This document shows positions 1 through 63,027 of a DNA stretch of 63,027 nucleotides, piece by piece. The notes under the pieces were generated by a model that saw nothing but the letters and a program-made list of their open reading frames with translations, had not been told where the DNA came from and did no database searches. The stretch is from Dialister succinatiphilus YIT 11850. Its GTDB lineage: Bacteria; Bacillota; Negativicutes; Veillonellales; Dialisteraceae. The stretch covers positions 329,498 through 392,524 of the forward strand of contig NZ_JH591188.1 in NCBI RefSeq assembly GCF_000242435.1, given 5' to 3'. A program made the position numbers and the translations under genes. Position 1 is the first letter of the stretch, and each line of letters begins with the position of its first letter.

Positions 1-690
<690 letters not shown>

Positions 691-767
691 TTCACGAAAA
701 GCACGACCAGAGGCGAGAGCCTTCGGAACTTCTTCTATGCAGTTTTGAGAGAACAGACTCTCAAAGA

Positions 768-884
768 TTCAGTGGCGATAGCTGTGAGGATACACCCGTA
801 CCCATGCCGAACACGGTAGTTAAGCTCACAAACGCCGAAAGTACTTGGCTGGAAGCGGCCCGGGAGGATAGGAAGCTGCTGATT
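768..884 (+). rRNA. 5S ribosomal RNA
   Basis: About 117 nt lying roughly 80 nt after the 23S end, as expected for the last gene of an rRNA operon. It contains the conserved loop text CCCGTACCCATGCCGAACACGG in pieces at 796-817. The ends pair as helix I: CAGTGGC near 770 with GCTGCTG near 876, including two G-U pairs. The ends are set from that helix and may be off by one or two bases. Confidence 0.95.
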
Positions 885-891
885 AACTAGA

Positions 892-925
892 AAAAGCACT
901 AATCGATAAGGTTAGTGCTTTTTTT
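892..925 (+). terminator. rRNA operon terminator
   Basis: A 10-bp stem (AAAGCACTAA paired with TTAGTGCTTT) with an eight-base loop is followed directly by a T run. It sits eight bases after the 5S end and closes the rRNA operon. Confidence 0.93.
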
Positions 926-1690
926 CTGTGCGTATCATTTGAGGTTATGGGCCTTTGTGAGGGATTCGGCGGGAAGCTGTATTCCCGAAGGTTGACGCGG
1001 CTTCGCCGCGAGGGTTGATGGCGCCGCCGGGCCTGACGGCCCTGGGCGCCAAGGGTTCTGCCTGTGATCGGCTGACGCCTTACAGGCGGGTTGAGGGCTC
1101 CGCCCTCGGGAGGTATGAAGTACCGCTGCGCTGGCGAGGTGGGCGCCCTTGGGGGCGCCAGTATAAATGCCGCCTTTGGCGGCGAAAACCGGACAACCGG
1201 GCTTCGCCCGAGGGAAAACAGGCCAGCCTCGCTTTGCTCGAAGAAATGCATTCCCCCTTTGGTGGCTGGCGCCACCACCTTCCCCTCGCGGAGCGGTGGG
1301 ACTATGGGTACTTAGCCATGGAGCCATGTCTCTGCAGGAAAGCATAGAGCGATTTATTCTGCCCCCTGCATAGGGGGAAGTCCGGCGCAGCCGGATAGGG
1401 GGAGGCGAGCGCAGCGAGCCAATCCGCAGAATGCCTATCATGCATATGACATAGAAAGCCAATCCCGTAACGCTGACTTTATATTCATCTCCCAAGGGGC
1501 GATACCACAACCCTCGGCCTGAAAGGCCGTCAAACTTAAGAACCCTTGGGCCGAAGGCCCATCCATCCTAAGAACCTTTCCCTTCACAACCCTTCTACAC
1601 AACCTGCCGCCGGCAGGCGGCCATAACCCTCGGGCCGGAGGCCCGTCAACCCTCACACCGAAGGTGTGTCCATAGACAGTTCTTTCCCTT
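926..1690. repeat. Array of short GC-rich palindromes, copy A of a dispersed repeat
   Basis: There is no convincing gene here; the open frames are short and mutually overlapping. The stretch is a chain of small perfect hairpins with unrelated stems, mostly with TTCG, GAAG or similar loops, for example GCGGCTTCGCCGC, GAGGGCTCCGCCCTC, CGGGCTTCGCCCG, TCCGGCGCAGCCGGA and ACACCGAAGGTGTGT. The last part, about 1420-1673, is near-identical in order and wording to 19934-20238. It stops just before the -35 box of the next operon. Confidence 0.85.
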
Positions 1691-1719
1691 TTTACATCCT
1701 TCTCTTCACAGGGTATAAT
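1691..1719 (+). promoter_or_regulatory. Promoter of the rluA-like operon
   Basis: TTTACA at 1691-1696 and TATAAT at 1714-1719 are 17 bp apart. The -10 box overlaps the first possible ATG of the downstream frame (1718), which argues for the later start codon at 1766. Confidence 0.75.
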
Positions 1720-1765
1720 GGAGTCAATCTTTATTTCTATGATTACACAGGAACAGGAGGCGGGG

Positions 1766-2668
1766 ATGGAGGTTCGCTATCAGGTGGCTTCTGACCATGA
1801 GGGGCAGGAGCTTCGACGGTTTATCAAGGGGAAGCGGGAGTTTTCTTCTGCCCTTTGGAAGCGGGTGAAGTGGAATGGGAAGGTACTGATTAATGGAGAG
1901 GCTGTTCATAATGCCCGCACTGTTCTTCATGAGGGTGACGAGGTCATCCTTTCCTGGAGTGAGGAGAATGAGGTGGTTCCTTCGGATATTCCTCTTTCCA
2001 TTGTCTATGAGGATGAGGATGTGCTGGTAGTAAACAAGGGACCCGGCATGATTATCCATCCTACGTCCCGAAATACTCATGATACGCTGGTGAACGCAGT
2101 GACCGGTTATTTTGAGAGAAATCACAGGAATGCCGGGATTCATCCGGTATACAGGCTGGACCGGAATACCACGGGGCTGGTGGTGGTGGCGAAGTCTGCC
2201 ATGGGGCAGTATGAGCTTTCAAAGAGTCATGACTGCATTTATCGGCAGTATGTGGCGCTGGTTTCCGGCAGGGTGGAGCCTACGGAAGGGGTTATCGAAA
2301 AACCTATCGGCCGGAAGCCCGGAAGTATTGTGGAATGGATGGTACGGCCTGATGGAAAATGGGCGGCTACGGAGTACAGGGTGCTGGCGTCTTCTGATGA
2401 GGCCAGTCTTCTTCTGATTCATCTGAGGTCGGGACGCACGCACCAGATACGGGTTCATTTTTCATGGCTGGGCCATCCTCTTCTGGGAGATGATTTATAC
2501 GGCGGCTCCCTGGATCTGATGAAACGGCAGGCTCTTCATGCCTTGTCTGTTGCTTTCCGCCAGCCCCGAAAGGGGACGCCTCTTCGGCTCTATGCCCCCA
2601 TGCCATCGGATATGACTGAGGTGATTTTGAAGCTGTGGGGTTCTCTTGATGTTTTGAAGGAGGTATGA
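1766..2668 (+). CDS. RluA-family pseudouridine synthase
   Basis: Predicted 300-residue enzyme converting uridine to pseudouridine in rRNA or tRNA. The N-terminal 70 residues fit an S4-like RNA-binding segment (WKRVKWNGKVLINGE). The catalytic signature HPVYRLDRNTTG places the nucleophilic Asp at about residue 132, and RSGRTHQIRVH is the conserved family motif further on. I chose ATG 1766 because AGGAGG lies at 1755-1760 and the upstream ATG 1718 sits inside the promoter. It overlaps the next gene by 4 bp (ATGA), so the two are probably translationally coupled. Which RNA position it modifies cannot be told from sequence. Confidence 0.93.
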   Translation: MEVRYQVASDHEGQELRRFIKGKREFSSALWKRVKWNGKVLINGEAVHNARTVLHEGDEVILSWSEENEVVPSDIPLSIVYEDEDVLVVNKGPGMIIHPTSRNTHDTLVNAVTGYFERNHRNAGIHPVYRLDRNTTGLVVVAKSAMGQYELSKSHDCIYRQYVALVSGRVEPTEGVIEKPIGRKPGSIVEWMVRPDGKWAATEYRVLASSDEASLLLIHLRSGRTHQIRVHFSWLGHPLLGDDLYGGSLDLMKRQALHALSVAFRQPRKGTPLRLYAPMPSDMTEVILKLWGSLDVLKEV

Positions 2669-3486
2669 AATTGCCTGTACAGAATAAGGGATATATTTCA
2701 TTTCTTACATTTTCCATTTTTCAGGGGCTTCCGCTAAAGGCGGCGGTGTCCTGCAGAAAGGGCGGCGTGAGCAGGCCTCCTTTTACCAGTTTGAACATGG
2801 GGCTTCATGTGGGGGACCGGGTAGAGGATGTGCTGGAGAACCGGAAGCGGTACTGCCGGGCCCTGGGCTTAGATGAAGGGCTGCTTATCAACTGCCGGCA
2901 GGTACATGGGACTCATATCGAGGAGGTTTCAGAAGAGGACCGGGGCCGTGGCGCTTTTTCCCTTGATACGGCTATTCCCGATACGGACGGTCTCATTACT
3001 TCTTCTCCTGATGTGCCGCTTACCATGAATTATGCAGACTGCACGCCTCTTTTCTTCTATGATCCTGTAAGAAAGGTCTGTGCCCTTTCTCATGGCGGCT
3101 GGCGGGGGACTGCCGGAGACATAGCAGGGAAAACGGTATCACTGATGGTGGAGATATTTCATTCCAGAAGGGAAGATATATTAGGTGCCATTGGTCCTGC
3201 CATTGGCTTGATGGATTTTGAAGTGGGAAAAGAGGTTATAGATGCCATGCGGCCTCTTTTCAGCAGGGAGGAATGGCCTTCCCTCTTCCGGGAGAAGGGA
3301 GAGGGGAAGTATCTTTTCGGCCTGGCCAAGGCCAATTACTATCTCATGAGGAAGGCGGGCCTTTTGGAGAATCATATCGAGGACTGCCATATTTCTACCT
3401 GGACTGATAATGATTTCTTTTATTCCTATCGGAAGGAAAAGGGAAAGACCGGGCGCCACATGGCGGTGCTGATGATGGAACCATGA
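2665..3486 (+). CDS. pgeF: PgeF/YfiH-family (laccase-domain, DUF152) protein
   Basis: 273 residues of the single-domain family once called polyphenol oxidase. Members act as purine nucleoside phosphorylase/adenosine deaminase, and PgeF is linked to peptidoglycan-precursor editing in E. coli. The conserved zinc ligands are visible: His in CRQVHGTH, Cys in NYADCTPLFF and His in ALSHGGWRGT. The gene overlaps the pseudouridine synthase by ATGA at 2665 and the next gene by the same device at 3483, giving a tight three-gene operon. The order rlu then pgeF is common in bacteria. The family is confident; the exact physiological substrate is not. Confidence 0.9.
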   Translation: MKLPVQNKGYISFLTFSIFQGLPLKAAVSCRKGGVSRPPFTSLNMGLHVGDRVEDVLENRKRYCRALGLDEGLLINCRQVHGTHIEEVSEEDRGRGAFSLDTAIPDTDGLITSSPDVPLTMNYADCTPLFFYDPVRKVCALSHGGWRGTAGDIAGKTVSLMVEIFHSRREDILGAIGPAIGLMDFEVGKEVIDAMRPLFSREEWPSLFREKGEGKYLFGLAKANYYLMRKAGLLENHIEDCHISTWTDNDFFYSYRKEKGKTGRHMAVLMMEP

Positions 3487-4241
3487 GGGGAGCAAGGATT
3501 GCTGTCATTACCGGCGCTTCTTCCGGGCTGGGCAGGGTATTTGCCCTTGAAACAGGCCGTCTTGGAGGCATCGATGAAATATGGCTGATTGCCAGGAGAA
3601 GAGAAAATCTGGAGAGACTGGCAGGAGAGCTTCCTGTGAAGGGAAGGGCCCTTTCTCTTGATCTTCTGGCAGAGGATTCCTTTGCATCTTTGAAAAAGCT
3701 CCTGGAAGAGGAGCGGCCGGCCATTGCTCTTCTGGTAAATAATGCAGGGCGGGGGTCCGCCGTTTCCTTTGAGAAGGAATCTCTGAAGGATATGGAGGAC
3801 ATGGTCAGACTTGACGCAGAGGTGCCCATGAAGCTCACCGGACTTTGTCTTCCTTATATGAAGAGGGCTTCTGGCATTATCAATGTGTGCTCTGCGGCCT
3901 CCTTTGTGCCTCTGCCGGGGCTTTCGGTGTACAGCGCTTCGAAGAGTTTCCTTCTTTCCTTCAGCCGCTCCCTCCACAGGGAACTGAAGGGCCGGGGCAT
4001 TGCGGTTACCGCGCTCTGTCCTTACTGGATCGGCGATACAGAGTTTATGGAGAAGGCGGGAGCGTCTGTTCATCCCCTTGGTCTGTTGACAGCCAAAGAG
4101 GTGGCGCGTCAGGGGCTTTCAGATAACCGGCGGGGCAGGGAAATATCTCTTCCCGGTATCATGAGCCGCCTTACGCGGCTGGGAGCTGCTTTATTTCCGC
4201 TGCCGGTGCTTCTCTTTTTTAAAAATCTTTTTGGCGCATGA
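3483..4241 (+). CDS. Short-chain dehydrogenase/reductase (SDR) family protein
   Basis: 252 residues with a Rossmann NAD(P)-binding signature at the N-terminus (TGASSGLG, about residues 11-18), the family NNAG motif (LVNNAGRGS) and the catalytic pair in VYSASKSFLL (Tyr and Lys four apart). Length is typical for a classical SDR. The C-terminus is hydrophobic (ALFPLPVLLFF) and may touch the membrane. The start overlaps pgeF by ATGA. The substrate cannot be predicted. A strong bidirectional terminator follows at once. Confidence 0.9.
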   Translation: MRGARIAVITGASSGLGRVFALETGRLGGIDEIWLIARRRENLERLAGELPVKGRALSLDLLAEDSFASLKKLLEEERPAIALLVNNAGRGSAVSFEKESLKDMEDMVRLDAEVPMKLTGLCLPYMKRASGIINVCSAASFVPLPGLSVYSASKSFLLSFSRSLHRELKGRGIAVTALCPYWIGDTEFMEKAGASVHPLGLLTAKEVARQGLSDNRRGREISLPGIMSRLTRLGAALFPLPVLLFFKNLFGA

Positions 4242-4279
4242 AAAAACTTCGGATTCCTTCAGGGGTCCGAAGTTTTTTA
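4241..4279. terminator. Bidirectional terminator between convergent genes
   Basis: A 13-bp stem (AAAAAACTTCGGA paired with TCCGAAGTTTTTT) has A and T runs on either side, so it can serve the SDR gene on + and the small gene at 4283-4516 on -. Confidence 0.9.
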
Positions 4280-4282
4280 TTT

Positions 4283-4516
4283 CTAGCGGAAGGTATTTTC
4301 TCCAAGTCGGGGATGGACGGCAGGCTTTAAGCTCCGCTTTTCGATGATGTCCAGGGCTTCTTCCATAGGCACATCGCTCAGGCGGCCTTCTATTTCATAA
4401 ATCAGCATGGGAGAGGCAGCGTCCAGCTCGCTTCCCGGAAGATAGATGTATTCCTGATTACGGCTGTCGCCGTATATGAATCCCGCCAGCAGGCGGCTTT
4501 CTGCCAGTTTATGCAT
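4283..4516 (-). CDS. Small hypothetical protein
   Basis: 77 residues starting MHKLAESRLLAGFIYG, with no family I recognise. I chose ATG 4516 because GGAGG lies at 4523-4527, and because upstream extension only re-reads the phosphoesterase in another frame. It begins inside the last codons of the phosphoesterase gene (8-bp overlap), so it is probably co-translated with it. It is acidic at the N-terminal half, with a basic tail (RSLKPAVHPRLGENTFR), has no signal peptide or membrane segment, and is likely cytoplasmic. Confidence 0.65.
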   Translation of the reverse strand: MHKLAESRLLAGFIYGDSRNQEYIYLPGSELDAASPMLIYEIEGRLSDVPMEEALDIIEKRSLKPAVHPRLGENTFR

Positions 4517-5225
4517 GAATTTCCTCCAGGTTGCAGATGAAATGGGGCTTGAAATCCAGGTAGTCAGCCGAAGTGAGGTGAAGTTTGATGCCGCAGAGCT
4601 CTTTCGGCAGGTTGGTGAAATTGGCAGCTCCATGGATGTGGCCGTAAATGCAGTCGGTTACATGATGGGCTTTCATGATCTCTATCATGTGGGATGGATT
4701 TCTTGCCTCGTCAAAGGGGGGATAATGGAGCACTGCCATAATGCGGGAGGCTCCTGTTTTTTCCGCCAGGTCCAGGGACCGCTCCAGGCGGCCTTCTTCT
4801 CTAGCGATGATGGGCTTGTCTGTTTCTGTCAGTTTGGGGGAAGTTTCCGATATCCAGCCCCTGGTGCCGGCCAGGGCTACCTGACCGGTTCTGATGGCGG
4901 AATTATGGAGAAATTCCAGCATGCCATCGGTCATGCGGGTCATTTTAGTCACTGTGTCCCACCAGTAGTCGTGGTTTCCGCGGACTACGATCTTTCGGCC
5001 CGGCAGGCGGCCCAGCATCTTTAAATCGGAAATGGCATCATCCATATTCATGGCCCAGGACAGGTCTCCTGCCATAATGACTGTATCTTCTTCATGAATG
5101 GTTTCCAGCCAGGCGGTTATAATTTTTTCCCTGTGGTTTTTCCAGTGGGCGCCGAAGATATCCATGGGCTTGGAAGGCGGATCGCCGGATAGGTGAAAAT
5201 CGCTGAATGCGTATAATTTCGTCAA
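4509..5225 (-). CDS. Metallophosphoesterase (calcineurin-like)
   Basis: 238-residue soluble phosphoesterase. All five metal-binding blocks are present in order: DFHL near residue 9, GDLSW near 53, GNHDYWW near 84, a His in LHYPPF and the closing GHIHG. No signal peptide, so cytoplasmic. The DUF4931 gene lies just upstream on the same strand with a gap of about 5 bp, suggesting one transcript with the 77-residue gene at the end. The substrate is unknown; the family includes nucleotide and phosphoprotein phosphatases. Confidence 0.9.
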   Translation of the reverse strand: MTKLYAFSDFHLSGDPPSKPMDIFGAHWKNHREKIITAWLETIHEEDTVIMAGDLSWAMNMDDAISDLKMLGRLPGRKIVVRGNHDYWWDTVTKMTRMTDGMLEFLHNSAIRTGQVALAGTRGWISETSPKLTETDKPIIAREEGRLERSLDLAEKTGASRIMAVLHYPPFDEARNPSHMIEIMKAHHVTDCIYGHIHGAANFTNLPKELCGIKLHLTSADYLDFKPHFICNLEEIHA

Positions 5226-5230
5226 TTCTG

Positions 5231-5995
5231 TTAGTCTCCGAAGTATTTGGGGGATGCCAGAGTTTCCATCATCCGCTTTTTGCTGTCCCTGTCCATGACA
5301 TGGGTGATGCGGTAGCCCATGTACAGGGGGCTGGCTGTGTAGCGGGGAAATATTTTGGCATGGATATGTTTCATGTAATGATAAAAGAATATATTGTAGC
5401 TGGTGCAGGGCAGGGGGAAATCATGAAGCACAAAGCGGGCCAGGGTCTGAATGGTGTCGGCAAACCGGTCCGGCGAAGCGTCTTTCTTCAGCGTTACATT
5501 CAGTTCCCCCATGCAGCTCAGGGGATAATCGGAAATGGTGGCATAGCAGTCCTCATCTTCATGGACCAGGGAGCCAAGGAAATTTTCTCCCAGAATGTTA
5601 TCCCGGTAGTCATAGTTTTCCAGCCCGATAATCTGGGAATGCGGATGCCGCTGGGAGCCGCCGGATCCGGGACCGTAGTTGCGGAAGTAAAGGACCGACT
5701 TGAACCGTTTGTCCGATTCCAGCTTCAGCCAGTGGGAAAGGCCAAAGGAAACGACTTCATGGAGCTTTTCCGGTTCATAGGTGGAAAGCTCCCCGTTGTG
5801 GTCTGACGTTTCCACAATCACCGTAGGCCAGGTGTGCTCAAAGACAGGAAATTTGTTCATGAGCCAGATGATATCGCCTTTCTTCTCCATAATGCCGGTC
5901 AGTTTTTCCGGATGGCAGAAGGGGCAGATTTTCTGGGTGCCGGAATGGGGTTTCCGGCTTCCGATTGCCAGATTAAAAGTGATAGGTGTATTCAT
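5231..5995 (-). CDS. DUF4931 / galactose-1-phosphate uridylyltransferase-like protein
   Basis: 254 residues with GalT/HIT-superfamily features: a CPFC pair near residue 23 that would hold zinc, and the nucleotidyl-transfer signature RHPHSQI (HPHxQ type) around residue 135. Shorter than true GalT (about 330-350), which fits the DUF4931 branch. It heads the minus-strand operon with the phosphoesterase. No galactose-pathway genes lie nearby, so a UDP-galactose role is not supported; a nucleotide transferase or hydrolase activity is likelier. Confidence 0.8.
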   Translation of the reverse strand: MNTPITFNLAIGSRKPHSGTQKICPFCHPEKLTGIMEKKGDIIWLMNKFPVFEHTWPTVIVETSDHNGELSTYEPEKLHEVVSFGLSHWLKLESDKRFKSVLYFRNYGPGSGGSQRHPHSQIIGLENYDYRDNILGENFLGSLVHEDEDCYATISDYPLSCMGELNVTLKKDASPDRFADTIQTLARFVLHDFPLPCTSYNIFFYHYMKHIHAKIFPRYTASPLYMGYRITHVMDRDSKKRMMETLASPKYFGD

Positions 5996-6108
5996 GTTTT
6001 TATCCTCAGCTTTCCTTTTTATTATAGCACAGGGCAGGGAGAGGATACGCCGGGACGGCTGTAAAAATATAGTAAAAAAGACCAGAACAGGGAAGGTTTA
6101 TTTTCTGC

Positions 6109-6137
6109 TTGACAAAGTCAGGCGAATCAGCTAATAT
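6109..6137 (+). promoter_or_regulatory. Promoter of the ABC substrate-binding protein gene
   Basis: TTGACA (6109-6114), 17 bp, TAATAT (6132-6137). The leader is about 45 nt and carries a GAGAGG ribosome site before ATG 6190. Confidence 0.75.
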
Positions 6138-6189
6138 ATTGTCATAGCATTTCTTTAACGAAATAAAGTAATAAAGAGAGGTAAGGATT

Positions 6190-7005
6190 ATGAAGCTGAA
6201 AAAATTGGTTATTGCAGGGGTTCTGGCACTGGGTGCCGCTGGTCTTCTGGCAGGCTGCGGCGGGGATAACAAGGCAGGAAGCGCTGCCAAATCGGCAGCT
6301 GCCGGTGCAAAGCCCACCAAGATTGTAGCCGGTATGGATGATACCTTTGCTCCCATGGGATTCAGGGATGACAGCGGTAAAATCGTAGGCTTTGATATTG
6401 ATATGGCAGAAGCGATTTCCAAGGAAATCGGCGTGCCCATCGAATTCAAACCCATTGACTGGGCTTCCAAGGAAACGGAACTGAACTCCGGCCGTATCGA
6501 CTGCATCTGGAATGGTTTCACCATGACACCGGAACGGCAGAAAAAGCTGGCTTTCACCAAACCTTACATGGACAATATTCAGGAATTTGTGGTGCTGAAA
6601 GATTCTCCGGTCCAGAGCATGGCTGATCTCAAGGGCAAGAAGATTACCATTCAGGAAGCTTCCACTGCTGAAACGGCACTGAACCGGGATCCACAGCTGA
6701 AGGCGGCATTTGCTGAAGTCAAGGCTTATCCGGATCTGACCGCCTGCTTCATGGACCTGGAAAGCGGCCGCTGCGATGCCGTGCTTTCCGATACCGTACT
6801 GAATGAATACTACATGACAAAGAAGCCTGATACCTTCCGGGAACTGCCGGATCAGGTATCCAAGGATACCTTCGCCATCGGCATCAAGAAGGATAACCAG
6901 GCGCTGGTGGATCTCCTGAACCAGGGCATTGATAAGGTCATTGCCAGCGGCGAAGCTGCCAAGATTTCCGAGAAATGGTTCGGCAAGGATGTAGTACTGA
7001 AATAA
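6190..7005 (+). CDS. Amino acid ABC transporter substrate-binding lipoprotein
   Basis: 271 residues. The N-terminus is a lipoprotein signal (MKLKKLVIAGVLALG, then LLAGC with the lipidated Cys at 23). The mature part is a family 3 solute-binding domain: AGMDDTFAPMGF near the start, VGFDIDMAEAI, and the closing ISEKWFGKD, as in polar amino-acid receptors. It is followed by a hairpin and then the permease and ATPase genes, the standard order SBP-permease-ATPase. The ligand is not readable from sequence; glutamine, arginine or cystine types all fit. Confidence 0.93.
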   Translation: MKLKKLVIAGVLALGAAGLLAGCGGDNKAGSAAKSAAAGAKPTKIVAGMDDTFAPMGFRDDSGKIVGFDIDMAEAISKEIGVPIEFKPIDWASKETELNSGRIDCIWNGFTMTPERQKKLAFTKPYMDNIQEFVVLKDSPVQSMADLKGKKITIQEASTAETALNRDPQLKAAFAEVKAYPDLTACFMDLESGRCDAVLSDTVLNEYYMTKKPDTFRELPDQVSKDTFAIGIKKDNQALVDLLNQGIDKVIASGEAAKISEKWFGKDVVLK

Positions 7006-7041
7006 GATTTCCTTTTCCTGCCCGTCAGGTGGGAACAAAGT

Positions 7042-7080
7042 ATCACCGGAGCGGGTCCTCCCTCCGGTGATTTCTTTTTC
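7042..7080 (+). terminator. Intercistronic terminator/attenuator
   Basis: A 9-bp stem (ATCACCGGA with TCCGGTGAT) is followed by TTCTTTTTC. It separates the receptor gene from the permease and would let the receptor be made in excess. Confidence 0.8.
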
Positions 7081-7102
7081 TGTAAAATTCTATTTCTCTG
7101 TC

Positions 7103-7131
7103 TTGTTAAATGAATGAAGGCAGTGTATGAT
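7103..7131 (+). promoter_or_regulatory. Internal promoter for permease and ATPase genes
   Basis: TTGTTA (7103-7108), 17 bp, TATGAT (7126-7131), placed after the receptor-gene terminator. It would give the permease and ATPase a transcript of their own. Confidence 0.6.
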
Positions 7132-7187
7132 ATTCATACATGCATCAAAGGGGCCTTCTGCCTCCTGATTTTTGTAAGGAGTTACTG

Positions 7188-7835
7188 ATGGATTATATCA
7201 TTCACATTCTGCCCAACATGTTTTCCGGTCTGGGCGTTTCAGCCAAAATCTTCGTACTCACCTTCGTGCTGGCTCTGCCTATCGGCATTCTTCTTGCCAT
7301 GGTCCGTATTTCTCACGTGGCTCTTTTCAGAAAACTGGCAGCCATATACATTTACGTCATGCGGGGAACGCCCCTCATGCTGCAGATCATGTTCATTTAC
7401 TACGGGCTGCCTCTCATGCTTCATGTACAGGTCAGCGATTTCCCTGCAGCCATTCTTGCCTTTGTGGCCAACTATGCCGCCTATTTTGCAGAAATTTTCA
7501 GAGGCGGCATCCAGTCTATCAGCAAAGGGCAGTATGAAGGAGCCAAGGTGCTGGGCTTCAGCTATCGGCAGACCATGTGGCACATTATCCTTCCCCAGGT
7601 GATTAAACGGGTCATCCCTCCCTTGGGCAATGAAACCATTACCCTTCTGAAGGATACCTCCCTGGTATACATCCTGGCCATGAACGACCTCATGCGCGTG
7701 ACCCGCGCTTTTGTACAGCGGGATTTCGACACCACTCCCTTCCTGGTGGCAGCGGTATTCTACCTTGTATGCACCGCCGTGCTGACAAGAATCCTGGCTT
7801 ATGTGGAAAAACGGTATGCAGTGTATGAGGAATGA
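7188..7835 (+). CDS. Amino acid ABC transporter permease (HisM/GlnP type)
   Basis: 215-residue inner-membrane protein with about five hydrophobic spans and the EAA-loop signature EGAKVLGFSYRQTMWHIILP that contacts the ATPase. I chose ATG 7188 (MDYIIHILPNM) because TAAGGAG lies just upstream; the earlier in-frame ATG at 7140 lacks a ribosome site and lies almost on the predicted transcription start. The ATPase gene follows after 12 bp. Confidence 0.92.
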   Translation: MDYIIHILPNMFSGLGVSAKIFVLTFVLALPIGILLAMVRISHVALFRKLAAIYIYVMRGTPLMLQIMFIYYGLPLMLHVQVSDFPAAILAFVANYAAYFAEIFRGGIQSISKGQYEGAKVLGFSYRQTMWHIILPQVIKRVIPPLGNETITLLKDTSLVYILAMNDLMRVTRAFVQRDFDTTPFLVAAVFYLVCTAVLTRILAYVEKRYAVYEE

Positions 7836-7847
7836 TGAGGTAGCGAA

Positions 7848-8609
7848 ATGAGCTTTATTGAAATGAAAAATATCCGGAAGGATTTCGGAAAGCAGACCAT
7901 CCTTCACAATGTGAACATGTCTATGGAAAAAGGGGAAGTCCTTTCCATTATCGGTCCCTCCGGCGCCGGTAAGAGTACCCTGCTCCGCTGCCTGATCCAT
8001 CTGGAAACCATCCAGGGCGGCTCCATCATGGTGGATGGTGATTACCTGGCCCGGGAAAAGGACGGGGCCATGGTATATGCCGATGAGAATCAGCAGAAGA
8101 AAATATTAAGTAAAATGGGCATGGTCTTCCAGTCCTTCAATCTCTTTCCCCATATGACGGTGCTTGATAATATCATGGCAGCGCCGATCTATGTGAAAGG
8201 TATGAAGAAAGAGGAAATCCAGCCGGTGGCTGAAGAGCTTCTTCGCAAGGTAGGCCTTTTGAATAAGAAGGACATGTATCCCGGCAGCCTTTCCGGCGGC
8301 CAGAAACAGCGTGTGGCTATTGCCAGGGCACTGGCTATGAATCCGGATATCATGCTCTTTGATGAACCCACCTCTGCGCTGGATCCGGAGCTGACAGGAG
8401 AAGTTTTGAAGACCATTCAGCAGCTGGCCGATGAAAATATGACCATGGCCATTGTGACCCACGAAATGGCCTTTGCCAAATCCGTTTCGGACCGTGTCCT
8501 TTTCATGGTAGACGGAAAGGTGGAGGAAGAAGGAACCAGTGAGGATGTCTTCGACCATCCGAAGAACGAACGCACCAGGGCTTTCCTGAAATCCATCCTC
8601 CGGGCCTAG
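7848..8609 (+). CDS. Amino acid ABC transporter ATP-binding protein (GlnQ-like)
   Basis: 253 residues with all ABC ATPase motifs in order: Walker [10 protein letters not shown] (about 37-45), Q-loop [12 protein letters not shown], signature [15 protein letters not shown], Walker B IMLFDEP, D-loop SALDPE and the switch His in VTHEM. The subfamily Q-loop FNLFPH is typical of polar amino-acid importers. It energises the permease just upstream. A strong terminator follows. Confidence 0.95.
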
Positions 8610-8618
8610 GAAGATACT

Positions 8619-8660
8619 AAAAAGGCTATGAAGAATGCAGCATTCTTCATAGCTTTTTTT
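8619..8660 (+). terminator. Terminator of the ABC transporter operon
   Basis: The long stem AAAGGCTATGAAGAATG paired with CATTCTTCATAGCTTT is followed by TTTTT. The chromate-transporter genes converge from the other side. Confidence 0.9.
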
Positions 8661-8680
8661 GTGTGCAGGGACAGGAATTT

Positions 8681-9244
8681 TTAAAGACCCAGGGCCACGC
8701 CGGCAGCGGCAGAGATGACAATGTAAATGATGGGGTGAAGCCGGAATTTCACAAGGCCTGCATAGATAAGAAGAGCCAGGATCAGGGAAGGCCAGCGGAA
8801 GAGGGCAGACAGGGTGCCGCTTGCCTCAAAGAGGGGAAGGTTCAGGAGGGAAATCTTTGCCACTCCCAGACCGGCAGCAGCAATGAGGGCGGTGGAAGCA
8901 GGGCGGAGTCCGTAGAAAATGCGTCCCATGATTTCCGATTCCCTGAATTTTTTCAGGATGGAATACACTATGGAAATGACAATGATGGCGGGGGCTGTTA
9001 AGGACAGGGTGGTATAGATGCCCCCGGGAATCCCCAGGGCCTCGAAACCGGCGTAGGTAGCCATATTGACACCCAGGGGACCGGGAGTGGATTCGGAAAT
9101 GGCAATCATATTGGCAATATCCTCAGCAGTGAACCAGCCGGTGCGCTGAGATATATCATAAAGGAAGGGAAGCGTAGCAAGACCGCCGCCTACAGCAAAG
9201 AGACCGGCCTTGAAAAATTCCCAGAACATCTGGAGCCACATCAT
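8681..9244 (-). CDS. Chromate transporter family protein, second half
   Basis: 187-residue membrane protein of the short, paired ChrA/CHR family. The CHR start motif FKAGLFAVGGGLATLPFL is followed by the conserved ESTPGPLGVNMATYAGF. Short CHR proteins work as pairs, each supplying about six transmembrane segments of opposite topology. It overlaps the partner gene by 4 bp at 9241-9244. Chromate is the substrate of characterised members; sulfate or another oxyanion is possible in an anaerobe. Confidence 0.9.
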   Translation of the reverse strand: MMWLQMFWEFFKAGLFAVGGGLATLPFLYDISQRTGWFTAEDIANMIAISESTPGPLGVNMATYAGFEALGIPGGIYTTLSLTAPAIIVISIVYSILKKFRESEIMGRIFYGLRPASTALIAAAGLGVAKISLLNLPLFEASGTLSALFRWPSLILALLIYAGLVKFRLHPIIYIVISAAAGVALGL

Positions 9245-9801
9245 CGGGACTCACCTTCCTTCTTTTCTTTCTTCACCGAGGGCATGAGGAAGAAACCGCC
9301 TGCGCCGGCAGCAATCACGGAAAATACGGGAGATACAGGAGCAAAGAGAGAAAGACAGAGGATGCAAAGGAAAATGAAAAGGGTCCTTTTATCCTTCACC
9401 GATTTCTTTCCCAGCTTCAGCACCGCATCCAGAATGAGAACGCACACGCAGGCACGTATGCCTGTAAAGGCATGGACCACATAGGGGTTCTCTTCAAACC
9501 GGGTGAGGAACATGGCAATGGTGGTAATAATGATCATGGATGGCGTAATGACGCCGAGAGTGGCAAAAATGCCGCCCCAGAAGCCTTTCAGCTTTAAGCC
9601 GATGAAGGTGGCCACGTTCACCGCAATCATACCCGGCGTCACCTGCCCCAGGGCATAGTAGTCCATGAGCTCCTCGTCAGAAGCCCAGTGATGATTGTCC
9701 ACCACCTCCCGCTGCAGTATGGGGAGCATGGCATAACCGCCGCCGAAAGTGACGGCTCCCATTTTTGCAAAAATCAGAAACAGCTGTACTAATAATTTCA
9801 T
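9241..9801 (-). CDS. Chromate transporter family protein, first half
   Basis: 186 residues, same family as its partner: FAKMGAVTFGGGYAMLPIL near the N-terminus and ALGQVTPGMIAVNVATFIG. The two halves align to each other, an ancient duplication usual for the short CHR type. AGGAAAG upstream of ATG 9801 serves as ribosome site. A LysR regulator is transcribed divergently from 9965, the usual arrangement for regulator and target. Confidence 0.9.
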   Translation of the reverse strand: MKLLVQLFLIFAKMGAVTFGGGYAMLPILQREVVDNHHWASDEELMDYYALGQVTPGMIAVNVATFIGLKLKGFWGGIFATLGVITPSMIIITTIAMFLTRFEENPYVVHAFTGIRACVCVLILDAVLKLGKKSVKDKRTLFIFLCILCLSLFAPVSPVFSVIAAGAGGFFLMPSVKKEKKEGESR

Positions 9802-9889
9802 GGCGCTCTTCCTTTCCTGAACAGAGTGTAAGATCCATCAGCGGATACATTGTCATCAGATGTAAAATCCATATTGCCTGCGGCGTGGA

Positions 9890-9903
9890 ATACATGTATC
9901 ATA
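9890..9903. promoter_or_regulatory. Possible LysR-type operator in the divergent intergenic region
   Basis: A perfect 10-bp palindrome ATACATGTAT (9890-9899) lies between the transporter pair and the LysR gene. It can be read as a T-N11-A site (9891-9903), the LysR-family binding pattern. The placement supports it, but such short sites are frequent by chance. Confidence 0.3.
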
Positions 9904-9964
9904 GCAGGTATAGAGGCATATGAAAAATATTGATTTCCTTAAAAACCATATGGAGAAGATATAG

Positions 9965-10858
9965 ATGGACCTGAGGCAGCTGCGATATTTTAAAACCATT
10001 ATAGAAGAGGGCACCATTACAGGCGCCGCCAGAAAGCTTCATATTTCCCAGCCGCCCCTGTCCAGCCAGATGCACCTTCTGGAAAAGGAGCTGGGCACCC
10101 TTCTTTTTGAACGGGGCGCCCGGCAGGTGGTGCCCACGGAAGCGGGAAGCCGACTCTACCGCTATGCCGTGGAAATGCTGGATCTGGAAACGGCGGCCCG
10201 GGAGGAAATCGGCACCCTGAAGACAGGACACCAGGGGCTTCTGCGCCTGGGCCTGGTATCTTCCGGCGGCCATGATAAACTGTACCGTCTGCTTCGGGAA
10301 TACAGGAAGTGCTATCCCCATATCCAGTTCAAGGTATATGAGGGAAACAGCTATGAGCTCCTTGAGCAGCTCCGGAAGGGAAAAATCGATGTGTCCCTCC
10401 TGCGCTCCCCTTTTTCCCTCTATGGACTGGACCTGATTCCACTGGAAAGGACCGCCATGGGAATCGGTCTTTCCGGCAGTGCCTTTCCTTCCTGGCAGAG
10501 AAGGGCTCTTCGTTTAAAGGACCTGGGAGATGTGCCCCTCATCCTCTACCGGCGGTGGGAAAAAATCATACTGGAGGAATGCAGGAAGGAAAAATACAGC
10601 CCCGATATTTACTGCGTGTCCGATGACGCCAGAACCTGCAGGGAATGGGCAGAAGCGGGGCTGGGGGCAGCGGTGGCGCCCATGACGGTGCTTCGAAAGA
10701 GCAGGGAGCTTATTCTGGGCACCCTGCAGGAGGAGGCCCTTTCATCGGACCTGTATCTGGCCCGTCGGAAGGGGGAAACCGGTGCCCAGAGTGCCCTCCT
10801 GTTCTTCCGGATGGCAGAAAAATATGCCGCCATGATTCCTCGGGAAAGCAGGGATTGA
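9965..10858 (+). CDS. LysR-family transcriptional regulator
   Basis: 297 residues. The N-terminal winged helix-turn-helix is plain: MDLRQLRYFKTIIEEG, then TGAARKLHISQPPLSSQM, then LEKELGTLLFER (residues 1-60). The rest is a periplasmic-binding-protein-like effector domain. Length is typical. Divergent orientation from the chromate-type transporter at 8681-9801 suggests that pair as its target. The effector is unknown. Confidence 0.92.
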   Translation: MDLRQLRYFKTIIEEGTITGAARKLHISQPPLSSQMHLLEKELGTLLFERGARQVVPTEAGSRLYRYAVEMLDLETAAREEIGTLKTGHQGLLRLGLVSSGGHDKLYRLLREYRKCYPHIQFKVYEGNSYELLEQLRKGKIDVSLLRSPFSLYGLDLIPLERTAMGIGLSGSAFPSWQRRALRLKDLGDVPLILYRRWEKIILEECRKEKYSPDIYCVSDDARTCREWAEAGLGAAVAPMTVLRKSRELILGTLQEEALSSDLYLARRKGETGAQSALLFFRMAEKYAAMIPRESRD

Positions 10859-10963
10859 TGGAAAGAATCTGATTTCATGGTGCTGGTGTACAAGAGATGC
10901 AGGATTTTCCAAATGGCAGAAAACCATGGAATCGTCGGATTTTCAGAATCTTTATCGAAAAAT

Positions 10964-10992
10964 TTGTTTTTTTTAAGGGTTTATGCTAAAAT
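10964..10992 (+). promoter_or_regulatory. Promoter of the trigger factor gene
   Basis: TTGTTT (10964-10969), 17 bp, TAAAAT (10987-10992), followed by a leader of about 75 nt ending in AAGGAGG before ATG 11075. Confidence 0.7.
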
Positions 10993-11074
10993 ATAACTTG
11001 CGATTTATCGTGCATTGAAAGACCCAAAAAAGGTATCATTTGTCGGTGAGCCGACTTAAGGAGGAATATTTTTT

Positions 11075-12580
11075 ATGAACGTAAAAGTAGAGGCACTGGA
11101 TCAGCACAAGGTTTCCGTAGGCATCGAACTGCCGGCTGAAGTTGTACAGAAAGGATTCAAAAAAGCGGTATCCCGCATTGCCAACCAGGTAAGAATCCCT
11201 GGATTCCGTAAAGGCAAGGCAAACCGCAAAATCCTGGAAATGCATTTCGGCAAAGAAGCCATTGAAGCAGAAGCCAAGGACATTGTCATCAACGAAGCAG
11301 TAGACTCAGCACTCCGTCAGGAAAAACTGATTCCCGTCACCACCCCTGATGTAAAAGAAGACAAATTCTCCGAAGCAGAAGGTGCCGCTTTCACTGCTAC
11401 TTTCGTAAAACGTCCGGAAGTAGAACTGGGCGAATACAAAGGCCTGGAAGCTGAAAAAGCATCCCCCGAAATCACCGATGACCAGGTGATGGCACAGCTC
11501 AAAGGCGCTGCTGAACAGAACGCTAGACTGGAAAAGGCAGAAGAAGGCACAGAACTGAAGAAAGGCGACTTTGCTATTATCGATTTCAAAGGCACCGTTG
11601 ACGGAAAACCCTTTGAAGGCGGTGAAGGCAAGACCTATCCTCTGGAAATCGGTTCTCAGAGCTTTATCCCCGGCTTTGAAGAACAGCTGGAAGGACATAA
11701 GGCCGGCGACGATGTAACTGTTAAGGTCGTTTTCCCGGAAGACTACTTCGTAGATGCCCTGAAAGGCAAGGAAGCAGAATTTAAGGTTCATATCAGTGAC
11801 GTAAAACGCAAACAGCTTCCTGAACTGAACGATGAATTCGCAAAATCCATCAGCCAGTTTGAAACCATGGATGAACTGAAGGCTGCTGTGAAACAGCAGA
11901 TGCAGCTGCAGGCTTTCCAGCAGGCAGAAGAAGCTTACCACGAAGCTCTCGTTAAACAGGCTGTAGCCAATGCCAAGGTAGACATTCCCCAGGAAATGGT
12001 GGAACAGCATATCGATGAAATCGTGAACGAAATCAAAATGAACGTGGAATCCAGAAACTCCACTCTTGATGAATACCTGAAGAGCATCGGCCAGACCATG
12101 GAACAGCTCCGCAAGAACTATGAAAAGACCGCTGCTGAACAGGTACGTCAGGGACTGGTTCTGGAAACCATTGCTGAAAAGGAAGACCTCACCGTTACCA
12201 ACGAAGACCTGTCCATGGAAATCTACAGCATGGCTCACCAGTTCAATGCTGACCCCAACGATGTCATGAAGATCATCAAAGATGAAGGCCGCGTAGGCAT
12301 GCTGGTGAACTCCGTACTCCGCAAGAAAGCAGCTGCTTTCATCTACGGCGCAGCCAAGAAGGCTGAAGCTGACAAGAAGGAAGAAGCCAAAGCAGAAGAA
12401 AAGGCAGCAGAAGCTCCCAAGGCTCCCGAAGCTCCGAAAGCGGAAGAAAAGAAAGACGACTTTGAATCCATGACAGTGAAAGACCTGAAGGCTTATGCCG
12501 CTGAAAAAGGCATTGCTCTGGAATCCAAAGCCAAAAAAGCTGAAATCATTGAAACCATCCGTAAGGCAGAATCCAAATAA
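11075..12580 (+). CDS. tig: Trigger factor with C-terminal SAP/HeH-like extension
   Basis: 501 residues; typical trigger factors are about 430. It is a ribosome-bound chaperone and peptidyl-prolyl isomerase. The ribosome-docking signature IPGFRKGKANRKI sits at about 45-57 (usually GFRKGKxP; the proline is Asn here). The FKBP domain spans about 160-245 (KKGDFAIIDFKG, then FIPGFEEQLEG), followed by the helical arms. After about residue 428 comes a Lys/Glu/Ala/Pro-rich linker and then MTVKDLKAYAAEKGIALESK continuing KKAEIIETI, which resembles the SAP/HeH/Rho-N helix-extended-helix fold. The extension is in frame and ends at the stop. Upstream of clpP and clpX, the usual tig-clpP-clpX order. Confidence 0.95.
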   Translation: MNVKVEALDQHKVSVGIELPAEVVQKGFKKAVSRIANQVRIPGFRKGKANRKILEMHFGKEAIEAEAKDIVINEAVDSALRQEKLIPVTTPDVKEDKFSEAEGAAFTATFVKRPEVELGEYKGLEAEKASPEITDDQVMAQLKGAAEQNARLEKAEEGTELKKGDFAIIDFKGTVDGKPFEGGEGKTYPLEIGSQSFIPGFEEQLEGHKAGDDVTVKVVFPEDYFVDALKGKEAEFKVHISDVKRKQLPELNDEFAKSISQFETMDELKAAVKQQMQLQAFQQAEEAYHEALVKQAVANAKVDIPQEMVEQHIDEIVNEIKMNVESRNSTLDEYLKSIGQTMEQLRKNYEKTAAEQVRQGLVLETIAEKEDLTVTNEDLSMEIYSMAHQFNADPNDVMKIIKDEGRVGMLVNSVLRKKAAAFIYGAAKKAEADKKEEAKAEEKAAEAPKAPEAPKAEEKKDDFESMTVKDLKAYAAEKGIALESKAKKAEIIETIRKAESK

Positions 12581-12637
12581 TTGGCTTTTACGGCTCCCAT
12601 TCCATGGGAATATCATATCAGGAAACTGATGGTTTAG

Positions 12638-12672
12638 AAAAAGAGACGCGGGGATAACCGGCGTCTCTTTCG
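12638..12672 (+). terminator. Terminator-like hairpin between tig and clpP
   Basis: A 10-bp stem AAAGAGACGC paired with GCGTCTCTTT over an 11-base loop. The T tract is short, so read-through into clpP is plausible. Confidence 0.65.
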
Positions 12673-12738
12673 ACCATATGGAAAAAGCAAAATTTCAGGC
12701 AGAAATGCCTGTATCCGAGAAAGAAAGGTGTTATCACT

Positions 12739-13344
12739 ATGGCATATGTACCGATTGTAGTTGAACAGACAGCACAGGGAGAAAGATCCTATGATATTTA
12801 CTCCCGTCTCCTGAAAGACCGTATCATTTTCCTGGACGGCCAGATCGAAGACCACATGGCCAATGTCATCATTGCCCAGCTTCTCTTCCTGGAAGCAGAA
12901 GATCCGTCCAAGGATATCCACCTTTACATCAACAGCCCCGGCGGCGTAGTTACCGCAGGACTGGCTATTTACGACACCATGCAGTATATCCGGCCTGATG
13001 TATCGACCATCTGCATCGGCTCCTGCGCCAGCATGGCAGCAGTCCTTCTGACTGCCGGCGCCGCAGGAAAGCGGTATGCACTGCCCCATTCCAACATTAT
13101 GATCCACCAGCCTCTGGGCGGCGTGCAGGGACAGGCTACGGAAATCGAAATCCATGCCCGTGAAATCCTTCGTCTCCGGGAAGAATTGAACGGCATCCTT
13201 TCCAAGCACAGCGGACAGCCCCTGGAAACCATTGCCAGAGATACGGAACGGGACAATTTCATGACCGCTGAAATGGCGAAGAACTATGGCCTCATCGACC
13301 AGATTCTTACCCGCAATGATTTGCATAAACTGACTGCCAAATAA
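12739..13344 (+). CDS. clpP: ATP-dependent Clp protease proteolytic subunit
   Basis: 201 residues, the usual length. It forms the tetradecameric serine-peptidase chamber fed by ClpX or ClpC. The catalytic triad falls at the canonical numbers: Ser98 in GSCASMAAV, His123 in HSNIMIHQP and Asp172 in ARDTERDNF. The oligomer/handle motif and the substrate-binding INSPGG are intact. The gene is preceded by GAAAGGTG and followed after 12 bp by clpX with its own strong ribosome site. Confidence 0.98.
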
Positions 13345-13356
13345 AGGAGGCTTCCA

Positions 13357-14592
13357 TTGAACAGGAAAAATGAAGGAACTCCGGTCTGCAGCTTCTGCGG
13401 CCGCTCCGGGGACGAAGTGGAAAAACTGATTGCCGGCCCTGGAGTCTATATCTGCAACGAATGCATCGAAGTATGCTCCAATATCCTTCGGGAAGAGCTG
13501 AAGGCAGACAAGAAAAAAGCAGCGCCCCATTTCAAACTGCCTACGCCGGAAGAAATCAAAAAATACATGGACCAGTACGTCATCGAGCAGGACGATGCCA
13601 AAATGGCACTGGCCGTGGCTGTGTACAACCACTATAAGCGCATTGAACATGAAGGGGAAGACGATGATGTGGAGCTGCAGAAATCCAATATCATCATGCT
13701 GGGGCCCACGGGCAGCGGCAAAACCCTTCTGGCCCAGACCCTGGCCCGGTTCCTGGACGTGCCTTTTGCTATTTCCGACGCCACCACCCTTACGGAAGCA
13801 GGCTATGTAGGGGAAGATGTGGAGAATATCCTCCTCCGCCTCATCCAGGCGGCTGACTACGATATTGACAAGGCAGAACGGGGCATTGTCTATATCGATG
13901 AAATCGATAAGATCGCCAGAAAATCGGAAAACCCCTCCATCACCAGGGATGTGTCCGGCGAAGGGGTGCAGCAGGCGCTCTTGAAAATTCTGGAAGGCAC
14001 GGTAGCCAGCGTACCGCCCCAGGGCGGAAGGAAGCATCCGAACCAGGAAATGATCCAGATCGACACCACCAACATCCTCTTCATCTGCGGCGGTGCCTTT
14101 GCAGGCATCGACAAGGTCATTGACCGCCGGCTTACCAAGAGCGTCATGGGATTCGGGGCAGACATCGAAAAGAAGGATGACCGGGACATGGCGGAACTTC
14201 TGCAGCAGGTACAGCCGGAAGACCTTCTGAAATTCGGCCTCATTCCTGAATTTATCGGTCGTCTCCCTGTCATCGTTCCTCTCCATCCGCTGAATGAAGA
14301 GGCCCTTGTGAAAATCCTTACCGAACCGAAGAATGCCCTGGTCCGTCAGTATCAGAAACTGCTGGCCATGGACCATGTGGACCTGGAATTTGACGACGGC
14401 GCCATTCATGCCATTGCCCGTCAGGCCATTGAAAGGAATACGGGAGCCCGCGGACTCCGCGCTATCATTGAAAAAATCATGCAGCATGTCATGTACGAAA
14501 TCCCCAGCATGAAAGACGTGGTGAAGTGCACAGTGACGGAAGATGTGGTCAAGAACCATTCCGAACCGATCCTCACAAGAAAAGACAGCTGA
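13357..14592 (+). CDS. clpX: ATP-dependent Clp protease ATP-binding subunit ClpX
   Basis: 411 residues. It unfolds tagged substrates for ClpP. The N-terminal zinc-binding domain has the four-cysteine pattern CSFCG (about 12-15) and CNEC (about 34-37). AAA+ motifs follow: Walker A GPTGSGKT (116-123), Walker [10 protein letters not shown], sensor and pore loop GYVGEDVE, and RKHPNQ as the IGF-loop-adjacent region. The start is TTG at 13357, eight bases after AAAGGAGG; no in-frame ATG lies near, so the TTG start is fairly secure. Confidence 0.97.
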
Positions 14593-14637
14593 TTTTATTC
14601 TTCAGATTATGGAAAGGGGAAATTTCCCATTTCCTGC

Positions 14638-14666
14638 AAGCCGGAGCTCTCAAGCTCCGGCTTTTG
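14638..14666 (+). terminator. Terminator after clpX
   Basis: AAGCCGGAGCT paired with AGCTCCGGCTT over the loop CTCA, then TTTG. It ends the tig-clpP-clpX transcript. Confidence 0.88.
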
Positions 14667-14723
14667 TGACCTTCCAGGCCGATGGGTTCCCTTCTATTTA
14701 CAAAAGAGAAATCAAGGATTGAT

Positions 14724-14809
14724 AATTCCTTAATAAAATAAGGAATTCATGCTCTTCCATGTGTTACAATAAACTGGGGAAACTGTGCAGACATCATAGT
14801 TTCCCCAGT
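14724..14809 (+). promoter_or_regulatory. Control region of lon with two inverted repeats
   Basis: Two perfect dyads precede lon. AATTCCTTA (14724-14732) is repeated inverted after six bases by TAAGGAATT. Further on, ACTGGGGAAACT (14773-14784) is repeated inverted as AGTTTCCCCAGT (14798-14809), ending three bases before the GGAGG ribosome site of lon. TACAAT at 14765-14770 could be the -10 box, without a clear -35. Neither dyad is a CIRCE element or a CtsR heptad repeat. Confidence 0.6.
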
Positions 14810-14824
14810 ATGGAGGAATTATAT

Positions 14825-17149
<2,325 letters not shown>

Positions 17150-17231
17150 GCCATTATCAGGGGAAGTGCTGTTCGTCAGGCAGCAGCCCCTTTCAGTGAA
17201 TCCGGACAACCGGCAGCAAGGAGGCAAGCCT

Positions 17232-17873
17232 GTGTCAGAAATTAAAAAAATGGATGAATTTCATATATTTTCTTCCGCCTATGTCCGGGCGGCAGTGAAC
17301 CGCAGCCAGTATGTGAACGACGGAAAGAAGGAAATCGCCTTCATCGGACGGTCCAATGTGGGAAAATCATCCCTCATCAATTCTCTCTGCGGCAGGAAGA
17401 AACTGGCCTTTGTCAGCCGGGAGCCGGGGAAGACCAGAACCATCAATTACTATGCTATCCAGTCCAGAAGGATGGAGAATGAAGAGGAAGTGCGGCAGGA
17501 CTGGTACCTGGTGGACCTGCCGGGGTACGGCTTTGCCAAGACAAGCCAGCAGAACAAGGACAGCTGGTCTGCCTTCATTGCAGATTACCTGGAACATTCC
17601 CCCAGTCTCCAGATGATCGGCCTTTTAATCGATCTCCGCCATCCCGGCCTTCCCATCGACATGAAGGCCTATGAATGGCTCCGTTCCATTGCCCCGTCCC
17701 TCCAGATCATCGGGACCAAAGGGGATAAGCTGAAGCGGAATGAACTGGTGAAGAATAAAAAACTTCTGGAAAAATATTTCCCTGGAGACTTCCCGCCCAT
17801 TGCCTACTCTGCTCTCACCGGAGAGGGCCGGGAGGAACTGCTGAAGGTGATTGAAGGAAAGATATGTGACTGA
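17232..17873 (+). CDS. engB: Ribosome biogenesis GTP-binding protein EngB/YsxC
   Basis: 213 residues. A small TrmE-Era-type GTPase needed for late large-subunit assembly. G1 GRSNVGKSS, G2 region GKTRTINYY, G3 DLPGYGFA and G4 GTKGDKL are all present. I chose the GTG at 17232 (VSEIKKMDEF) because AAGGAGG lies 7-8 bases upstream; the longer frame from 17166 has no ribosome site. The lon-engB order is common in Firmicutes. It overlaps or abuts the SLH-protein gene that follows. Confidence 0.93.
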   Translation: MSEIKKMDEFHIFSSAYVRAAVNRSQYVNDGKKEIAFIGRSNVGKSSLINSLCGRKKLAFVSREPGKTRTINYYAIQSRRMENEEEVRQDWYLVDLPGYGFAKTSQQNKDSWSAFIADYLEHSPSLQMIGLLIDLRHPGLPIDMKAYEWLRSIAPSLQIIGTKGDKLKRNELVKNKKLLEKYFPGDFPPIAYSALTGEGREELLKVIEGKICD

Positions 17874-17874
17874 T

Positions 17875-18363
17875 ATGAAAAAGACAGTTTTCCTCACCGC
17901 CCTGCTGGCGGCAGCGTCTATCACAGGTTTTGCCTATAATCTGTACGCTCCGAATTCCTTTGATTCCGTAAGCCCTAAGTCCTGGGACTACAGGACCGTG
18001 GAAACCCTGTGCCGGGAAGGGAAAGCCCCTTCCTATACTGCCGATTTCTTCAGCCGGGGCAGCATGACCCGCTATGAACTGGCCAGCGTGATTAAGGATA
18101 TGCTGGAGCACCATAACGAAAAGGACAAAGATCATGAAAGTCTGATGAAACTGAAGAAGGAATACACCCGGGAGCTGGAAGCCCTGGGATACAGAGAAGA
18201 AAAAAAGATTCCCGAAGGAAAACCGATGCTGGAAATGAGCGGAGACGGAAGAATCCGCTATAACAGTGACGGAGACGCTGACGGAAGAGTCCGGGTCAAT
18301 ACCCGGTGGCGCATCGGTGATGATACTACCATCAATGCCGGCGGTACAAAGAATGTAAAATAA
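17875..18363 (+). CDS. Short SLH-domain protein, possibly a truncated SLH-porin
   Basis: 162 residues. The signal peptide MKKTVFLTALLAAAS is followed by one SLH-like domain (FDSVSPKSWDYRTVETLC to MTRYELASVIKDML), then a charged coiled-coil-like stretch, then RIRYNSDGDADGRVRVNTRW, which reads like the first strands of an outer-membrane barrel. In Negativicutes, SLH-porins of the OmpM kind tether the outer membrane and run to about 400 residues or more. This one stops after two strands, so it is either a remnant or a small tether. The ATG at 17875 is 1 nt after the engB stop; a TTG at 17851 in frame is the alternative. Confidence 0.7.
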   Translation: MKKTVFLTALLAAASITGFAYNLYAPNSFDSVSPKSWDYRTVETLCREGKAPSYTADFFSRGSMTRYELASVIKDMLEHHNEKDKDHESLMKLKKEYTRELEALGYREEKKIPEGKPMLEMSGDGRIRYNSDGDADGRVRVNTRWRIGDDTTINAGGTKNVK

Positions 18364-18405
18364 AAAAACGCGATACCATGGTAATCCATGGCATCGCGTT
18401 TTTTG
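18363..18405 (+). terminator. Terminator after the SLH protein gene
   Basis: AAAAAACGCGAT paired with ATCGCGTTTTTT around a nested palindrome, with flanking A and T runs. Confidence 0.9.
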
Positions 18406-18598
18406 GTGCGGGCTGGTGGGGACTGGGGAATAGGAACCGGGGAGTGGAGAGCGGGGGTCTGGCCTGCCCGTAAAGGCGCTTTCTTTTTGCTGCCTGACCG
18501 TATCTTCGGACTGGCAGGGGCGTTAAAACCAAGAATCCCTTTCCACAACCGGCCCGGGTCAGCAGGCCATAACCCGAAGGAAGTCCCTCTGCCCTTTC
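18406..18598. other. Intergenic stretch with purine-rich degenerate repeat
   Basis: It begins with a G/A-rich run of near-repeats (GGGGACTGGGGAATAGG, GGGGAGTGGAGAG) at about 18411-18456 and continues with GC-rich palindrome debris like the dispersed arrays. No gene is supported. Similar purine-rich wording recurs at 19735-19790. Confidence 0.6.
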
Positions 18599-19690
18599 TT
18601 AATACACCATCACATACCACAGGATGAGCACTGCCAGAAGGAGCAGGTTGTATAGAGAAAAGAGGGCCAGGTACTCCTTTTTGGAGACGGCAGGAATATG
18701 GGTATAGGCTTTGAAGGAAATGAGGCTGGCCATGGAAGCAATGAGGGTGCCCAGGCCGCCCACATCCACACCCAGGAGAAGGGGCGCCCAGTTTTCCGTA
18801 TAGGGAGAAAGCATGACCGTGGCCGGCACATTGCTGATAAATTGGGAGAGGAGAAGGGATATCCAGAACTCATGGCCCCCTATGGTCTGCCGGGCCCAGG
18901 TGCTGAGGATGTCCAGGCGTCCCAGATTTCCGACAGCCATGAAGAGAAGGGAAAAGAGGAGAAGCAGCTTGTAATCCACCTCCCAAAAGGCCTTCCGATC
19001 CAGGAAAATCATGGCCGGCACCACCACCGCCATGACGAGGGCAAGGGGAATCAGACGAAGAACATGAAGAACACAGAGGAGGAGAAGGAAAAGGAGAAAG
19101 AGGGACTTCTTCCTTGGCAGTTCCATTTCCCTGGAAGGCAGGGAAGAAATGACGGTTTCCGGGGAAAGCCGTCCTGCCAGATACAGAAAAAAGCCGCTGA
19201 TGAAGACCACCGGCGCTGTGGTCGATAGAAAATCAGACAGGGGCAGATGGAAGTATTCATAGATGAAAAGATTCTGCGGATTTCCTATGGGTGTCAACAT
19301 GCTGCCCATGTTGGCAGCTATGGTTTCCAGCGTAATCAGTGGAATCAGAAGTGACCGCTCATGGATTTCAATAAAAGTGGAAATGGAAAAGGGAACAAAG
19401 ATAATAAGGGATATATCATTGGTTATGACCATGGACGAAAAGAAGCAGGCACCGGTAAAGAAACGGGCCAGCTGCCGCACCGTGACTTTTCCGTCAAAAA
19501 AATGAAGGCAGAGAGCCCTGGGAATGCCCCATTTTCCGATTTCCGCCGTAATGGTCATGAGACAGAACAGGATGCCCAGCAGATTCCAGTTTATGCTTTC
19601 CCAAAGAAGGGCAGGGGAGAAAGGCACAAAAAGCCCGGTGGCCAGAGCCAAAAGGGCGGCCAGCAGCAAATCGGTGTATTTTTTTATCAT
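18599..19690 (-). CDS. ArsB/NhaD/citrate-transporter superfamily permease (SLC13-like)
   Basis: 363-residue polytopic membrane protein with about ten hydrophobic spans. Family motifs are TNDISLIIFVPF in the first half and ANMGSMLTPIGNPQNLFIY, the signature of the ion-transporter superfamily that includes ArsB, NhaD and dicarboxylate carriers. A GGAGG lies before ATG 19690. It could export an anion or exchange sodium for protons or a dicarboxylate; given a succinate-based metabolism, organic-anion transport is worth testing, but the sequence alone does not show it. Confidence 0.8.
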   Translation of the reverse strand: MIKKYTDLLLAALLALATGLFVPFSPALLWESINWNLLGILFCLMTITAEIGKWGIPRALCLHFFDGKVTVRQLARFFTGACFFSSMVITNDISLIIFVPFSISTFIEIHERSLLIPLITLETIAANMGSMLTPIGNPQNLFIYEYFHLPLSDFLSTTAPVVFISGFFLYLAGRLSPETVISSLPSREMELPRKKSLFLLFLLLLCVLHVLRLIPLALVMAVVVPAMIFLDRKAFWEVDYKLLLLFSLLFMAVGNLGRLDILSTWARQTIGGHEFWISLLLSQFISNVPATVMLSPYTENWAPLLLGVDVGGLGTLIASMASLISFKAYTHIPAVSKKEYLALFSLYNLLLLAVLILWYVMVY

Positions 19691-19734
19691 GAAAAGCCTC
19701 CGCAGGAATAAGATGTCTTTTTATTATAATGGAA

Positions 19735-20240
19735 ATGGGACTGGCGGGGAATGGGGAATGGAGACTGGAGATTAGGGAATGGGAGGACTTACCGCTGGCC
19801 GTGGGACTGTATTCCCGAAAGAGGTCATAGACCTCAGACTATCAGACTTCAGACTTTGGACGGCATGGACTTCATGTATCACTCCGGCGTTTCCCCTTTC
19901 CTGCGAAACGGGAAAGGAGAGAAACGCCGCGGCCAATCAGCAGAATGCTCATCATGCCAAATGACGCAGAAAGGTAAATCCGTAACGCTGACTTTATACT
20001 TATTTCCCGAAGGGCAATCCACAACCCTCGGCCCGAAGGGCCGTCAAACTTAAGAACCCTCGGGCCCGAAAGGGCCAGTCAATCTTAAGAACCGTTCCCT
20101 TCACAACCCTTCTACACAACCTGCGGCGCCAGCCGCGCCCCTTTTTTATAAAACTTGCGGCGGAGCCGCTACCACCACCCTTTGAACCTTTTGAACCTTC
20201 TTAACCCTTTAAACCCTCACACCGAAGGTGTGTCCAATGC
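19735..20240. repeat. Repeat-rich intergenic region: purine-rich repeat, CAGACT repeat and palindrome array copy B
   Basis: Three layers. First is a purine-rich degenerate repeat (19735-19790). Then CAGACT occurs three times at 8-7 base spacing (about 19833-19854). From 19934 to 20238 there is a close copy of 1420-1673: CGTAACGCTGACTTTATA, ACAACCCTCGGCC, CGTCAAACTTAAGAACC, CTTCACAACCCTTCTACACA and the closing CACACCGAAGGTGTGTCC occur in the same order. This copy has an extra block (TTTGAACCTTTTGAACC) before the closing palindrome. No gene. Confidence 0.85.
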
Positions 20241-20273
20241 CGGGGTGCCCTTTCTTTTTCTGTATCCATGGAT

Positions 20274-20347
20274 TATAATAAAGTCGTCAAATTCATAAGA
20301 AAAATGGGCAAGGGAGCCTGTGGCACTATTTTGCCGCGGGCTTTTTC
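20274..20347 (+). promoter_or_regulatory. Promoter -10 and leader attenuator of the aminotransferase gene
   Basis: TATAAT at 20274-20279 has only a weak -35. Forty bases on, GCCTGTGGCA (from 20317) pairs over ten bases, two of them U-G, with TGCCGCGGGC, followed by TTTTTC. This is an intrinsic terminator between promoter and start codon (20419), so transcription may be attenuated. Confidence 0.55.
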
Positions 20348-20418
20348 ATTGATTTGCTTTATTTTTCCATGTTCAGGAAGAAGGCTTTTCTTCTTTCTTA
20401 TTTCAAGGAGGATTTTTT

Positions 20419-21669
20419 ATGTTCAGTGTGGCAGCACCTCATGCAAAAGGAAAATGTGCAGAAGATAATATTTTCGCAGCCAATAACAGAGCCATTGCGC
20501 TGGCGGAAAAAATCGGCAACGATCAGGTGGTGAACGGAACCGTTGGTTCCATTCTGGATGAAGATGGAAACCTGGTGGTGCTGGATGTGGTGAAAGAAGC
20601 ACTGACAAAGCTGAGTCCGAAGGAAATCTGTGCCTATGCACCTATCCAGGGGTACCGGAAGTTCCTGGATGATTGTATTGATCAGTGCTTTGGCGAATCC
20701 AGACCGGAAGGATATATTGATGCCTGCTCTACGCCTGGCGGTACCGGGGTGCTCCATCATGTAGTTCACAATTATACGGAACCGGGCGATGAAGTACTCA
20801 TTACGGACTGGCACTGGGGGGCTTACGACAGCCTGATTGATGACAATAACCGCAGGGTGAGAAGTTTTTCCTTCCTTACGGAAGAGGGACACTTCAATGC
20901 GCCTGCCTTTAAGGAAGCAGTGGAAGACATCCTGAAGAACCAGGATAATATCGTCATCATTCTGAACGGTATTGCCAATAATCCTACGGGCTACTGCATG
21001 TCTGTGGCTGAATGGCAGAAAGCGGTGGATATACTGAAAGACGCTGTGGCAGACGGCAGAAAGAATGCCATCCTGGTTCCCGATGTGGCTTATCTGGACT
21101 ACAGCGGGGAAAAACAGGAATGCCGGAAATTCTTCAAGGTCTTTGGCGGGCTGCCGAAGAATATTCTGGTGGTCTGCGCCTACACCCTTTCCAAAGGATT
21201 TACCATGTACGGCCAGCGCATGGGTGCCATGATCGGTATTTCTTCCGATAAGGATGTAATTAAGGAATTCGTAGACATTAACCAGTACAGCAGCCGTGCT
21301 ACCTGGTCCAACTGCAACAGTGCAGCCCAGAATGCCATGATTCATATCTGCGAAGATCCGGATAAAATCCGCCAGCTCGATGAAGAAAGAGCCCGCTATT
21401 TCAAACTGATTCAGGAAAGGGCTTCCATCTTCATGAAGGAAGCCAGAGAAGAGGGCGTTAAATTTGTACCTTATATTTCCGGTTTCTTTATCACCATCCC
21501 TGTGACCAACTCCCAGGCTGTATGTGATGATTTGGAAAAGCAGCATGTCTTCCTGGTACCTTTAAAGAAAGGTATCCGTCTGGCTGTTTGCTCCATATCC
21601 CGTGAAAAGATGAAGGGGCTGGCCCATAAGCTGGCTCTGGCCATCAAGGCAGCAGGGGCCAGACAGTAA
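20419..21669 (+). CDS. Class I pyridoxal-phosphate aminotransferase
   Basis: 416 residues. Fold-type I aminotransferase of the aspartate/aromatic branch: GGTGVLHHVV near the cofactor phosphate loop, NGIANNPTGYCMS (the conserved NPTG), DVAYLDYSG and the Schiff-base lysine in CAYTLSKGFTMYGQRMG. ATG 20419 follows AAGGAGG. The next gene, a sodium:alanine symporter, is in the same direction about 90 bp on, which makes an alanine- or aspartate-linked role reasonable; that is inference from context. The exact amino donor is unknown. Confidence 0.9.
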   Translation: MFSVAAPHAKGKCAEDNIFAANNRAIALAEKIGNDQVVNGTVGSILDEDGNLVVLDVVKEALTKLSPKEICAYAPIQGYRKFLDDCIDQCFGESRPEGYIDACSTPGGTGVLHHVVHNYTEPGDEVLITDWHWGAYDSLIDDNNRRVRSFSFLTEEGHFNAPAFKEAVEDILKNQDNIVIILNGIANNPTGYCMSVAEWQKAVDILKDAVADGRKNAILVPDVAYLDYSGEKQECRKFFKVFGGLPKNILVVCAYTLSKGFTMYGQRMGAMIGISSDKDVIKEFVDINQYSSRATWSNCNSAAQNAMIHICEDPDKIRQLDEERARYFKLIQERASIFMKEAREEGVKFVPYISGFFITIPVTNSQAVCDDLEKQHVFLVPLKKGIRLAVCSISREKMKGLAHKLALAIKAAGARQ

Positions 21670-21699
21670 GTTTCGAGCGTTTCTCAGCATCATTCGGGG

Positions 21700-21732
21700 C
21701 CGGTCATGGTATGGGGATCATGACCGGCCTGT
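21700..21732 (+). other. Intercistronic hairpin
   Basis: A perfect 11-bp stem, GGCCGGTCATG with CATGACCGGCC, between the aminotransferase and symporter genes. There is no T run behind it, so it is more likely an mRNA-stability or processing element than a terminator. Confidence 0.6.
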
Positions 21733-21759
21733 CTGGTATTTACGAAAGGAGAGAGGAAT

Positions 21760-23289
21760 ATGGAGAACTTATTTGCCGCCCTCAATGCGGTGCTGAGCTT
21801 TGTCACTCCGGTTTCCGACTTTTTCTGGGATTTTCCAAAAATGTTCAGTTTCTGGAAGAATATTCCCCTGCTGGGATCCTTCTCACTGGCAATTATCGTA
21901 CTGGTGGGTTCCGGCATTTACTTTACCATCCGCCTGGGCTTTATCCAGGTGAGGCTGTTTTCCGTGGGCGTTCATACGCTGGCTTCCAGAAGAAGCATTA
22001 AGGCGGGCATATCTCCGCTGGCTGCTTTCCTCCTCAGTACGGCCATGCGGGTAGGACCGGGCAATATGATCGGTGTTACCGGTGCCATTGCTGCCGGCGG
22101 TCCGGGGGCTCTGTTCTGGATGTGGGTTTCCGCCTTCTTCGGCATGGCTACCGCCTTTACGGAAGGAACGCTGGCCCAGATTTTCAAGGAAAAAAGAGGA
22201 GATACCTTCGTAGGAGGTCTTCCCTTTTATGCCAGAAAGCTCTGCGGCAACAAGGTGTGGGTGGGCACCATCCTTTCACTGGTGTATATCGTATATGCCC
22301 TCATGTGCCTGCCTGCCCAGGGGTTCAACGTGGTTACCTCGGCCGGCGCCATCGCAGGACTTGCACAGCATATCCAGATACCGGTGCAGTCTACTTTCTA
22401 TTATGTGGTTTCTGTGCTGGTGATTCTCCTCATGGCTTTTATGGCTTTCGGCGGTATCCGCCGTGTGTCCCGCTGGGCAGACGTGCTGGTACCGGTGATG
22501 GCTGTCATTTATGCAGTCACCGCGCTGCTGTTGATTCTTTTCAATGTGGACAGTGTGCCCTATTTCTTTAAGGCCGTGTTTGAAGGGGCCTTCAAGCCGG
22601 AAGCCGTTTTCGGCGGATTTCTGGGGACCGCCCTTCTTCAGGGCGTCAAGAGAGGACTCATGTCCAACGAAGCCGGCCAGGGCACCATCACCATGGCTGC
22701 CGCTTCCGCTGAAGCCCGTCATCCCTGTGAACAGGGCATTATTTCCGCTCTGGGCGTTTTTCTGGATACCCATGTGATCTGTACCATGACCGGTTTCATC
22801 ATCGTCATGGCCCATGAATGGGCACTGGATCCTGCGGCCTGGAAAGCCGCAGGCACCTATGGGAAATTCCTCTTTTCGGTGAACGGCCTGGCGCCGGAAA
22901 TGCTGCAGGTGATGGTGCAGATCATGGTTTCCATCTGCTTCTGCCTCTTTGCCTATACCTGCGTAATCGGCTTCGTTTCCTTCTCTGAAATTTCTGCCAA
23001 TCGTATTTCCTCGTCCAAAGGTTTCATCAATTTCATCCGCTGCCTCTGTGTTTTTGTGGCAGCCTTCGGCATTGCCTGCAACATTGCAGGCTACGACCTG
23101 TCAAACCTCTGGGCTTTCTCCGATTTGGGAAATATCATCATGGTATACTGCAACGTACCTATGCTTTACCTGGGGCTGAAATATGTAATCAGAGCGGCCC
23201 GCCATTATTCCGATGGCCATAGGGACTCCTTCGAATCGGAAAAGGTGCTGGGTATCAGGACAGCCTATTGGAATGGGGAAGAAAAATAA
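21760..23289 (+). CDS. Alanine/glycine:cation symporter (AGCS family)
   Basis: 509-residue membrane protein, about eleven spans. The family signature lies in GPGNMIGVTGAIAAGGPGA, followed by FWMWVSAFFGMATAFTEGTL; MSNEAGQGT near residue 305 is the second conserved block. It imports alanine or glycine with sodium or protons. GAAAGGAGAG precedes ATG 21760. Its pairing with the aminotransferase upstream suggests amino-acid catabolism. The sodium gradient could come from the decarboxylase encoded at 31.5-33.9 kb. Confidence 0.93.
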   Translation: MENLFAALNAVLSFVTPVSDFFWDFPKMFSFWKNIPLLGSFSLAIIVLVGSGIYFTIRLGFIQVRLFSVGVHTLASRRSIKAGISPLAAFLLSTAMRVGPGNMIGVTGAIAAGGPGALFWMWVSAFFGMATAFTEGTLAQIFKEKRGDTFVGGLPFYARKLCGNKVWVGTILSLVYIVYALMCLPAQGFNVVTSAGAIAGLAQHIQIPVQSTFYYVVSVLVILLMAFMAFGGIRRVSRWADVLVPVMAVIYAVTALLLILFNVDSVPYFFKAVFEGAFKPEAVFGGFLGTALLQGVKRGLMSNEAGQGTITMAAASAEARHPCEQGIISALGVFLDTHVICTMTGFIIVMAHEWALDPAAWKAAGTYGKFLFSVNGLAPEMLQVMVQIMVSICFCLFAYTCVIGFVSFSEISANRISSSKGFINFIRCLCVFVAAFGIACNIAGYDLSNLWAFSDLGNIIMVYCNVPMLYLGLKYVIRAARHYSDGHRDSFESEKVLGIRTAYWNGEEK

Positions 23290-23295
23290 GGCATG

Positions 23296-23343
23296 AAAAA
23301 AGACTGTGAAGAAATGATTTCCATTTTTTCACAGTCTTTTTTT
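23296..23343. terminator. Bidirectional terminator
   Basis: AAAAAAGACTGTGAA pairs with TTCACAGTCTTTTTT around GAAATGATTTCCATTT. Almost the same apex recurs in the terminator at 54111-54158 and partly at 57450-57496. Confidence 0.92.
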
Positions 23344-24010
23344 ATGTTCTGGCAGGTCTCCGCTTTCTCTGCCTGAAAAACTTCTGTACATAATAGGCCC
23401 CTGTCGCATAGAGGGACATAATCAGAAGATGGCCGAATGTGAAAGTCCAGAGGGTCACGGGGATGCTTCGGGCATTGGGAATGCGGAGAAGAAGGAGCCG
23501 GCTCCCCAGGCTGTAGTAAAAGGAGAAATAAATGCCACCGGCGGTGAGAAGAATGACAAGCACTTTGTAGAGAATGGCGCGATGGGGGATTTTAGAAAAT
23601 CCCATTCCCTTCTCCAGCCGGGGAAGAATGGCGCTCCAGTGAAGTCCCAGATGGAATCCCAGGGCAATGACCATGACATAGCCGGCCACATGATGAATCT
23701 GGTGAGCCAAGAGAGGGGCTTTCTGCATTCCTGTGGGGAGGGTATGGGATATCATAAACCCGCTTGCCATGACGGCGGCAAAGGAACCAAGAAGCAGCAG
23801 GTCTGCGAGGAAGGTCAGTTTCCTGTCCGTGTTCCATCGGCCCCGGGTAAGGGAAGCATACCACTGCCTGTTAAACCAGGTGTGAAGAAGAAAAAGAAGA
23901 AAGAAAACAAGGGCCAGCGTTTCATGGCCGAAATTCCGGACCAGCCGGTAATCCAGAAGGACAAGGAAGGAAATCAGCATTCCCAGGTCCACAGTCAGAC
24001 GTTTGTTCAT
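23342..24010 (-). CDS. DUF4405/cytochrome b561-like membrane protein
   Basis: 222 residues with about five or six transmembrane spans and several membrane histidines (LLFLLHTWFN, HQIHHVAGYVMVIALGFHLGLHW), as in DUF4405 and b561-type heme proteins. Paired histidines about 14-17 residues apart in neighbouring helices would suit b-type heme. I chose ATG 24010 because GGAGG lies at 24016-24020; further upstream starts have no ribosome site. The C-terminus is strongly basic. Possible role in electron transfer at the membrane; partner not visible here. Confidence 0.75.
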   Translation of the reverse strand: MNKRLTVDLGMLISFLVLLDYRLVRNFGHETLALVFFLLFLLHTWFNRQWYASLTRGRWNTDRKLTFLADLLLLGSFAAVMASGFMISHTLPTGMQKAPLLAHQIHHVAGYVMVIALGFHLGLHWSAILPRLEKGMGFSKIPHRAILYKVLVILLTAGGIYFSFYYSLGSRLLLLRIPNARSIPVTLWTFTFGHLLIMSLYATGAYYVQKFFRQRKRRPART

Positions 24011-24165
24011 CATAACCTCCATCAAAGGACATATCTTCGGTTTCGTATATTTTCTATCTATGTCCTATTGTATCATGAAAAGAAAAACGAAAGCAAAAGG
24101 CACGGGGCCTGGCCTTTTTTATTTTCTCTGCCCCGTGAATCCCGCCGCCCCTGTATATTCTCTCG

Positions 24166-24194
24166 TTGCTACCGGCGGCGGGGTCTTATATAAT
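24166..24194 (+). promoter_or_regulatory. Promoter of the O-antigen ligase-like gene
   Basis: TTGCTA (24166-24171), 17 bp, TATAAT (24189-24194). Confidence 0.65.
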
Positions 24195-24243
24195 AAAAGA
24201 AATAAAGCTCTAAAATCACCGATTTCATATACCGGAGGAATCA

Positions 24244-25491
24244 ATGGGGAAAGTTTCTGCAAATGGTCTCTGTTCGAAGCAGCATATCCTGCATCTGCTG
24301 TATGCTACACTTTTTCTGCTGCCCTTAAATCCCTTTCTTTTTTATATCACCCTTCTTCCTGCCATAGGGGCATGGATCTATAACTGGAAGAGGCAGAAAG
24401 AGGTGGGGCTTTCTCTTCCGCCTTTATGGCAGATGGGGGCTGTTTTCCTCCTTTGCTCCTTCCTTTCTGCCTTTGTATCTAAGAACACCGCCTTTTCTCT
24501 GATGAACTGGGCACTGCAGCCTCTCATGTATGGTCTGCTGTATCTTCTGATTTATACCACCGTTTCCACGGAGAAAGAAAAGGAAAAGGCCTTGTATGCT
24601 TTCCTGGCAGGGGCGGTGGTCACCGTGGCCTACGGCTTCTTCCAGTATGCCAATGCAGCGGGAATGGCGGCGGATATGGAAGCCCAGAGCTGGGTGGACC
24701 CGGAACGGTTTCCCCTCCTTCGGCGTCGCATGTACTCTACCCTGGAAAACCCCAATCTTTTTGGCGCCTATCTGCTGATGATGATCAGTATCCTCACCGC
24801 TTTTACCTTGAGAGAGAAGGCAGTGAAACGGAAAACTGTCTTTGCAGGGATTCTTCTTGCCCTCCTTCTCTGCTTGGCTCTCACCTATTCCCGGGGAGCC
24901 TGGGTGAGCCTGGCAGCCATTGTGCTGGGGCTTACTCTTTTTTATGACAAAAGATTCGGATTCCTCTTCCTTCTGGTGCCGGTGGTGCTGGCCTTCTATC
25001 ACGGTCAGGTAGTGGAACGGTTCCTTTCCCTCTTCTCCGGCGAAGATACATCAGTGGACCTCCGCTTCGCCCTGTGGGAAAGTACGGTGGCCATGATTGA
25101 GGAACATCCGCTTCTGGGCGTAGGCTGGGGGACCTATTTTCTTGCCTATCCCGATTATAATTTTTTCATTCAGGAAGAAGGAGTGCTCATCTTCCATGCC
25201 CATAATATGTACCTGAATATGCCGGCGGAAGTAGGCATCCCCGGCGGACTGGCATTCCTTGGCGCCTTCTTTGCCCAGGGCATCCTGTGCTGGAAAAATT
25301 ACCGCCATGGAAAGGACAGCTTCACCAAGTCCATGGGCCTTGGCGGCGTGCTCATGGTCATGGCTCTCTCTGTCATCAGCATGGGGGACCATGTCCTCTT
25401 CAGCCGGTCCGTATCCTTCTGCTTCTGGTCTCTGGCCGCCCTCTGCGTTTCCTGCGGAAAAAAAGAAAATGGCAGGAAGGCAGAGGCTTAG
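24244..25491 (+). CDS. O-antigen ligase/polymerase family protein (Wzy/WaaL-like)
   Basis: 415-residue membrane protein with about ten to twelve spans. The large loop between late spans carries the family core DLRFALWESTVAMIEEHPLLGVGWG and then FHAHNMYLNMPAEVGIPGG, the Wzy_C/O-antigen ligase pattern whose Arg and His act in glycan transfer on the periplasmic face. It would attach or polymerise O-polysaccharide, consistent with an outer membrane carrying LPS in Negativicutes. It stands alone; no glycosyltransferases flank it. Confidence 0.88.
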   Translation: MGKVSANGLCSKQHILHLLYATLFLLPLNPFLFYITLLPAIGAWIYNWKRQKEVGLSLPPLWQMGAVFLLCSFLSAFVSKNTAFSLMNWALQPLMYGLLYLLIYTTVSTEKEKEKALYAFLAGAVVTVAYGFFQYANAAGMAADMEAQSWVDPERFPLLRRRMYSTLENPNLFGAYLLMMISILTAFTLREKAVKRKTVFAGILLALLLCLALTYSRGAWVSLAAIVLGLTLFYDKRFGFLFLLVPVVLAFYHGQVVERFLSLFSGEDTSVDLRFALWESTVAMIEEHPLLGVGWGTYFLAYPDYNFFIQEEGVLIFHAHNMYLNMPAEVGIPGGLAFLGAFFAQGILCWKNYRHGKDSFTKSMGLGGVLMVMALSVISMGDHVLFSRSVSFCFWSLAALCVSCGKKENGRKAEA

Positions 25492-26007
25492 CGGGCGGCA
25501 TCCGGCGGCGGGTTAGTTCTTTTCCTGATTCATATATGATTTTGACGAAACCCATAAGTTTCAATACACAGGTCGTCTAAGTATATAAATAGACATATCT
25601 CCATTAAATTCACGTCAATTAATAGAAACATCTGTAAACATGGAGTTATAGGTCACGCAATTCATAATTTGTCTAATAGGAATTATCTATAACGGGTACA
25701 AGGGAATTTGTAAGGCAAATAGTACATTTTTGGGGTTTTCATGAGGAAAAGTGTGTTATAATAATACTGGTGATTGAATGAACCAAAATGCAGTCAGCAA
25801 AATCTTACGATTGGAGGGTTTGGTCTTGTGATTATAGTATTACACTTTACGGGCATACATAATCTTAAGATAAACTCATACCACAAGGATTAGGCGACTG
25901 TTTTTTTACGGGTAAAAAGTTCTGCGGCAATGCTGAAGCGAGTAATCAGGTTTTGCGGCTGCGGACTTTTATATAATTTATTTTTCATATTTGGGAGGAT
26001 GATAGTA
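25492..26007 (+). other. AT-rich leader region before the CoA transferase gene
   Basis: About 500 bp without a gene. TATAAT occurs at 25757-25762 (after TTTTCATGAGG) and again at 25972-25977, neither with a good -35 at 17 bp. The base composition drops sharply from the GC-rich neighbours. No recognisable riboswitch; the long leader may hold regulation I cannot read. Confidence 0.4.
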
Positions 26008-27555
26008 ATGATCGACACCAATGATAGTGAATTCCTTAGCAGAATTGAAGACAAAGGTCTTCTCTCCAAGGTATGCGATGCCAAGACTGCAGCAAAAATG
26101 TTCAATCCTGGCGATATCATCGGTATTTCCGGATTTACCCCCTGCGGCTATCCGAAGATTACAATGCATGAACTCGCAGAACGCATGAAAGAAACTCCAT
26201 TCCAGGTTGATATCTGGACCGGCGCTTCCACCGGTTCCCAGATCGATACCGAACTGGTTGCTGTAAACGGCATCAGAAACCGTATGCCTTATCAGACCAA
26301 TGCCAACCTGAGAAAAGCTATCAATGCAGGCAAGGTAAACTACTACGATCTGCACCTGTCCCATGTTGCACAGCAGGTACGTGCCGGCTTCTTCACCAAC
26401 GTGAAGGGTGAACACGTAACAGGCCCGGATTTTGCAGTAGTTGAAGTCTGCAAGATCGGACCGAACGGCGAACTTTATCCGACAACCGCTATCGGCAACT
26501 CTCCGGTATATGTTGACACTGCAAAGAAAGTCATTGTAGAAGTCAACACCACCCAGCCGCTGGACCTGGTAGGCATGGCTGATATTTACATGCGTAAGAA
26601 TCCGCCATTCTGTGAACCAATTCCGATTCTCCATGCAGGCGACCGCGTAGGCACCCCGTACATCCCCTGCGATCCCTCCAAGATCGTTGCCATCGTTCCA
26701 TGCGATATGCCAGATGTAACCCGTGCACTGGCTCCGCTGGATGATGACGCAGAAGCTATGGGCAACAACCTGGTAGACTTCCTGAAGAATGAAGTGAAAC
26801 ACGGAAGACTTCCGGAAAACCTCCTGCCTCTGCAGTCCGGCGTAGGCAACGTAGCAAACGCAGTTATCCACGGCCTCGTTGAATCTGATTTCCAGAACCT
26901 TTCCGTATACACCGAAGTTATTCAGGATGGCATGGTCGACCTGATTGATAAAGACAAGATCGACATGATTTCCGGTACTTCCCTGTCCCCATCCCCGGAT
27001 GGACTGAAACGCTTCTATGCAAACATTCAGAAGTACAACAAGAAGATCGTTCTTCGTCCGCAGGAAATTTCCAACAACGGTGAAGTTGTTCGTCGTATCG
27101 GCGTTATCGGCATGAACACCGCTCTGGAAATGGATATTTACGGTCATGTAAACTCCACCCATGTAACAGGCACCAAGCTGATGAACGGTATCGGTGGTTC
27201 CGGCGACTTCGCCCGCAACGCATTCCTGTCCTGCTTCTTCTGCCACAGCACCACAAAGGGCGGCAAGATTTCCGCTGTTGTTCCGATGTGCTCCCATGTT
27301 GACCACACCGAACATGATACCCATGTATTCATTTCCGAACAGGGCGTTGCAGATGTTCGCGGCCTGACCCCGAAGGAAAGAGCAAAGGTTATTATCAACA
27401 ACGTTGCTCATCCGTCCTTCAGAGATCAGCTCATGGACTACTACGAAAGAGCATGCGCTGCCTGCGGCAACAGCCAGACCCCGCATCTGCTTAAAGAAGC
27501 TTTCAAATTCCATGAAAGCCTGGCAGAAACCGGAGATATGCATTTCAAGAAATAA
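26008..27555 (+). CDS. Succinate/propionate CoA transferase (acetyl-CoA hydrolase/transferase family)
   Basis: 515 residues. Family I-type CoA transferase moving CoA between succinate and propionyl-CoA (or acetate). GISGFTPCGYPK near the N-terminus, the active-site Glu303 in YTEVIQDG, and the CoA-binding region NSTHVTGTKLMNGIGGSGDF are present; related enzymes are Cat1 of Clostridium kluyveri and E. coli ScpC. I chose ATG 26008 because GGGAGG lies at 25993-25998; an ATG at 25999 overlaps that site. Together with the mutase and decarboxylase genes just downstream it would close a succinate-to-propionate cycle: succinate is activated as propionate is released. Confidence 0.92.
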   Translation: MIDTNDSEFLSRIEDKGLLSKVCDAKTAAKMFNPGDIIGISGFTPCGYPKITMHELAERMKETPFQVDIWTGASTGSQIDTELVAVNGIRNRMPYQTNANLRKAINAGKVNYYDLHLSHVAQQVRAGFFTNVKGEHVTGPDFAVVEVCKIGPNGELYPTTAIGNSPVYVDTAKKVIVEVNTTQPLDLVGMADIYMRKNPPFCEPIPILHAGDRVGTPYIPCDPSKIVAIVPCDMPDVTRALAPLDDDAEAMGNNLVDFLKNEVKHGRLPENLLPLQSGVGNVANAVIHGLVESDFQNLSVYTEVIQDGMVDLIDKDKIDMISGTSLSPSPDGLKRFYANIQKYNKKIVLRPQEISNNGEVVRRIGVIGMNTALEMDIYGHVNSTHVTGTKLMNGIGGSGDFARNAFLSCFFCHSTTKGGKISAVVPMCSHVDHTEHDTHVFISEQGVADVRGLTPKERAKVIINNVAHPSFRDQLMDYYERACAACGNSQTPHLLKEAFKFHESLAETGDMHFKK

Positions 27556-27574
27556 TTTGATTTGCTTTTAATAC

Positions 27575-27602
27575 TTTACAAATAATCCAAATATTGTATA
27601 AT
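27575..27602 (+). promoter_or_regulatory. Promoter of the split methylmalonyl-CoA mutase operon
   Basis: TTTACA (27575-27580), 16 bp, TATAAT (27597-27602). It would start a leader of about 228 nt before ATG 27836. Confidence 0.75.
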
Positions 27603-27607
27603 TACCT

Positions 27608-27820
27608 ATGGTGATAGCTGTCTAAGACAGTGTCATATACATGGGTCTCGCAAGAGTCCGAAAGCTGCTGCAAGAAGATTCAAACGATCGCTGCGGCAGC
27701 GAAAGGCTTTGCGGAACCCTGACGGAAGACGTCCCTCACAGGAGAACAAGAAGAGCACAAAGCCACGGTTTCCCGGAAAAGGGGATACACTTCCAGATAG
27801 TTACATACTTACTTTTTTAG
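27608..27820 (+). ncRNA. Structured mRNA leader of unknown class (candidate riboswitch)
   Basis: Several stems fit an ordered RNA. GCTGTC-TAA-GACAGT lies near 27617-27631. GGGTCTC-GCAA-GAGTCC has a GNRA-type loop near 27643-27659. GCTGCTGC (27664-27671) pairs with GCGGCAGC (27693-27700) with one U-G. GACG-GAAGA-CGTC lies at 27721-27733. CCC-GGAAAA-GGGG lies near 27772-27784. It has a promoter at one end and the mutase ribosome site at the other. I do not recognise cobalamin, SAM, c-di-GMP, T-box or other common leader cores. The function is inference. Confidence 0.5.
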
Positions 27821-27835
27821 GAGGAAGATGAACTC

Positions 27836-29497
27836 ATGTCTAACGAATCCCTGAAAGCTAAACTTGATGCCTACAATGCAGAATATGCAAAACAGGTTGC
27901 AAAACATCCGGAAAGAGTTGGTCTGAAACATAAGAACCTGTACACACCACTCGATCTTGACGGTTTCGACTATGAAAAAGACCTCGGTTTCCCGGGCGAA
28001 TATCCATATACCCGTGGCGTACAGCCCACCATGTACCGTGGCCGTCTCTGGACCATGCGTATGTATGCTGGTTTCTCCACCGCTGAAGAATCCAACAAAC
28101 GTTATAAATACCTGATTGCTAACGGCGGCACCGGCCTGTCTGTTGCATTCGACCTTCCGACCCAGATCGGTTATGACTCCGACGACAAAATGTCCGCTGG
28201 CGAAGTTGGTAAGGTAGGCGTAGCTATCGACTCCCTCTACGATATGGAAAGACTGTTCGATGGCATTGATCTTGGCAAAGTTTCCACTTCCATGACCATC
28301 AACGCACCGGCTTCCGTACTGCTGGCTATGTACATTGCAGTAGCTGAAAAACAGGGCGTTCCTGCATCTGCACTTCGCGGCACCATTCAGAACGATATCC
28401 TGAAGGAATACGCAGCTCGCGGCACCTACATTTTCCCGGTTAAACCGTCCATGCGTCTGATTACCGATATCTTCGAATACTGCTCCGCTAACGTACCGAA
28501 GTGGAACACCATTTCCATTTCCGGCTATCATATCCGTGAAGCTGGTTCCACCGCTGCTCAGGAAGTTGCATTCACCATTGCTGATGGTATTGCTTACATC
28601 GAAGCAGCTCTGAAAGCAGGCATGAAGATTGATGAATTCGCTCCACGTCTGTCCTTCTTCTGGAACGCTCACAACAACGTACTCGAAGAAGTTGCTAAAT
28701 TCCGTGCATCCCGTCGTATCTGGGCTAGAATCCTGAAAGAAAGATTCCATGCTGAAAACGCAAAGTCCATGAAACTCCGTTTCCACACCCAGACCGCAGG
28801 CTCCATGCTGACAGCTCAGCAGCCGAACAACAACATCATCCGTGTTGCTCTTCAGACCGCAGCAGCAGTTATGGGCGGCACCCAGTCCCTGCACACCAAC
28901 TCCCGCGATGAAGCACTGGCTCTTCCGACCACTGAATCTGTAACCATCGCTCTTCGTACCCAGCAGATCGTGGCTTACGAATCCGGCCTGGCTGACGTAG
29001 TTGATCCGCTCGGCGGCTCCTACTATGTTGAAGCAATGACCAACGCTATCGAAGAAGAAGTTATGCAGTACATCAAGAAGATTGATGAAATGGGCGGCGC
29101 TGTAGAAGCTATTGATAAAGGCTACATCCAGAAAGAAATTCAGGATTCCGCTTATGCTTGGCAGATGGCTGTTGAATCCGGCGAAAGAACAATCGTTGGC
29201 GTCAACAAGTTCACCATGGAAGAACCGCCGGTTACCGGCCTGCTGAAGATTGATGCTTCCGTTGGCGAAAGAAAGAAAGCTCAGCTCGCTAAAGATAAGG
29301 AAAACCGTGACCAGGCTAAAGTTGCTGAAGAACTGGCTAAACTTGAAAAAGCAGCTCAGACTCCGGCTGAAGGTCCAGATCATGTTAACCTTATGCCAGT
29401 CATCCTCGACTGCGTACGTGCATACTGCACCGAAGGCGAAATCTGCGGCGTTCTCCGTAAAGTATTCGGCGAATACAAACCGCACAACACCCTTTAA
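27836..29497 (+). CDS. Methylmalonyl-CoA mutase, catalytic (large) subunit of the split type
   Basis: 553 residues. This is the TIM-barrel half of a B12-dependent mutase interconverting succinyl-CoA and (R)-methylmalonyl-CoA. [12 protein letters not shown] and GFSTAEESN match the CoA-binding barrel start, followed by [18 protein letters not shown]. Tyr in TMY and Arg in AARGTYIFP, the residues separating methylmalonyl- from isobutyryl-CoA mutases, are both of the methylmalonyl kind. The cobalamin domain is absent and supplied by the next gene. ATG 27836 follows AGGAGG by about 11 bases. Codon use is even and biased, suggesting high expression. Confidence 0.95.
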
Positions 29498-29561
29498 TCT
29501 TAGGGCAGCCTGAAGCAAGAGAATCTTACATTACTGAACATATTTCTGGAGGTAATTTACA

Positions 29562-29960
29562 ATGGCAGACAAACGTATCAGAGTACTCGTAGCTAAACCG
29601 GGTCTTGATGGACACGATCGTGGTGCAAAAGTTATTGCCCGTGCACTTCGCGACGCAGGCATGGAAGTTATTTACACCGGTCTTCGTCAGACCGTTGAAC
29701 AGATTGTTGAAGCAGCAGATGCAGAAGACGTTGATGTAGTAGCTCTGTCCCTGCTCTCCGGCGCTCACAACACCCTTTTCCCGGAAGTTGTAGAAGCACT
29801 GAAAGCTAAAGGAATGGGCGACGTTCTGGTTATCGGCGGCGGCGTAATTCCGGAAGACGATATCCCAGGCCTTGAAAAAGCTGGCGTAAAAGCTATCTTC
29901 ACACCTGGCACCCCAACAAAGAAAGTTATTGACTTCATTAAAGAAAACGTTAAGAAATAA
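29562..29960 (+). CDS. Methylmalonyl-CoA mutase, cobalamin-binding (small) subunit
   Basis: 132 residues, a free-standing B12-binding Rossmann-like domain. The lower ligand His18 sits in LDGHDRG (the DxHxxG motif), with SLLSGAH and [11 protein letters not shown] forming the nucleotide-tail pocket. Together with the 553-residue chain it makes a heteromeric mutase like the archaeal and isobutyryl-type enzymes. GGAGG lies 10 bases before ATG 29562. The alternative, a glutamate-mutase-type S subunit, is less likely because the partner is a methylmalonyl-type barrel. Confidence 0.95.
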
Positions 29961-30077
29961 TCAGCCTGTAGCTGTTATTGACTGACGTTTGGTAATTTAG
30001 CTGCTAGGGACTGGACTAATACCCAGCCCCTTGCAACTATATTATTTCTCTTTACTCTTCGAAAAGGCGGTGTATCC

Positions 30078-31016
30078 ATGGAATTCTCAATGAAAGATTT
30101 TTGGAATGGAAACAGACGTGCCTTAGCGAGAGCAATTACCATCGTTGAAGACGAACGGGATGGATTTGAAGATATCATGAAAGATATCTATCATCATACC
30201 GGTCGTGCACAGGTCATCGGTATCACTGGTGCACCTGGTGCGGGTAAGAGCACACTGTCAGATGCCCTGATCAAGAAATACCGTGCTCAGGGTAAGACCG
30301 TAGGTATCGTAGCAGTCGATCCTACCAGTCCGTTCTCCGGCGGCGCCATCCTTGGCGACCGTATCCGTATGAACGACCTGACCTTGGATAAGGGTGTTTA
30401 TATCCGTAGTATGGGCACGCGAGGCAGTCTCGGCGGACTTTCCCGCAAGACAGCTGATGCGGTAAAACTGATGGATGCTTTCGGTCTCGATGTTATTTTC
30501 ATCGAAACAGTAGGCGTAGGACAGTCAGAAGTCGATATCGTCAAAAATGCGGATACAACACTTGTTGTGCTCGTACCTGGACTTGGTGACGATATTCAGG
30601 CTATTAAAGCAGGTATCCTCGAAATTGGTGATGTATTCGTCATCAATAAATGTGACCGTGATGGCGCAGATCGTCTGAATGTAGAAATCGAAATGATGCT
30701 CGATCTGGGCGAAGCCCAGAACTGGCGTCCTCCGATTGAAAGGACGATTGCGAACAAAGACCAGGGTGTAGATGATGTAGTAGCAGCCCTGGGCGATCAT
30801 CGTAAGTATCTGGAAGAATCCGGCGTTCTTGATGAAAGAAGACGCGACCGGGCTCGTTCCGAAATGCTTGAGATGATTCACGACCGCATTTCCCGTCATA
30901 TTGAAGAAACCATCTCCAAGACGGGTGAATTTAGTGACTACGTGGAACAAGTCTTTGAACGGAAAACTGATCCGTACACAGTCGTTGATTCCATTGTGGG
31001 CAAAATATTCAAATAA
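30078..31016 (+). CDS. meaB: MeaB-family GTPase, mutase chaperone (first copy)
   Basis: 312 residues. G3E-family GTPase that protects and reloads adenosylcobalamin on methylmalonyl-CoA mutase. Walker A GAPGAGKST (from residue 51), VAVDPTSPFSGGAILGDRIRM (switch region), TVGVGQSE and NKCDRDGAD are visible. It lies between the mutase B12 chain and the epimerase, as expected for an accessory factor. A small hairpin (GGGACTGG with CCAGCCCC) precedes it at about 30008-30031. The other MeaB of the window, at 39788, is only partly similar. Confidence 0.94.
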   Translation: MEFSMKDFWNGNRRALARAITIVEDERDGFEDIMKDIYHHTGRAQVIGITGAPGAGKSTLSDALIKKYRAQGKTVGIVAVDPTSPFSGGAILGDRIRMNDLTLDKGVYIRSMGTRGSLGGLSRKTADAVKLMDAFGLDVIFIETVGVGQSEVDIVKNADTTLVVLVPGLGDDIQAIKAGILEIGDVFVINKCDRDGADRLNVEIEMMLDLGEAQNWRPPIERTIANKDQGVDDVVAALGDHRKYLEESGVLDERRRDRARSEMLEMIHDRISRHIEETISKTGEFSDYVEQVFERKTDPYTVVDSIVGKIFK

Positions 31017-31035
31017 TTTTAAAGGAGGAGTTATT

Positions 31036-31488
31036 ATGGCATTCAAAGTTTTAACTGTCGATCATGTTGGCGTAGCTGTTAAAGATCTCGCAAAGATTAA
31101 ACAGCAGATGAAAGACATTTTCGGACTTGAACCTTCTCTGCCGGATGAAACCGTTGAAGAACAGCATGTAACCACAAGCTTCTTCAAACCATCCGCTCAG
31201 ACCGAAGCTTGCGAACTCGAATTCCTGGGTTCTACCACTCCGGACGGCCCGATTGCTCGTTTCATTGAAAAAGCAAACAACGGCAAGAACGGTTTCCAGC
31301 ATGTTGCTCTTCGTGTAGATGACATCGAAGCTGCTCTGGCTGATCTGCAGGCTAAAGAAGTTCCGCTCATCGACAAGAAGTTCCGTGTTGGTGCAGGCGG
31401 CTGTCATATTGCATTCTTGCATCCAAAGGCAACTGGCCTTCTGCTTGAACTGACAGAACGCCCCGGCGGCCCATCCTTCAAGAAATAA
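31036..31488 (+). CDS. mce: Methylmalonyl-CoA epimerase
   Basis: 150 residues of the vicinal-oxygen-chelate fold. It converts (R)- to (S)-methylmalonyl-CoA, linking mutase and decarboxylase. Metal ligands are readable: His in VDHVGVAV, His in FQHVALRVDDI and Glu in LLLELTERPGG, with CHIAFLHPK between. I chose ATG 31036, preceded by AAAGGAGG; the longer frame is a re-reading of the MeaB tail. Followed by two intercistronic hairpins. Confidence 0.95.
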   Translation: MAFKVLTVDHVGVAVKDLAKIKQQMKDIFGLEPSLPDETVEEQHVTTSFFKPSAQTEACELEFLGSTTPDGPIARFIEKANNGKNGFQHVALRVDDIEAALADLQAKEVPLIDKKFRVGAGGCHIAFLHPKATGLLLELTERPGGPSFKK

Positions 31489-31503
31489 TTTGAACGATGG
31501 CAT

Positions 31504-31550
31504 ATGACTTGCCCATTTGGGTAAGTCATCCCCCCTGTGGGGGACCCTAA
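31504..31550 (+). other. Tandem intercistronic hairpins before mmdA
   Basis: ATGACTTGCCC-ATTT-GGGTAAGTCAT is an 11-bp stem with a four-base loop, followed directly by CCCCC-CTGT-GGGGG. Neither has a T run, so processing or stability control of the highly expressed mmdA message is the likely role. Confidence 0.65.
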
Positions 31551-31569
31551 AATTTTTGGAGGTGTAAGA

Positions 31570-33099
31570 ATGGCAACTGTTGAAGAAAGAATTGAACTTC
31601 TCCATAAAAACCTCGCTCATGTAGAGGCTATGGGTGGCGAAAAACGTGTTGAAAAACAGCATGCAAAAGGCAAACTGACTGCTCGTGAAAGACTTGCTCT
31701 TCTGTTTGATGAAGGCACTTTCGTAGAAGTCAATGCCCTTGTAAAATCCCGCTGCCACAACTTCGGCCAGGAAAAGAAAGATCTCCCTGGTGAAGGCGTA
31801 GTAACAGGTTACGGCACTGTTGATGGAAGACTTGTATTTGCATTCGCTCAGGACTTCACCGTAGAAGGCGGCTCCCTTGGTGAAATGCATGCAGCTAAGA
31901 TCGTTCACGTAAATGAACTGGCTCTGAAAGTCGGTGCACCTTGCGTAGGCCTGAACGATTCCGGCGGAGCTCGTATTCAGGAAGCTGTCGATGCCCTCTC
32001 CGGCTACGGCAAGATTTTCTGGTGCAACACCATTGCATCCGGCGTTATTCCTCAGATTTCCGCAATCATGGGACCATCTGCAGGCGGCGCTGTATACTCC
32101 CCGGCTCTGACCGACTTCATTTACATGGTTAAGAAAACATCTCAGATGTTCCTGACCGGCCCGGCTGTAGTAGAATCCGTAACAGGCGAAAAGATTACAG
32201 CTGAAGCACTCGGCGGCGCAATGACCCACAACCGTACTTCTGGTGTAGCTCAGTTCGCAGCTGAAAACGACGAAGACTGCATTAAACAGATTCGTTACCT
32301 GCTCTCCTTCCTGCCTTCCAACAACATGGAAGATGCTCCTATCGTTGAAACCGGTGATGATCCCACAAGAACCGATCCGGCCCTCGATACCCTTATGCCT
32401 GAAAGCTCCAATGCTCCATATAACATGTACGATGTTATTAAGTCCATTGTAGATAACGGCGAATACTACGATGTAGCTAAGGAATTTGCAAAGAACATCA
32501 TCACCTGCTTCGCTCGTATGGACGGACAGACTGTTGGTATCATTGCTAACCAGCCGGCATTCATGGCAGGCTGCCTTGACTACAACGCATCCGATAAAGC
32601 AGCTCGTTTCATTCGTTTCTGCGACTGCTTCAATATTCCGGTTCTTAACATCGTCGATGTACCAGGCTTCCTGCCCGGCAAACAGCAGGAATATGCCGGC
32701 GTAATTCGTCACGGCGCTAAGATGCTGTTCGCTTACTGCGAAGCTACCGTTCCGAAGATCACCATGATTCTCCGTAAAGCATACGGCGGCTCCTACATTG
32801 CTATGTGCTCCCGTGAACAGGGCGCTGACCAGGTATTCGCTTGGCCGACCGCTGAAATCGCTGTTATGGGACCTGCAGGCGCAGCTAACATCATCTTCAA
32901 GAAAGATCCGAACAAAGAACAGCGTACAAAGGAATATGTCGAAGAATTCGCTACTCCTTACAAAGCTGCAGAACGCGGCTATGTAGATGCAGTTATCGAT
33001 CCGAGAAACACTCGTCCGACAATCATCAATGCACTGAAGATGCTTGCTTCCAAGCACGAAGTACATCCGGCAAAGAAACACGGAAACATTCCGCTCTAA
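31570..33099 (+). CDS. mmdA: Methylmalonyl-CoA decarboxylase alpha subunit (carboxyltransferase)
   Basis: 509 residues. Biotin-dependent carboxyltransferase related to propionyl-CoA carboxylase beta chains. It moves the carboxyl group of methylmalonyl-CoA to biotin, giving propionyl-CoA. The two crotonase-like halves show GLNDSGGARIQEAVDALSGYG and PSAGGAVYSPALTDF, then NIVDVPGFLPGKQQE and RKAYGGSYIAMCS. Downstream genes for a gamma-like membrane anchor and a biotin carrier make the sodium-pump decarboxylase the best reading, rather than a carboxylase (no biotin carboxylase gene here). ATG 31570 follows GGAGG; an upstream in-frame GTG lies in the hairpin. Confidence 0.94.
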   Translation: MATVEERIELLHKNLAHVEAMGGEKRVEKQHAKGKLTARERLALLFDEGTFVEVNALVKSRCHNFGQEKKDLPGEGVVTGYGTVDGRLVFAFAQDFTVEGGSLGEMHAAKIVHVNELALKVGAPCVGLNDSGGARIQEAVDALSGYGKIFWCNTIASGVIPQISAIMGPSAGGAVYSPALTDFIYMVKKTSQMFLTGPAVVESVTGEKITAEALGGAMTHNRTSGVAQFAAENDEDCIKQIRYLLSFLPSNNMEDAPIVETGDDPTRTDPALDTLMPESSNAPYNMYDVIKSIVDNGEYYDVAKEFAKNIITCFARMDGQTVGIIANQPAFMAGCLDYNASDKAARFIRFCDCFNIPVLNIVDVPGFLPGKQQEYAGVIRHGAKMLFAYCEATVPKITMILRKAYGGSYIAMCSREQGADQVFAWPTAEIAVMGPAGAANIIFKKDPNKEQRTKEYVEEFATPYKAAERGYVDAVIDPRNTRPTIINALKMLASKHEVHPAKKHGNIPL

Positions 33100-33140
33100 T
33101 ATTTGCCGCTTAAATACTCTAATTGAAAGGATGGGTACAG

Positions 33141-33455
33141 ATGGATAACAGTACAGTTATGTATATCGCGGTATTTGCTGCCGTTGTTGCAGTAATTGCC
33201 CTGATCATGATCTGGCAGGTACGTTCATCTCTCAATCAGTCCGCAGCACCGGCACCGGCCGCAGCTCCCAAGAGAGCAGCTGCAGCTCCTAAAGCAGCTC
33301 CCAAAGCTGCTGACAATGGTGCAGTCGTAGCAGCAATTGCTGCTGCTATCGTTGCTATGGGTGGCGGCGAAATCGTCTCCATCCGCCCGGCAGCTAGAAC
33401 CGGCTGGACAACCGCAGCCCGCATTGCAGGCGTTTCCGGCAATCAGCAGTTCTAA
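33141..33455 (+). CDS. mmdD: Decarboxylase membrane-anchor subunit (OadG/MmdD type)
   Basis: 104 residues: one N-terminal transmembrane helix (MYIAVFAAVVAVIALIMIW), an Ala/Pro/Lys linker, then a second hydrophobic stretch (AVVAAIAAAIVAMGGG) and a conserved basic tail SIRPAARTGWTTAARIAG. This is the pattern of the small subunit that ties the carboxyltransferase to the membrane pump. ATG 33141 follows GAAAGGATGGG. The tail matches the OadG/MmdD ending that assembles the complex. It lies between mmdA and the biotin carrier gene. Confidence 0.85.
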   Translation: MDNSTVMYIAVFAAVVAVIALIMIWQVRSSLNQSAAPAPAAAPKRAAAAPKAAPKAADNGAVVAAIAAAIVAMGGGEIVSIRPAARTGWTTAARIAGVSGNQQF

Positions 33456-33493
33456 TTGAAAGTTGAAAGTACAATCATTTAGGAGGAAAGACA

Positions 33494-33892
33494 ATGAGAA
33501 AATTTACTGTAACAGTTAACGGCCAGGATTACGATGTAGTAGTTAAAGATGGCGGCGCTGCAGCAGCAGCTCCGGCTCCGGCAGCAGCTCCGAAAGCAGC
33601 TCCGGCTCCAGCAGCAGCTCCGGCTCCGGCTCCCGCTCCGGCTCCGGCTCCCGCTCCGGCAGCAGCTCCTGCAGGTGCAGGCGAATCCGTTGAAGCTCCG
33701 ATGCCTGGTAAAGTTATCCGCATCAACAAACATGTTGGTGATGCAGTAGCTTCCGGCGACGAAGTCCTCGTTCTCGAAGCTATGAAGATGGGCAACCCGA
33801 TCATGGCTCCATGCGATGGCAAAGTAACCTCCATGCAGGTTTCCGAAGGCCAGAGCGTACAGGGCGGCGATCCGCTGTTCACCGTTGGCTAA
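33494..33892 (+). CDS. mmdC: Decarboxylase biotin carrier subunit
   Basis: 132 residues. A short N-terminal strand region (MRKFTVTVNGQDYDVVVKDG) is followed by an Ala-Pro hinge (about 21-63) and the biotinyl domain with EAMKMGNP; biotin goes on Lys98. The hinge lets biotin shuttle between the carboxyltransferase and the membrane pump. AGGAGG lies before ATG. A strong terminator follows directly, so no mmdB is in this operon. Confidence 0.94.
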   Translation: MRKFTVTVNGQDYDVVVKDGGAAAAAPAPAAAPKAAPAPAAAPAPAPAPAPAPAPAAAPAGAGESVEAPMPGKVIRINKHVGDAVASGDEVLVLEAMKMGNPIMAPCDGKVTSMQVSEGQSVQGGDPLFTVG

Positions 33893-33913
33893 TCCCAGCT
33901 TGAACTATGCATA

Positions 33914-33948
33914 AGAAAAAGCAGTGCTTCGGCACTGCTTTTTTTATT
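33914..33948 (+). terminator. Terminator of the mutase/decarboxylase operon
   Basis: AAAAAGCAGTGC-TTCG-GCACTGCTTTTT with a UUCG-type loop and a long T run. Confidence 0.95.
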
Positions 33949-34198
33949 GCCTTCATGGTATGAGAGCAAGAAAAATCTCTTTACATGATGGCAGGCTTTT
34001 TTTCCCTATGCCAAAGCTCATTTCTCATTCCCCTTCTGCTTTGTGATGCCTCTTATGATCATGGTCTTCTTCTATGAAAAGAAATGATAACTCCCTTTTT
34101 GTCTCCCTTATTTCTTCTATTCGTGGAAATAGGGTAAAGTGAGGTGCCCTTTGGTTCTCTGGGTGCTTAAGGGCCTGTAATTTCTATGGATTTAGACC
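33949..34198. other. Intergenic stretch without a gene
   Basis: Pyrimidine-rich and AT-rich; I see no open frame with a ribosome site and no repeat. It separates the two methylmalonyl-CoA mutase loci, which converge or diverge around it. Confidence 0.5.
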
Positions 34199-34230
34199 GT
34201 TAAGAAAGGCAACTCTCTGCTTTCTTAATC
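34199..34230 (-). terminator. Terminator of the B12-domain-like gene
   Basis: On the minus strand TTAAGAAAG pairs with CTTTCTTAA across the stop codon. The T run is modest. Confidence 0.6.
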
Positions 34231-34695
34231 ATTTTCATCCTCCATCTGGGCCATGAGGAGGCCAAGCATAGTGAGGCCTGCCTGTTCCAGGGGATAATCC
34301 TTTGGGAAAACAGCGGCTATGCCATAGCGGAAGAGTGTTTCTTTCTCTTTTTCTTCTCCCTGCTGTAAAGCAATAAGGATGTCATCCCTGCCTTGCAGGG
34401 TGAGGGCTCTTTCCAGTTCCACTGTCAGACGGACTCTATGGGGACTGTCGGTACTGAAGTAAATGAAATGGACATCGTTTTCTATGGCATGGCGTGCGGT
34501 GTCTTCCGGGGTTTCCATGGAGCCTACATCCACGTCCCAGCCTCCATCGGCGAAGGTGGTGGCAGCCAGCTTCCTTTCTTCTTTGGAATGGTCTTCTTCC
34601 ATGTCTGCCATGTAGAGACGAGGCCTTCTGCCTTCCATGTCTGCCAATTTTTTTGTCAGTTCTACCGACTTCTGACGTTCCATTTCCTGATTCAT
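34225..34695 (-). CDS. Degenerate B12-binding-domain-like protein, orphan
   Basis: 156 residues. From residue 20 on it aligns without gaps to the C-terminal cobalamin domain of MutB encoded at 37581-39776: MEGRRPRLYMADMEED against [16 protein letters not shown], and FADGGWDVDVGSMETPED against [18 protein letters not shown]. The cobalamin motif is gone: DGHDRG is replaced by DHSKEE, with Ser37 at the ligand His position. The GG of CIGGVIPP becomes LQQGEEKE. It therefore should not bind B12 in the usual way. It is an intact frame with its own promoter, ribosome site and terminator, so not obviously a dead fragment. It is transcribed away from the riboswitch-controlled mutase operon. Confidence 0.85.
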   Translation of the reverse strand: MNQEMERQKSVELTKKLADMEGRRPRLYMADMEEDHSKEERKLAATTFADGGWDVDVGSMETPEDTARHAIENDVHFIYFSTDSPHRVRLTVELERALTLQGRDDILIALQQGEEKEKETLFRYGIAAVFPKDYPLEQAGLTMLGLLMAQMEDEND

Positions 34696-34716
34696 TATGA
34701 TTCTCCTTATTTGTGA

Positions 34717-34783
34717 AATAAAGAATGACCAATGAATTATTCATTCTTTATTCATTATACTTTCTTTTATGCCTTTATTTCAA
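34717..34783 (-). promoter_or_regulatory. Promoter with overlapping operator-like dyad for the orphan B12-like gene
   Basis: On the minus strand TTGAAA (34783-34778), 18 bp, TATAAT (34759-34754). From -5 to about +30 lies a perfect inverted repeat: AATAAAGAATGA (34717-34728), 12-base spacer, TCATTCTTTATT (34741-34752). A second palindrome AATGAATTATTCATT (34731-34745) is nested in it. The placement suits a repressor site. Confidence 0.6.
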
Positions 34784-34846
34784 ATATTATTTGCAAATAA
34801 AATTATAAATTAACAGTAAAATTAGATAAAAATCACAGTAAAATAA

Positions 34847-34875
34847 TTGACACTTAGAAATTAATGAATTATACT
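34847..34875 (+). promoter_or_regulatory. Promoter of the riboswitch-controlled mutase operon
   Basis: TTGACA (34847-34852), 17 bp, TATACT (34870-34875). The -10 lies in TTAATGAATTATAC, and its 10-mer AATGAATTAT also occurs in the nested palindrome at 34731-34740. Confidence 0.85.
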
Positions 34876-34905
34876 GTGGATGTAGTCTTTTGGACAATTT
34901 CACAT

Positions 34906-35060
34906 TTCTGACAGATGCGAAAGCATAAAAGAGAATCCGGTATAAGCCGGAGCGGTCCCGCCACTGTAAGGAGGAGTTCCTGCTCAAAAATGTCACTGGG
35001 GAAACCTGGGAAGGCGAGCAGGAATGAGGAGTCCAAGCCAGGAGAACTATCTGTCAAAGA
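34906..35060 (+). promoter_or_regulatory. Cobalamin (adenosylcobalamin) riboswitch aptamer
   Basis: Hallmarks are present in order. GACAGAT (34910-34916) closes with ATCTGTC (35049-35055) as P1. GCGGTCCCGCCACTGTAAGG contains the invariant GCCACTG at 34960-34966. The B12 box AGTCCAAGCCAGGAGAAC lies at about 35030-35047. The aptamer begins about 25-30 nt after the predicted transcription start. It precedes the mutA-mutB-meaB genes. Confidence 0.95.
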
Positions 35061-35133
35061 ATCACCGTTAGGGAAGCTCGATTTTCAAAATAAATCCTGC
35101 TTCCAGAAACCTGCGAATGATGGGGAGGGGATT

Positions 35134-35184
35134 GGGACATATTGTCCCTCTGACCGGCTGCCATCCATAGGTGCCGGCTTTTTT
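35134..35184 (+). terminator. Expression-platform hairpins of the cobalamin riboswitch
   Basis: GGGAC-ATATT-GTCCC (35134-35148) is followed by CCGGCTGCC paired with GGTGCCGG and TTTTTT (35154-35184), an intrinsic terminator. The pair can act as the transcription-termination platform. Confidence 0.8.
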
Positions 35185-35207
35185 CATGCCAATATACCTT
35201 GAAGGAG

Positions 35208-35285
35208 GTGAAACTCGGGGTCATGGTGGAATTGTCCGGAGAAGTTCTGATACTATCGGAATCTCTGCTTCTCTCATGTTGTTAA
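35208..35285 (+). other. Possible upstream leader ORF
   Basis: A near-perfect Shine-Dalgarno GAAGGAGGTG (35201-35210) lies after the riboswitch terminator but without a gene start 6-9 bases on. A frame from GTG 35208 or ATG 35223 (MVELSGEVLILSES and onward) ends in TAA at 35283-35285, which overlaps the AAAGGAGG of mutA. Coupled translation is possible; evidence is weak because spacing is poor. Confidence 0.35.
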
Positions 35286-35299
35286 AGGAGGATATATTC

Positions 35300-37579
35300 A
35301 TGGATGAACAGAAATCCCAGGAACCGGTAAAACAGCTGACAGATAAAGAGCTTGAAGCGATCCTTAAAAAATCTGAAGGAAAAACGGATTTCCCGGCAGT
35401 TAAATTTGATGAATTCACACCGCCCACATGGGAAGAATGGGTGGATGCCTGCAATGCACTTCTCAAAGGCAAGCCTTTTGATAAACTCATGTATACGAAA
35501 ACTTATGAAGGCATTACGTTCGATCCCATTTACACGCTCCGCACCGGTCCTGTAGCTATGGATAAGGACCTGCCTCTTGATGATTATCCAGGGATGGGTG
35601 ATTATCTCCGGGGGTCCACGGTGAATGGCTATAAGGAAGCGCCCTGGGGCATTGCCCAGGCCTGCGACGAGACGCTGCCTTCCGAAAATAATGAGCTTTT
35701 GAAGCATGAAATCGATAAGGGGTCCACGGTGTATAATGTCCGTCTTGACAGTGCATCCATGGATGGTGTGGATGTGAAGGATGCGGAAAAACCGGGGGAC
35801 ACCGGCGTATCTATTACGACGCTGGAAGACATGGCTCATCTTCTGGATGGCCTTGATCTTAAGACCTATCCTTTCATGATGTACTGCGGACCTTCCGCTG
35901 TCCGCATGATTGCACTGGCAGCTGCTGCATTGAAAGCAAAGGGAAAAGATACCAGTGAACTTCATGGTGTAATCGGTGCCAATCCTTTGGCTCAGCTGGC
36001 AAAGAATGGTACTCTGATCAAGCCGCTCTCTGCCTGCTATGACGACATGGCAGAATCTATCCGCTGGGCCAGGAAGAATGCACCCCATCTTCGTACCATC
36101 ATGGCGAGAAGCGAAGTGTTCTCCAGAGGCGGTGCCAATGCAGTGCAGGAAGTGGCTTATACCTTCGCCATGGCGGTGGAATATATCCGGGAAATGGAAA
36201 AGAGAGGAGTTTCCATTCATGATATAGCCCAGTCCATCAATTTCGGATTCAATGTGGGTAACGTATTCTTTATTGAAATCGCCAAACTCCGGGCTGCCCG
36301 GGAAGTATGGGCCAATATCATGAAGGCCTTCGGCGCTGAAGAAGCAGACAGGAGCTGCCGTATCCATTCCCGTCCCGCTTATTTCTACCGCACCATTTTT
36401 GATGCCGGCGTCAATATGCTTAGAAATACGACAGCCATGTTCTCCGCCGTGGTGGGCGGCGTAGATACCTACGAAAACGAGCCCTATGATGAAACGGTGA
36501 GAAAGGGGGATGAATTCTCCCGCCGTATAGCAAGAAATGCCCATATTATCCTGCAGGAAGAATTCGGCATGCTTCGTCCTATCGACCCTGCCGGCGGTTC
36601 CTGGGCCTTGGAACATCTGACGAAGGAAATGGCTGGAAAAATCTGGAAGGAATTCCAGAAAATCGAGTCCATGGGCGGCTTTACGAAAGCCCTGGAAGCC
36701 GAATATCCGCAGGAACAGATCCTTGATATCCTGAAGCAGCGTTTCAAGGCACTGGATTTCCGCAAAGACCGGGCTGTAGGAAACAACATGTATCCGAACA
36801 TGGCGGAAGAACTCATCGAACCAAGACCGGAAGATACACCGACTCTCAAGAAACAGCTTGTGAAAGGGGTAGAAGATTACAGGAAGGACATGGACAAGGA
36901 GTACCTGGGGAAAAAGCTGGAAGAACTGGAAGCATCTCCGGTTGCCGGAAAGCTGGATAAGGCTATCGAAGCCTTTTCTGCCGGTGCCACCCAGAACGAG
37001 GTCTATAAGGCCATGATTCCGGATGGGGAAGCAGAAAAAGTTCGTCCTATCACGGAACACCGCTGGACAGAACGGTTTGAGCGTCTCCGCTTTGATACGG
37101 AAAATTATAAGAAAGAAACAGGAAAGAATGTGGAAGTCTTCCTGGCCAATATGGGACGTATCCCGCAGCACAAGGCAAGGGCCGATTTTTCCACTTCGTT
37201 CCTGCAGGTAGGCGAATTCAATGTGCATTTGAACAACGGCTTCCAGGATGACGAAGGAAAACCGGGCTCCCGCTGGGATAAATGCGTGGAAGCGCTGAAA
37301 GCTGGCTGTGACGATAAGGGTACGCCCTATGACTGTGCCGTTATCTGCTCCAAGGATGACACCTATCCTGAAGATGTACCGGCTCTGGCTCCCCGGCTGA
37401 AGGAAGTGCTTGGCAAAGGGAAACTGTTCCTGGCAGGAGCTGCACCAAAAGACCTGGAGCAGACATACCGTGATGCCGGTATTGACGATTTCATCAGTGT
37501 GAAGGCAAACTGCTATGAGATCATCCGCAGTCTTCAGAGGGAAAAAGGCATGAAGATTACGGAAGAGGAGGTAAAATAA
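35300..37579 (+). CDS. mutA: Methylmalonyl-CoA mutase small (beta) subunit, MutA type
   Basis: 759 residues. This is the non-catalytic partner in the heterodimeric mutase of the Propionibacterium type. It keeps the barrel-and-Rossmann layout (for example [38 protein letters not shown]) but its C-terminal domain has no DxHxxG, as usual for MutA. I chose ATG 35300 because AAAGGAGG lies upstream at 35284-35291 and the longer frame would begin inside the riboswitch terminator. mutB follows after 1 bp. Somewhat longer than many MutA proteins (about 620-740). Confidence 0.93.
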
Positions 37580-37580
37580 T

Positions 37581-39776
37581 ATGGCAATGAATCCCGATTT
37601 CACAAAACTGGACCTGGAAAATCATCCTTCCTGTGATTACGATGTCTGGAAAACAGGGCTGGAAGAAACGACGGGCAAATCCTACAATGATTTGTACGAC
37701 ACCACCCTGGAGCGTATCCCCGTAGGTCCCCTGTATACCAAAGATATTTATAAAGAATGCAATCATCTGGATTTTATGAGCGGCATTCCTCCGTTCCTGA
37801 GAGGCCCCTACTCCACCATGTATGTATTCCGTCCATGGACAGTACGTCAGTATGCCGGCTTCTCCACAGCCGAAGAATCCAATGCCTTTTATAAGAGAAA
37901 CCTGGCTGCCGGGCAGAAGGGGCTGTCCATTGCATTCGACCTTCCTACCCACCGGGGCTACGATGCGGATAACCCCCGCGTAGTAGGCGATGTGGGCAAG
38001 GCAGGCGTATCGGTATGCTCCATGCTGGACATGAATATCCTCTTTGACGGTATCCCCCTGGACCAGATGTCCGTATCCATGACTATGAATGGCGCCGTGC
38101 TTCCCATCCTGGCTTTCTTCATCTGCGCCGGCATTGAGCAGGGGGTAGACAGGAAAATCCTCCAGGGCACTATCCAGAACGATATCCTGAAGGAATTCAT
38201 GGTCCGCAACACCTACATCTATCCGCCGGCCATGTCCATGCGTATCATCGGCGATATCTTCGAATACACCACCAAGTACATGCCGAAGTTCAATTCCATT
38301 TCCATTTCCGGCTACCACATCCAGGAATGCGGCGCTACCTGCGACCTGGAACTGGGCTATACCCTGGCTGATGGCATGGAATACATCCGCTGCGGTGAAA
38401 AAGCAGGACTGCCGGTGGATGCTTTCGCCAAGCGTCTGTCCTTCTTCTGGGACCAGGGCAAGAACTACTTCATGGAAGTAGCCAAGATGAGGGCTGCCAG
38501 AGTGCTGTGGGCTAAGATTCTGAAAGGCTTTGGCGCCAAAAATCCGAAGTCCATGGCTCTCCGTACCCATTCGCAGACCTCCGGCTGGTCCCTTACCGAA
38601 CAGGATCCCTTCAACAATATCACCAGAACCTGTATGGAAGCCATGTCCGCAGCCCTGGGCCACACCCAGTCCCTGCACACCAACGCCCTGGACGAAGCCA
38701 TCGCGCTGCCTACAGACTTCTCTGCCCGTCTGGCAAGAAATACGCAGCTCTATATCCAGGATGAAACGAAGGTTTGCAAGATTATCGATCCCTGGGGCGG
38801 TTCCTACTATCTGGAATACCTGACCAATGAAATGATTAAACGGTCCTGGGCCCATATCCAGGAAGTGGAATCTCTGGGAGGCATGGCCAAGGCTATTGCC
38901 ACAGGCCTTCCGAAGATGCGTATCGAGGAATGCGCTGCCCGCCGCCAGGCTGACATTGATTCCGGCAGAGAAACCATTGTAGGCCTGAACAAGTATCGTC
39001 TGGCCAAGGAAGACCCGTTGAACGTACTCTCCATTGACAATACCGCCGTACGGAATGCGCAGATTAAACGCCTTGAAAAGCTCCGCTCCATCCGGGATCC
39101 AGAAAAAGTACGCCGGGACCTGGAACACATTACCAAGTGTGCCGAGAGCAGGGACAATGGCAACCTTCTGGACGCTGCCGTACAGGCAGCCCATGACCGC
39201 TGCTCTCTGGGTGAAATTTCCGACGCCGTGGAAAAGGTGTCCGGCCGCTACAACGCCACCATCCATACCGTATCCGGCGTGTATTCCAGCGAATTCCAGG
39301 ATAACGGCCAGTTTGACAAGGCTAAGAAACTGATTGAAGAATTTGATGCACTCGAAGGCCGCCGTCCCCGTATCTTCTTCTGCAAGATGGGTCAGGACGG
39401 TCATGACAGAGGCCAGAAGGTACTGGCATCCTCCTTTGCCGACATGGGCTGGGACGTGGACGTAGGTCCCCTGTTCCAGACACCGGAAGAAGCGGCCCAG
39501 GATGCCGTAGATAACGATGTTCATATTGTTGGCTTCTCCTCTTTGGCTGCAGGACACAAGACACTGCTTCCAGCCCTGGTGGAAGAACTGAAGAAACGGG
39601 GCCGCAGCGATATCCTCGTTTGCATTGGCGGCGTTATCCCACCCCAGGATTACCAGTATCTCTATGACCATGGCGCCACTGCTATCTTTGGACCGGGCAC
39701 CAATATCCCGAAGTGCTGCATCGAACTTCTGCAGATCCTTGTGGACCGTGCCAAAGCCGAAGCCAGGGAAGGATAA
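37581..39776 (+). CDS. mutB: Methylmalonyl-CoA mutase large (alpha) subunit, MutB type
   Basis: 731 residues, the catalytic chain. Substrate barrel: [37 protein letters not shown] and [10 protein letters not shown], with the Tyr and Arg of true methylmalonyl-CoA mutases. The C-terminal cobalamin domain is intact: DGHDRG with ligand His608, then FSSLAAGH and [10 protein letters not shown]. It is a second, independent mutase besides the split enzyme at 27.8-30.0 kb, here behind a cobalamin riboswitch. GGAAGAGGAGG precedes ATG 37581. Confidence 0.97.
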
Positions 39777-39787
39777 GGTAAGTGCTT

Positions 39788-40954
39788 ATGCCTGATAACG
39801 ATGATGACCTGAGACCCAGCTGGGTGCCGAAGGAAAAGAACCCTGAATTTGCCTGTACCGTTATGCGCGGCATTGACAGTGCCGTGAACAGCGTTACCAG
39901 TGCCAAGTATTACCCGAAGGAAAATCTCCGCCGCGTACCGCTTCGGAAGAAAATGAGCGTGGAAGAATATGTGGAAGGCGTGAAAAAGGGGGACCGTATG
40001 ATTCTGGCCAAGGCCATTACCCTCATTGAGAGTAACGCCCCCAAAGACTTCGATAAAGCCCAGCGCGTCCTGCAGGCACTCCTTCCCAGGACAGGACATT
40101 CCCTCCGTATCGGTATCACCGGTGTCCCCGGCGCAGGCAAGAGTACCTTCATCGAAGCCTTCGGGCAGCTTCTCTGTCAGCAGGGCTATAAAGTAGCCGT
40201 GCTGGCGGTGGACCCTACCAGCTCCATCACCGGCGGCTCCATTCTGGGCGATAAGACCAGGATGCAGAAACTGTCCCGGGAACCGAACTGTTTCATCAGG
40301 CCCTCTCCCTCCGGCGGTACCCTGGGAGGCGTGGCCAGGAAGAGCCGTGAAACCATGATGCTCTGCGAAGCGGCAGGCTGTGATGTGATCCTGGTAGAAA
40401 CCGTAGGCGTAGGCCAGTCAGAAACCACAGTCCGTTCCATGGTAGATTTCTTTATGCTGGTGGTTCTTACCGGTGCCGGCGATGACCTTCAGGGCATCAA
40501 GAAAGGCATTATGGAACTGGCCGATGCCATCGTGGTGAACAAGGCCGATGGGGACAATCTGGAAAGAGCTAAGGTCACCCAGGGAGAATACGAACGGATG
40601 GTAGAATTTATCCGCCCCGCTACGGAAGGCTGGAAAACCCATGCCTACCGCTGCTCTGCTCTGCAGAAAACGGGACTTCTGGAATTGTGGGCAGTGATGC
40701 GGGAATTTGAAAAGGTGACGAAAAAATCCGGCGCCTTTGAAAACCGACGCCAGCGCCAGATCATCGCCTGGGTCAAAACCATGATTGACGAGCATCTGCA
40801 CAATCTCTTCTATGAAGACCCTGTCATCAAAGGCAGACTTCCGGAAGTGAGGGCAGCCGTGCTGGCAGGGGTGGTATCACCCAGCCAGGCAGTGGCGGAA
40901 CTGATCAGGACCTTCGATCTTGATCGCGCCGCCGCCCGCCATTTGGATTCATAA
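39788..40954 (+). CDS. meaB: MeaB/ArgK-family GTPase, mutase chaperone (second copy)
   Basis: 388 residues. Same family as the 312-residue protein at 30078 but with an extra N-terminal segment of about 70 residues. Walker A GVPGAGKST, switch VAVDPTSSITGGSILGDKTRM, TVGVGQSETT and NKADGDNLE are present. It is placed after mutB in the riboswitch operon, so it probably serves that mutase. ATG 39788 follows AAGG at 39774-39777; a GTG at 39782 in frame is an alternative. A strong terminator follows. Confidence 0.93.
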   Translation: MPDNDDDLRPSWVPKEKNPEFACTVMRGIDSAVNSVTSAKYYPKENLRRVPLRKKMSVEEYVEGVKKGDRMILAKAITLIESNAPKDFDKAQRVLQALLPRTGHSLRIGITGVPGAGKSTFIEAFGQLLCQQGYKVAVLAVDPTSSITGGSILGDKTRMQKLSREPNCFIRPSPSGGTLGGVARKSRETMMLCEAAGCDVILVETVGVGQSETTVRSMVDFFMLVVLTGAGDDLQGIKKGIMELADAIVVNKADGDNLERAKVTQGEYERMVEFIRPATEGWKTHAYRCSALQKTGLLELWAVMREFEKVTKKSGAFENRRQRQIIAWVKTMIDEHLHNLFYEDPVIKGRLPEVRAAVLAGVVSPSQAVAELIRTFDLDRAAARHLDS

Positions 40955-40970
40955 GGAAATCCGACCTGCG

Positions 40971-41010
40971 AAAAGGGGGAGCGTCCATTACGGGGCCGCT
41001 CCCCCTTTCG
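40971..41010 (+). terminator. Terminator of the mutAB-meaB operon
   Basis: AAAGGGGGAGCG paired with CGCTCCCCCTTT over about 13 bases; the T run is short and followed by CGC. Confidence 0.7.
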
Positions 41011-41036
41011 CTAAATCCAAAGTCAAGGAGGAAATC

Positions 41037-41642
41037 ATGTATATCAATGGAGCATTCATGAAAGAATTGTACCTGGCGGGAGGACCCTACTACGGACTGC
41101 AGGAGGTTTTCTCCCGGGTCAAAGGCGTGGCCCGGGTGCGGGCAGGCTTTGCCAACTGCAGCAGCGACTCCCCTTCAAAGGAAGACATATACAGCGGCAA
41201 AGTGGAAGGCAGGGAATGCATACAGGTCATTTACAATCCGAAGAAAATCGACATTGTCAGCCTCCTTTCCCTCTTCTTTACCATTATCAACCCCTATACC
41301 GACGGCATCCAGGGGAAAGCCGAGGGGCCTCAGTTCCGGAGCGGTGTTTACTACACCAGCCCTGAAGATACCATGCAGATCAGCTATTACCTGACATTCC
41401 TGCAGAACCGCGGCATCCACCGCCGCATGACCGACGATGCAGTGGTATTCAATGCATTTGAAGGAGAAGGTGGAAGGCGGCCGCCGATTCGGACGGAAAT
41501 GAAGAGGCTGGAAAACTTCTACGAAGCGCCGGAAGAAGAACAGTACTTCCTGAGAAAGCACCCAGGCACCTACACGCCCATTCATATAGACCTTCTGGAA
41601 GAACTGGGAACCATAGGGAAAGTGGAGAATGAAAGGAAGTAA
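41037..41642 (+). CDS. MsrA-like protein lacking the catalytic cysteine
   Basis: 201 residues aligned to peptide methionine sulfoxide reductase A: LAGGPYYGLQEVFSRVKGV matches LAGGCFWGLEE-type starts, then IQVIYNPKKIDIVSLLSLFF and QFRSGVYY follow as in MsrA. The active-site Cys of GCFWG is Pro here (GPYYG), and Phe-Trp are Tyr-Tyr. The acid after the barrel (GREC) is kept, with a nearby Cys that is not at the catalytic place. It should lack ordinary reductase activity. I chose ATG 41037 because AAGGAGG precedes it; the longer frame re-reads meaB. Function unknown; possible methionine-sulfoxide binding. Confidence 0.8.
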   Translation: MYINGAFMKELYLAGGPYYGLQEVFSRVKGVARVRAGFANCSSDSPSKEDIYSGKVEGRECIQVIYNPKKIDIVSLLSLFFTIINPYTDGIQGKAEGPQFRSGVYYTSPEDTMQISYYLTFLQNRGIHRRMTDDAVVFNAFEGEGGRRPPIRTEMKRLENFYEAPEEEQYFLRKHPGTYTPIHIDLLEELGTIGKVENERK

Positions 41643-41737
41643 GACTCCTGTTTCCGCCATCCGCCATGGAAAGCCATGATTTCAAGCTCTGGAAGGATGG
41701 ATTGCTCCTAGGCACTTACCATCTGCGTCCTGTTCAT

Positions 41738-41765
41738 TTGACAGGGCAGGCAGAACGGCTATAAT
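41738..41765 (+). promoter_or_regulatory. Promoter of the TerC-family gene
   Basis: TTGACA (41738-41743), 16 bp, TATAAT (41760-41765). Confidence 0.85.
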
Positions 41766-41784
41766 AAGGACTGACAGTTATTCA

Positions 41785-41824
41785 TTGAAAAGAAACGGCA
41801 GTGAATCATGCCGTTTCTTTTATT
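41785..41824 (+). terminator. Leader attenuator before the TerC-family gene
   Basis: AAAGAAACGGCA-GTGAATCA-TGCCGTTTCTTT followed by T's, only 20 bp after the -10 and 20 bp before ATG 41841. The leader is too short (about 70 nt) for the manganese yybP-ykoY riboswitch that often precedes this family. Confidence 0.7.
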
Positions 41825-41840
41825 GTGAGGAGAAGAAACC

Positions 41841-42509
41841 ATGGAAATATTTACACTGCAGTTCTGGCTCAGCGTAGGAGCTATTATATTGATGGATTTA
41901 TCCCTGGGCGGTGATAACGCGGTGGTCATTGCCATGGCTTCCAACCGCCTGCCGGAAAAGGAGCGGAAGAAAGCCATCCTCATCGGCACCATAGGCGCCG
42001 TGGGCCTCCGCATGGCTCTGACTGCTGTGGCCGTATGGCTTCTTACCATCCCCTATCTCCAGGTGCTGGGCGGCATCCTCCTGATTCCCATTGCCATCCA
42101 CCTTCTGGCACCGGGCGATGAAGATCCCCATATAGAAGCATCCGATAATCTGTGGACGGCGGTGAAAACCATTATTCTGGCAGATTTCCTCATGTCCATC
42201 GACAATATCCTCTCTGTCGCCGGTGCTGCCAATGGTGATTTCCTTCTGGTAGTCTTCGGCCTCATGGTGAGCATCCCCATCATCGTCATGGGCAGCCAGC
42301 TCATAGGAAAAGTACTGGACCGCTTCCCCTTCCTCATGTACGCCGGCGCCGCCATGATCGGCTGGACCTCCGGTACCATGTTCCTCCACGACAAGGTGCT
42401 GGGCCCGGTGATTACCGCTGCTTTTGGCAGCTGGATAGAAACGGGCCTCCCCGCTTTCCTGGCTCTGGCGGTCTGCGTCCTGGGATACTTGAAAAGCCAT
42501 AGGAAATAA
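41841..42509 (+). CDS. TerC-family integral membrane protein (YjbE/YkoY type)
   Basis: 222 residues, about seven spans. The family signature LSLGGDNAVVIAMAS lies near residue 20 and LADFLMSIDNILSVAGAA near residue 116, the two conserved acid-containing motifs of TerC proteins. Relatives export manganese or help metallation of exported enzymes. Gene stands alone with promoter, attenuator and terminator. Not a tellurite-resistance gene in any proven sense. Confidence 0.92.
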   Translation: MEIFTLQFWLSVGAIILMDLSLGGDNAVVIAMASNRLPEKERKKAILIGTIGAVGLRMALTAVAVWLLTIPYLQVLGGILLIPIAIHLLAPGDEDPHIEASDNLWTAVKTIILADFLMSIDNILSVAGAANGDFLLVVFGLMVSIPIIVMGSQLIGKVLDRFPFLMYAGAAMIGWTSGTMFLHDKVLGPVITAAFGSWIETGLPAFLALAVCVLGYLKSHRK

Positions 42510-42522
42510 AAATCTCCACGTC

Positions 42523-42557
42523 AAAAAGGCCTCACAGAGAGCTGTGAAGCCTTTTAT
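42523..42557 (+). terminator. Terminator after the TerC-family gene
   Basis: AAAAGGC-TCACAG-AGAG-CTGTGA-GCCTTTT with one mismatch. Confidence 0.88.
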
Positions 42558-43115
42558 CGTGGAAAAGAACACACCACATGGCAGGCATTCCATATCCTGC
42601 CTTACCCCTGGCCGATGTATGCTTTTCATATTTCCTTGGTTTCAGTGCACTGAAGGGAAACGGCCTTCCTGCTTCCATCCCCTCCCTCCTGCTCCATGGA
42701 TGGGCGCCTGCAGGATTTCTGAGAGGATTTTGCCGGTTGGCTGTTTCTATAGGGATAGTCATGGAGAAGGGGAAGGCGTATCAGCCCGGGGAGAGTCTAT
42801 GCCAGAAACCGCTTTGTCATCCTGCTGGTATATGGTCAAAAAGGCCCGGAAAGAGGTGACCCTGGCGCCCTGGAGAGTCTTTCTGCCTGAAATGCTCCTG
42901 CACAGGCAAGGCCATCATGCAATGGAGATAGAACTCTTCCAATTCCAGTATATTATCCCTTTTTCTCACTGCATTCTATATAGGCTATGCTAATTTTGCA
43001 AAGAGTACCTTATTTATGGGGTTTCACCTTTTTTGCTGACACATAAGGTGATATGATAGGAAATGTAATTGAATCATCGAAAATGAGAGGAAGACCGTTT
43101 TTCGTGCCTTCCCCT
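42558..43115. other. Gene-free stretch before sucC
   Basis: Several overlapping frames of 76-149 codons exist on both strands but none has a ribosome site or recognisable protein. No palindrome array like that at 926-1690. The last 100 bases are AT-rich with TATGAT at 43052-43057, a possible -10 without a good -35. Confidence 0.45.
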
Positions 43116-43139
43116 GGAACCGCAGAGGCGGTTCTTTCA
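43116..43139 (+). terminator. Leader hairpin before sucC
   Basis: GAACCGC-AGAG-GCGGTTC followed by TTTC. A short intrinsic-terminator-like element 20 bases before the sucC ribosome site; possible attenuator. Confidence 0.5.
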
Positions 43140-43159
43140 TTTCCAAAAGGGGGATGTTT

Positions 43160-44356
43160 ATGAATATACATGAGTATCAGAGCAAGGCCATTATGAAGGA
43201 ATATGGCATTCATGTGCCTGAAGGATATCCGGCATTCACCGTAGAGGATGCGGTGGCTGCAGCGAAGCGGATCGGCACACCGGTGGTGGTTGTGAAGGCC
43301 CAGATTCATGCCGGCGGCCGCGGGGAAGCGGGAGGCGTCAAGCTGGCCCATTCTCCGGAAGAAGTGAGAAAATATGCCAGAGAGCTTCTGGGCAGCATCC
43401 TTGTGACCCGCCAGACCGGGCCCCAGGGAAAGAAAGTGAACCGTCTTCTCATCGAAGCAGGCGCCCATATCAAGAAGGAATATTATATTTCCTTTGTGGT
43501 GGACAGGGAATCCCGGTGCGTGGTGATGATGGCTTCCGAGTCCGGCGGCATGGCCATCGAAGATGTGGCTGCAGAAAATCCCGAGGCCATTCTGAAGGAA
43601 TATATCGACCCTGCCATCGGCCTGGCCGATTTCCAGGCAAACCGCATGGCGTATGCTCTTCATATGGAGCAGGCGGTGGTGCCGAAGGCGAAGACTTTTA
43701 TGAAATATCTGTACAAGCTGTTTGTAGATAAGGACTGCTCCCTGGCAGAATGCAATCCCCTGGTGGTGACAGAGGAGAATGAAGTGCTGGCTCTGGATGC
43801 CAAGCTGAATTTTGATGACAGTACCCTGTCCCGTCATCCCGAAATCGTGGCTCTCCGGGATATTACGGAAGAGGACCAGAAGGAAAGAGAAGCGGCGGCA
43901 GAAGGATTGAACTATGTAAACCTGGGCGGTGATGTGGCCTGCATGGTGAACGGTGCCGGCCTGGCTATGGCTACGGTGGATATTATTAAGGAAAACGGAG
44001 GAGAACCGGCCAATTTCCTGGATGTAGGCGGCGATTCCACACCGGAGAAAATCGTAGCTGCTTTCAAAATCATGCTGGAAGATGACCAGGTGCATGGCAT
44101 TCTGATCAATATTTTCGGCGGCATCAATAAGTGCGATGTCATTGCCACAGGCATTGTGGAGGCAGCGGCTCTCCTTTCCGGCGGAAAGGAAGAGTTCCCC
44201 ATTCCTGTGGTGGTGCGTCTGGAAGGACGGAATGTGGAAAAAGGACGGAAGATTCTGGAGGAAGCCCACATTGTGAACCTTTTCCCCGCTTCTTCCATGG
44301 ATGAGGGCGCTAAGAAAGTGATTCGCCTGGCGAAAGAGCAGAAGGAAAAGAAATAA
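43160..44356 (+). CDS. sucC: Succinate-CoA ligase (ADP-forming) beta subunit
   Basis: 398 residues. ATP-grasp subunit that binds nucleotide and works with SucD to interconvert succinate and succinyl-CoA. Starts with the family hallmark [27 protein letters not shown] is the ATP-grasp loop, and [14 protein letters not shown] is the C-terminal interface. I chose ATG 43160 rather than 43154 for that hallmark and for spacing from AAGGGGGA. In the context of this window it offers a second way, besides the CoA transferase, to activate succinate or to make ATP. Confidence 0.96.
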
Positions 44357-44368
44357 GGAGGGCTGGTT

Positions 44369-45271
44369 ATGAGTATATTAATCCATAAAGATACGAAGGT
44401 CATAGTACAGGGCATTACCGGCAGGGCAGCCCGTTTCCATACAGAACAGATGCAGGCTTACGGTACGAATATCGTAGGCGGTACGGCACCGGGAAAGGCG
44501 GGCCAGGTGTGCTGCGGTGTTCCCGTGTTCAATACGGTGAGAGACGCAGTGGCTGTGACCGGCGCCAATGCATCCGTCATTTTCGTGCCGGCTCCCTTTG
44601 CAGCGGATGCCATTCTGGAAGCGGTGGAAGCAGGTCTTGACCTGGTGGTATGCATCACAGAGCATATTCCTGTGGAAGACATGGTGAAGGTGCATCGTTA
44701 TATGGAAGGGAAAAAGACCCGTCTCATCGGGCCGAACTGTCCCGGCATCATCTCTGTGGATGAAGCCAATATTGGTATCATTCCCTCCCAGATTTATAAA
44801 AAAGGCCATGTAGGCGTCGTATCCAAATCCGGTACATTGACCTACGAAGCCACCTACCAGCTCACAGAGGCAGGCATTGGCCAGACCACGGCCATCGGTA
44901 TCGGCGGCGACCCCATCAAGGGTATGGACTTCATCGATACCCTGACCCTTTTCAATGAAGATCCGGAAACGGAAGCGGTGCTTATGATTGGTGAAATCGG
45001 CGGTAATGCAGAGGAAAGGGCGGCCCAGTGGATCAGGGAACATATGAAGAAGCCTGTGGCTGCTTTCATCGCAGGCCGCATGGCGCCTCCAGGAAAGCGC
45101 ATGGGTCATGCGGGGGCCATCATTTCCGGCGGCAAGGGCACGGCGGCTGAAAAGATTGCTGCCTTGAATGCCGTAGGCATTCCGGTGGCCAGAACTGTGG
45201 CAGATATCGGAGAAACGGTCATCCAACTGCTGAAGGAAAAGGGCATTTACGAGGACTGCCATACCTGCTGA
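44369..45271 (+). CDS. sucD: Succinate-CoA ligase (ADP-forming) alpha subunit
   Basis: 300 residues. CoA-binding Rossmann domain with [18 protein letters not shown] near residue 14, and the phosphohistidine region [18 protein letters not shown] near residue 245. [10 protein letters not shown] is the second family signature. AAGGAGGG precedes ATG 44369, 12 bp after sucC. It forms the ligase with SucC. Confidence 0.97.
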
Positions 45272-45286
45272 AGGGTGGAGCTTTAA

Positions 45287-45340
45287 GAAAAAACTGACTT
45301 CATGGTGGAATGTGATTCTGCCAGGAAGTCAGTTTTTTTA
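45287..45340 (+). terminator. Terminator after sucD
   Basis: AAAAAACTGACTTC paired with GAAGTCAGTTTTTTT over a long loop. Confidence 0.9.
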
Positions 45341-45557
45341 TGGATTCAGGTAGTTCTTTATAATCATCAGCCCTTTGCGAAGACGGGCCGTATTTCCGGC
45401 GGAGCATAGGGATACGCGGAGAAAACTGCTTTCTTCGTGGTTTGAAGCCATAAAACGGCCGGATGGAAGGAAGTCGGGTCCGCCTTGGCGGCAGGGCGGC
45501 GCTGTATTCGATTGCGGAAATTGCAGATACAGTGAAGGGGCTGTAATAGAAACGGAC

Positions 45558-45586
45558 TTGACGAAGCCTCTCCTTTCCGCTATTGT
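45558..45586 (+). promoter_or_regulatory. Promoter of the small membrane protein gene
   Basis: TTGACG (45558-45563), 17 bp, TATTGT (45581-45586). The 215 bp before it hold no gene I can support. Confidence 0.55.
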
Positions 45587-45620
45587 AAGGATAAGTCTTT
45601 AGGAAGCGGAGGAAGGCAGT

Positions 45621-45842
45621 ATGTTCTCAAAATTTCAGGATTTTCTTCTGGTGGTGGTTCTCTTCTACTCCATTTACCGTATCGGCTTCGGAGAAGGCGT
45701 CACTACGGTGAACCTTTTCATCCTTCTCTGTGCTGTGGTGGCGGTCATTTCTATGGCCCTCAAACGGAGCGGTGCCTATGACCGGGCCCACAAGCAGAGG
45801 GAAGAGGCTATGAAGAAAAAAGAGGAAAATAAGGAAGACTAA
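45621..45842 (+). CDS. Small two-span membrane protein
   Basis: 73 residues: hydrophobic FLLVVVLFYSIYRIGFG, a short turn, hydrophobic LFILLCAVVAVISMAL, then a highly charged tail (HKQREEAMKKKEENKED). GGAGGAAGG precedes ATG 45621, a promoter lies upstream and a terminator follows, so it is a real single-gene unit. No family recognised. The topology suggests a hairpin in the membrane with the charged tail in the cytoplasm. Confidence 0.75.
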   Translation: MFSKFQDFLLVVVLFYSIYRIGFGEGVTTVNLFILLCAVVAVISMALKRSGAYDRAHKQREEAMKKKEENKED

Positions 45843-45868
45843 AAAAGAGCCGGCAAGGCTCTTTTTTC
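45841..45868 (+). terminator. Terminator after the small membrane protein gene
   Basis: AAAAAAGAGCC paired with GGCTCTTTTTT around GGCAA. Confidence 0.9.
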
Positions 45869-45890
45869 ATGGAAAATAGGAGGAATAGCC

Positions 45891-45981
45891 GCTATCGTCT
45901 GTCGGCTGTCGGCTGTCGGCTATCGGCTATCGGTTGTCCGCTATCTGCTGGACGCTGTCCGCTATCCGATGTTTGCTATCC
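45891..45981. repeat. Heptamer tandem repeat, 13 units
   Basis: Thirteen consecutive 7-base units close to GCTRTCS: GCTATCG, TCTGTCG, GCTGTCG twice, GCTATCG twice, GTTGTCC, GCTATCT, GCTGGAC, GCTGTCC, GCTATCC, GATGTTT, GCTATCC. Degeneration increases to the right. Noncoding. Confidence 0.9.
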
Positions 45982-46128
45982 GCCAGGCGGCTTTTCACTG
46001 ATGAGTCATCGGCCAGTCCCGTGACGCTGGGTTTACATCATCGCCGCGCTGGGGGCAATCCGCAACTCTCTGGCCCAAAGACTCTCAAACCTGAGAGTAT
46101 TAAGAACCTGGGGCCCGTTATTCATTCC
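45982..46128. repeat. Degenerate copy D of the palindrome array
   Basis: Shares ordered wording with copies A and B: CCCGTGACGCTGGGTTTACA near 46018, then GGCAATCCGCAAC, TCTCAAACCTGAGAG and TTAAGAACC. More diverged than the others. Confidence 0.6.
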
Positions 46129-46824
46129 CTATGAATCCTCTGCACCTGCAGGGGGCAGCTCCGCCATTTTCCCAAAGGGAATGCCTCTGGTATCCTGTTT
46201 ATGGTCGGAAATGAAAAGGGCAAGGAGAACATCCTCTTCTTTTTCTATGATGACAGCGGTTATGTAGACCAGCTGGGTCATGCCGCCCCCGGTGAGGAGA
46301 AAGCTGGCACTGCCCTGTACGTAGGGAATGTCACCATCTTCCAATTTTTCCTCCCAGCCAGTGAATTTGTGGAGGCGGATGTGGGAGCTGTCCCTGTTGG
46401 TGATGGATGAGAGCCTGTCTTCCGGAAGATTTTCCTTAAAGCGGTCTTTCCATAATTGAAATTCTTCTTTGGGCAGGGAGAGTGAGACGCGGTAGCCGCC
46501 GTAGTAGCGGCGGCCCTGGCAGCGTACCTGCTCCAGGGATGTAGCACGGCCCAGGGAGACTGCAAGGGAAGCCAGCTCTTCATGGTATTCTGGATGATCA
46601 GGGAAAAGGGGAAGCGATTCCATTTCATGGGCCAGTTTTTCTTTCAGATCCTCCCGGGCAAAGAATTCTTTCATTTTCTTTCCTATAAAGCTGTCGTCCG
46701 CAGAGGTGACGGTGATGGAGGTTTCCATCATCCTGGCGTATCGACCGGAAAAGGTGAGGGCGTTCAGGAGGATAATGCCTGCCACCGCCAGGATGGAAAC
46801 CAGGGTAATCAGTACTTTTCTCAT
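46129..46824 (-). CDS. Membrane-anchored hypothetical protein
   Basis: 231 residues. One N-terminal transmembrane anchor or signal (MRKVLITLVSILAVAGIILLN in part) followed by an exported domain with many charged residues and a tyrosine-rich RYYGGYRVSLSLP segment. No family recognised. I chose ATG 46824 because AAAGGA lies just upstream; an ATG 24 bases further is possible. It ends in an Ala/Pro-rich acidic tail. Probably periplasmic, tethered to the inner membrane. Confidence 0.7.
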   Translation of the reverse strand: MRKVLITLVSILAVAGIILLNALTFSGRYARMMETSITVTSADDSFIGKKMKEFFAREDLKEKLAHEMESLPLFPDHPEYHEELASLAVSLGRATSLEQVRCQGRRYYGGYRVSLSLPKEEFQLWKDRFKENLPEDRLSSITNRDSSHIRLHKFTGWEEKLEDGDIPYVQGSASFLLTGGGMTQLVYITAVIIEKEEDVLLALFISDHKQDTRGIPFGKMAELPPAGAEDS

Positions 46825-46988
46825 GGTAGTCCTTTCTTGTGGATTCATTATACCATGAGAGCAGTGCCGTATGGCTGGAGGAGATTTCTGGCGGCCTGGC
46901 GGTCTGGTCTGTGCCCCTTAGGGCATGGACCGCAATGTTTTTTTGCCGACTGGTATGTAGGGACTTAGAGTTTCCATCGATGCGTACC

Positions 46989-47019
46989 GGGATCCTTCGA
47001 AGCGATTGGAATGACTGTG
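46989..47019 (-). repeat. Dispersed intergenic motif, copy 2
   Basis: Read on the minus strand: AGTCATTCCAATCGCTTCGA then AGGATCCC. It matches the layout GTCAT-CTGA-GC-GCGAAG-ATC of the copies at 52768, 57609 and 57889, with changes. Confidence 0.55.
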
Positions 47020-47096
47020 TCCGGTGGGGCCGTAAAACCCTGACGCGAAGCTCTGCCAATCTATCCCTTCCGAACTTACAACCGGGCCTTCCCTTT

Positions 47097-47125
47097 TTGT
47101 CAAACAGTGGGGATTATGATAAAAT
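47097..47125 (+). promoter_or_regulatory. Promoter of the PAP2-WYL-DUF2953-GerW operon
   Basis: TTGTCA (47097-47102), 17 bp, TAAAAT (47120-47125). Confidence 0.7.
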
Positions 47126-47182
47126 TAAAAACATAGGAAAGCGGCAGAGGCGGCGGCTTCTCCCGGAAAGAGGTGCTTTTTC

Positions 47183-47770
47183 ATGAATCCGGATTTAGAC
47201 ATAGTAAGAAAAATCAATGGGCTGGCCGGCAGGGTGCGGCCCTTTGACCTGATGATGGATCTGATTGCTCGCTACGGGCATTGGGCATTTGTGATTTACG
47301 GCCTGTTTCTCTGGTTTACCCCGGGGAAGGATCGGGAGGTGCGGCGGCGCTGCTGCATTCTTTCGTTTCTGGGCGTATGCGTGGCGTCTCTGATTTCCTT
47401 TGCCCTTGGCAAAATATGGTTCAGAAAACGGCCGTTTACCCGGGATTACCGGATATGGAACTTTACCGGCCATAAGGCCAATGCGTCTTTCCCCAGCAAC
47501 CATACCATGAACGGCGCAGTGGTGGTGATGGAGCTTCTATCCATGCACATGAAGGGGTCCAGGCTGATGACCCTCATGGCCATGATTCTGGCCTTTTCCA
47601 GACTTTTTGCAGGGGTTCACTATCCCAGCGATCTTCTGGGCGGCACGGCCGTGGCTTTCCTGGTACACCGCGCCCTGCAGTCCATAGCCCATTCTCCTTT
47701 TATCCGCTTTCTCACCGTGATTTCTTCTCTTATCAGTGATGAAGCTATTCGCAGAATCAGAGGGCGGTGA
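47183..47770 (+). CDS. PAP2-family membrane phosphatase
   Basis: 195 residues, about five spans. The three PAP2 motifs are complete: KIWFRKRPF, SFPSNHT and SRLFAGVHYPSD, giving the acid-phosphatase catalytic His and Arg residues on the outer face. Likely undecaprenyl-pyrophosphate or phosphatidylglycerophosphate phosphatase, in lipid-carrier recycling. AAAGAGGTG precedes ATG 47183. The next gene overlaps its end. Confidence 0.9.
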   Translation: MNPDLDIVRKINGLAGRVRPFDLMMDLIARYGHWAFVIYGLFLWFTPGKDREVRRRCCILSFLGVCVASLISFALGKIWFRKRPFTRDYRIWNFTGHKANASFPSNHTMNGAVVVMELLSMHMKGSRLMTLMAMILAFSRLFAGVHYPSDLLGGTAVAFLVHRALQSIAHSPFIRFLTVISSLISDEAIRRIRGR

Positions 47771-47775
47771 TTGGG

Positions 47776-48819
47776 ATGGCAGGAGATAAGAGTGACAGAG
47801 GAAGCAAGATGTCCATTATGCGGATCGCGCAGGTCCTCCTTCGGGAGTCGGACCGGGACCATCCGCTGACCCAGCAGGAAATCCTTGATTTCATGGAAAC
47901 GAAGTATGCCATGACGGTGAGCCGGAAGTCCATCGGCCGGAACCTGAGCCGCCTGAAGGAAGCGGGGCTTCCTGTGGTGTGCCGGGAGGTGACCCGGGTG
48001 GTGAACGGTAAGGAAGCACCCCTTGCTCTGGACTGGTACTGGGACCATGTACTGTCCCAGGATGATCTGAAAGTACTGATAGACCTTCTCTATTTCTCCC
48101 ATCTGCCTGCCCAGCAGGTCCGGCAGCTGTCGGAAAAGCTGAAACGGCTTCAGAGCCGCACCTTTGACGACGGAAAGGAAAATATCAAGAACCTGCCTGC
48201 CCTGGGACGGCCGGGAGAGTCGGGAGAGGTGCTGGCCCTTCTGACCCGGGCCCTGTCCCAGAAGAAACAGGTTTCCTTTTACTATGACCATTATGAGGCG
48301 GACGGAAAAAAGCACCATGGCTACACAGTGTCCGGCGAAGACAAGCTGTATCGGGTGAGTCCCTATCATTTGGTGGCTTCTGATGATCGCTACTTCCTTC
48401 TGGGCAATGAGGAAGGAAGCGAAGGCATTTCTGTTTTTAAGACCGATATGATGTCCCAGGTGACAGTGACAGAAGAGCCAGCGCGGCTGCAGACATCTCT
48501 GGAAACCGTGGCGCAGGGCGGAAAGCTCTTATCTTCTCTCTTCGCTTATCACGGCCTGTATACAGGAGATCCGGTGTCATGCACCTTTGAGGCTGACTGG
48601 CATCTCATGAGTGACATTGTAGATGATTTTGGCAAGGCGGCCCATCTGGTCTCGGCCCGCCAGGATCTGGTGACGGTGGAAGTGACTATTCCCGCATCCG
48701 CCATGAAGGCCTGGGCCCTGAAGCATGCGCCGCTGGTGAAGGTGACGGCGCCCTCATACCTGGTGAAGGAGGTCAAGGAGGCGGCTGACGGTCTCTGCCG
48801 TCTCTATGGAGCGCCATGA
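47776..48819 (+). CDS. WYL-domain transcriptional regulator
   Basis: 347 residues. An N-terminal winged helix (RIAQVLLRESDRDHPLTQQE, SRKSIGRNLSRLKEAG) is followed by a WYL domain (VSFYYDHYEADGK, YRVSPYHLVASDDRYFLLG) and a C-terminal WCX-like part. WYL regulators sense ligands or nucleic acid. I chose ATG 47776; a GTG at 47767 overlapping the PAP2 stop is the alternative. It overlaps the DUF2953 gene by ATGA at 48816. Target unknown, no phage-defence genes nearby. Confidence 0.88.
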   Translation: MAGDKSDRGSKMSIMRIAQVLLRESDRDHPLTQQEILDFMETKYAMTVSRKSIGRNLSRLKEAGLPVVCREVTRVVNGKEAPLALDWYWDHVLSQDDLKVLIDLLYFSHLPAQQVRQLSEKLKRLQSRTFDDGKENIKNLPALGRPGESGEVLALLTRALSQKKQVSFYYDHYEADGKKHHGYTVSGEDKLYRVSPYHLVASDDRYFLLGNEEGSEGISVFKTDMMSQVTVTEEPARLQTSLETVAQGGKLLSSLFAYHGLYTGDPVSCTFEADWHLMSDIVDDFGKAAHLVSARQDLVTVEVTIPASAMKAWALKHAPLVKVTAPSYLVKEVKEAADGLCRLYGAP

Positions 48820-49571
48820 TGATCGTAGAAATCCTTTTGGCCCTTCTGGGTCTGGTGATCCTTCTCCTACTTCTTCCTTTTTCCTATTCCCTTTCCTTTG
48901 AAAAATGGAAACTGGAAATCCGGATATCCCTCCTTTTAGGACTGATTTCGAAAAGGAAGACCTTTTCCCTCCATGATGAAGAAGCATCGGCAGAAGGGGA
49001 GGACTCTGAAAAGGCCCTGGAAGAGCTGGATGCAGCCCTGGATGCCTTAGAGGCAAGGGTGAAGGGCCGCGAAGAGTCATCGGCAGAAGGAAATCCCATA
49101 GAAAAAGCAGCGCCTCTGGAGATGGGGAAAGAAGAAAAAAGGAAAGAGGTTCCCTTTTCCGAAAAGAAGTCCTTCCGAGAGGAAGAGATTTCAAATTCCG
49201 GAGAAAAAAAGGGGCCCTCCTATCTTTCCCAGATCTGCTTTGCCCTGGAAAACGGTCTGGCAGAGCGGTTTCTGGAAAGTCTCTCTCTTTTGATTGCCCA
49301 TGGATTTCCCCGGACTCTGGAGTTCAAAGGTGGGCTTGGGCTGGGAGACCCCATGCCCACTGGTGTCCTTTGCGGCATGGTTTATTCCTTCCTGCCGAAG
49401 GCGGCAGAAGAAATCCGGTGGAATTATGTGGATAAAGAGTGTACACTGACAGGAAAGAGTGAGGGAAGGCTCATTCCGCTGTATGTACTGTATATACTTA
49501 TCAAACTTGCCCTGTCCAAACCGGCAAGAGAATTCTGGCATTTCAGACAAGGGGGAAATGACAATGGATGA
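48816..49571 (+). CDS. DUF2953 domain-containing protein
   Basis: 251 residues. N-terminal transmembrane helix (IVEILLALLGLVILLLLLP), a long charged middle rich in Glu and Lys (about 60-140), then the DUF2953 core with GGLGLGDPMPTGVLCGMVYS. DUF2953 genes typically precede ytfJ/gerW in Firmicutes, as here. Role unknown. The start overlaps the WYL gene; its end overlaps the GerW start. Confidence 0.85.
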   Translation: MMIVEILLALLGLVILLLLLPFSYSLSFEKWKLEIRISLLLGLISKRKTFSLHDEEASAEGEDSEKALEELDAALDALEARVKGREESSAEGNPIEKAAPLEMGKEEKRKEVPFSEKKSFREEEISNSGEKKGPSYLSQICFALENGLAERFLESLSLLIAHGFPRTLEFKGGLGLGDPMPTGVLCGMVYSFLPKAAEEIRWNYVDKECTLTGKSEGRLIPLYVLYILIKLALSKPAREFWHFRQGGNDNG

Positions 49572-49983
49572 TGAAGTAAGAAAACAGATTTTTGATGATT
49601 TCAAAAAAATGATTACCACAGAATCGGTGGTAGGAGAACCCATCTATCTGGGAGACGCCACCATCGTTCCTTTCGTGGACATTTCCTTCGGCTTCGGCAG
49701 CGGCGCCCATGGCGGAAATACTTCCGGCGGCGCCGGCGGCGGAAAGGTGACACCTACGGCAGTGCTCATCATGAAGGGGGAAAGGGTGGAGCTCTTCTCC
49801 ATTAAGAATGCCACTGCCAATGGAACCATTGATAAGGTTATCAATATGGTGCCGGAAGTGATTTCCCATTTCACCAAAAAGAAGGAAAAGAAGGAAGAGG
49901 TGCGGGAGGCCGCTTTGAAGGAAGCCAAGGAGGCCATGGCGGAAGAAGCGGAAACGGCGGCCATCGAAGCCAAGGGAAAATAA
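49564..49983 (+). CDS. GerW/YtfJ-family protein
   Basis: 139 residues. The YtfJ core VVGEPIYLGDATIVPFVDIS is followed by a Gly-rich FGFGSGAHGG, TSGGAGGGKV, then ELFSIKN and a charged helical tail. In spore formers GerW acts in germination; here, in a presumed non-spore-former, the family role is unknown. ATG 49564 follows AAGGGGGA by seven bases and lies inside the DUF2953 end. Confidence 0.85.
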   Translation: MDDEVRKQIFDDFKKMITTESVVGEPIYLGDATIVPFVDISFGFGSGAHGGNTSGGAGGGKVTPTAVLIMKGERVELFSIKNATANGTIDKVINMVPEVISHFTKKKEKKEEVREAALKEAKEAMAEEAETAAIEAKGK

Positions 49984-50031
49984 ACCGTTTTACCCGTAAT
50001 AGAGGATTTGCAAGAAATCCCGGACAGGCCA

Positions 50032-50060
50032 TTGACACCTGTCGATTCTTTGATTAGAAT
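50032..50060 (+). promoter_or_regulatory. Promoter of ompH
   Basis: TTGACA (50032-50037), 17 bp, TAGAAT (50055-50060). The leader of about 95 nt contains GCTTAC-CTG-GTAAGC (50064-50078) and CCCG-AACAA-CGGG flanked by GCGC (about 50114-50147). Confidence 0.8.
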
Positions 50061-50162
50061 TAAGCTATGCTTACCTGGTAAGCACTGATTCATCTGAAAA
50101 ATGATGACATCGGCGCTTCCCTTGAGTCTCCCGAACAACGGGGGCGCAGTTAGGAGGATACT

Positions 50163-50579
50163 ATGAAAATGAATAAAGCAGTAGCAGCTGCAGCTGCTGG
50201 TATGATCGCATTTGGTGCCATGTTTTCTGCTTCCGCAGCAGGCATTGGCTATGTAAATTCTAATGCTCTTCTGCAGGCTCATCCGAAAATGCAGAAAGCC
50301 CAGCTTGACATGAGAACCGCTGCCCAGAAGGCAGAAGCATCATTCAAGAGCCGCAGTGCAGGCAAGACTGACCAGGAAAAACAGCAGATTGCCACCGAAC
50401 TGCAGAAAGAAATGGACCAGAAAGAAAGAGCTGCCATGCAGCCTATCCTTTCCGACATTATGAAAGCCATCCAGCAGGTTCGCCAGGAAAAGGGGCTGGA
50501 TGTGATCCTTGAACAGGGTGCTGTCGTAGACGGCGGTGTAGATGTAACTTCTGCCGTTGCCCAGAAACTTTCAAAATAA
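50163..50579 (+). CDS. OmpH/Skp-family periplasmic chaperone
   Basis: 138 residues. Signal peptide (MKMNKAVAAAAAGMIAFGAM to ASA), then the OmpH start IGYVNSNALLQAHPKMQKAQ, a long coiled coil, and LDVILEQGAVVDGGVDVTSA. Skp-type proteins hold outer-membrane barrels in the periplasm, which supports a diderm envelope. TTAGGAGG precedes ATG 50163. Strong promoter and structured leader suggest high, controlled expression. A terminator follows. Confidence 0.93.
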   Translation: MKMNKAVAAAAAGMIAFGAMFSASAAGIGYVNSNALLQAHPKMQKAQLDMRTAAQKAEASFKSRSAGKTDQEKQQIATELQKEMDQKERAAMQPILSDIMKAIQQVRQEKGLDVILEQGAVVDGGVDVTSAVAQKLSK

Positions 50580-50589
50580 TGAGTAAAGG

Positions 50590-50621
50590 AAACGACGCAG
50601 CTGCGGCTGCGCCGTTTTTTT
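50590..50621 (+). terminator. Terminator after ompH
   Basis: CGCAGC-TGCG-GCTGCG followed by CCGTTTTTT. The 13-mer TCTTTTTGAATAC then occurs twice in tandem (50621-50646). Confidence 0.88.
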
Positions 50622-50676
50622 CTTTTTGAATACTCTTTTTGAATACTATGTGTTTATCAAAACAGGGAGATACACT

Positions 50677-51189
50677 ATGGATAAACTGACGGCTTTATGC
50701 AAAGCTATGATTACTTATGACAAAGGGGATCCCCGGCGGATTCACCATTTCCTGAAGGTTCACGCTTTTGCTGCCCAGATCGGCAGGGAGGAAGGGCTGG
50801 ATGAGAAGACCCTTTTCCTTCTGGAAGCAGCTGCCTATGTGCATGATATCGGCATCCATGAAGGAGAGAGACGGTTTGGCAGGAATGATGGCCAGATCCA
50901 GCAGGAACTGGGGCCTGATGAAGCCCGTCCCATGCTGGAAGAGCTGGGATTTGAAAAGGAAGATGTGGACCGTATCTGCTGGCTGGTAGCCCATCATCAT
51001 TCCTATGGCAGCATTGACGGCCCCGATGCCCAGATCCTGGCAGAAGCGGATATGCTGGTGAACCAGTATGAAGACGGTGCGCCGCTGAAGCAGAACGAAG
51101 CACTGTACCACCGCCTTTATAAAACGGAATCGGGCAAGAGAATGTTCAGGGAACTGTATTTTGACACCTACGAGGGAATCAAAAAGTGA
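50677..51189 (+). CDS. HD-domain phosphohydrolase
   Basis: 170 residues. HD motifs: IHHFLKVHAFA near residue 28, AAYVHDIGIHE near 64 giving the His-Asp pair, and VAHHHSYG near 110. Short, single-domain, cytoplasmic. Relatives hydrolyse nucleotides or phosphoesters. ATG 50677 follows GGGAG. It is coupled to the Nudix gene by a GTGA overlap and lies in front of mutY, so a nucleotide-cleaning role is reasonable as inference. Confidence 0.88.
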   Translation: MDKLTALCKAMITYDKGDPRRIHHFLKVHAFAAQIGREEGLDEKTLFLLEAAAYVHDIGIHEGERRFGRNDGQIQQELGPDEARPMLEELGFEKEDVDRICWLVAHHHSYGSIDGPDAQILAEADMLVNQYEDGAPLKQNEALYHRLYKTESGKRMFRELYFDTYEGIKK

Positions 51190-51656
51190 GAGATACATCC
51201 CTGGTGTATCCGGTGCGGGACGATGGCTCCATCCTCCTGGGGCGGAAAAGGCGGGGCATGGGATATGGGAAATGGAACGGCTTTGGCGGGAAAATAGAGC
51301 CCGGCGAGACCATGCGCCAATGCGCCTGCCGTGAGCTTTTTGAAGAATGCGGCCTGGTCATGGCGCCGGAGAAGCTCATCATGGCAGCAGATCTCTATTT
51401 CCATCAGCCTTCGGATCCCGAATGGTCCCATGGGGGTATTGTATACTTTGCCCGGGGATGGGAAGGAAGTCCCCATTTGTCTGATGAAATGGAACCCCGC
51501 TGGTTCCGGGTGGAAGATTTCCCCTATGAAGACATGTGGATGGCCGATAAGGTCTGGCTTCCCATGATTCTTTCGGGAAAGAGAATCCGGGGGACCATTT
51601 ATTTTGCAGAAGACGGGGAAAGGGTTTTTGATTATGATTTCCAGGAGATGACATGA
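51186..51656 (+). CDS. Nudix hydrolase (MutT-like)
   Basis: 156 residues. The Nudix box is complete: GGKIEPGETMRQCACRELFE followed by ECGL, at about 36-60. The start GTG 51186 overlaps the HD gene stop. It overlaps mutY by ATGA. MutT with MutY form the oxidised-guanine (GO) defence: one cleans 8-oxo-dGTP, the other removes A opposite 8-oxoG, so the operon context points to 8-oxo-dGTP as substrate. No direct proof from sequence. Confidence 0.9.
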   Translation: MRDTSLVYPVRDDGSILLGRKRRGMGYGKWNGFGGKIEPGETMRQCACRELFEECGLVMAPEKLIMAADLYFHQPSDPEWSHGGIVYFARGWEGSPHLSDEMEPRWFRVEDFPYEDMWMADKVWLPMILSGKRIRGTIYFAEDGERVFDYDFQEMT

Positions 51657-52708
51657 TGAAGGGAAAGAAAGGGGAGGGAAATTGGCAGGAAAGGCTCCTT
51701 GCCTGGTTTGACGGCCACAAAAGGGACCTTCCCTGGCGGGAAGATAAACCCCGGAATCCCTACCATGTATGGATTTCTGAAATCATGCTGCAGCAGACCC
51801 GGACGGAAGCAGTGAAGCCCTATTTCAACAGCTGGATGGAGCGGTTTCCCAATATTTCCGCCCTGGCCAGGGCTAAGGAAAGCGAGGTGCTCCACCAGTG
51901 GCAGGGCCTTGGCTACTACAGCCGCGCCAGAAATATCCATAAAGCCGCCATGGAAATGGCAGAAACCTATGGCGGCCGCCTGCCTGACAGGAAGGAAGAT
52001 ATCCTTTCCCTGCCGGGCATCGGAAGCTATACGGCCGGTGCCATCCTTTCCATGGCCTATGGGAAGCGGGAGGGCGCCATCGACGGCAATGTGCTCCGCG
52101 TCTATGCCCGCCTCTACCAGGTGGAAGAGGATATTTTAAAGAGCCGGGGCAGGAAGAAAATCGAAGCTCTGGTGAATGAAACGCTGCCGGATCGAGCCGG
52201 CGATTTCAATGAAGCTTTAATGGATCTGGGCGCGGATATCTGCATACCGAAGAATCCCCGCTGCAGTCTCTGCCCTCTGGCGGAAGACTGCGCAGCCTTT
52301 AGGAATGGAAAAGAAAAGGAACTGCCCTTCCGCACGCCGAAAAAGCCGCCTAAAGAAGAACAGGCGGCCTGCGGCATCTGGATAAAGGAGGGTAGGGTAC
52401 TTCTCCACAAAAGGCCGGCCCGGGGCATGCTGGCTTCCATGTGGGAATTTCCCATGGCCCTTGGAGAAACGGAAGAGGAAGCCAGAAAAGGGCTGGAACA
52501 GCTTCTTGCGGGCAAAACGGAAGATTTCCTCTGGCAATATAAACATGTTTTCACCCATCGCATATGGCATATGAAGGCCTATCCTGTCAGGGAAGGGGCT
52601 GTGCCGGAAGGGGAATACCGCTGGTTTTCGCCGGAAGAATACAGGGAAATCCCCCTGGCCGGGCCCCATGCAAGGCTGGCGGCCTTCGTGGAGAAAATAG
52701 TGTACTAG
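51653..52708 (+). CDS. mutY: A/G-specific adenine glycosylase
   Basis: 351 residues. Helix-hairpin-helix DNA glycosylase: EIMLQQTRTEAV with the catalytic Glu, LPGIGSYTAGAILSMAYG with the hairpin, DGNVLRVYARL with the catalytic Asp region. The 4Fe-4S cluster ligands are Cys197, 204, 207 and 213 (C-x6-C-x2-C-x5-C). A Nudix-like C-terminal domain that recognises 8-oxoG begins near residue 240. The last codons run into an octamer repeat whose first unit supplies the TAG stop. Confidence 0.95.
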   Translation: MMKGKKGEGNWQERLLAWFDGHKRDLPWREDKPRNPYHVWISEIMLQQTRTEAVKPYFNSWMERFPNISALARAKESEVLHQWQGLGYYSRARNIHKAAMEMAETYGGRLPDRKEDILSLPGIGSYTAGAILSMAYGKREGAIDGNVLRVYARLYQVEEDILKSRGRKKIEALVNETLPDRAGDFNEALMDLGADICIPKNPRCSLCPLAEDCAAFRNGKEKELPFRTPKKPPKEEQAACGIWIKEGRVLLHKRPARGMLASMWEFPMALGETEEEARKGLEQLLAGKTEDFLWQYKHVFTHRIWHMKAYPVREGAVPEGEYRWFSPEEYREIPLAGPHARLAAFVEKIVY

Positions 52709-52748
52709 TGTACTAGTGGGCTGGTGGGCTGGTGGACTAGTGAACTAG
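52701..52748. repeat. Octamer tandem repeat, six units
   Basis: Six 8-base units: TGTACTAG twice, TGGGCTGG twice, TGGACTAG, TGAACTAG. It begins inside the 3' end of mutY. Confidence 0.9.
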
Positions 52749-52767
52749 TTGGCATTACTAACGGCAG

Positions 52768-52797
52768 GTACCCAGATTCTTCGCTCCGCTCAGTATG
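52768..52797 (-). repeat. Dispersed intergenic motif, copy 1
   Basis: Minus strand: GGTCATACTGAGCGGAGCGA then AGAATCTGGG. Matching wording occurs at 46989, 57609 and 57889. Confidence 0.75.
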
Positions 52798-52834
52798 ACC
52801 GCAGGGGCGGGGAGAGGGCACGTAACGCAGGCTA

Positions 52835-52980
52835 TAATTGCGGCGCAGCCGCCACCACAACCCTTGCAGCCGCAGGCTGCGTGAAACCTTAGAACCTTTA
52901 GAACCTTCGGGGCCGAAGGCGCCGTCAACCTTCCCCACTGAGCCTTCTGAACCTTTTGAACCCGGGCCGCAAAGCGGTCC
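52835..52980. repeat. Palindrome array copy C
   Basis: GCGGCGCAGCCGC, CAGCCGCAGGCTGCG, GGGGCCGAAGGCGCC, CGGGCCGCAAAGCGGTCC, with linkers ACAACCCTTG, AACCTTTAGAACCTT and TGAACCTTTTGAACC as in copy B. It ends directly at the ribosome site of the next gene. Confidence 0.8.
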
Positions 52981-52996
52981 AAAGGAGGTGACTCCA

Positions 52997-54112
52997 TTGT
53001 TTGAACGGATGATTCTGACCATTTTTTCCCTGCTGGGAATTCTGAACGGCGCTTTTCTGTCCGTGATTTTCAGGAGAAAACGGTTTTATTTCTACATGGC
53101 AGGAAGCTGGCTCGTTTCCTTTCTTTCAGCCGCCTATTTCCTCTGGTATGCCAGAGGCTATGAGGGACTGGGACTTTGGTCCCTCTATGTGGGATATCTG
53201 GCCTGCGGGCTCATGGTGGCAGAAATCATAGCCCTGCCCTGCCTGTTTATCCTGTCCCTTCTGTCCATGCCCCAGAGGTTTTTGAAGGAGACTCGCAGGC
53301 TGGCTCTCGGTGTCCTTCTTCTGGCGTGCGGGATAGGCCTGTATGGCGCCATTGACGGCAATACCAGCGAGAAGGTGGAGCATCTGGATGTCTATGTGGA
53401 AGGACTTCCGCCTGCCTTTGAGGGATACAAGGCAGCCCAGATGACGGATACCCACATCGGCCCCTATTTCCGGTATACTGACCTTCCCGACGAAATTGAC
53501 CGGGCCAGGAGCGAAGGGGCACAGGTGCTTTTCTTTACGGGAGATCTCATCGACGATATCCGCCATATGCCGGAGGCTGCCGATACGCTGAAGGAGAAGT
53601 ACCCTGCCTTTCCTGACGGCATTTACTATGTGTGGGGAAATCACGAGTATTACCGGGGGAAGGATTATATTGAAAGGGAGCTTCTGAAGACGCCGGTGAA
53701 GCTTCTGGTGAATGACCATGATGCGATTACAAGGGACGGGGAGTCCCTCTATGTGGCCGGTGTCGATTATCCCTGGTCCCGGGGAAGGGCTATGGAGATA
53801 GAAATGGATTCCATGACTGATGAAGCGTTCCGCGGGATTCCCAAGGGAGCACCGGTGGTGCTTCTGGCCCATCATTCCGCGTTCCTGGATGAAGGGTTCC
53901 GGAAAGGGGCGGCCATTACCCTGACCGGCCATACCCACGGCACCCAGTTCGGCCTTTTCGGCAGGCCCATCATTACGCCCTTCACCTATACCCGGGGGCT
54001 CTACAGTGATGGAAAGAATGTGGGCTACGTGTCCCGGGGCGACGCCAGCTGGTTCCCCTTCCGATTCAGCTGCCCCAGGGAGCTTGTCATCATCACTTTC
54101 CATAGAAAATAA
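52997..54112 (+). CDS. Membrane metallophosphoesterase (YkuE-like)
   Basis: 371 residues. Four N-terminal transmembrane spans (about 1-125) precede a calcineurin-like phosphoesterase: QMTDTHIGPYF, FFTGDLIDD, VWGNHEYY, LLAHHSAF, TLTGHTHGTQFG carry all metal ligands. Soluble relatives act on lipid or nucleotide phosphates; the membrane anchor suggests lipid-linked substrates. Start is TTG 52997, eight bases after AAAGGAGGTGA; ATG 53009 is the alternative. Confidence 0.88.
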   Translation: MFERMILTIFSLLGILNGAFLSVIFRRKRFYFYMAGSWLVSFLSAAYFLWYARGYEGLGLWSLYVGYLACGLMVAEIIALPCLFILSLLSMPQRFLKETRRLALGVLLLACGIGLYGAIDGNTSEKVEHLDVYVEGLPPAFEGYKAAQMTDTHIGPYFRYTDLPDEIDRARSEGAQVLFFTGDLIDDIRHMPEAADTLKEKYPAFPDGIYYVWGNHEYYRGKDYIERELLKTPVKLLVNDHDAITRDGESLYVAGVDYPWSRGRAMEIEMDSMTDEAFRGIPKGAPVVLLAHHSAFLDEGFRKGAAITLTGHTHGTQFGLFGRPIITPFTYTRGLYSDGKNVGYVSRGDASWFPFRFSCPRELVIITFHRK

Positions 54113-54158
54113 AAAAGGCTTTGAAGAAATGATTTCCATTTCTTCAAAGCCTTTTTTC
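54111..54158. terminator. Bidirectional terminator with shared apex
   Basis: AAAAAAGGCTTTGAAGAAAT pairs with ATTTCTTCAAAGCCTTTTTT. The apex GAAGAAATGATTTCCATTT is the same as in the terminator at 23296-23343. Confidence 0.93.
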
Positions 54159-54164
54159 ATGGAT

Positions 54165-54674
54165 TCAGCTTTTGGAGGAGGACAGGGTGGTGTCGATCTT
54201 ATTTTCCGGTTTCTGGGAAATCTGTACGATTTCACTCCTAATCTGCTCCATTTCATCATTGTTGTCTTGGGTGAGAGCCTGAAGGGTGACCGCTGTTTTA
54301 TCGGCATTGGTCAGAGGGGTTTCAATGGTTTTGGACATGGTATTGTAGGACAGGGCGATTTCCCTGCCGCCCTTGTCGGGGGTAATCACCAGACGGCCGC
54401 CGTCTACGGTGCCCGTGCCGGCCAGGGAACCGTTGACTTCCTTGCTTCCCTGCTGCACTTTATGTTCTACCGTAATGGTTTTATCATCATTTTTTGTAAA
54501 GGTAAGGGTTTCCAGGTTCCGTATATGGTCGCCGGACCAGTTCACGCCGGCGTCCTGCACGCCCCACCAGGTGCCCTGCCAGGGACCACCGCTGAGAAAA
54601 TGGACGTAGGCGAAAAAGCCGCCGCCCGCCAGGAGTACGATGGCAATCACAATGGCTGCCAGGTATTTCTTCAT
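54165..54674 (-). CDS. Membrane-anchored hypothetical protein
   Basis: 169 residues. One N-terminal helix (YLAAIVIAIVLLAGGGFFAYV) then an exported beta-rich domain starting GPWQGTWWGVQDAGVNWSG, which resembles a lipocalin-like or stress-response surface domain of unknown family. Thr- and Lys-rich, ending SSSKS. I chose ATG 54674 because GAAGGA precedes it; the longer frame is spurious. Converges with the phosphoesterase gene. Confidence 0.75.
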   Translation of the reverse strand: MKKYLAAIVIAIVLLAGGGFFAYVHFLSGGPWQGTWWGVQDAGVNWSGDHIRNLETLTFTKNDDKTITVEHKVQQGSKEVNGSLAGTGTVDGGRLVITPDKGGREIALSYNTMSKTIETPLTNADKTAVTLQALTQDNNDEMEQIRSEIVQISQKPENKIDTTLSSSKS

Positions 54675-54870
54675 GATTCCACATCCTTCAGATAAAAAGA
54701 GTCTATGCCTTATTATATAAAAAAATATGAATGAATAAAAGAGAGAAATTTTCATTTCCTTGAAATGGCTGAAACAGGGCTTCCAGTATCTTAAACGAAT
54801 TTCAACCTCTGTGTGATAAAAATGGAAAAGGGCCTGTAAACGCATTTAAATGGCCCTGGAAGCCATTTTA

Positions 54871-54879
54871 TGGTATAAT
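54871..54879 (+). promoter_or_regulatory. Extended -10 promoter of gyrA
   Basis: TGGTATAAT: a TG-n extension next to TATAAT (54874-54879), with no good -35. Confidence 0.6.
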
Positions 54880-54910
54880 ACCTATAAGCAAAGTAAGTTC
54901 CCAAAGGACT

Positions 54911-54943
54911 GACAGGGCTTCCTGAAGTCCTTATTTTTATGCC
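54911..54943 (+). terminator. Leader hairpin before gyrA
   Basis: AAGGACT-GA-CAGG-GCTT-CCTG-A-AGTCCTT followed by ATTTTT. A terminator-like attenuator between promoter and ribosome site. Confidence 0.6.
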
Positions 54944-54960
54944 TCATCAAAGGAGGACCT

Positions 54961-57429
54961 ATGGATTCCATTGAATGGAAGGAAGGAAAAATCATCAATA
55001 CCCCGCTGGAAGGGCAGATGAAAAATTCCTACATTGACTATGCCATGTCCGTCATCGTCACCCGTGCGCTGCCGGATGTGCGGGATGGTCTGAAACCGGT
55101 TCACCGCCGCATTCTCTATGCCATGAGTGAAGCCGGTATGCTTCCGAATAAGCCTTACAAGAAATCGGCCCGTATCGTGGGCGATGTACTCGGTAAATTT
55201 CATCCCCATGGCGATTTTGCGGTATATGAATCGGCCGTCCGCATGGCCCAGGATTTCTCTACCCGCTATCCCCTGGTAGACGGCCACGGCAACTTCGGTT
55301 CCGTGGACGGCGACTCTCCGGCGGCTATGCGTTATACGGAAATGCGTATGTCCAAAATCACCCTGGAAATGCTCCGGGATATTGACAAGAACACGGTGGA
55401 CTTCATGCCCAACTACGACGGCTCCCTGCAGGAACCGGTGGTGCTTCCTTCCCGTATCCCCAACCTTCTGGTGAACGGCTCCTACGGCATTGCCGTAGGC
55501 ATGGCCACGAATATTCCTCCCCACAACCTGTCGGAAGTGGTGGATGGCCTTTCTGCCATGATTGACGATCCCGATATTTCCATCGAAGGGCTCATGAAAT
55601 ACATCAAAGGCCCTGATTTCCCGACTGCCGGCATTATCATGGGCCGGAAGGGTATCGAAGATGCCTACCGCACTGGCCGCGGTTCCATTACCGTCCGTGC
55701 CAAAACCGCCATCGAAGATATGCCGAAGGGCAAGCACCGTATCGTGGTGACTGAACTTCCTTACCAGGTGAACAAAGCCCGCCTCATCTCCTCCATTGCA
55801 GACCTGCAGCGGCAGAAGGTGCTTGATGGCATCACCATGCTTCGGGATGAATCGGACCGCACGGGCATGCGCATTGCTATTGAACTCCGTGCCGACGTAA
55901 GCCCGGAAATCATGCTGAACAACCTCTTCAAGCATACCCAGATGCAGATTAATTTCGGCGCCATCATGCTGGCCCTGGTGGACGGCCATCCCCGTATCCT
56001 GAACCTGAAGCAGATTCTCTACTACTATCTGAAGCATCAGGAAGAAGTGATTACCAGAAGAAGCCGCTTCGAACTGGATAAAGCCAAAGCCAAGGCCCAC
56101 ATCCTGGAAGGCCTGCTCATTGCACTGGACCATATTGATGAAGTCATCCGCACCATCCGCGAATCCAGAACCGACGAGATTGCAAAGAATGCATTAATGA
56201 GCAAGTTCGACCTGTCCGACAAGCAGTCCACCGCTATTCTGGATATGCGCCTGCGCCGCCTGACCGGACTGGAAAGAGACAAACTGGAAGCTGACTACAA
56301 GGACGTGAAAGAGACCATCGCTTACCTGGAAGACCTCCTCTCCAGCAGGGACAAAATCATGAATGTGGTGAAGGAAGAACTGCAGGATGAAAAGAAGAAC
56401 TTCGGCGATGACCGGCGCACGGAAATCACCGACGCCCAGGAAGAGTTTACCATTACCGACCTGGTGCCCGACGAACCTATGACCATTACCCTGACCAAGC
56501 AGAACTACATCAAACGCATGGACTCCGCCGACATCCGGGTACAGAGAAAGGGCGGCCGCGGCGTGTCCGGCATGAAGATGAAGGACGAGGACTATGTATG
56601 GAAGATACTGAACACCTCCACCCATAACCGCATCCTCTTCTTCACCAACTACGGCAAAGTGTACATGAAGACTGCCATCGACCTGCCCAAGTCCGGACGC
56701 ACAGCCAGAGGCAGCGCCCTCATCAACTACATTCCCAGCCTCTCCAAGGGAGAAAGGGTGACGGAACTTCTGGACATTGATGCTGCCGGAGAAGATACGA
56801 AGTACCTCCTCATGGTGACCAAGAAGGGCTATGTGAAGAAGACGGAAATCGCGGAATACAGAAACATCAACAAGAACGGCCTTATCGCCATCCGCCTGAA
56901 TGAAGGGGACGAACTGGTGACAGTGCTCCGCGTGAAAGGTGACGAAGATGTCATCCTGGGCACTCGCTTCGGCATGGCCATCCGCTTCTCCATCAACGAC
57001 AGCGAAGTCAGGTCTCTCGGCAGAGCCGCTGCCGGTGTCCACGGCATCCGCCTCTCTGAAGTGAAGGGCGTGGAAGATGAAGTGGTAGGCGCTGTCATTG
57101 CTGCCGATAAAGACATCTTCACCATCTCCGCCGACGGCAACGCCAAGAGGAACAAGGCCGATGCCTATCGCATCCAGGGAAGAAACGGCATGGGTGTCCG
57201 CAACTTTAAGAAAGGCTTCGAAGTGGTGGCTTTGGTGGCTGCCGATGATAATGATGAACTGGTAGGGGTTTCCGAACAGGGCATCACCATCAAGACCAAG
57301 GCCAGCCAGATTACCAGCAAAAAAGCCAAGGCAGGACAGGGCGTCATCCTCCAGAGACTGGAAGAGGGCGACCGCATCGCATCCATCGACGTTCTTTCCG
57401 GCGATGCGGAAAACGAAGAGGAAGAATAA
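54961..57429 (+). CDS. gyrA: DNA gyrase subunit A, with Phe at the quinolone-resistance serine
   Basis: 822 residues. Cuts and rejoins DNA through Tyr125 (AAMRYTEM). The C-terminal beta-pinwheel carries the gyrase-specific box QRKGGRG, so this is GyrA rather than ParC. The tail is acidic (DAENEEEE). In the quinolone pocket the sequence reads [15 protein letters not shown]: Phe86 occupies the place of E. coli Ser83, and Glu90 that of Asp87. Codon 86 is TTT at 55216-55218. ATG 54961 follows AAAGGAGG. gyrB is not in the window. Confidence 0.97.
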
Positions 57430-57449
57430 ATAGAAATCCTTTGATGAAA

Positions 57450-57496
57450 TAAAGAGACAGTGAAGAAATGACGATATTTCTTCACTGTCTCTTTTG
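57450..57496 (+). terminator. Terminator after gyrA
   Basis: AAAGAGACAGTGAAGAAAT pairs with ATTTCTTCACTGTCTCTTT over the loop GACGAT. Shares the GAAGAAAT shoulder with the terminators at 23296 and 54111. Confidence 0.92.
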
Positions 57497-57608
57497 CGCT
57501 GTATGAGATTTAAGAGTAAACATTCCAAAATGACAGTGGAGGGGGAAAAAAGACAGTTAGACATGGAAACGGACAGACGACAGCCGCTGCGGAGCCTTCC
57601 TGCGGGGA

Positions 57609-57640
57609 CGGTCATTCTGAACACAGTGAAGAATCTCGTT
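57609..57640 (+). repeat. Dispersed intergenic motif, copy 3
   Basis: CGGTCATTCTGAACACAGTG then AAGAATCTCGTT. Plus orientation. Confidence 0.75.
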
Positions 57641-57666
57641 GCCTGATGTTAGTGGGAATTATGTCG

Positions 57667-57833
57667 TTAAGGAAGCGCTGATTAAATCATTGTTTGCTTT
57701 TATTCTTGAATTTTTATGCAATGTGAGGAATGGGCTGACGCGAATAGCGAGCTATTTAAGGAAGCCCATGACGAAACAGTGCATAAAAATTCTTATAAAA
57801 GAAAACTCTATGAATTAATCAGTGCTTCCTTAA
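57667..57833. mobile_element. Miniature inverted-repeat element, 167 bp
   Basis: The two 54-base ends are imperfect inverted repeats. From outside in, TTAAGGAAGCGCTGATTAA matches TTAAGGAAGCACTGATTAA with one change, TCAT is shared, and the innermost 12 bases (AATTTTTATGCA) are identical. The centre (57721-57779) contains a third partial TTTAAGGAAGC. No transposase frame fits, so any movement would need help from another element. No clear target-site duplication. A frame of 76 codons across it is not a gene. Confidence 0.75.
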
Positions 57834-57888
57834 ATACCGATGAACAGGAAGGCGGAAGAGGCATAACAGCCACGCGCCATAGAGCAGT

Positions 57889-57929
57889 GAGATTTCTCCA
57901 CTTCACTTCCGATCGTCGAAATGACATGG
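57889..57929 (-). repeat. Dispersed intergenic motif, copy 4, and adjoining CTGA octamers
   Basis: Plus strand GAGATTTCTCCACTTCACTT, then CCGATCGTCGAAATGACA, which is the reverse orientation of copy 3. It is followed at about 57933-57965 by TCTGCAG, TCTGATTG, TCTGACCA, TCTGACAG, a period-8 repeat. Confidence 0.7.
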
Positions 57930-58050
57930 GAGCGTCTGCAGTCTGATTGTCTGACCATCTGACAGCGTTTCAAAGAGGCCTTCATGCCCCTTTTCCGCTG
58001 TTTTCTTCTTTATTCTCACTATATCGCTATATTTCTATATCTCATGTGAA

Positions 58051-58098
58051 ATACAATATATTGTATGCCTTTATGGTATTTGACTCAATACATAGTAT
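58051..58098 (+). promoter_or_regulatory. Tandem NrdR boxes
   Basis: Box 1 ATACAATATATTGTAT (58051-58066) is a perfect palindrome. Box 2 ACTCAATACATAGTAT (58083-58098) matches the NrdR consensus core CWATATATWG at all but one position. They start 32 bp apart, three helical turns, as in known NrdR operators. A possible -35 TTGACT (58080-58085) overlaps box 2, with TACCAT at 58103-58108 as -10. Confidence 0.85.
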
Positions 58099-58142
58099 GT
58101 GCTACCATGGGTTTATCAAAATTACGGAAACGAGGGATTCTT

Positions 58143-60065
58143 ATGAACCACTGGTACGACAATACAATCAGTCAGGGCATCCTGAAAGAAAAATATTATC
58201 ATAAAGGAGAAAAGACTCCTCAGGAATTTATGGACCGGGTGAGCTCCATCTTTGACCCGGAGCTGAAAAAGAGGATCAGAGGCTATCTGGAAGATACCTC
58301 CTTCTGCCCCGCAGGCCGCACTCTCTATGCGGCAGGGGCCAAAGGAAAATTCAAGGTATCCATGTCCAACTGCTATATCCTGCCATCGCCGGAGGATAAT
58401 CTGGAATCCATCTTCCGGGCCAACTATGAAATCGCCCGCATTTTTTCCTATGGCGGCGGCATCGGCATCAATATTTCCAACCTCCGCCCCAAGGGAAGCG
58501 AAGTGAGGAACGTGGCCCGCAGCTCCACCGGTGCCGTTTCCTTCCTGAAAATCTTCAATGTCACCGGTGAAGTGATCAGCCAGAACGGACGGCGGGGCGC
58601 CATGATGGTGGGCCTCAACTGCAGTCATCCCGACATTTACGAATTCCTTCACATCAAACAGAACGAGGAAAAGCTGTCCTCCATGAACATCAGCATCCTT
58701 TTCACCGATGAATTCATGGAAGCCGTGCGGGATGACAAAGAATACAACCTCCATTTCACCGTGGAAGCCACCGGCGAGAAAATCGAAAGAACCATTAAAG
58801 CCCGGGAATTTTTCAAAGAATTCTGCGAAACCCAGTGGGACTGGGGCGATCCCGGTGCCATTTTCATCGACCGGATGAACCAGAACCACCTCCTTGCAGG
58901 CTACGATGAATACAACATCGAAATCACCAACCCCTGCGGCGAATTCGGCGGCAACGCCTACAATGCCTGCAACCTGGGCAGCGTGAACCTCTACACCATG
59001 ATTGACGACAAGTTCAGCGCCCACCCCGTATTCAATGAAAAGCGGTTCAAAAAGACTGTGTACGACGGTATCACCGCCCTCGATGAAATTGTGGACTATG
59101 GCTATGATGCGCAGCCCCTGGACGCCAACCGGACCTGCATCGACGACTGGCGCTCCCTGGGTCTCGGCCTCTTCGGCGTGGCGGACGCTCTCATTGCCAT
59201 GAAACTCACCTACGGTACCAAAGAAGCCAATGACTTCATGGGCCGCGTCATGAAAACCATGCTCCTCACCGCTCTCCGCTCTTCCTGCGACAGGGCAAAG
59301 GAAAAAGGCACCTTCGGCCACTACCGCTGGGAAGCCACCAAGAAATCTCCGATTATGGACATGGTGGAAAAACTGGATCCCGAGCTTTATGAGGACATCC
59401 ACCAGCATGGCCTTCGGAACGGTACCCTTCTGGCCATTGCTCCCACCGGCACCATCTCCCTCCTCATGGGCAGCTTCTCCGGCGGCTGCGAACCGCTCTA
59501 CAAGATTTCCTACGAACGGACCACCCATAAAATGGAAGAAGTGCACGGTCATTTCAGAGTCTATGCCCACAGCATTAAAGACCTTCTGGAATACCATCAC
59601 CTGCCCCTCACTATTTCCGACGAAGAAATCGTGGCCCGCTTCCCCTGGGTCATCGAAAGCCACGACGTGCCTTTCATGAACCGCGTCCGCATGCAGGCGG
59701 CCATGCAGAAATACGTGGATAACTCCATCTCCAGCACGGTAAACCTGAAAAACAGTGCCACCCCGGAAGACATCTACCGCATCTACCTCTCCGCCTGGGA
59801 AAGCGGCTGCAAAGGCATCACCGTCTTCCGTGACGGCTGCCGCCGGGGCAACATCCTGGGTGTAGGGGAAGAAGATAAAAAGGAAATGGAAAAAGAAAGA
59901 AAAACGGAAGGCAAAAAAGAGGACAGTCAGGAAGAAACGAACATAATAACAATGAAACCTGTAGATAACACCCCCGAATGCCCCAAATGTCATTCCCACC
60001 ACATCCACATAGAAGGCCACTGCAGCACCTGCGAAGAATGCGGATGGTCCGCCTGCGGACTGTGA
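58143..60065 (+). CDS. nrdJ: Adenosylcobalamin-dependent (class II) ribonucleotide reductase
   Basis: 640 residues. Makes deoxyribonucleotides using a radical generated from adenosylcobalamin. SMSNCYILP (first redox Cys), the thiyl/Glu region NPCGEFGG and CNLGSVNLY are present, with APTGTISLL near residue 430. The C-terminus carries a CxxC-type zinc ribbon (CPKCHSHH, then CSTCEECGW) after a charged linker. I chose ATG 58143 (MNHWYDNTIS) because GAGGGA precedes it and the longer frame runs through the operator. NrdR boxes upstream predict repression when dATP is plentiful. A third B12-dependent system in this window. Confidence 0.95.
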   Translation: MNHWYDNTISQGILKEKYYHKGEKTPQEFMDRVSSIFDPELKKRIRGYLEDTSFCPAGRTLYAAGAKGKFKVSMSNCYILPSPEDNLESIFRANYEIARIFSYGGGIGINISNLRPKGSEVRNVARSSTGAVSFLKIFNVTGEVISQNGRRGAMMVGLNCSHPDIYEFLHIKQNEEKLSSMNISILFTDEFMEAVRDDKEYNLHFTVEATGEKIERTIKAREFFKEFCETQWDWGDPGAIFIDRMNQNHLLAGYDEYNIEITNPCGEFGGNAYNACNLGSVNLYTMIDDKFSAHPVFNEKRFKKTVYDGITALDEIVDYGYDAQPLDANRTCIDDWRSLGLGLFGVADALIAMKLTYGTKEANDFMGRVMKTMLLTALRSSCDRAKEKGTFGHYRWEATKKSPIMDMVEKLDPELYEDIHQHGLRNGTLLAIAPTGTISLLMGSFSGGCEPLYKISYERTTHKMEEVHGHFRVYAHSIKDLLEYHHLPLTISDEEIVARFPWVIESHDVPFMNRVRMQAAMQKYVDNSISSTVNLKNSATPEDIYRIYLSAWESGCKGITVFRDGCRRGNILGVGEEDKKEMEKERKTEGKKEDSQEETNIITMKPVDNTPECPKCHSHHIHIEGHCSTCEECGWSACGL

Positions 60066-60094
60066 CGGAAAACACACAGGATCCTGCGAAATAT

Positions 60095-60133
60095 AAAAGC
60101 CCCTATCTGCTGTAAGCAGATGGGGGCTTTTAT
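60095..60133 (+). terminator. Terminator after nrdJ
   Basis: AAAAGCCCC-ATCTGCT-GTA-AGCAGAT-GGGGCTTTT. Confidence 0.93.
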
Positions 60134-60294
60134 TATGGGGGCTGGGTAGAAAGGATGCCTGAGTATTTGGCCTTCTTCCTCTGGAAGAAGGTGGCGCCGG
60201 ATGATAGCAGGCTTTTTGTAGAAAAGCCGAGGCCCTGCAGGGGCCTGGCATGGCTCATTTTCCATCATAAAATCAGCCGGTTCATTATCCCAAT

Positions 60295-60641
60295 CAAAAA
60301 CCCCCGTCCTCTAATAAGAGGGCGGGGGTTTTCTATTTAGATTTCTTTCATTGATTCAAGACAACACGAAAAGCCCGAAAGAGCTAGGCCCGACGGATAG
60401 AAGACAGATGCGCCAATCTTCTACCGCTCCATCATGACGATGGCCTCTTTCAGGCTGTTCGCTTAGACCTCGGAATGAACCAAGGCGCCTAATCAGGAAA
60501 ATGCAAGAAAAACTCATAACGCATCGAACGGACCGAAGCCCGGAGCTCTTATGGTTTCATCCATGCGAGATGGCTTGCAGCCGGACCAGGAACCGGGTAT
60601 TTTTTCGTGGCCACTCCCCGGACCTTGTCCAAGCTCTCATC
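60295..60641 (-). ncRNA. Candidate structured noncoding RNA, class unknown
   Basis: On the minus strand a -10 TATAAT (60653-60648) precedes a segment of about 345 nt that ends in a GC-rich stem and T run (60334-60296). Inside, CGGGC-UUCG-GUCCG (near 60528-60541), CCUUGG-UUCAUU-CCGAGG (near 60468-60485), CCGGG with CCCGG, and UAGAAGA with UCUUCUA form stems. AGAGCU near the 5' end pairs with AGCUCU near the 3' end. Two stems keep G-U pairs only on the minus strand, which indicates that strand is transcribed. It does not show tmRNA, RNase P, SRP or 6S hallmarks. Confidence 0.55.
60296..60334. terminator. Bidirectional terminator
   Basis: AAAAACCCCCG-CCTCT-AATA-AGAGG-CGGGGGTTTT, T runs on both strands. 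It would end the minus-strand RNA. Confidence 0.88.
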
Positions 60642-60653
60642 TATGCTTATTAT

Positions 60654-60811
60654 ACTATATAAAATTCAATAATGGAATAGTATGATAAACAAATATGCTT
60701 GCCTGTTTCGCAATTAAATATGAATAGATGTAATGAAATAGAAGATACAGGCTTTCTGCAGGAAGAATACCATAGGCGAAAGATAAAATTTCTGGACATG
60801 TAACTTTCTGA
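60654..60811. other. AT-rich stretch before the CdiA-like frame
   Basis: No gene. It holds the putative upstream promoter of the minus-strand RNA and ends at a TGA (60809-60811) that closes the CdiA-like frame on its 5' side. Confidence 0.5.
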
Positions 60812-63027
60812 AAAATCTCCTTGACTGCCGGTGAAGATATCTCTATGATGGATGAAAAGGAACATCACGAAACCATCCACGAATACCACTCCCACGTATC
60901 CGGCCTCCTCTCTTCCAAGACCAAAGACCTCTATGAAGCAGGGACGACGGACACCGTGAGAGGAAGCCTTATCTCCGGGAATGAAACCCATATGGAAAGC
61001 GGAAGAGACATGACCATTACAGGAAGCGCCGTCATCAGCAGTAAGGATGCCAACCTCCTGGCTGGAAGGAACTTCAAAGCCGACAGCACTGAAGAAAGAA
61101 GCGGCAGCACCTACCGGGAATCCGTCAAAAAGAGGGGCCTCCTCTCCGGAGGCGGCCTGGGCTTTACTATGGGCAGCGAAAAGAGAAAGGGCCGCTATGA
61201 CAGTGAAGCTGTAGAACAGGTAGGAAGCACCATAGGCAGCGTGGAAGGAAGCGTTCGTATCAGCGCAGGGAAAGATGCAGATATAGAAGCCTCCCGCGTT
61301 TCAGCAGGTAAGGACCTGGCGGTTAGAGGAAAGAACGTGACCATCACCAGTAAGGATAATGTATACACCAATAAAGAAGAACATGAGTACAAGAGAAGCG
61401 GGCTCAGTGTATCCCTGGGAGGCAGCTTTGTCAGCGGTGTGAACAGCGTGATTCAGCCTCTGCAGAAATCCGGTGACGTGCAGGACGGAAGACTGAAGAA
61501 CCTCTATATGGCTGATGCCGGTATGAATGGGCGTACCGCTATTCGCAACTTTGACAGTGCAGGCAAAGTCAAAGCAGGTCTGGCAGTGGATGTAGGGTTC
61601 AGCTCTGTATCCTCTACATCCAAAGCCTCTTCCTATGAGACACAGGCACAGTCATCTACCCTTACTGCCAAAGAAAAGGCAGATATCCGGGGCGGAGAAA
61701 ATCTGTCCATCCAAGGCTCCACAATCCAGGGCAAAGATGTGGACCTGGAAGCGGAGAAAGATATCCGGCTGACTGCTGCCGAAAATAAAAGTGAAATGGA
61801 TATTCATGAAAAGACAAAGAACGGCGGTATTTCCACCTCCTGGGGCATCGGCGGCCTTTCAGGAGTCAAGGTTTATGGACAATCCGCCAAAGGCATGGAA
61901 AATGCAGCATCTCTGACTCATACCGCAAGCGAAGTTTCTGCAGAAAATACCCTCCATGTATCCGGTGGCAATGACACAATCATGACAGGTAGCCGCATGG
62001 AAGGTGGTAAAGTAGTGCTTGCAACTGGTGGCAGTCTTCGCATAGAAAGTTTGCAGGACACCGAAAGTTATAAGAGCAGAAGTAATGTGAAAGGCGGGGC
62101 TCTGGCAAGCGATGTATTCAAAGACAGCGCAGGCCATAAAAAGCTCGACAAACCCTACCTCTCTGCAGAAACTGCCAGAGGCTATACGGATTCTGACTAT
62201 GCATCGGTTAAAGAACAGGCTGGAATCTATGCAGGTCAGGAAGGTTATGATATTTCCGTCAAAGACAATACCTACCTTAAAGGTGCTGTCATAGACAGCA
62301 AAGGCAGCGTGGATAAGAACACCCTCCGCACCGGGACTTTAAGCTGGGAAGATATAGAGAACAAGGCTGATTACAAATCCGGCGGCAGTGGCATTTCCTA
62401 TACGGCCAAACTGGGTGGCAACGTAAATAACGACACCCCGTCCTCCAGAGAAAACAGCCGGTACGACAAAGAACCGGGGACGAATACCCATAACGAAAGC
62501 GATAAAGTCACCAGAGCTAGCGACGAGAACCGCATTCCTCTCAATGAAAGAGGCCTTTTAGGTGTACCGACAGCAGCGACCAAAGGAAAAGCTGATTCTA
62601 CTACCAAAGCAGCCATGGCACCGGGGAAAATCGTTATTACGGATACAAAGAACCAGAAACAGGATGTTACCGGACTGGATAGAAATACCAGGGACAGCCT
62701 GAACAAACTGAAAGCCATCTTTGACAAGACAAAGGCAGAAGAGCGGAAACAGCTGGTAGAAGAAATGAGCATCGTAGGCAATGAAGCCATTCACGAACTG
62801 GCTGCAAGAAACGGCTGGGGTGAAGGTTCCATAGAAAAGACCGCCCTCCATGGCCTTCTTGGCGCAATGACAAGCAAAGCGGCTGGAAGCAGTGCCCTTG
62901 CTGGCATCCTTTCCGGTGGTGTGCAAGAATATGCCATGGGATACCTGCATAACCACATGCCAAAAGGCTGGGCAGCAAACCATCCCGATGAAGCACAGAT
63001 GATTGCAGCCGGATTAGGCATGATTGT
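60812..63027 (+). pseudogene. 5'-truncated CdiA/filamentous hemagglutinin-like gene (continues beyond window)
   Basis: An unbroken frame of at least 738 codons, open from 60812 to the window end. It reads as hemagglutinin-repeat and pre-toxin sequence: LTAGEDISMM, GSLISGNETHMESGRDMTI, DVDLEAEKDIRLTAAENKSE, TASEVSAENTLHVSGGN, VVLATGGSLRIESLQDTESY, then EAIHELAARNGWGEGSIEKT and ALHGLLGAMTSKAAGSSALA. Signal peptide and two-partner-secretion domain, normally over 1,000 residues upstream, are missing; a stop (TGA 60809) bounds it. First ATG is 60845 with only a weak ribosome site. The toxin tail and immunity gene, if any, lie past 63027. Confidence 0.8.

Follow-up and report, generated by a model that had tools for sequence, protein, structure and literature searches.

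Upstream of the split methylmalonyl-CoA mutase operon of Dialister succinatiphilus YIT 11850 lies a leader RNA that is real, covarying, specific to the Dialister family and without a relative in Rfam, and in this article I will argue, tentatively, that a factor acting in trans at two similar hairpin tips could control the mutase message. Dialister inhabits the gut and the mouth, and if the leader is a conserved RNA switch, it would show how the Dialister operon for succinate-to-propionate decarboxylation is regulated; it would also add an RNA family, seen here in one bacterial family, of a kind that could escape broad motif surveys with ease, and with its two similar tips and single operon it makes a compact system for testing what binds. 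The leader had been singled out in an earlier note, made from the letters of the window (the whole stretch of 63,027 nucleotides analyzed here) as an unassigned structured leader and possible metabolite riboswitch. The two checks that the note set, covariation and the absence of an Rfam match, both come out for the candidate, and it stands as a structured, covarying RNA of no known family; the metabolite riboswitch is so far unsupported.

The leader and its operon

The leader starts a few bases past a promoter and ends at an AGGAGG 11 bases from the ATG at 27836, in agreement with the earlier description of some 210 nt between a strong promoter and a ribosome site. The features of the locus are:

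25930-27555, plus strand: succinate/acetate CoA-transferase (TIGR03458, 708.7 bits), the gene upstream of the leader
27575-27602, plus strand: promoter TTTACA-16-TATAAT, 11 of 12 matches, directly 5' of the leader
27608-27817, plus strand: whole structured leader (P1, P2, P3, P4), from covariance model R1 and folds
27819-27824, plus strand: Shine-Dalgarno AGGAGG
27836-29497, plus strand: catalytic subunit of the split methylmalonyl-CoA mutase (TIGR00641, 801 bits; PF01642)
29562-29960, plus strand: B12-binding subunit of the mutase (TIGR00640; PF02310)

By profile matches, the operon 3' of the leader encodes the split mutase, MeaB, an epimerase and methylmalonyl-CoA decarboxylase subunits. The promoter recurs at equal spacing in all four leader-bearing Dialister genomes (the window genome, G003, G004 and G001), placing the element at the start of the transcript, and no gene-strand promoter was found before the leader in the four other genomes, G007, G008, G010 and G011 (together the loci L035, L037, L038 and L062), where the element is intercistronic. 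Transcription attenuation was considered and rejected, there being no gene-strand terminator-like site within any of the eight leaders described below; since the element sits at a transcript start or between cistrons and lacks a terminator, control after initiation is more likely than attenuation.

No match to known families, and a weak signal from folding energy

When scanned against the 4227 families of Rfam 15, the leader had no match at gathering scores, and the matches that appear at E up to 10 (RMST_1, mir-132, Ms_IGR-8) are at chance level. The cobalamin riboswitch RF00174 was not among them at either setting, although the same scan finds a copy at 34896-35068, and the earlier claim that the leader lacks a cobalamin aptamer is thereby borne out. 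The leader-bearing loci of seven relatives are equally devoid of cobalamin riboswitches and of other Rfam family matches, apart from one sub-threshold viral element outside the leader that I take as chance, and searches of plasmids, phages and viral contigs turned up no match. Nor is the RNA described in the openly available literature searched, including passages of PMC11109978, PMC8632094, PMC9788692, PMC2864571 and PMC9600662.

Could this be an ordinary spacer that folds by chance and is conserved by descent only? The leader folds with z = -3.1 and -3.24 against shuffles in two runs, and seven of the eight family leaders reach z of -2.9 to -4.4 (G008, -1.4); however, values near -3 are common in the window, where six of the 23 gaps of at least 120 nt between predicted ORFs have z of -3 or lower, this leader included, and because five of the 22 other gaps do as well, fold energy by itself is weak evidence of structure. 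What speaks against the spacer is that its letters have diverged past the reach of BLASTN while its pairs stay, as laid out in the next two sections; the comparison of models R1 and R3 and the covariation of P4 largely refute this reading, which I regard as very improbable. Two other gaps in the window, 23290-23428 and 60252-60649, lie far below their shuffles (z -6.4 and -5.7) and are candidates for terminators or other RNAs.

Structure finds relatives that sequence misses

The Dialister family was sampled with 12 genomes, eight of which carry the split mutase; the leader occurs in all eight and in none of the four others (where R1 has no match below E 5). The eight leaders measure 188-217 nt and lie downstream of the CoA-transferase stop and upstream of the ribosome site of the mutase, and BLASTN matches only two of them at full length, G003 (82%) and G004 (74%). 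R1, a covariance model built from the leaders of G000 (the window genome), G003 and G004, finds the five held-out leaders at full length (G001 41.9 bits, G008 37.5, G007 37.3, G011 36.5, G010 34.0), with E of 1e-7 to 6e-10 in 172 kb, where the next matches reach at most 12.1 bits and owe these chiefly to the U-rich ribosome site. Judged from those next matches, about 12 of the bits of R1 come from the ribosome site and the remainder from P1 and the P3/P4 part. By comparison R3, for which the pairs were left out of the R1 alignment, finds one of the five held-out leaders, G001, and only its 3' half at 16.1 bits; the structure of the leader thus detects relatives that sequence alone misses.

Farther afield, an R1 search of 300 genomes at class level under strict filters gave no convincing further member, an absence limited by the fact that R1 under the stricter whole-genome filters also misses the leaders of G007, G008, G010 and G011. 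Weak matches elsewhere (G051, G057, G001:C62:49081 and others) were set aside: L138 and L124 lie within open frames, L128 carries a P4-like stretch, and the others that were aligned match mainly at the U-rich ribosome-site end. The Veillonella and Selenomonadaceae mutase genes examined are without a leader of this kind. A Candidatus Avacidaminococcus locus (L094) has a long unaligned spacer directly before the mutase start, with no R1 or R2 match (R2 is the P4 model introduced below), and in a neighboring family, f2, a different spacer of 110-129 nt precedes the mutase (L039, L040, L041, L043; z -1.9 to -3.8), composed of one hairpin with an AxAGA..CGG loop, loosely similar by eye, and a second hairpin that is GCAA-capped in three of the four. 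R2 finds no match in the f2 spacers of L039, L040 and L043, and I claim no kinship; the f2 spacer is possibly an independent or very diverged leader.

Architecture and covariation

The comparison of the leaders indicates one architecture kept in eight genomes, in which a 5' hairpin (P1) is followed by the long P2 arm and then by P3, a stem that encloses the P4 hairpin:

27612-27635, plus strand: P1, 5' hairpin UGAU..CUGUC-UAA-GACAG..GUCA, shared by all eight leaders (by eye); helix 1 of the model alignment
27636-27642, plus strand: AU-rich linker with UAUA, 3' of P1; it resembles UCAUAUA in all eight leaders (UCAUACA in G004)
27643-27719, plus strand: P2 long arm, including the so-called GCAA hairpin, from predicted folds, leader comparison and model-alignment helices 2 and 3
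27672-27692, plus strand: P2 tip, AAGAAGA - inner loop - CGCU; the P4 model R2 matches its homologues in G001 and G004
27724-27728, plus strand: P3a 5' strand GGAAG, pairing with 27790-27794 (model-alignment helix 4)
27741-27774, plus strand: P4 hairpin, stem - AAGAAGA (27748-27754) - GC ACAAA GC - CACG - stem
27790-27794, plus strand: 3' strand of P3a, CUUCC, with partial complementarity to the Shine-Dalgarno

P1 has the general form UGAU - inner loop - CUGCC/GGCAG - AUCA, then UAUA; most predicted folds leave this linker unpaired. I rejected a DNA operator at P1, since the hairpin varies in length and is several pairs longer in G001. The P2 arm varies in sequence by genus and is poorly aligned outside Dialister. 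Within it, the stem of 8 bp around a 21-nt loop that the earlier note described is present at 27664-27700; the GCAA-capped hairpin is not confirmed as a unit, the predicted fold pairing its CGCAA with UUGCG across the long arm, and by eye G004 keeps the CGCAA/UUGCG pairing intact with the local CUC-GCAA-GAG stem broken. The "GCAA hairpin" more likely belongs to the P2 arm. The P3a strands change letters from genome to genome: GGAAG/CUUCC (G000), GGAAAC/GUUUCC (G003), GGAAA/UUUCC (G004), GAAGG/CCUUC (G001), GGGAUUU/AAAUCCC (G007) and GGAGC/GCUCC (G008, G010, G011). In P4, inside P3, a stem leads to (N)AGAAGA; next come an inner hairpin of two pairs, whose loop is rich in A, and CGCN (CACG in G000), before the stem is completed on its 3' side. 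The inner pairs are GC/GC, AC/GU or CA/UG, with one pair kept in G007 and a longer loop needed in G004. The AGAAGA in P4 is the sole invariant six-base block outside the ribosome site (8 of 8 leaders, in an alignment whose G007 row is cut at the 5' end).

In a MAFFT alignment, the six pairs of P4 are formed in 89.6% of 48 cells versus 64.1% in shuffles, with changes on both sides in five of the six, and slid versions of the structure are 21-52% paired; the covariation score was reached by none of 500 shuffles and the count of double-change pairs by 74 of 500. The structure was picked by eye, and the test is limited by its eight sequences, which are related and include three close ones. The model-fitted alignment of the whole leader, which is biased towards structure, has 91.9% of cells paired and double changes in 29 of 41 pairs. 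The comparison of genomes is what decides the matter, and from it I conclude that the leader is a conserved structured RNA with pairs kept by compensatory change.

Twin tips and what may bind them

The P2 and P4 tips have a purine loop, (N)AGAAGA opposite CGCN, in common, and it is clear in five of the eight leaders. Written as A[GT]AAGA followed by CG[CG] within 6-14 bases, the motif occurs at both P2 and P4 in G000, G003, G004, G001 and G007, two-site counts matched by 0 to 0.35% of 2000 dinucleotide shuffles (the G001 count includes an overlapping copy). It occurs once in G008, G010 and G011, a count matched by 2.5 to 4.3% of shuffles, and the P2 tips of these three lack the AGAAGA block. 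R2, a covariance model of P4 run unfiltered over 53 kb, has as its best matches outside P4 the P2 tips of G001 (18.5 bits, E 0.008) and G004 (18.0 bits, E 0.012); for G007 and G000 the P2 tip is matched only at E 2.1 and 6.9, and for G003, G008, G010 and G011 it is unmatched.

An R2 search of the 12 family genomes recovers all eight copies of P4, none with an E above 2e-5; the next matches reach 22.4 bits at most, and no second gene has a convincing copy of the element. Of 14 weak loci inspected from a longer list, 13 lie in open frames of at least 100 codons on either strand, among them L157, whose open frame is on the opposite strand only and which is terminator-like and follows a stop codon; the remaining one, L158, has no such frame and only 17.8 bits with R2.

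The reading that I favor, and to which I would give somewhat less than an even chance, is of a cis-acting RNA that is specific to a single operon of the Dialister family, and at whose tips a trans-acting factor would set mutase translation or stability, with a riboswitch and a stability element as the main rivals. The two similar tips would form a paired recognition site for one such factor, most simply a dimeric RNA-binding protein and possibly a product of the operon itself; its binding would stabilize P3 against a possible alternative pairing of the P3 3' strand with the Shine-Dalgarno, and in this manner control the message after the start of transcription. What sits at the twin tips would probably be a protein; the twin-site idea is weakened because the P2 tips of G008, G010 and G011 are without the AGAAGA block. 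ANTAR hairpins have six-base loops with fixed A and G, and their targets resemble this leader in carrying two similar hairpin tips; the tips here are instead, by eye, 7-by-4 internal loops with a small inner hairpin.

How the leader could act on expression

The P3a 3' strand is complementary to AGGAGG in all eight leaders, by 4 bp only as scored. The anti-Shine-Dalgarno pairing costs 1 to 8.5 kcal/mol relative to the best fold and has an ensemble probability of at most 0.05, so it is never favored, and P3a is favored (probability of at least 0.6) in five of the eight leaders and low in G000 (0.07), G001 (0.07) and G007 (about 0.2). A translational switch through P3 and the Shine-Dalgarno is possible on these predicted energies.

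The same complementarity would serve as the expression platform of an undescribed riboswitch class whose ligand would be a metabolite of the pathway or a cofactor (succinate, a CoA ester, a corrinoid or biotin), with the two tips as a tandem arrangement. A structured 5' leader before a metabolic operon, with covariation, no Rfam match and Shine-Dalgarno complementarity in every member, speaks for such a riboswitch, as do published candidates before single metabolic genes in the same bacterial class, the gltD and ldh2 motifs (PMC8632094); yet few letters are conserved beyond the two tips, which are themselves copies of a purine loop, the P2 arms differ among genera, no ligand pocket was seen in the leader and no terminator found, the element serves one gene in one family, and the energetics of the switch are weak. 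The proposal of a metabolite riboswitch in the earlier note is so far unsupported, and I consider an undescribed class unlikely; slightly less likely again is its specific form, in which the two AGAAGA tips would read a corrinoid or a metabolite from the succinate-to-propionate pathway for translational control of the split mutase operon in the Dialister family. A new cobalamin class, the other suggestion of that note, is possible with nothing positive for it, an ordinary cobalamin riboswitch preceding the other mutase pair of the genome.

Also doubtful, in my estimation, is an element for processing or stability, in which P1 caps the end, the UAUA linker is cleaved, and P2 and P3 protect the mutase message, so that the CoA-transferase and mutase messages differ in lifetime. 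The position of the element between genes without a recognized promoter in G007, G008, G010 and G011 and at the transcript start in Dialister is consistent with this, as are the mostly unpaired AU-rich linker after P1 and the lack of a gene-strand terminator in the leader; however, stability alone leaves the invariant AGAAGA loop with its covarying flanks, and its near-repeat in P2, unexplained.

Comparable leaders and the second mutase system

Among known systems, RF00174 is alike in being a structured leader before a B12-dependent mutase gene, and differs in that the present leader has no match to its model. The gltD and ldh2 motifs of Negativicutes, compared here by their description (PMC8632094), are also structured leaders before one metabolic gene with a possible switch at the ribosome site, but they precede other genes, and ldh2 is a three-stem junction.

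The standard cobalamin riboswitch at 34896-35068 (plus strand, 94.7 bits), 7 kb downstream of the leader, stands before a second methylmalonyl-CoA mutase, made up of two subunits (35171-37579 and 37581-39776) and itself followed by a GTPase-like ORF (39782-40954) that by eye resembles a second MeaB. Two mutase systems therefore stand side by side in this genome with a recognized B12 switch at one only. Between the two operons, on the opposite strand, a small stand-alone protein (34228-34695, minus strand) resembles a B12-binding domain (PF02310, 20.1 bits, under the cut-off), with a degenerate version of DxHxxG, the cobalamin-binding motif; the protein could be a relic that no longer binds, or else a regulator.

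Follow-up and report, generated by a model that had tools for sequence, protein, structure and literature searches.

The window analysed here is a whole stretch of 63,027 nucleotides of DNA from Dialister succinatiphilus YIT 11850, which belongs to the Dialister lineage. It was found that a small gene on the minus strand, hereafter called the orphan, lies back to back with a cobalamin riboswitch and mutAB, as an earlier note on this DNA had claimed; the riboswitch is followed by mutA, mutB, and meaB. The features of the locus are as follows.

34225-34695, minus strand: the orphan gene, encoding a 156-aa, probably B12-dead paralogue of the MutB cobalamin domain (from the ORF, homology, and an AF2 model)
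34357-34365, minus strand: QQG codons in place of the GG that belongs to the B12 tail pocket
34375-34392, minus strand: GRDDIL codons, with the kept MeaB-interface Arg (human R694)
34468-34482, minus strand: ENDVH codons, kept acidic contacts (MeMCM 632/634, human D663/D665)
34522-34551, minus strand: ADGGWDVDVG codons, the kept edge strand pairing with MeaB switch I and the Asp contacted by switch III
34576-34593, minus strand: DHSKEE codons at the position of the cobalamin-ligand motif DGHDRG, with the His lost
34618-34632, minus strand: GRRPR codons, a kept MeaB/MMAA contact (human MMUT R614 and R616)
34754-34783, minus strand: predicted sigma-70-like promoter of the orphan, TTGAAA-18-TATAAT (consensus match only)
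34847-34875, plus strand: predicted promoter of the riboswitch-mutAB transcript, TTGACA-17-TATACT (consensus match only)
34896-35068, plus strand: cobalamin riboswitch aptamer (RF00174, 94.7 bits) ahead of mutA
35301-37579, plus strand: mutA, the non-catalytic mutase subunit, whose own C-domain is B12-dead and has lost the MeaB contacts
37581-39776, plus strand: mutB, the catalytic mutase subunit, whose cobalamin domain has an intact DGHDRG
39788-40954, plus strand: meaB, a G-protein chaperone and the proposed partner of the orphan

The orphan ORF starts with ATG and has an intact frame of 156 codons, as had been noted before, and a ribosome-binding site (AAGGAG) lies at 34703-34708. The Shine-Dalgarno sequence and the start codon are conserved across three orthologues, namely the window copy and those of the genomes G003 and G001. 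Unlike a MutA-type subunit, the orphan is a lone domain without a TIM barrel. It is 33% identical to the C-domain of the window MutB over 142 aa (E 1e-26), which bears out the claimed homology, but the alignment is not gapless; there are two single-residue gaps, one of them at the position of human MMUT F651. The score of the orphan for TIGR00640 (methylmalonyl-CoA mutase C-terminal domain) is 65.7 bits, above the cut-off of 57.45, and four of the five other copies described below also pass that cut-off. The score for the Pfam B12-binding family (PF02310) is 20.1, below the cut-off of 32.1. Thus, automatic annotation would label proteins of this type as a cobalamin-binding mutase domain, although cobalamin binding seems improbable from their sequences.

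The claimed promoter was recovered by consensus matching. An operator-like dyad is indeed present at 34717-34752, but it is AT-rich and is missing at both orthologous loci, so that I rejected it as a regulatory operator. The claimed terminator could not be confirmed, as no convincing one was seen directly 3′ of the orphan gene. No DNA-binding domain was found in the orphan. Together with the non-conserved dyad, this speaks against the suggestion that the orphan is a DNA-binding regulator. In Dialister, the orphan lies outside the meaB operon and is not under riboswitch control.

Several other elements were observed nearby. A cobalamin riboswitch ahead of a B12-dependent mutase (34896-35190) is an unusual arrangement. 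A terminator-like hairpin at about 35152-35185 is also kept in the genome G005, where the aptamer itself was not found at the contig end. Additional cobalamin riboswitches occur near mutAB as close pairs in G003 (L036 16418-16859) and G001 (L035 3189-3633), and G010 (L038 3788-4614) has two of them about 480 bases apart near the mutAB region. Beside mutAB-meaB, the window has a second, split B12 mutase system (27836-33892) with a 553-aa subunit and a 132-aa DGHDRG subunit, together with a shorter MeaB (30078-31016) and genes for an epimerase and the mmd decarboxylase; the sister species G004 retains only this split system and not mutAB-meaB. The MeaB proteins of these Negativicutes have an N-terminal extension of about 50 aa (DLRPSWVPKEKNPEFACTVMRG...; window 39788-39950), which falls outside the portion aligning to the solved MeaB structures.

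Are such proteins present in other bacteria? The search covered the family, 380 genomes of Negativicutes, and a sample of 249 genomes from the phylum, and I also scanned the regions on either side of about 60 mutAB loci, for the most part one in each genus. Six orphan-type proteins, all apparently B12-dead, were found in total. Three of them are true orthologues, those of the window, G003 (Dialister sp. UBA7295), and G001 (Veillonellaceae bacterium DNF00626), which are 46-50% identical, all intact, and all divergent from riboswitch-mutA-mutB-meaB. The far flank of the G001 orphan differs from those of the other two loci, which indicates that mutAB, rather than the mmd operon, is what the orphan has remained linked to. 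The expectation that homologues would stay next to mutAB thus held for G003 and G001, but the accompanying expectation of a DHSKEE-like change did not, since the motif was lost differently in each copy. The fourth copy, in the genome G010 of another Dialisteraceae genus, is situated between mutB and meaB and has a GGAGG-ATG start of its own. It has no stop codon ahead of MeaB and therefore encodes a fusion of a B12-like domain with MeaB, 557 aa in length. The fifth and sixth copies belong to two species, G079 and G080, of one genus in another family and follow mutA-mutB-meaB. The two share 76% identity, and their nearest relative otherwise is their own MutB (44%). Three small conserved genes (118, 93, and 93 aa; L080 1-952 and L081 9039-9992) follow the degenerate-domain gene in G079 and G080.

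The two same-genus genomes without mutAB, G002 and G004, are also without the orphan. In G004, for which there is a complete chromosome with 99% protein identity in mmdA, homology to the window ends just beyond the mmd operon. A riboswitch-like sequence near a glutathione-peroxidase-like gene (L078 6598-8223) replaces the orphan-riboswitch-mutAB-meaB segment there, which suggests a deletion between two riboswitch copies. G005 has mutAB, but its contig ends within the mutA leader, which makes it uninformative about the presence of the orphan. No orphan-type gene was found in G007, a 75% complete genome of another genus of the family in which mutAB is present. Thus, the orphan is dispensable.

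In the phylogenetic tree, the Dialister copies and the G079/G080 copies group with different MutB groups (split 99/98), and this grouping favours two or more separate births of orphan-type proteins. I rejected the stricter claim of independent births in the two families because a single common origin of these copies is not rejected (AU p 0.13). A grouping of the G010 copy with the Dialister copies is permitted (AU p 0.60), but it depends on very long branches. A one-residue deletion was considered as a marker of all copies, but it is common to the three Dialister copies only and is missing from G010. Second B12-type matches in Negativicutes genomes with multiple hits (query start 20-38, with frames about 130-150 aa long, a part of which were read) look like small split-mutase subunits or assembly breaks. 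As for an origin from mobile elements, no relative was found in viral contigs, and the plasmid matches listed are annotated as MCM or carry no annotation.

The six copies read DHSKEE (window), DGCGEK, DDDKEN, DDGTHA, AENNHD, and TENDHD at the DGHDRG position, and the axial His of DxHxxG is replaced in all of them. In the window orphan, SxL reads SxD and GG reads QQ. The earlier note had stated that every element holding B12 is lost; this is true of the His, the G, and both Gly residues of GG, but the first D of DxHxxG and the S of SxL are retained. A set of B12-loop residues was built from the general DxHxxG...SxL...GG motif and its neighbours, and of its 14 residues without variation in MutB, not one is shared by all six copies. 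No replacement motif is conserved in the ligand loops across the six copies. I infer that the orphans have probably lost cobalamin binding as such.

What, then, has been kept? In the complex of M. extorquens MeaB:MCMcbl, the contacts are the strand 612-616, D609, residue 632, D634, and E577 (PMC9974510). In the human MMAA:MMUT complex, they are R614, R616, D640, D644, F651, Q652, and D663, with R694 as an interface variant site, and the human variants R616C and R694W reduce GTPase activation (PMC10356863). These contacts, a list derived from distant species, were mapped onto the orphans by alignment, and the DGHDRG motif and several anchors served to check the numbering; in the present alignment, the PDB sequence has Glu at the residue called Asp632 in PMC9974510. 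It was revealed that the orphan-type proteins retain GRRPR, the [WF]DVD edge strand, [DE]ND, and the RxDI Arg. R614, R616, D644, V645, D646, D665, and R694 are identical in all six copies, and the D640 and D663 positions are each D or E in all six. The F651/Q652 spot is not kept, nor is E577 (MeMCM numbering), which is Ala in four of the six. With invariant columns defined over 17 MutB sequences including the human one, eight of the nine MeaB-contact columns are identical in the window orphan. Seven of the nine are kept in all six copies, compared with 8/41 of the other invariant columns (Fisher p 0.0016) and 0/14 of the B12 columns (p 0.00015), p values to be read in the light of the six proteins coming from at most three lineages and not being independent draws. 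When the contact set was slid along the domain, no slide did better and at least one tied.

The AF2 model of the orphan (pLDDT 91, pTM 0.86) shows a full Rossmann domain to which a helix is added at the N-terminus, and its edge strand is the strand E54-59. Its top Foldseek match is 8dpb_D (E 2.4e-12), an isolated MCM cobalamin domain bound to MeaB. By VIA, the model gives Z 22.0 and an rmsd of 1.8 over 146 residues against 8dpb_D, and Z 21-23 against MCM chains.

It is reasonably probable, in my judgement, that the G-protein chaperone MeaB has in the orphan a naturally occurring, B12-dead pseudo-client. The analysis shows the homology, the intact frames, the purifying selection, the linkage to mutAB-meaB, the loss of the B12 ligands, the keeping of the MeaB contacts, and the predicted fold. 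Binding of the orphan to MeaB is strongly implied by its sequence; such physical binding and the sign of its effect are what I infer from these observations. The orphan would dock on GTP-MeaB via the kept edge strand, with WDVDV pairing with switch I, and via the kept Arg and Asp contacts. It would occupy MeaB and possibly trigger the GTPase, neither receiving nor holding AdoCbl. Its occupancy may set the amount of MeaB free for loading and unloading MutAB, limiting idle engagement of MeaB with the mutase, and apo-MutAB would displace it. The likeliest effect seems to be that of a weaker competitor or placeholder, because a free domain does not have the barrel contacts that strengthen the binding of a whole mutase; the main alternative within the same binding model would be a GTPase-activating or timing role. 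In G010, the in-frame domain may act in cis, in the domain order of IcmF. The lost F651/Q652 contacts and the change of E577 to Ala in four of six copies count against the pseudo-client reading. So do the small set of six proteins from at most three lineages, the contact list taken from distant species, the fast evolution of the orphans relative to MutB, the G007 genome with mutAB and no such gene, and, in Dialister, the position outside the meaB operon and beyond riboswitch control. Among the roles that the earlier note had offered, a partner or decoy for MeaB fits best.

The kept residues might serve the fold only and be uninformative on MeaB, for the edge strand and GRRPR sit within secondary-structure elements, and the flanking G612, R613, P615, and G642 are also kept. 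I regard this as unlikely. The C-domain of MutA, used as a B12-dead control, has the same fold, yet it has lost the contacts, its identity at the contact columns being 21%, which is its background level; thus, the fold alone does not demand these residues. Moreover, several of the kept residues are charged and are named MeaB contacts, and two are the human variant sites of R616C and R694W. It would be equally unlikely that the orphan binds the mutase itself (MutA or the barrel of MutB) and helps to assemble or cap the apo-enzyme. Its ancestor is a domain of MutB packed against the barrel, and it stays with mutAB; however, the loops facing B12 and the barrel are the most changed, whereas the edge facing MeaB is kept, and the in-frame fusion partner in G010 is MeaB and not a mutase subunit. 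A sensor or carrier that still binds a small ligand, a corrinoid or some other, but in a different way would suit the Rossmann fold, which the model predicts to be retained at high confidence, and the S and G remnants in some copies. The loss of the axial His in every copy and the ligand loops without a conserved replacement motif make this still less likely.

The possibility that the orphan is a decaying duplicate of the 3′ end of mutB, retained by chance, has to be weighed against the selection data. The orphans evolve fast relative to MutB (amino-acid identity of 49% versus 91% for one species pair), and each copy lost the B12 motif in its own way, which would suit decay. However, dN/dS is 0.09 for the G079-G080 pair and 0.16 for the G003-G001 pair; for the window and G003, the orphan dS is saturated, and dN/dS is about 0.37 when the dS of the neighbouring MutB (0.98) is used. 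The dN/dS of MutB is 0.02-0.04 in pairs with measurable dS. The gene is intact in three species despite the saturated synonymous divergence, and only about 1% of frames remained open at 0.4 substitutions per site in a neutral simulation. The conserved Shine-Dalgarno sequence and start, the recurrence beside mutAB-meaB in other genera, and the non-random keeping of residues also argue against decay. The earlier note had considered that missing homologues, or frameshifted fragments under relaxed selection, would mark a decaying duplicate; what was found is intact orthologues with dN/dS well under 1. Recent decay was rejected on the grounds of the selection and the preserved ORFs, and decay in general, already largely refuted, is very improbable. 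The orphans appear to be functional genes with a faster rate of evolution than the enzyme, and since the difference from MutB is large, the function could be narrow.

The pseudo-client reading agrees with the idea of a co-opted domain put forward in the earlier note; there are intact orthologues beside mutAB under purifying selection and copies in other lineages, one fused to MeaB, and the MeaB contacts are kept. A wider reading is conceivable, although I hold it at somewhat less than even chances, in which the domain by which a B12 enzyme docks has been detached repeatedly in bacteria, losing its cofactor site while preserving its grip on the chaperone. As parts of this reading, regulation of MeaB in trans by the Dialister orphans and in the genus of G079 and G080, and in cis by the G010 fusion, would be possible to the same tentative degree.

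Defects in the MeaB/MMAA pathway lead to methylmalonic aciduria. To my knowledge, it is not settled whether MeaB/MMAA is regulated by anything besides its mutase. If the pseudo-client reading is true, the orphan would be a separation-of-function reagent made by evolution, showing which contacts suffice for MeaB to be engaged and switched, and it would also bring to light a protein-level control of B12 loading in the propionate pathway of gut bacteria. MCM cobalamin domains and the B12-dead domains in MutA are known separately. No description of a protein like the orphan was found in the openly accessible literature, the coverage of which was incomplete; a free-standing B12-dead MCM domain keeping the chaperone interface is not described in the searchable literature, and its pseudo-client function is my proposal.

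The orphan resembles several known systems in part. The three orthologues share with the C-terminal cobalamin domain of MutB (TIGR00640/PF02310) the Rossmann fold, 33-42% identity, and the MeaB-contact surface, but the orphan is free-standing without a barrel and has lost the axial His, SxL, and GG. MutA, encoded in the same cluster, also has a B12-dead cobalamin-type domain; this domain is, however, fused to a barrel in the mutase heterodimer and has lost the MeaB contacts. Split mutases have small B12 subunits (about 132 aa; window 29562-29960) that are likewise free-standing Rossmann domains of the B12 type, but these subunits keep DGHDRG, have no N-terminal helix, and belong to their own mutase subunit. 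The G010 protein follows the domain order of IcmF (B12 domain, G domain, mutase), its B12-type domain coming immediately before a MeaB-type G protein; in contrast to IcmF, it has lost the B12 ligands and has no mutase part, and the window orphan is a lone domain. The best fold match, MeMCMcbl of M. extorquens (PDB 8DPB), is an engineered, isolated apo MCM cobalamin domain that binds MeaB in its GTP state and stimulates its GTPase 25-fold, compared with about 100-fold for the whole mutase, a difference that its authors credit to extra barrel contacts (PMC9974510). Both are stand-alone cobalamin-type domains, but MeMCMcbl is man-made with an intact B12 motif, whereas the orphan is natural and without the B12 ligands.
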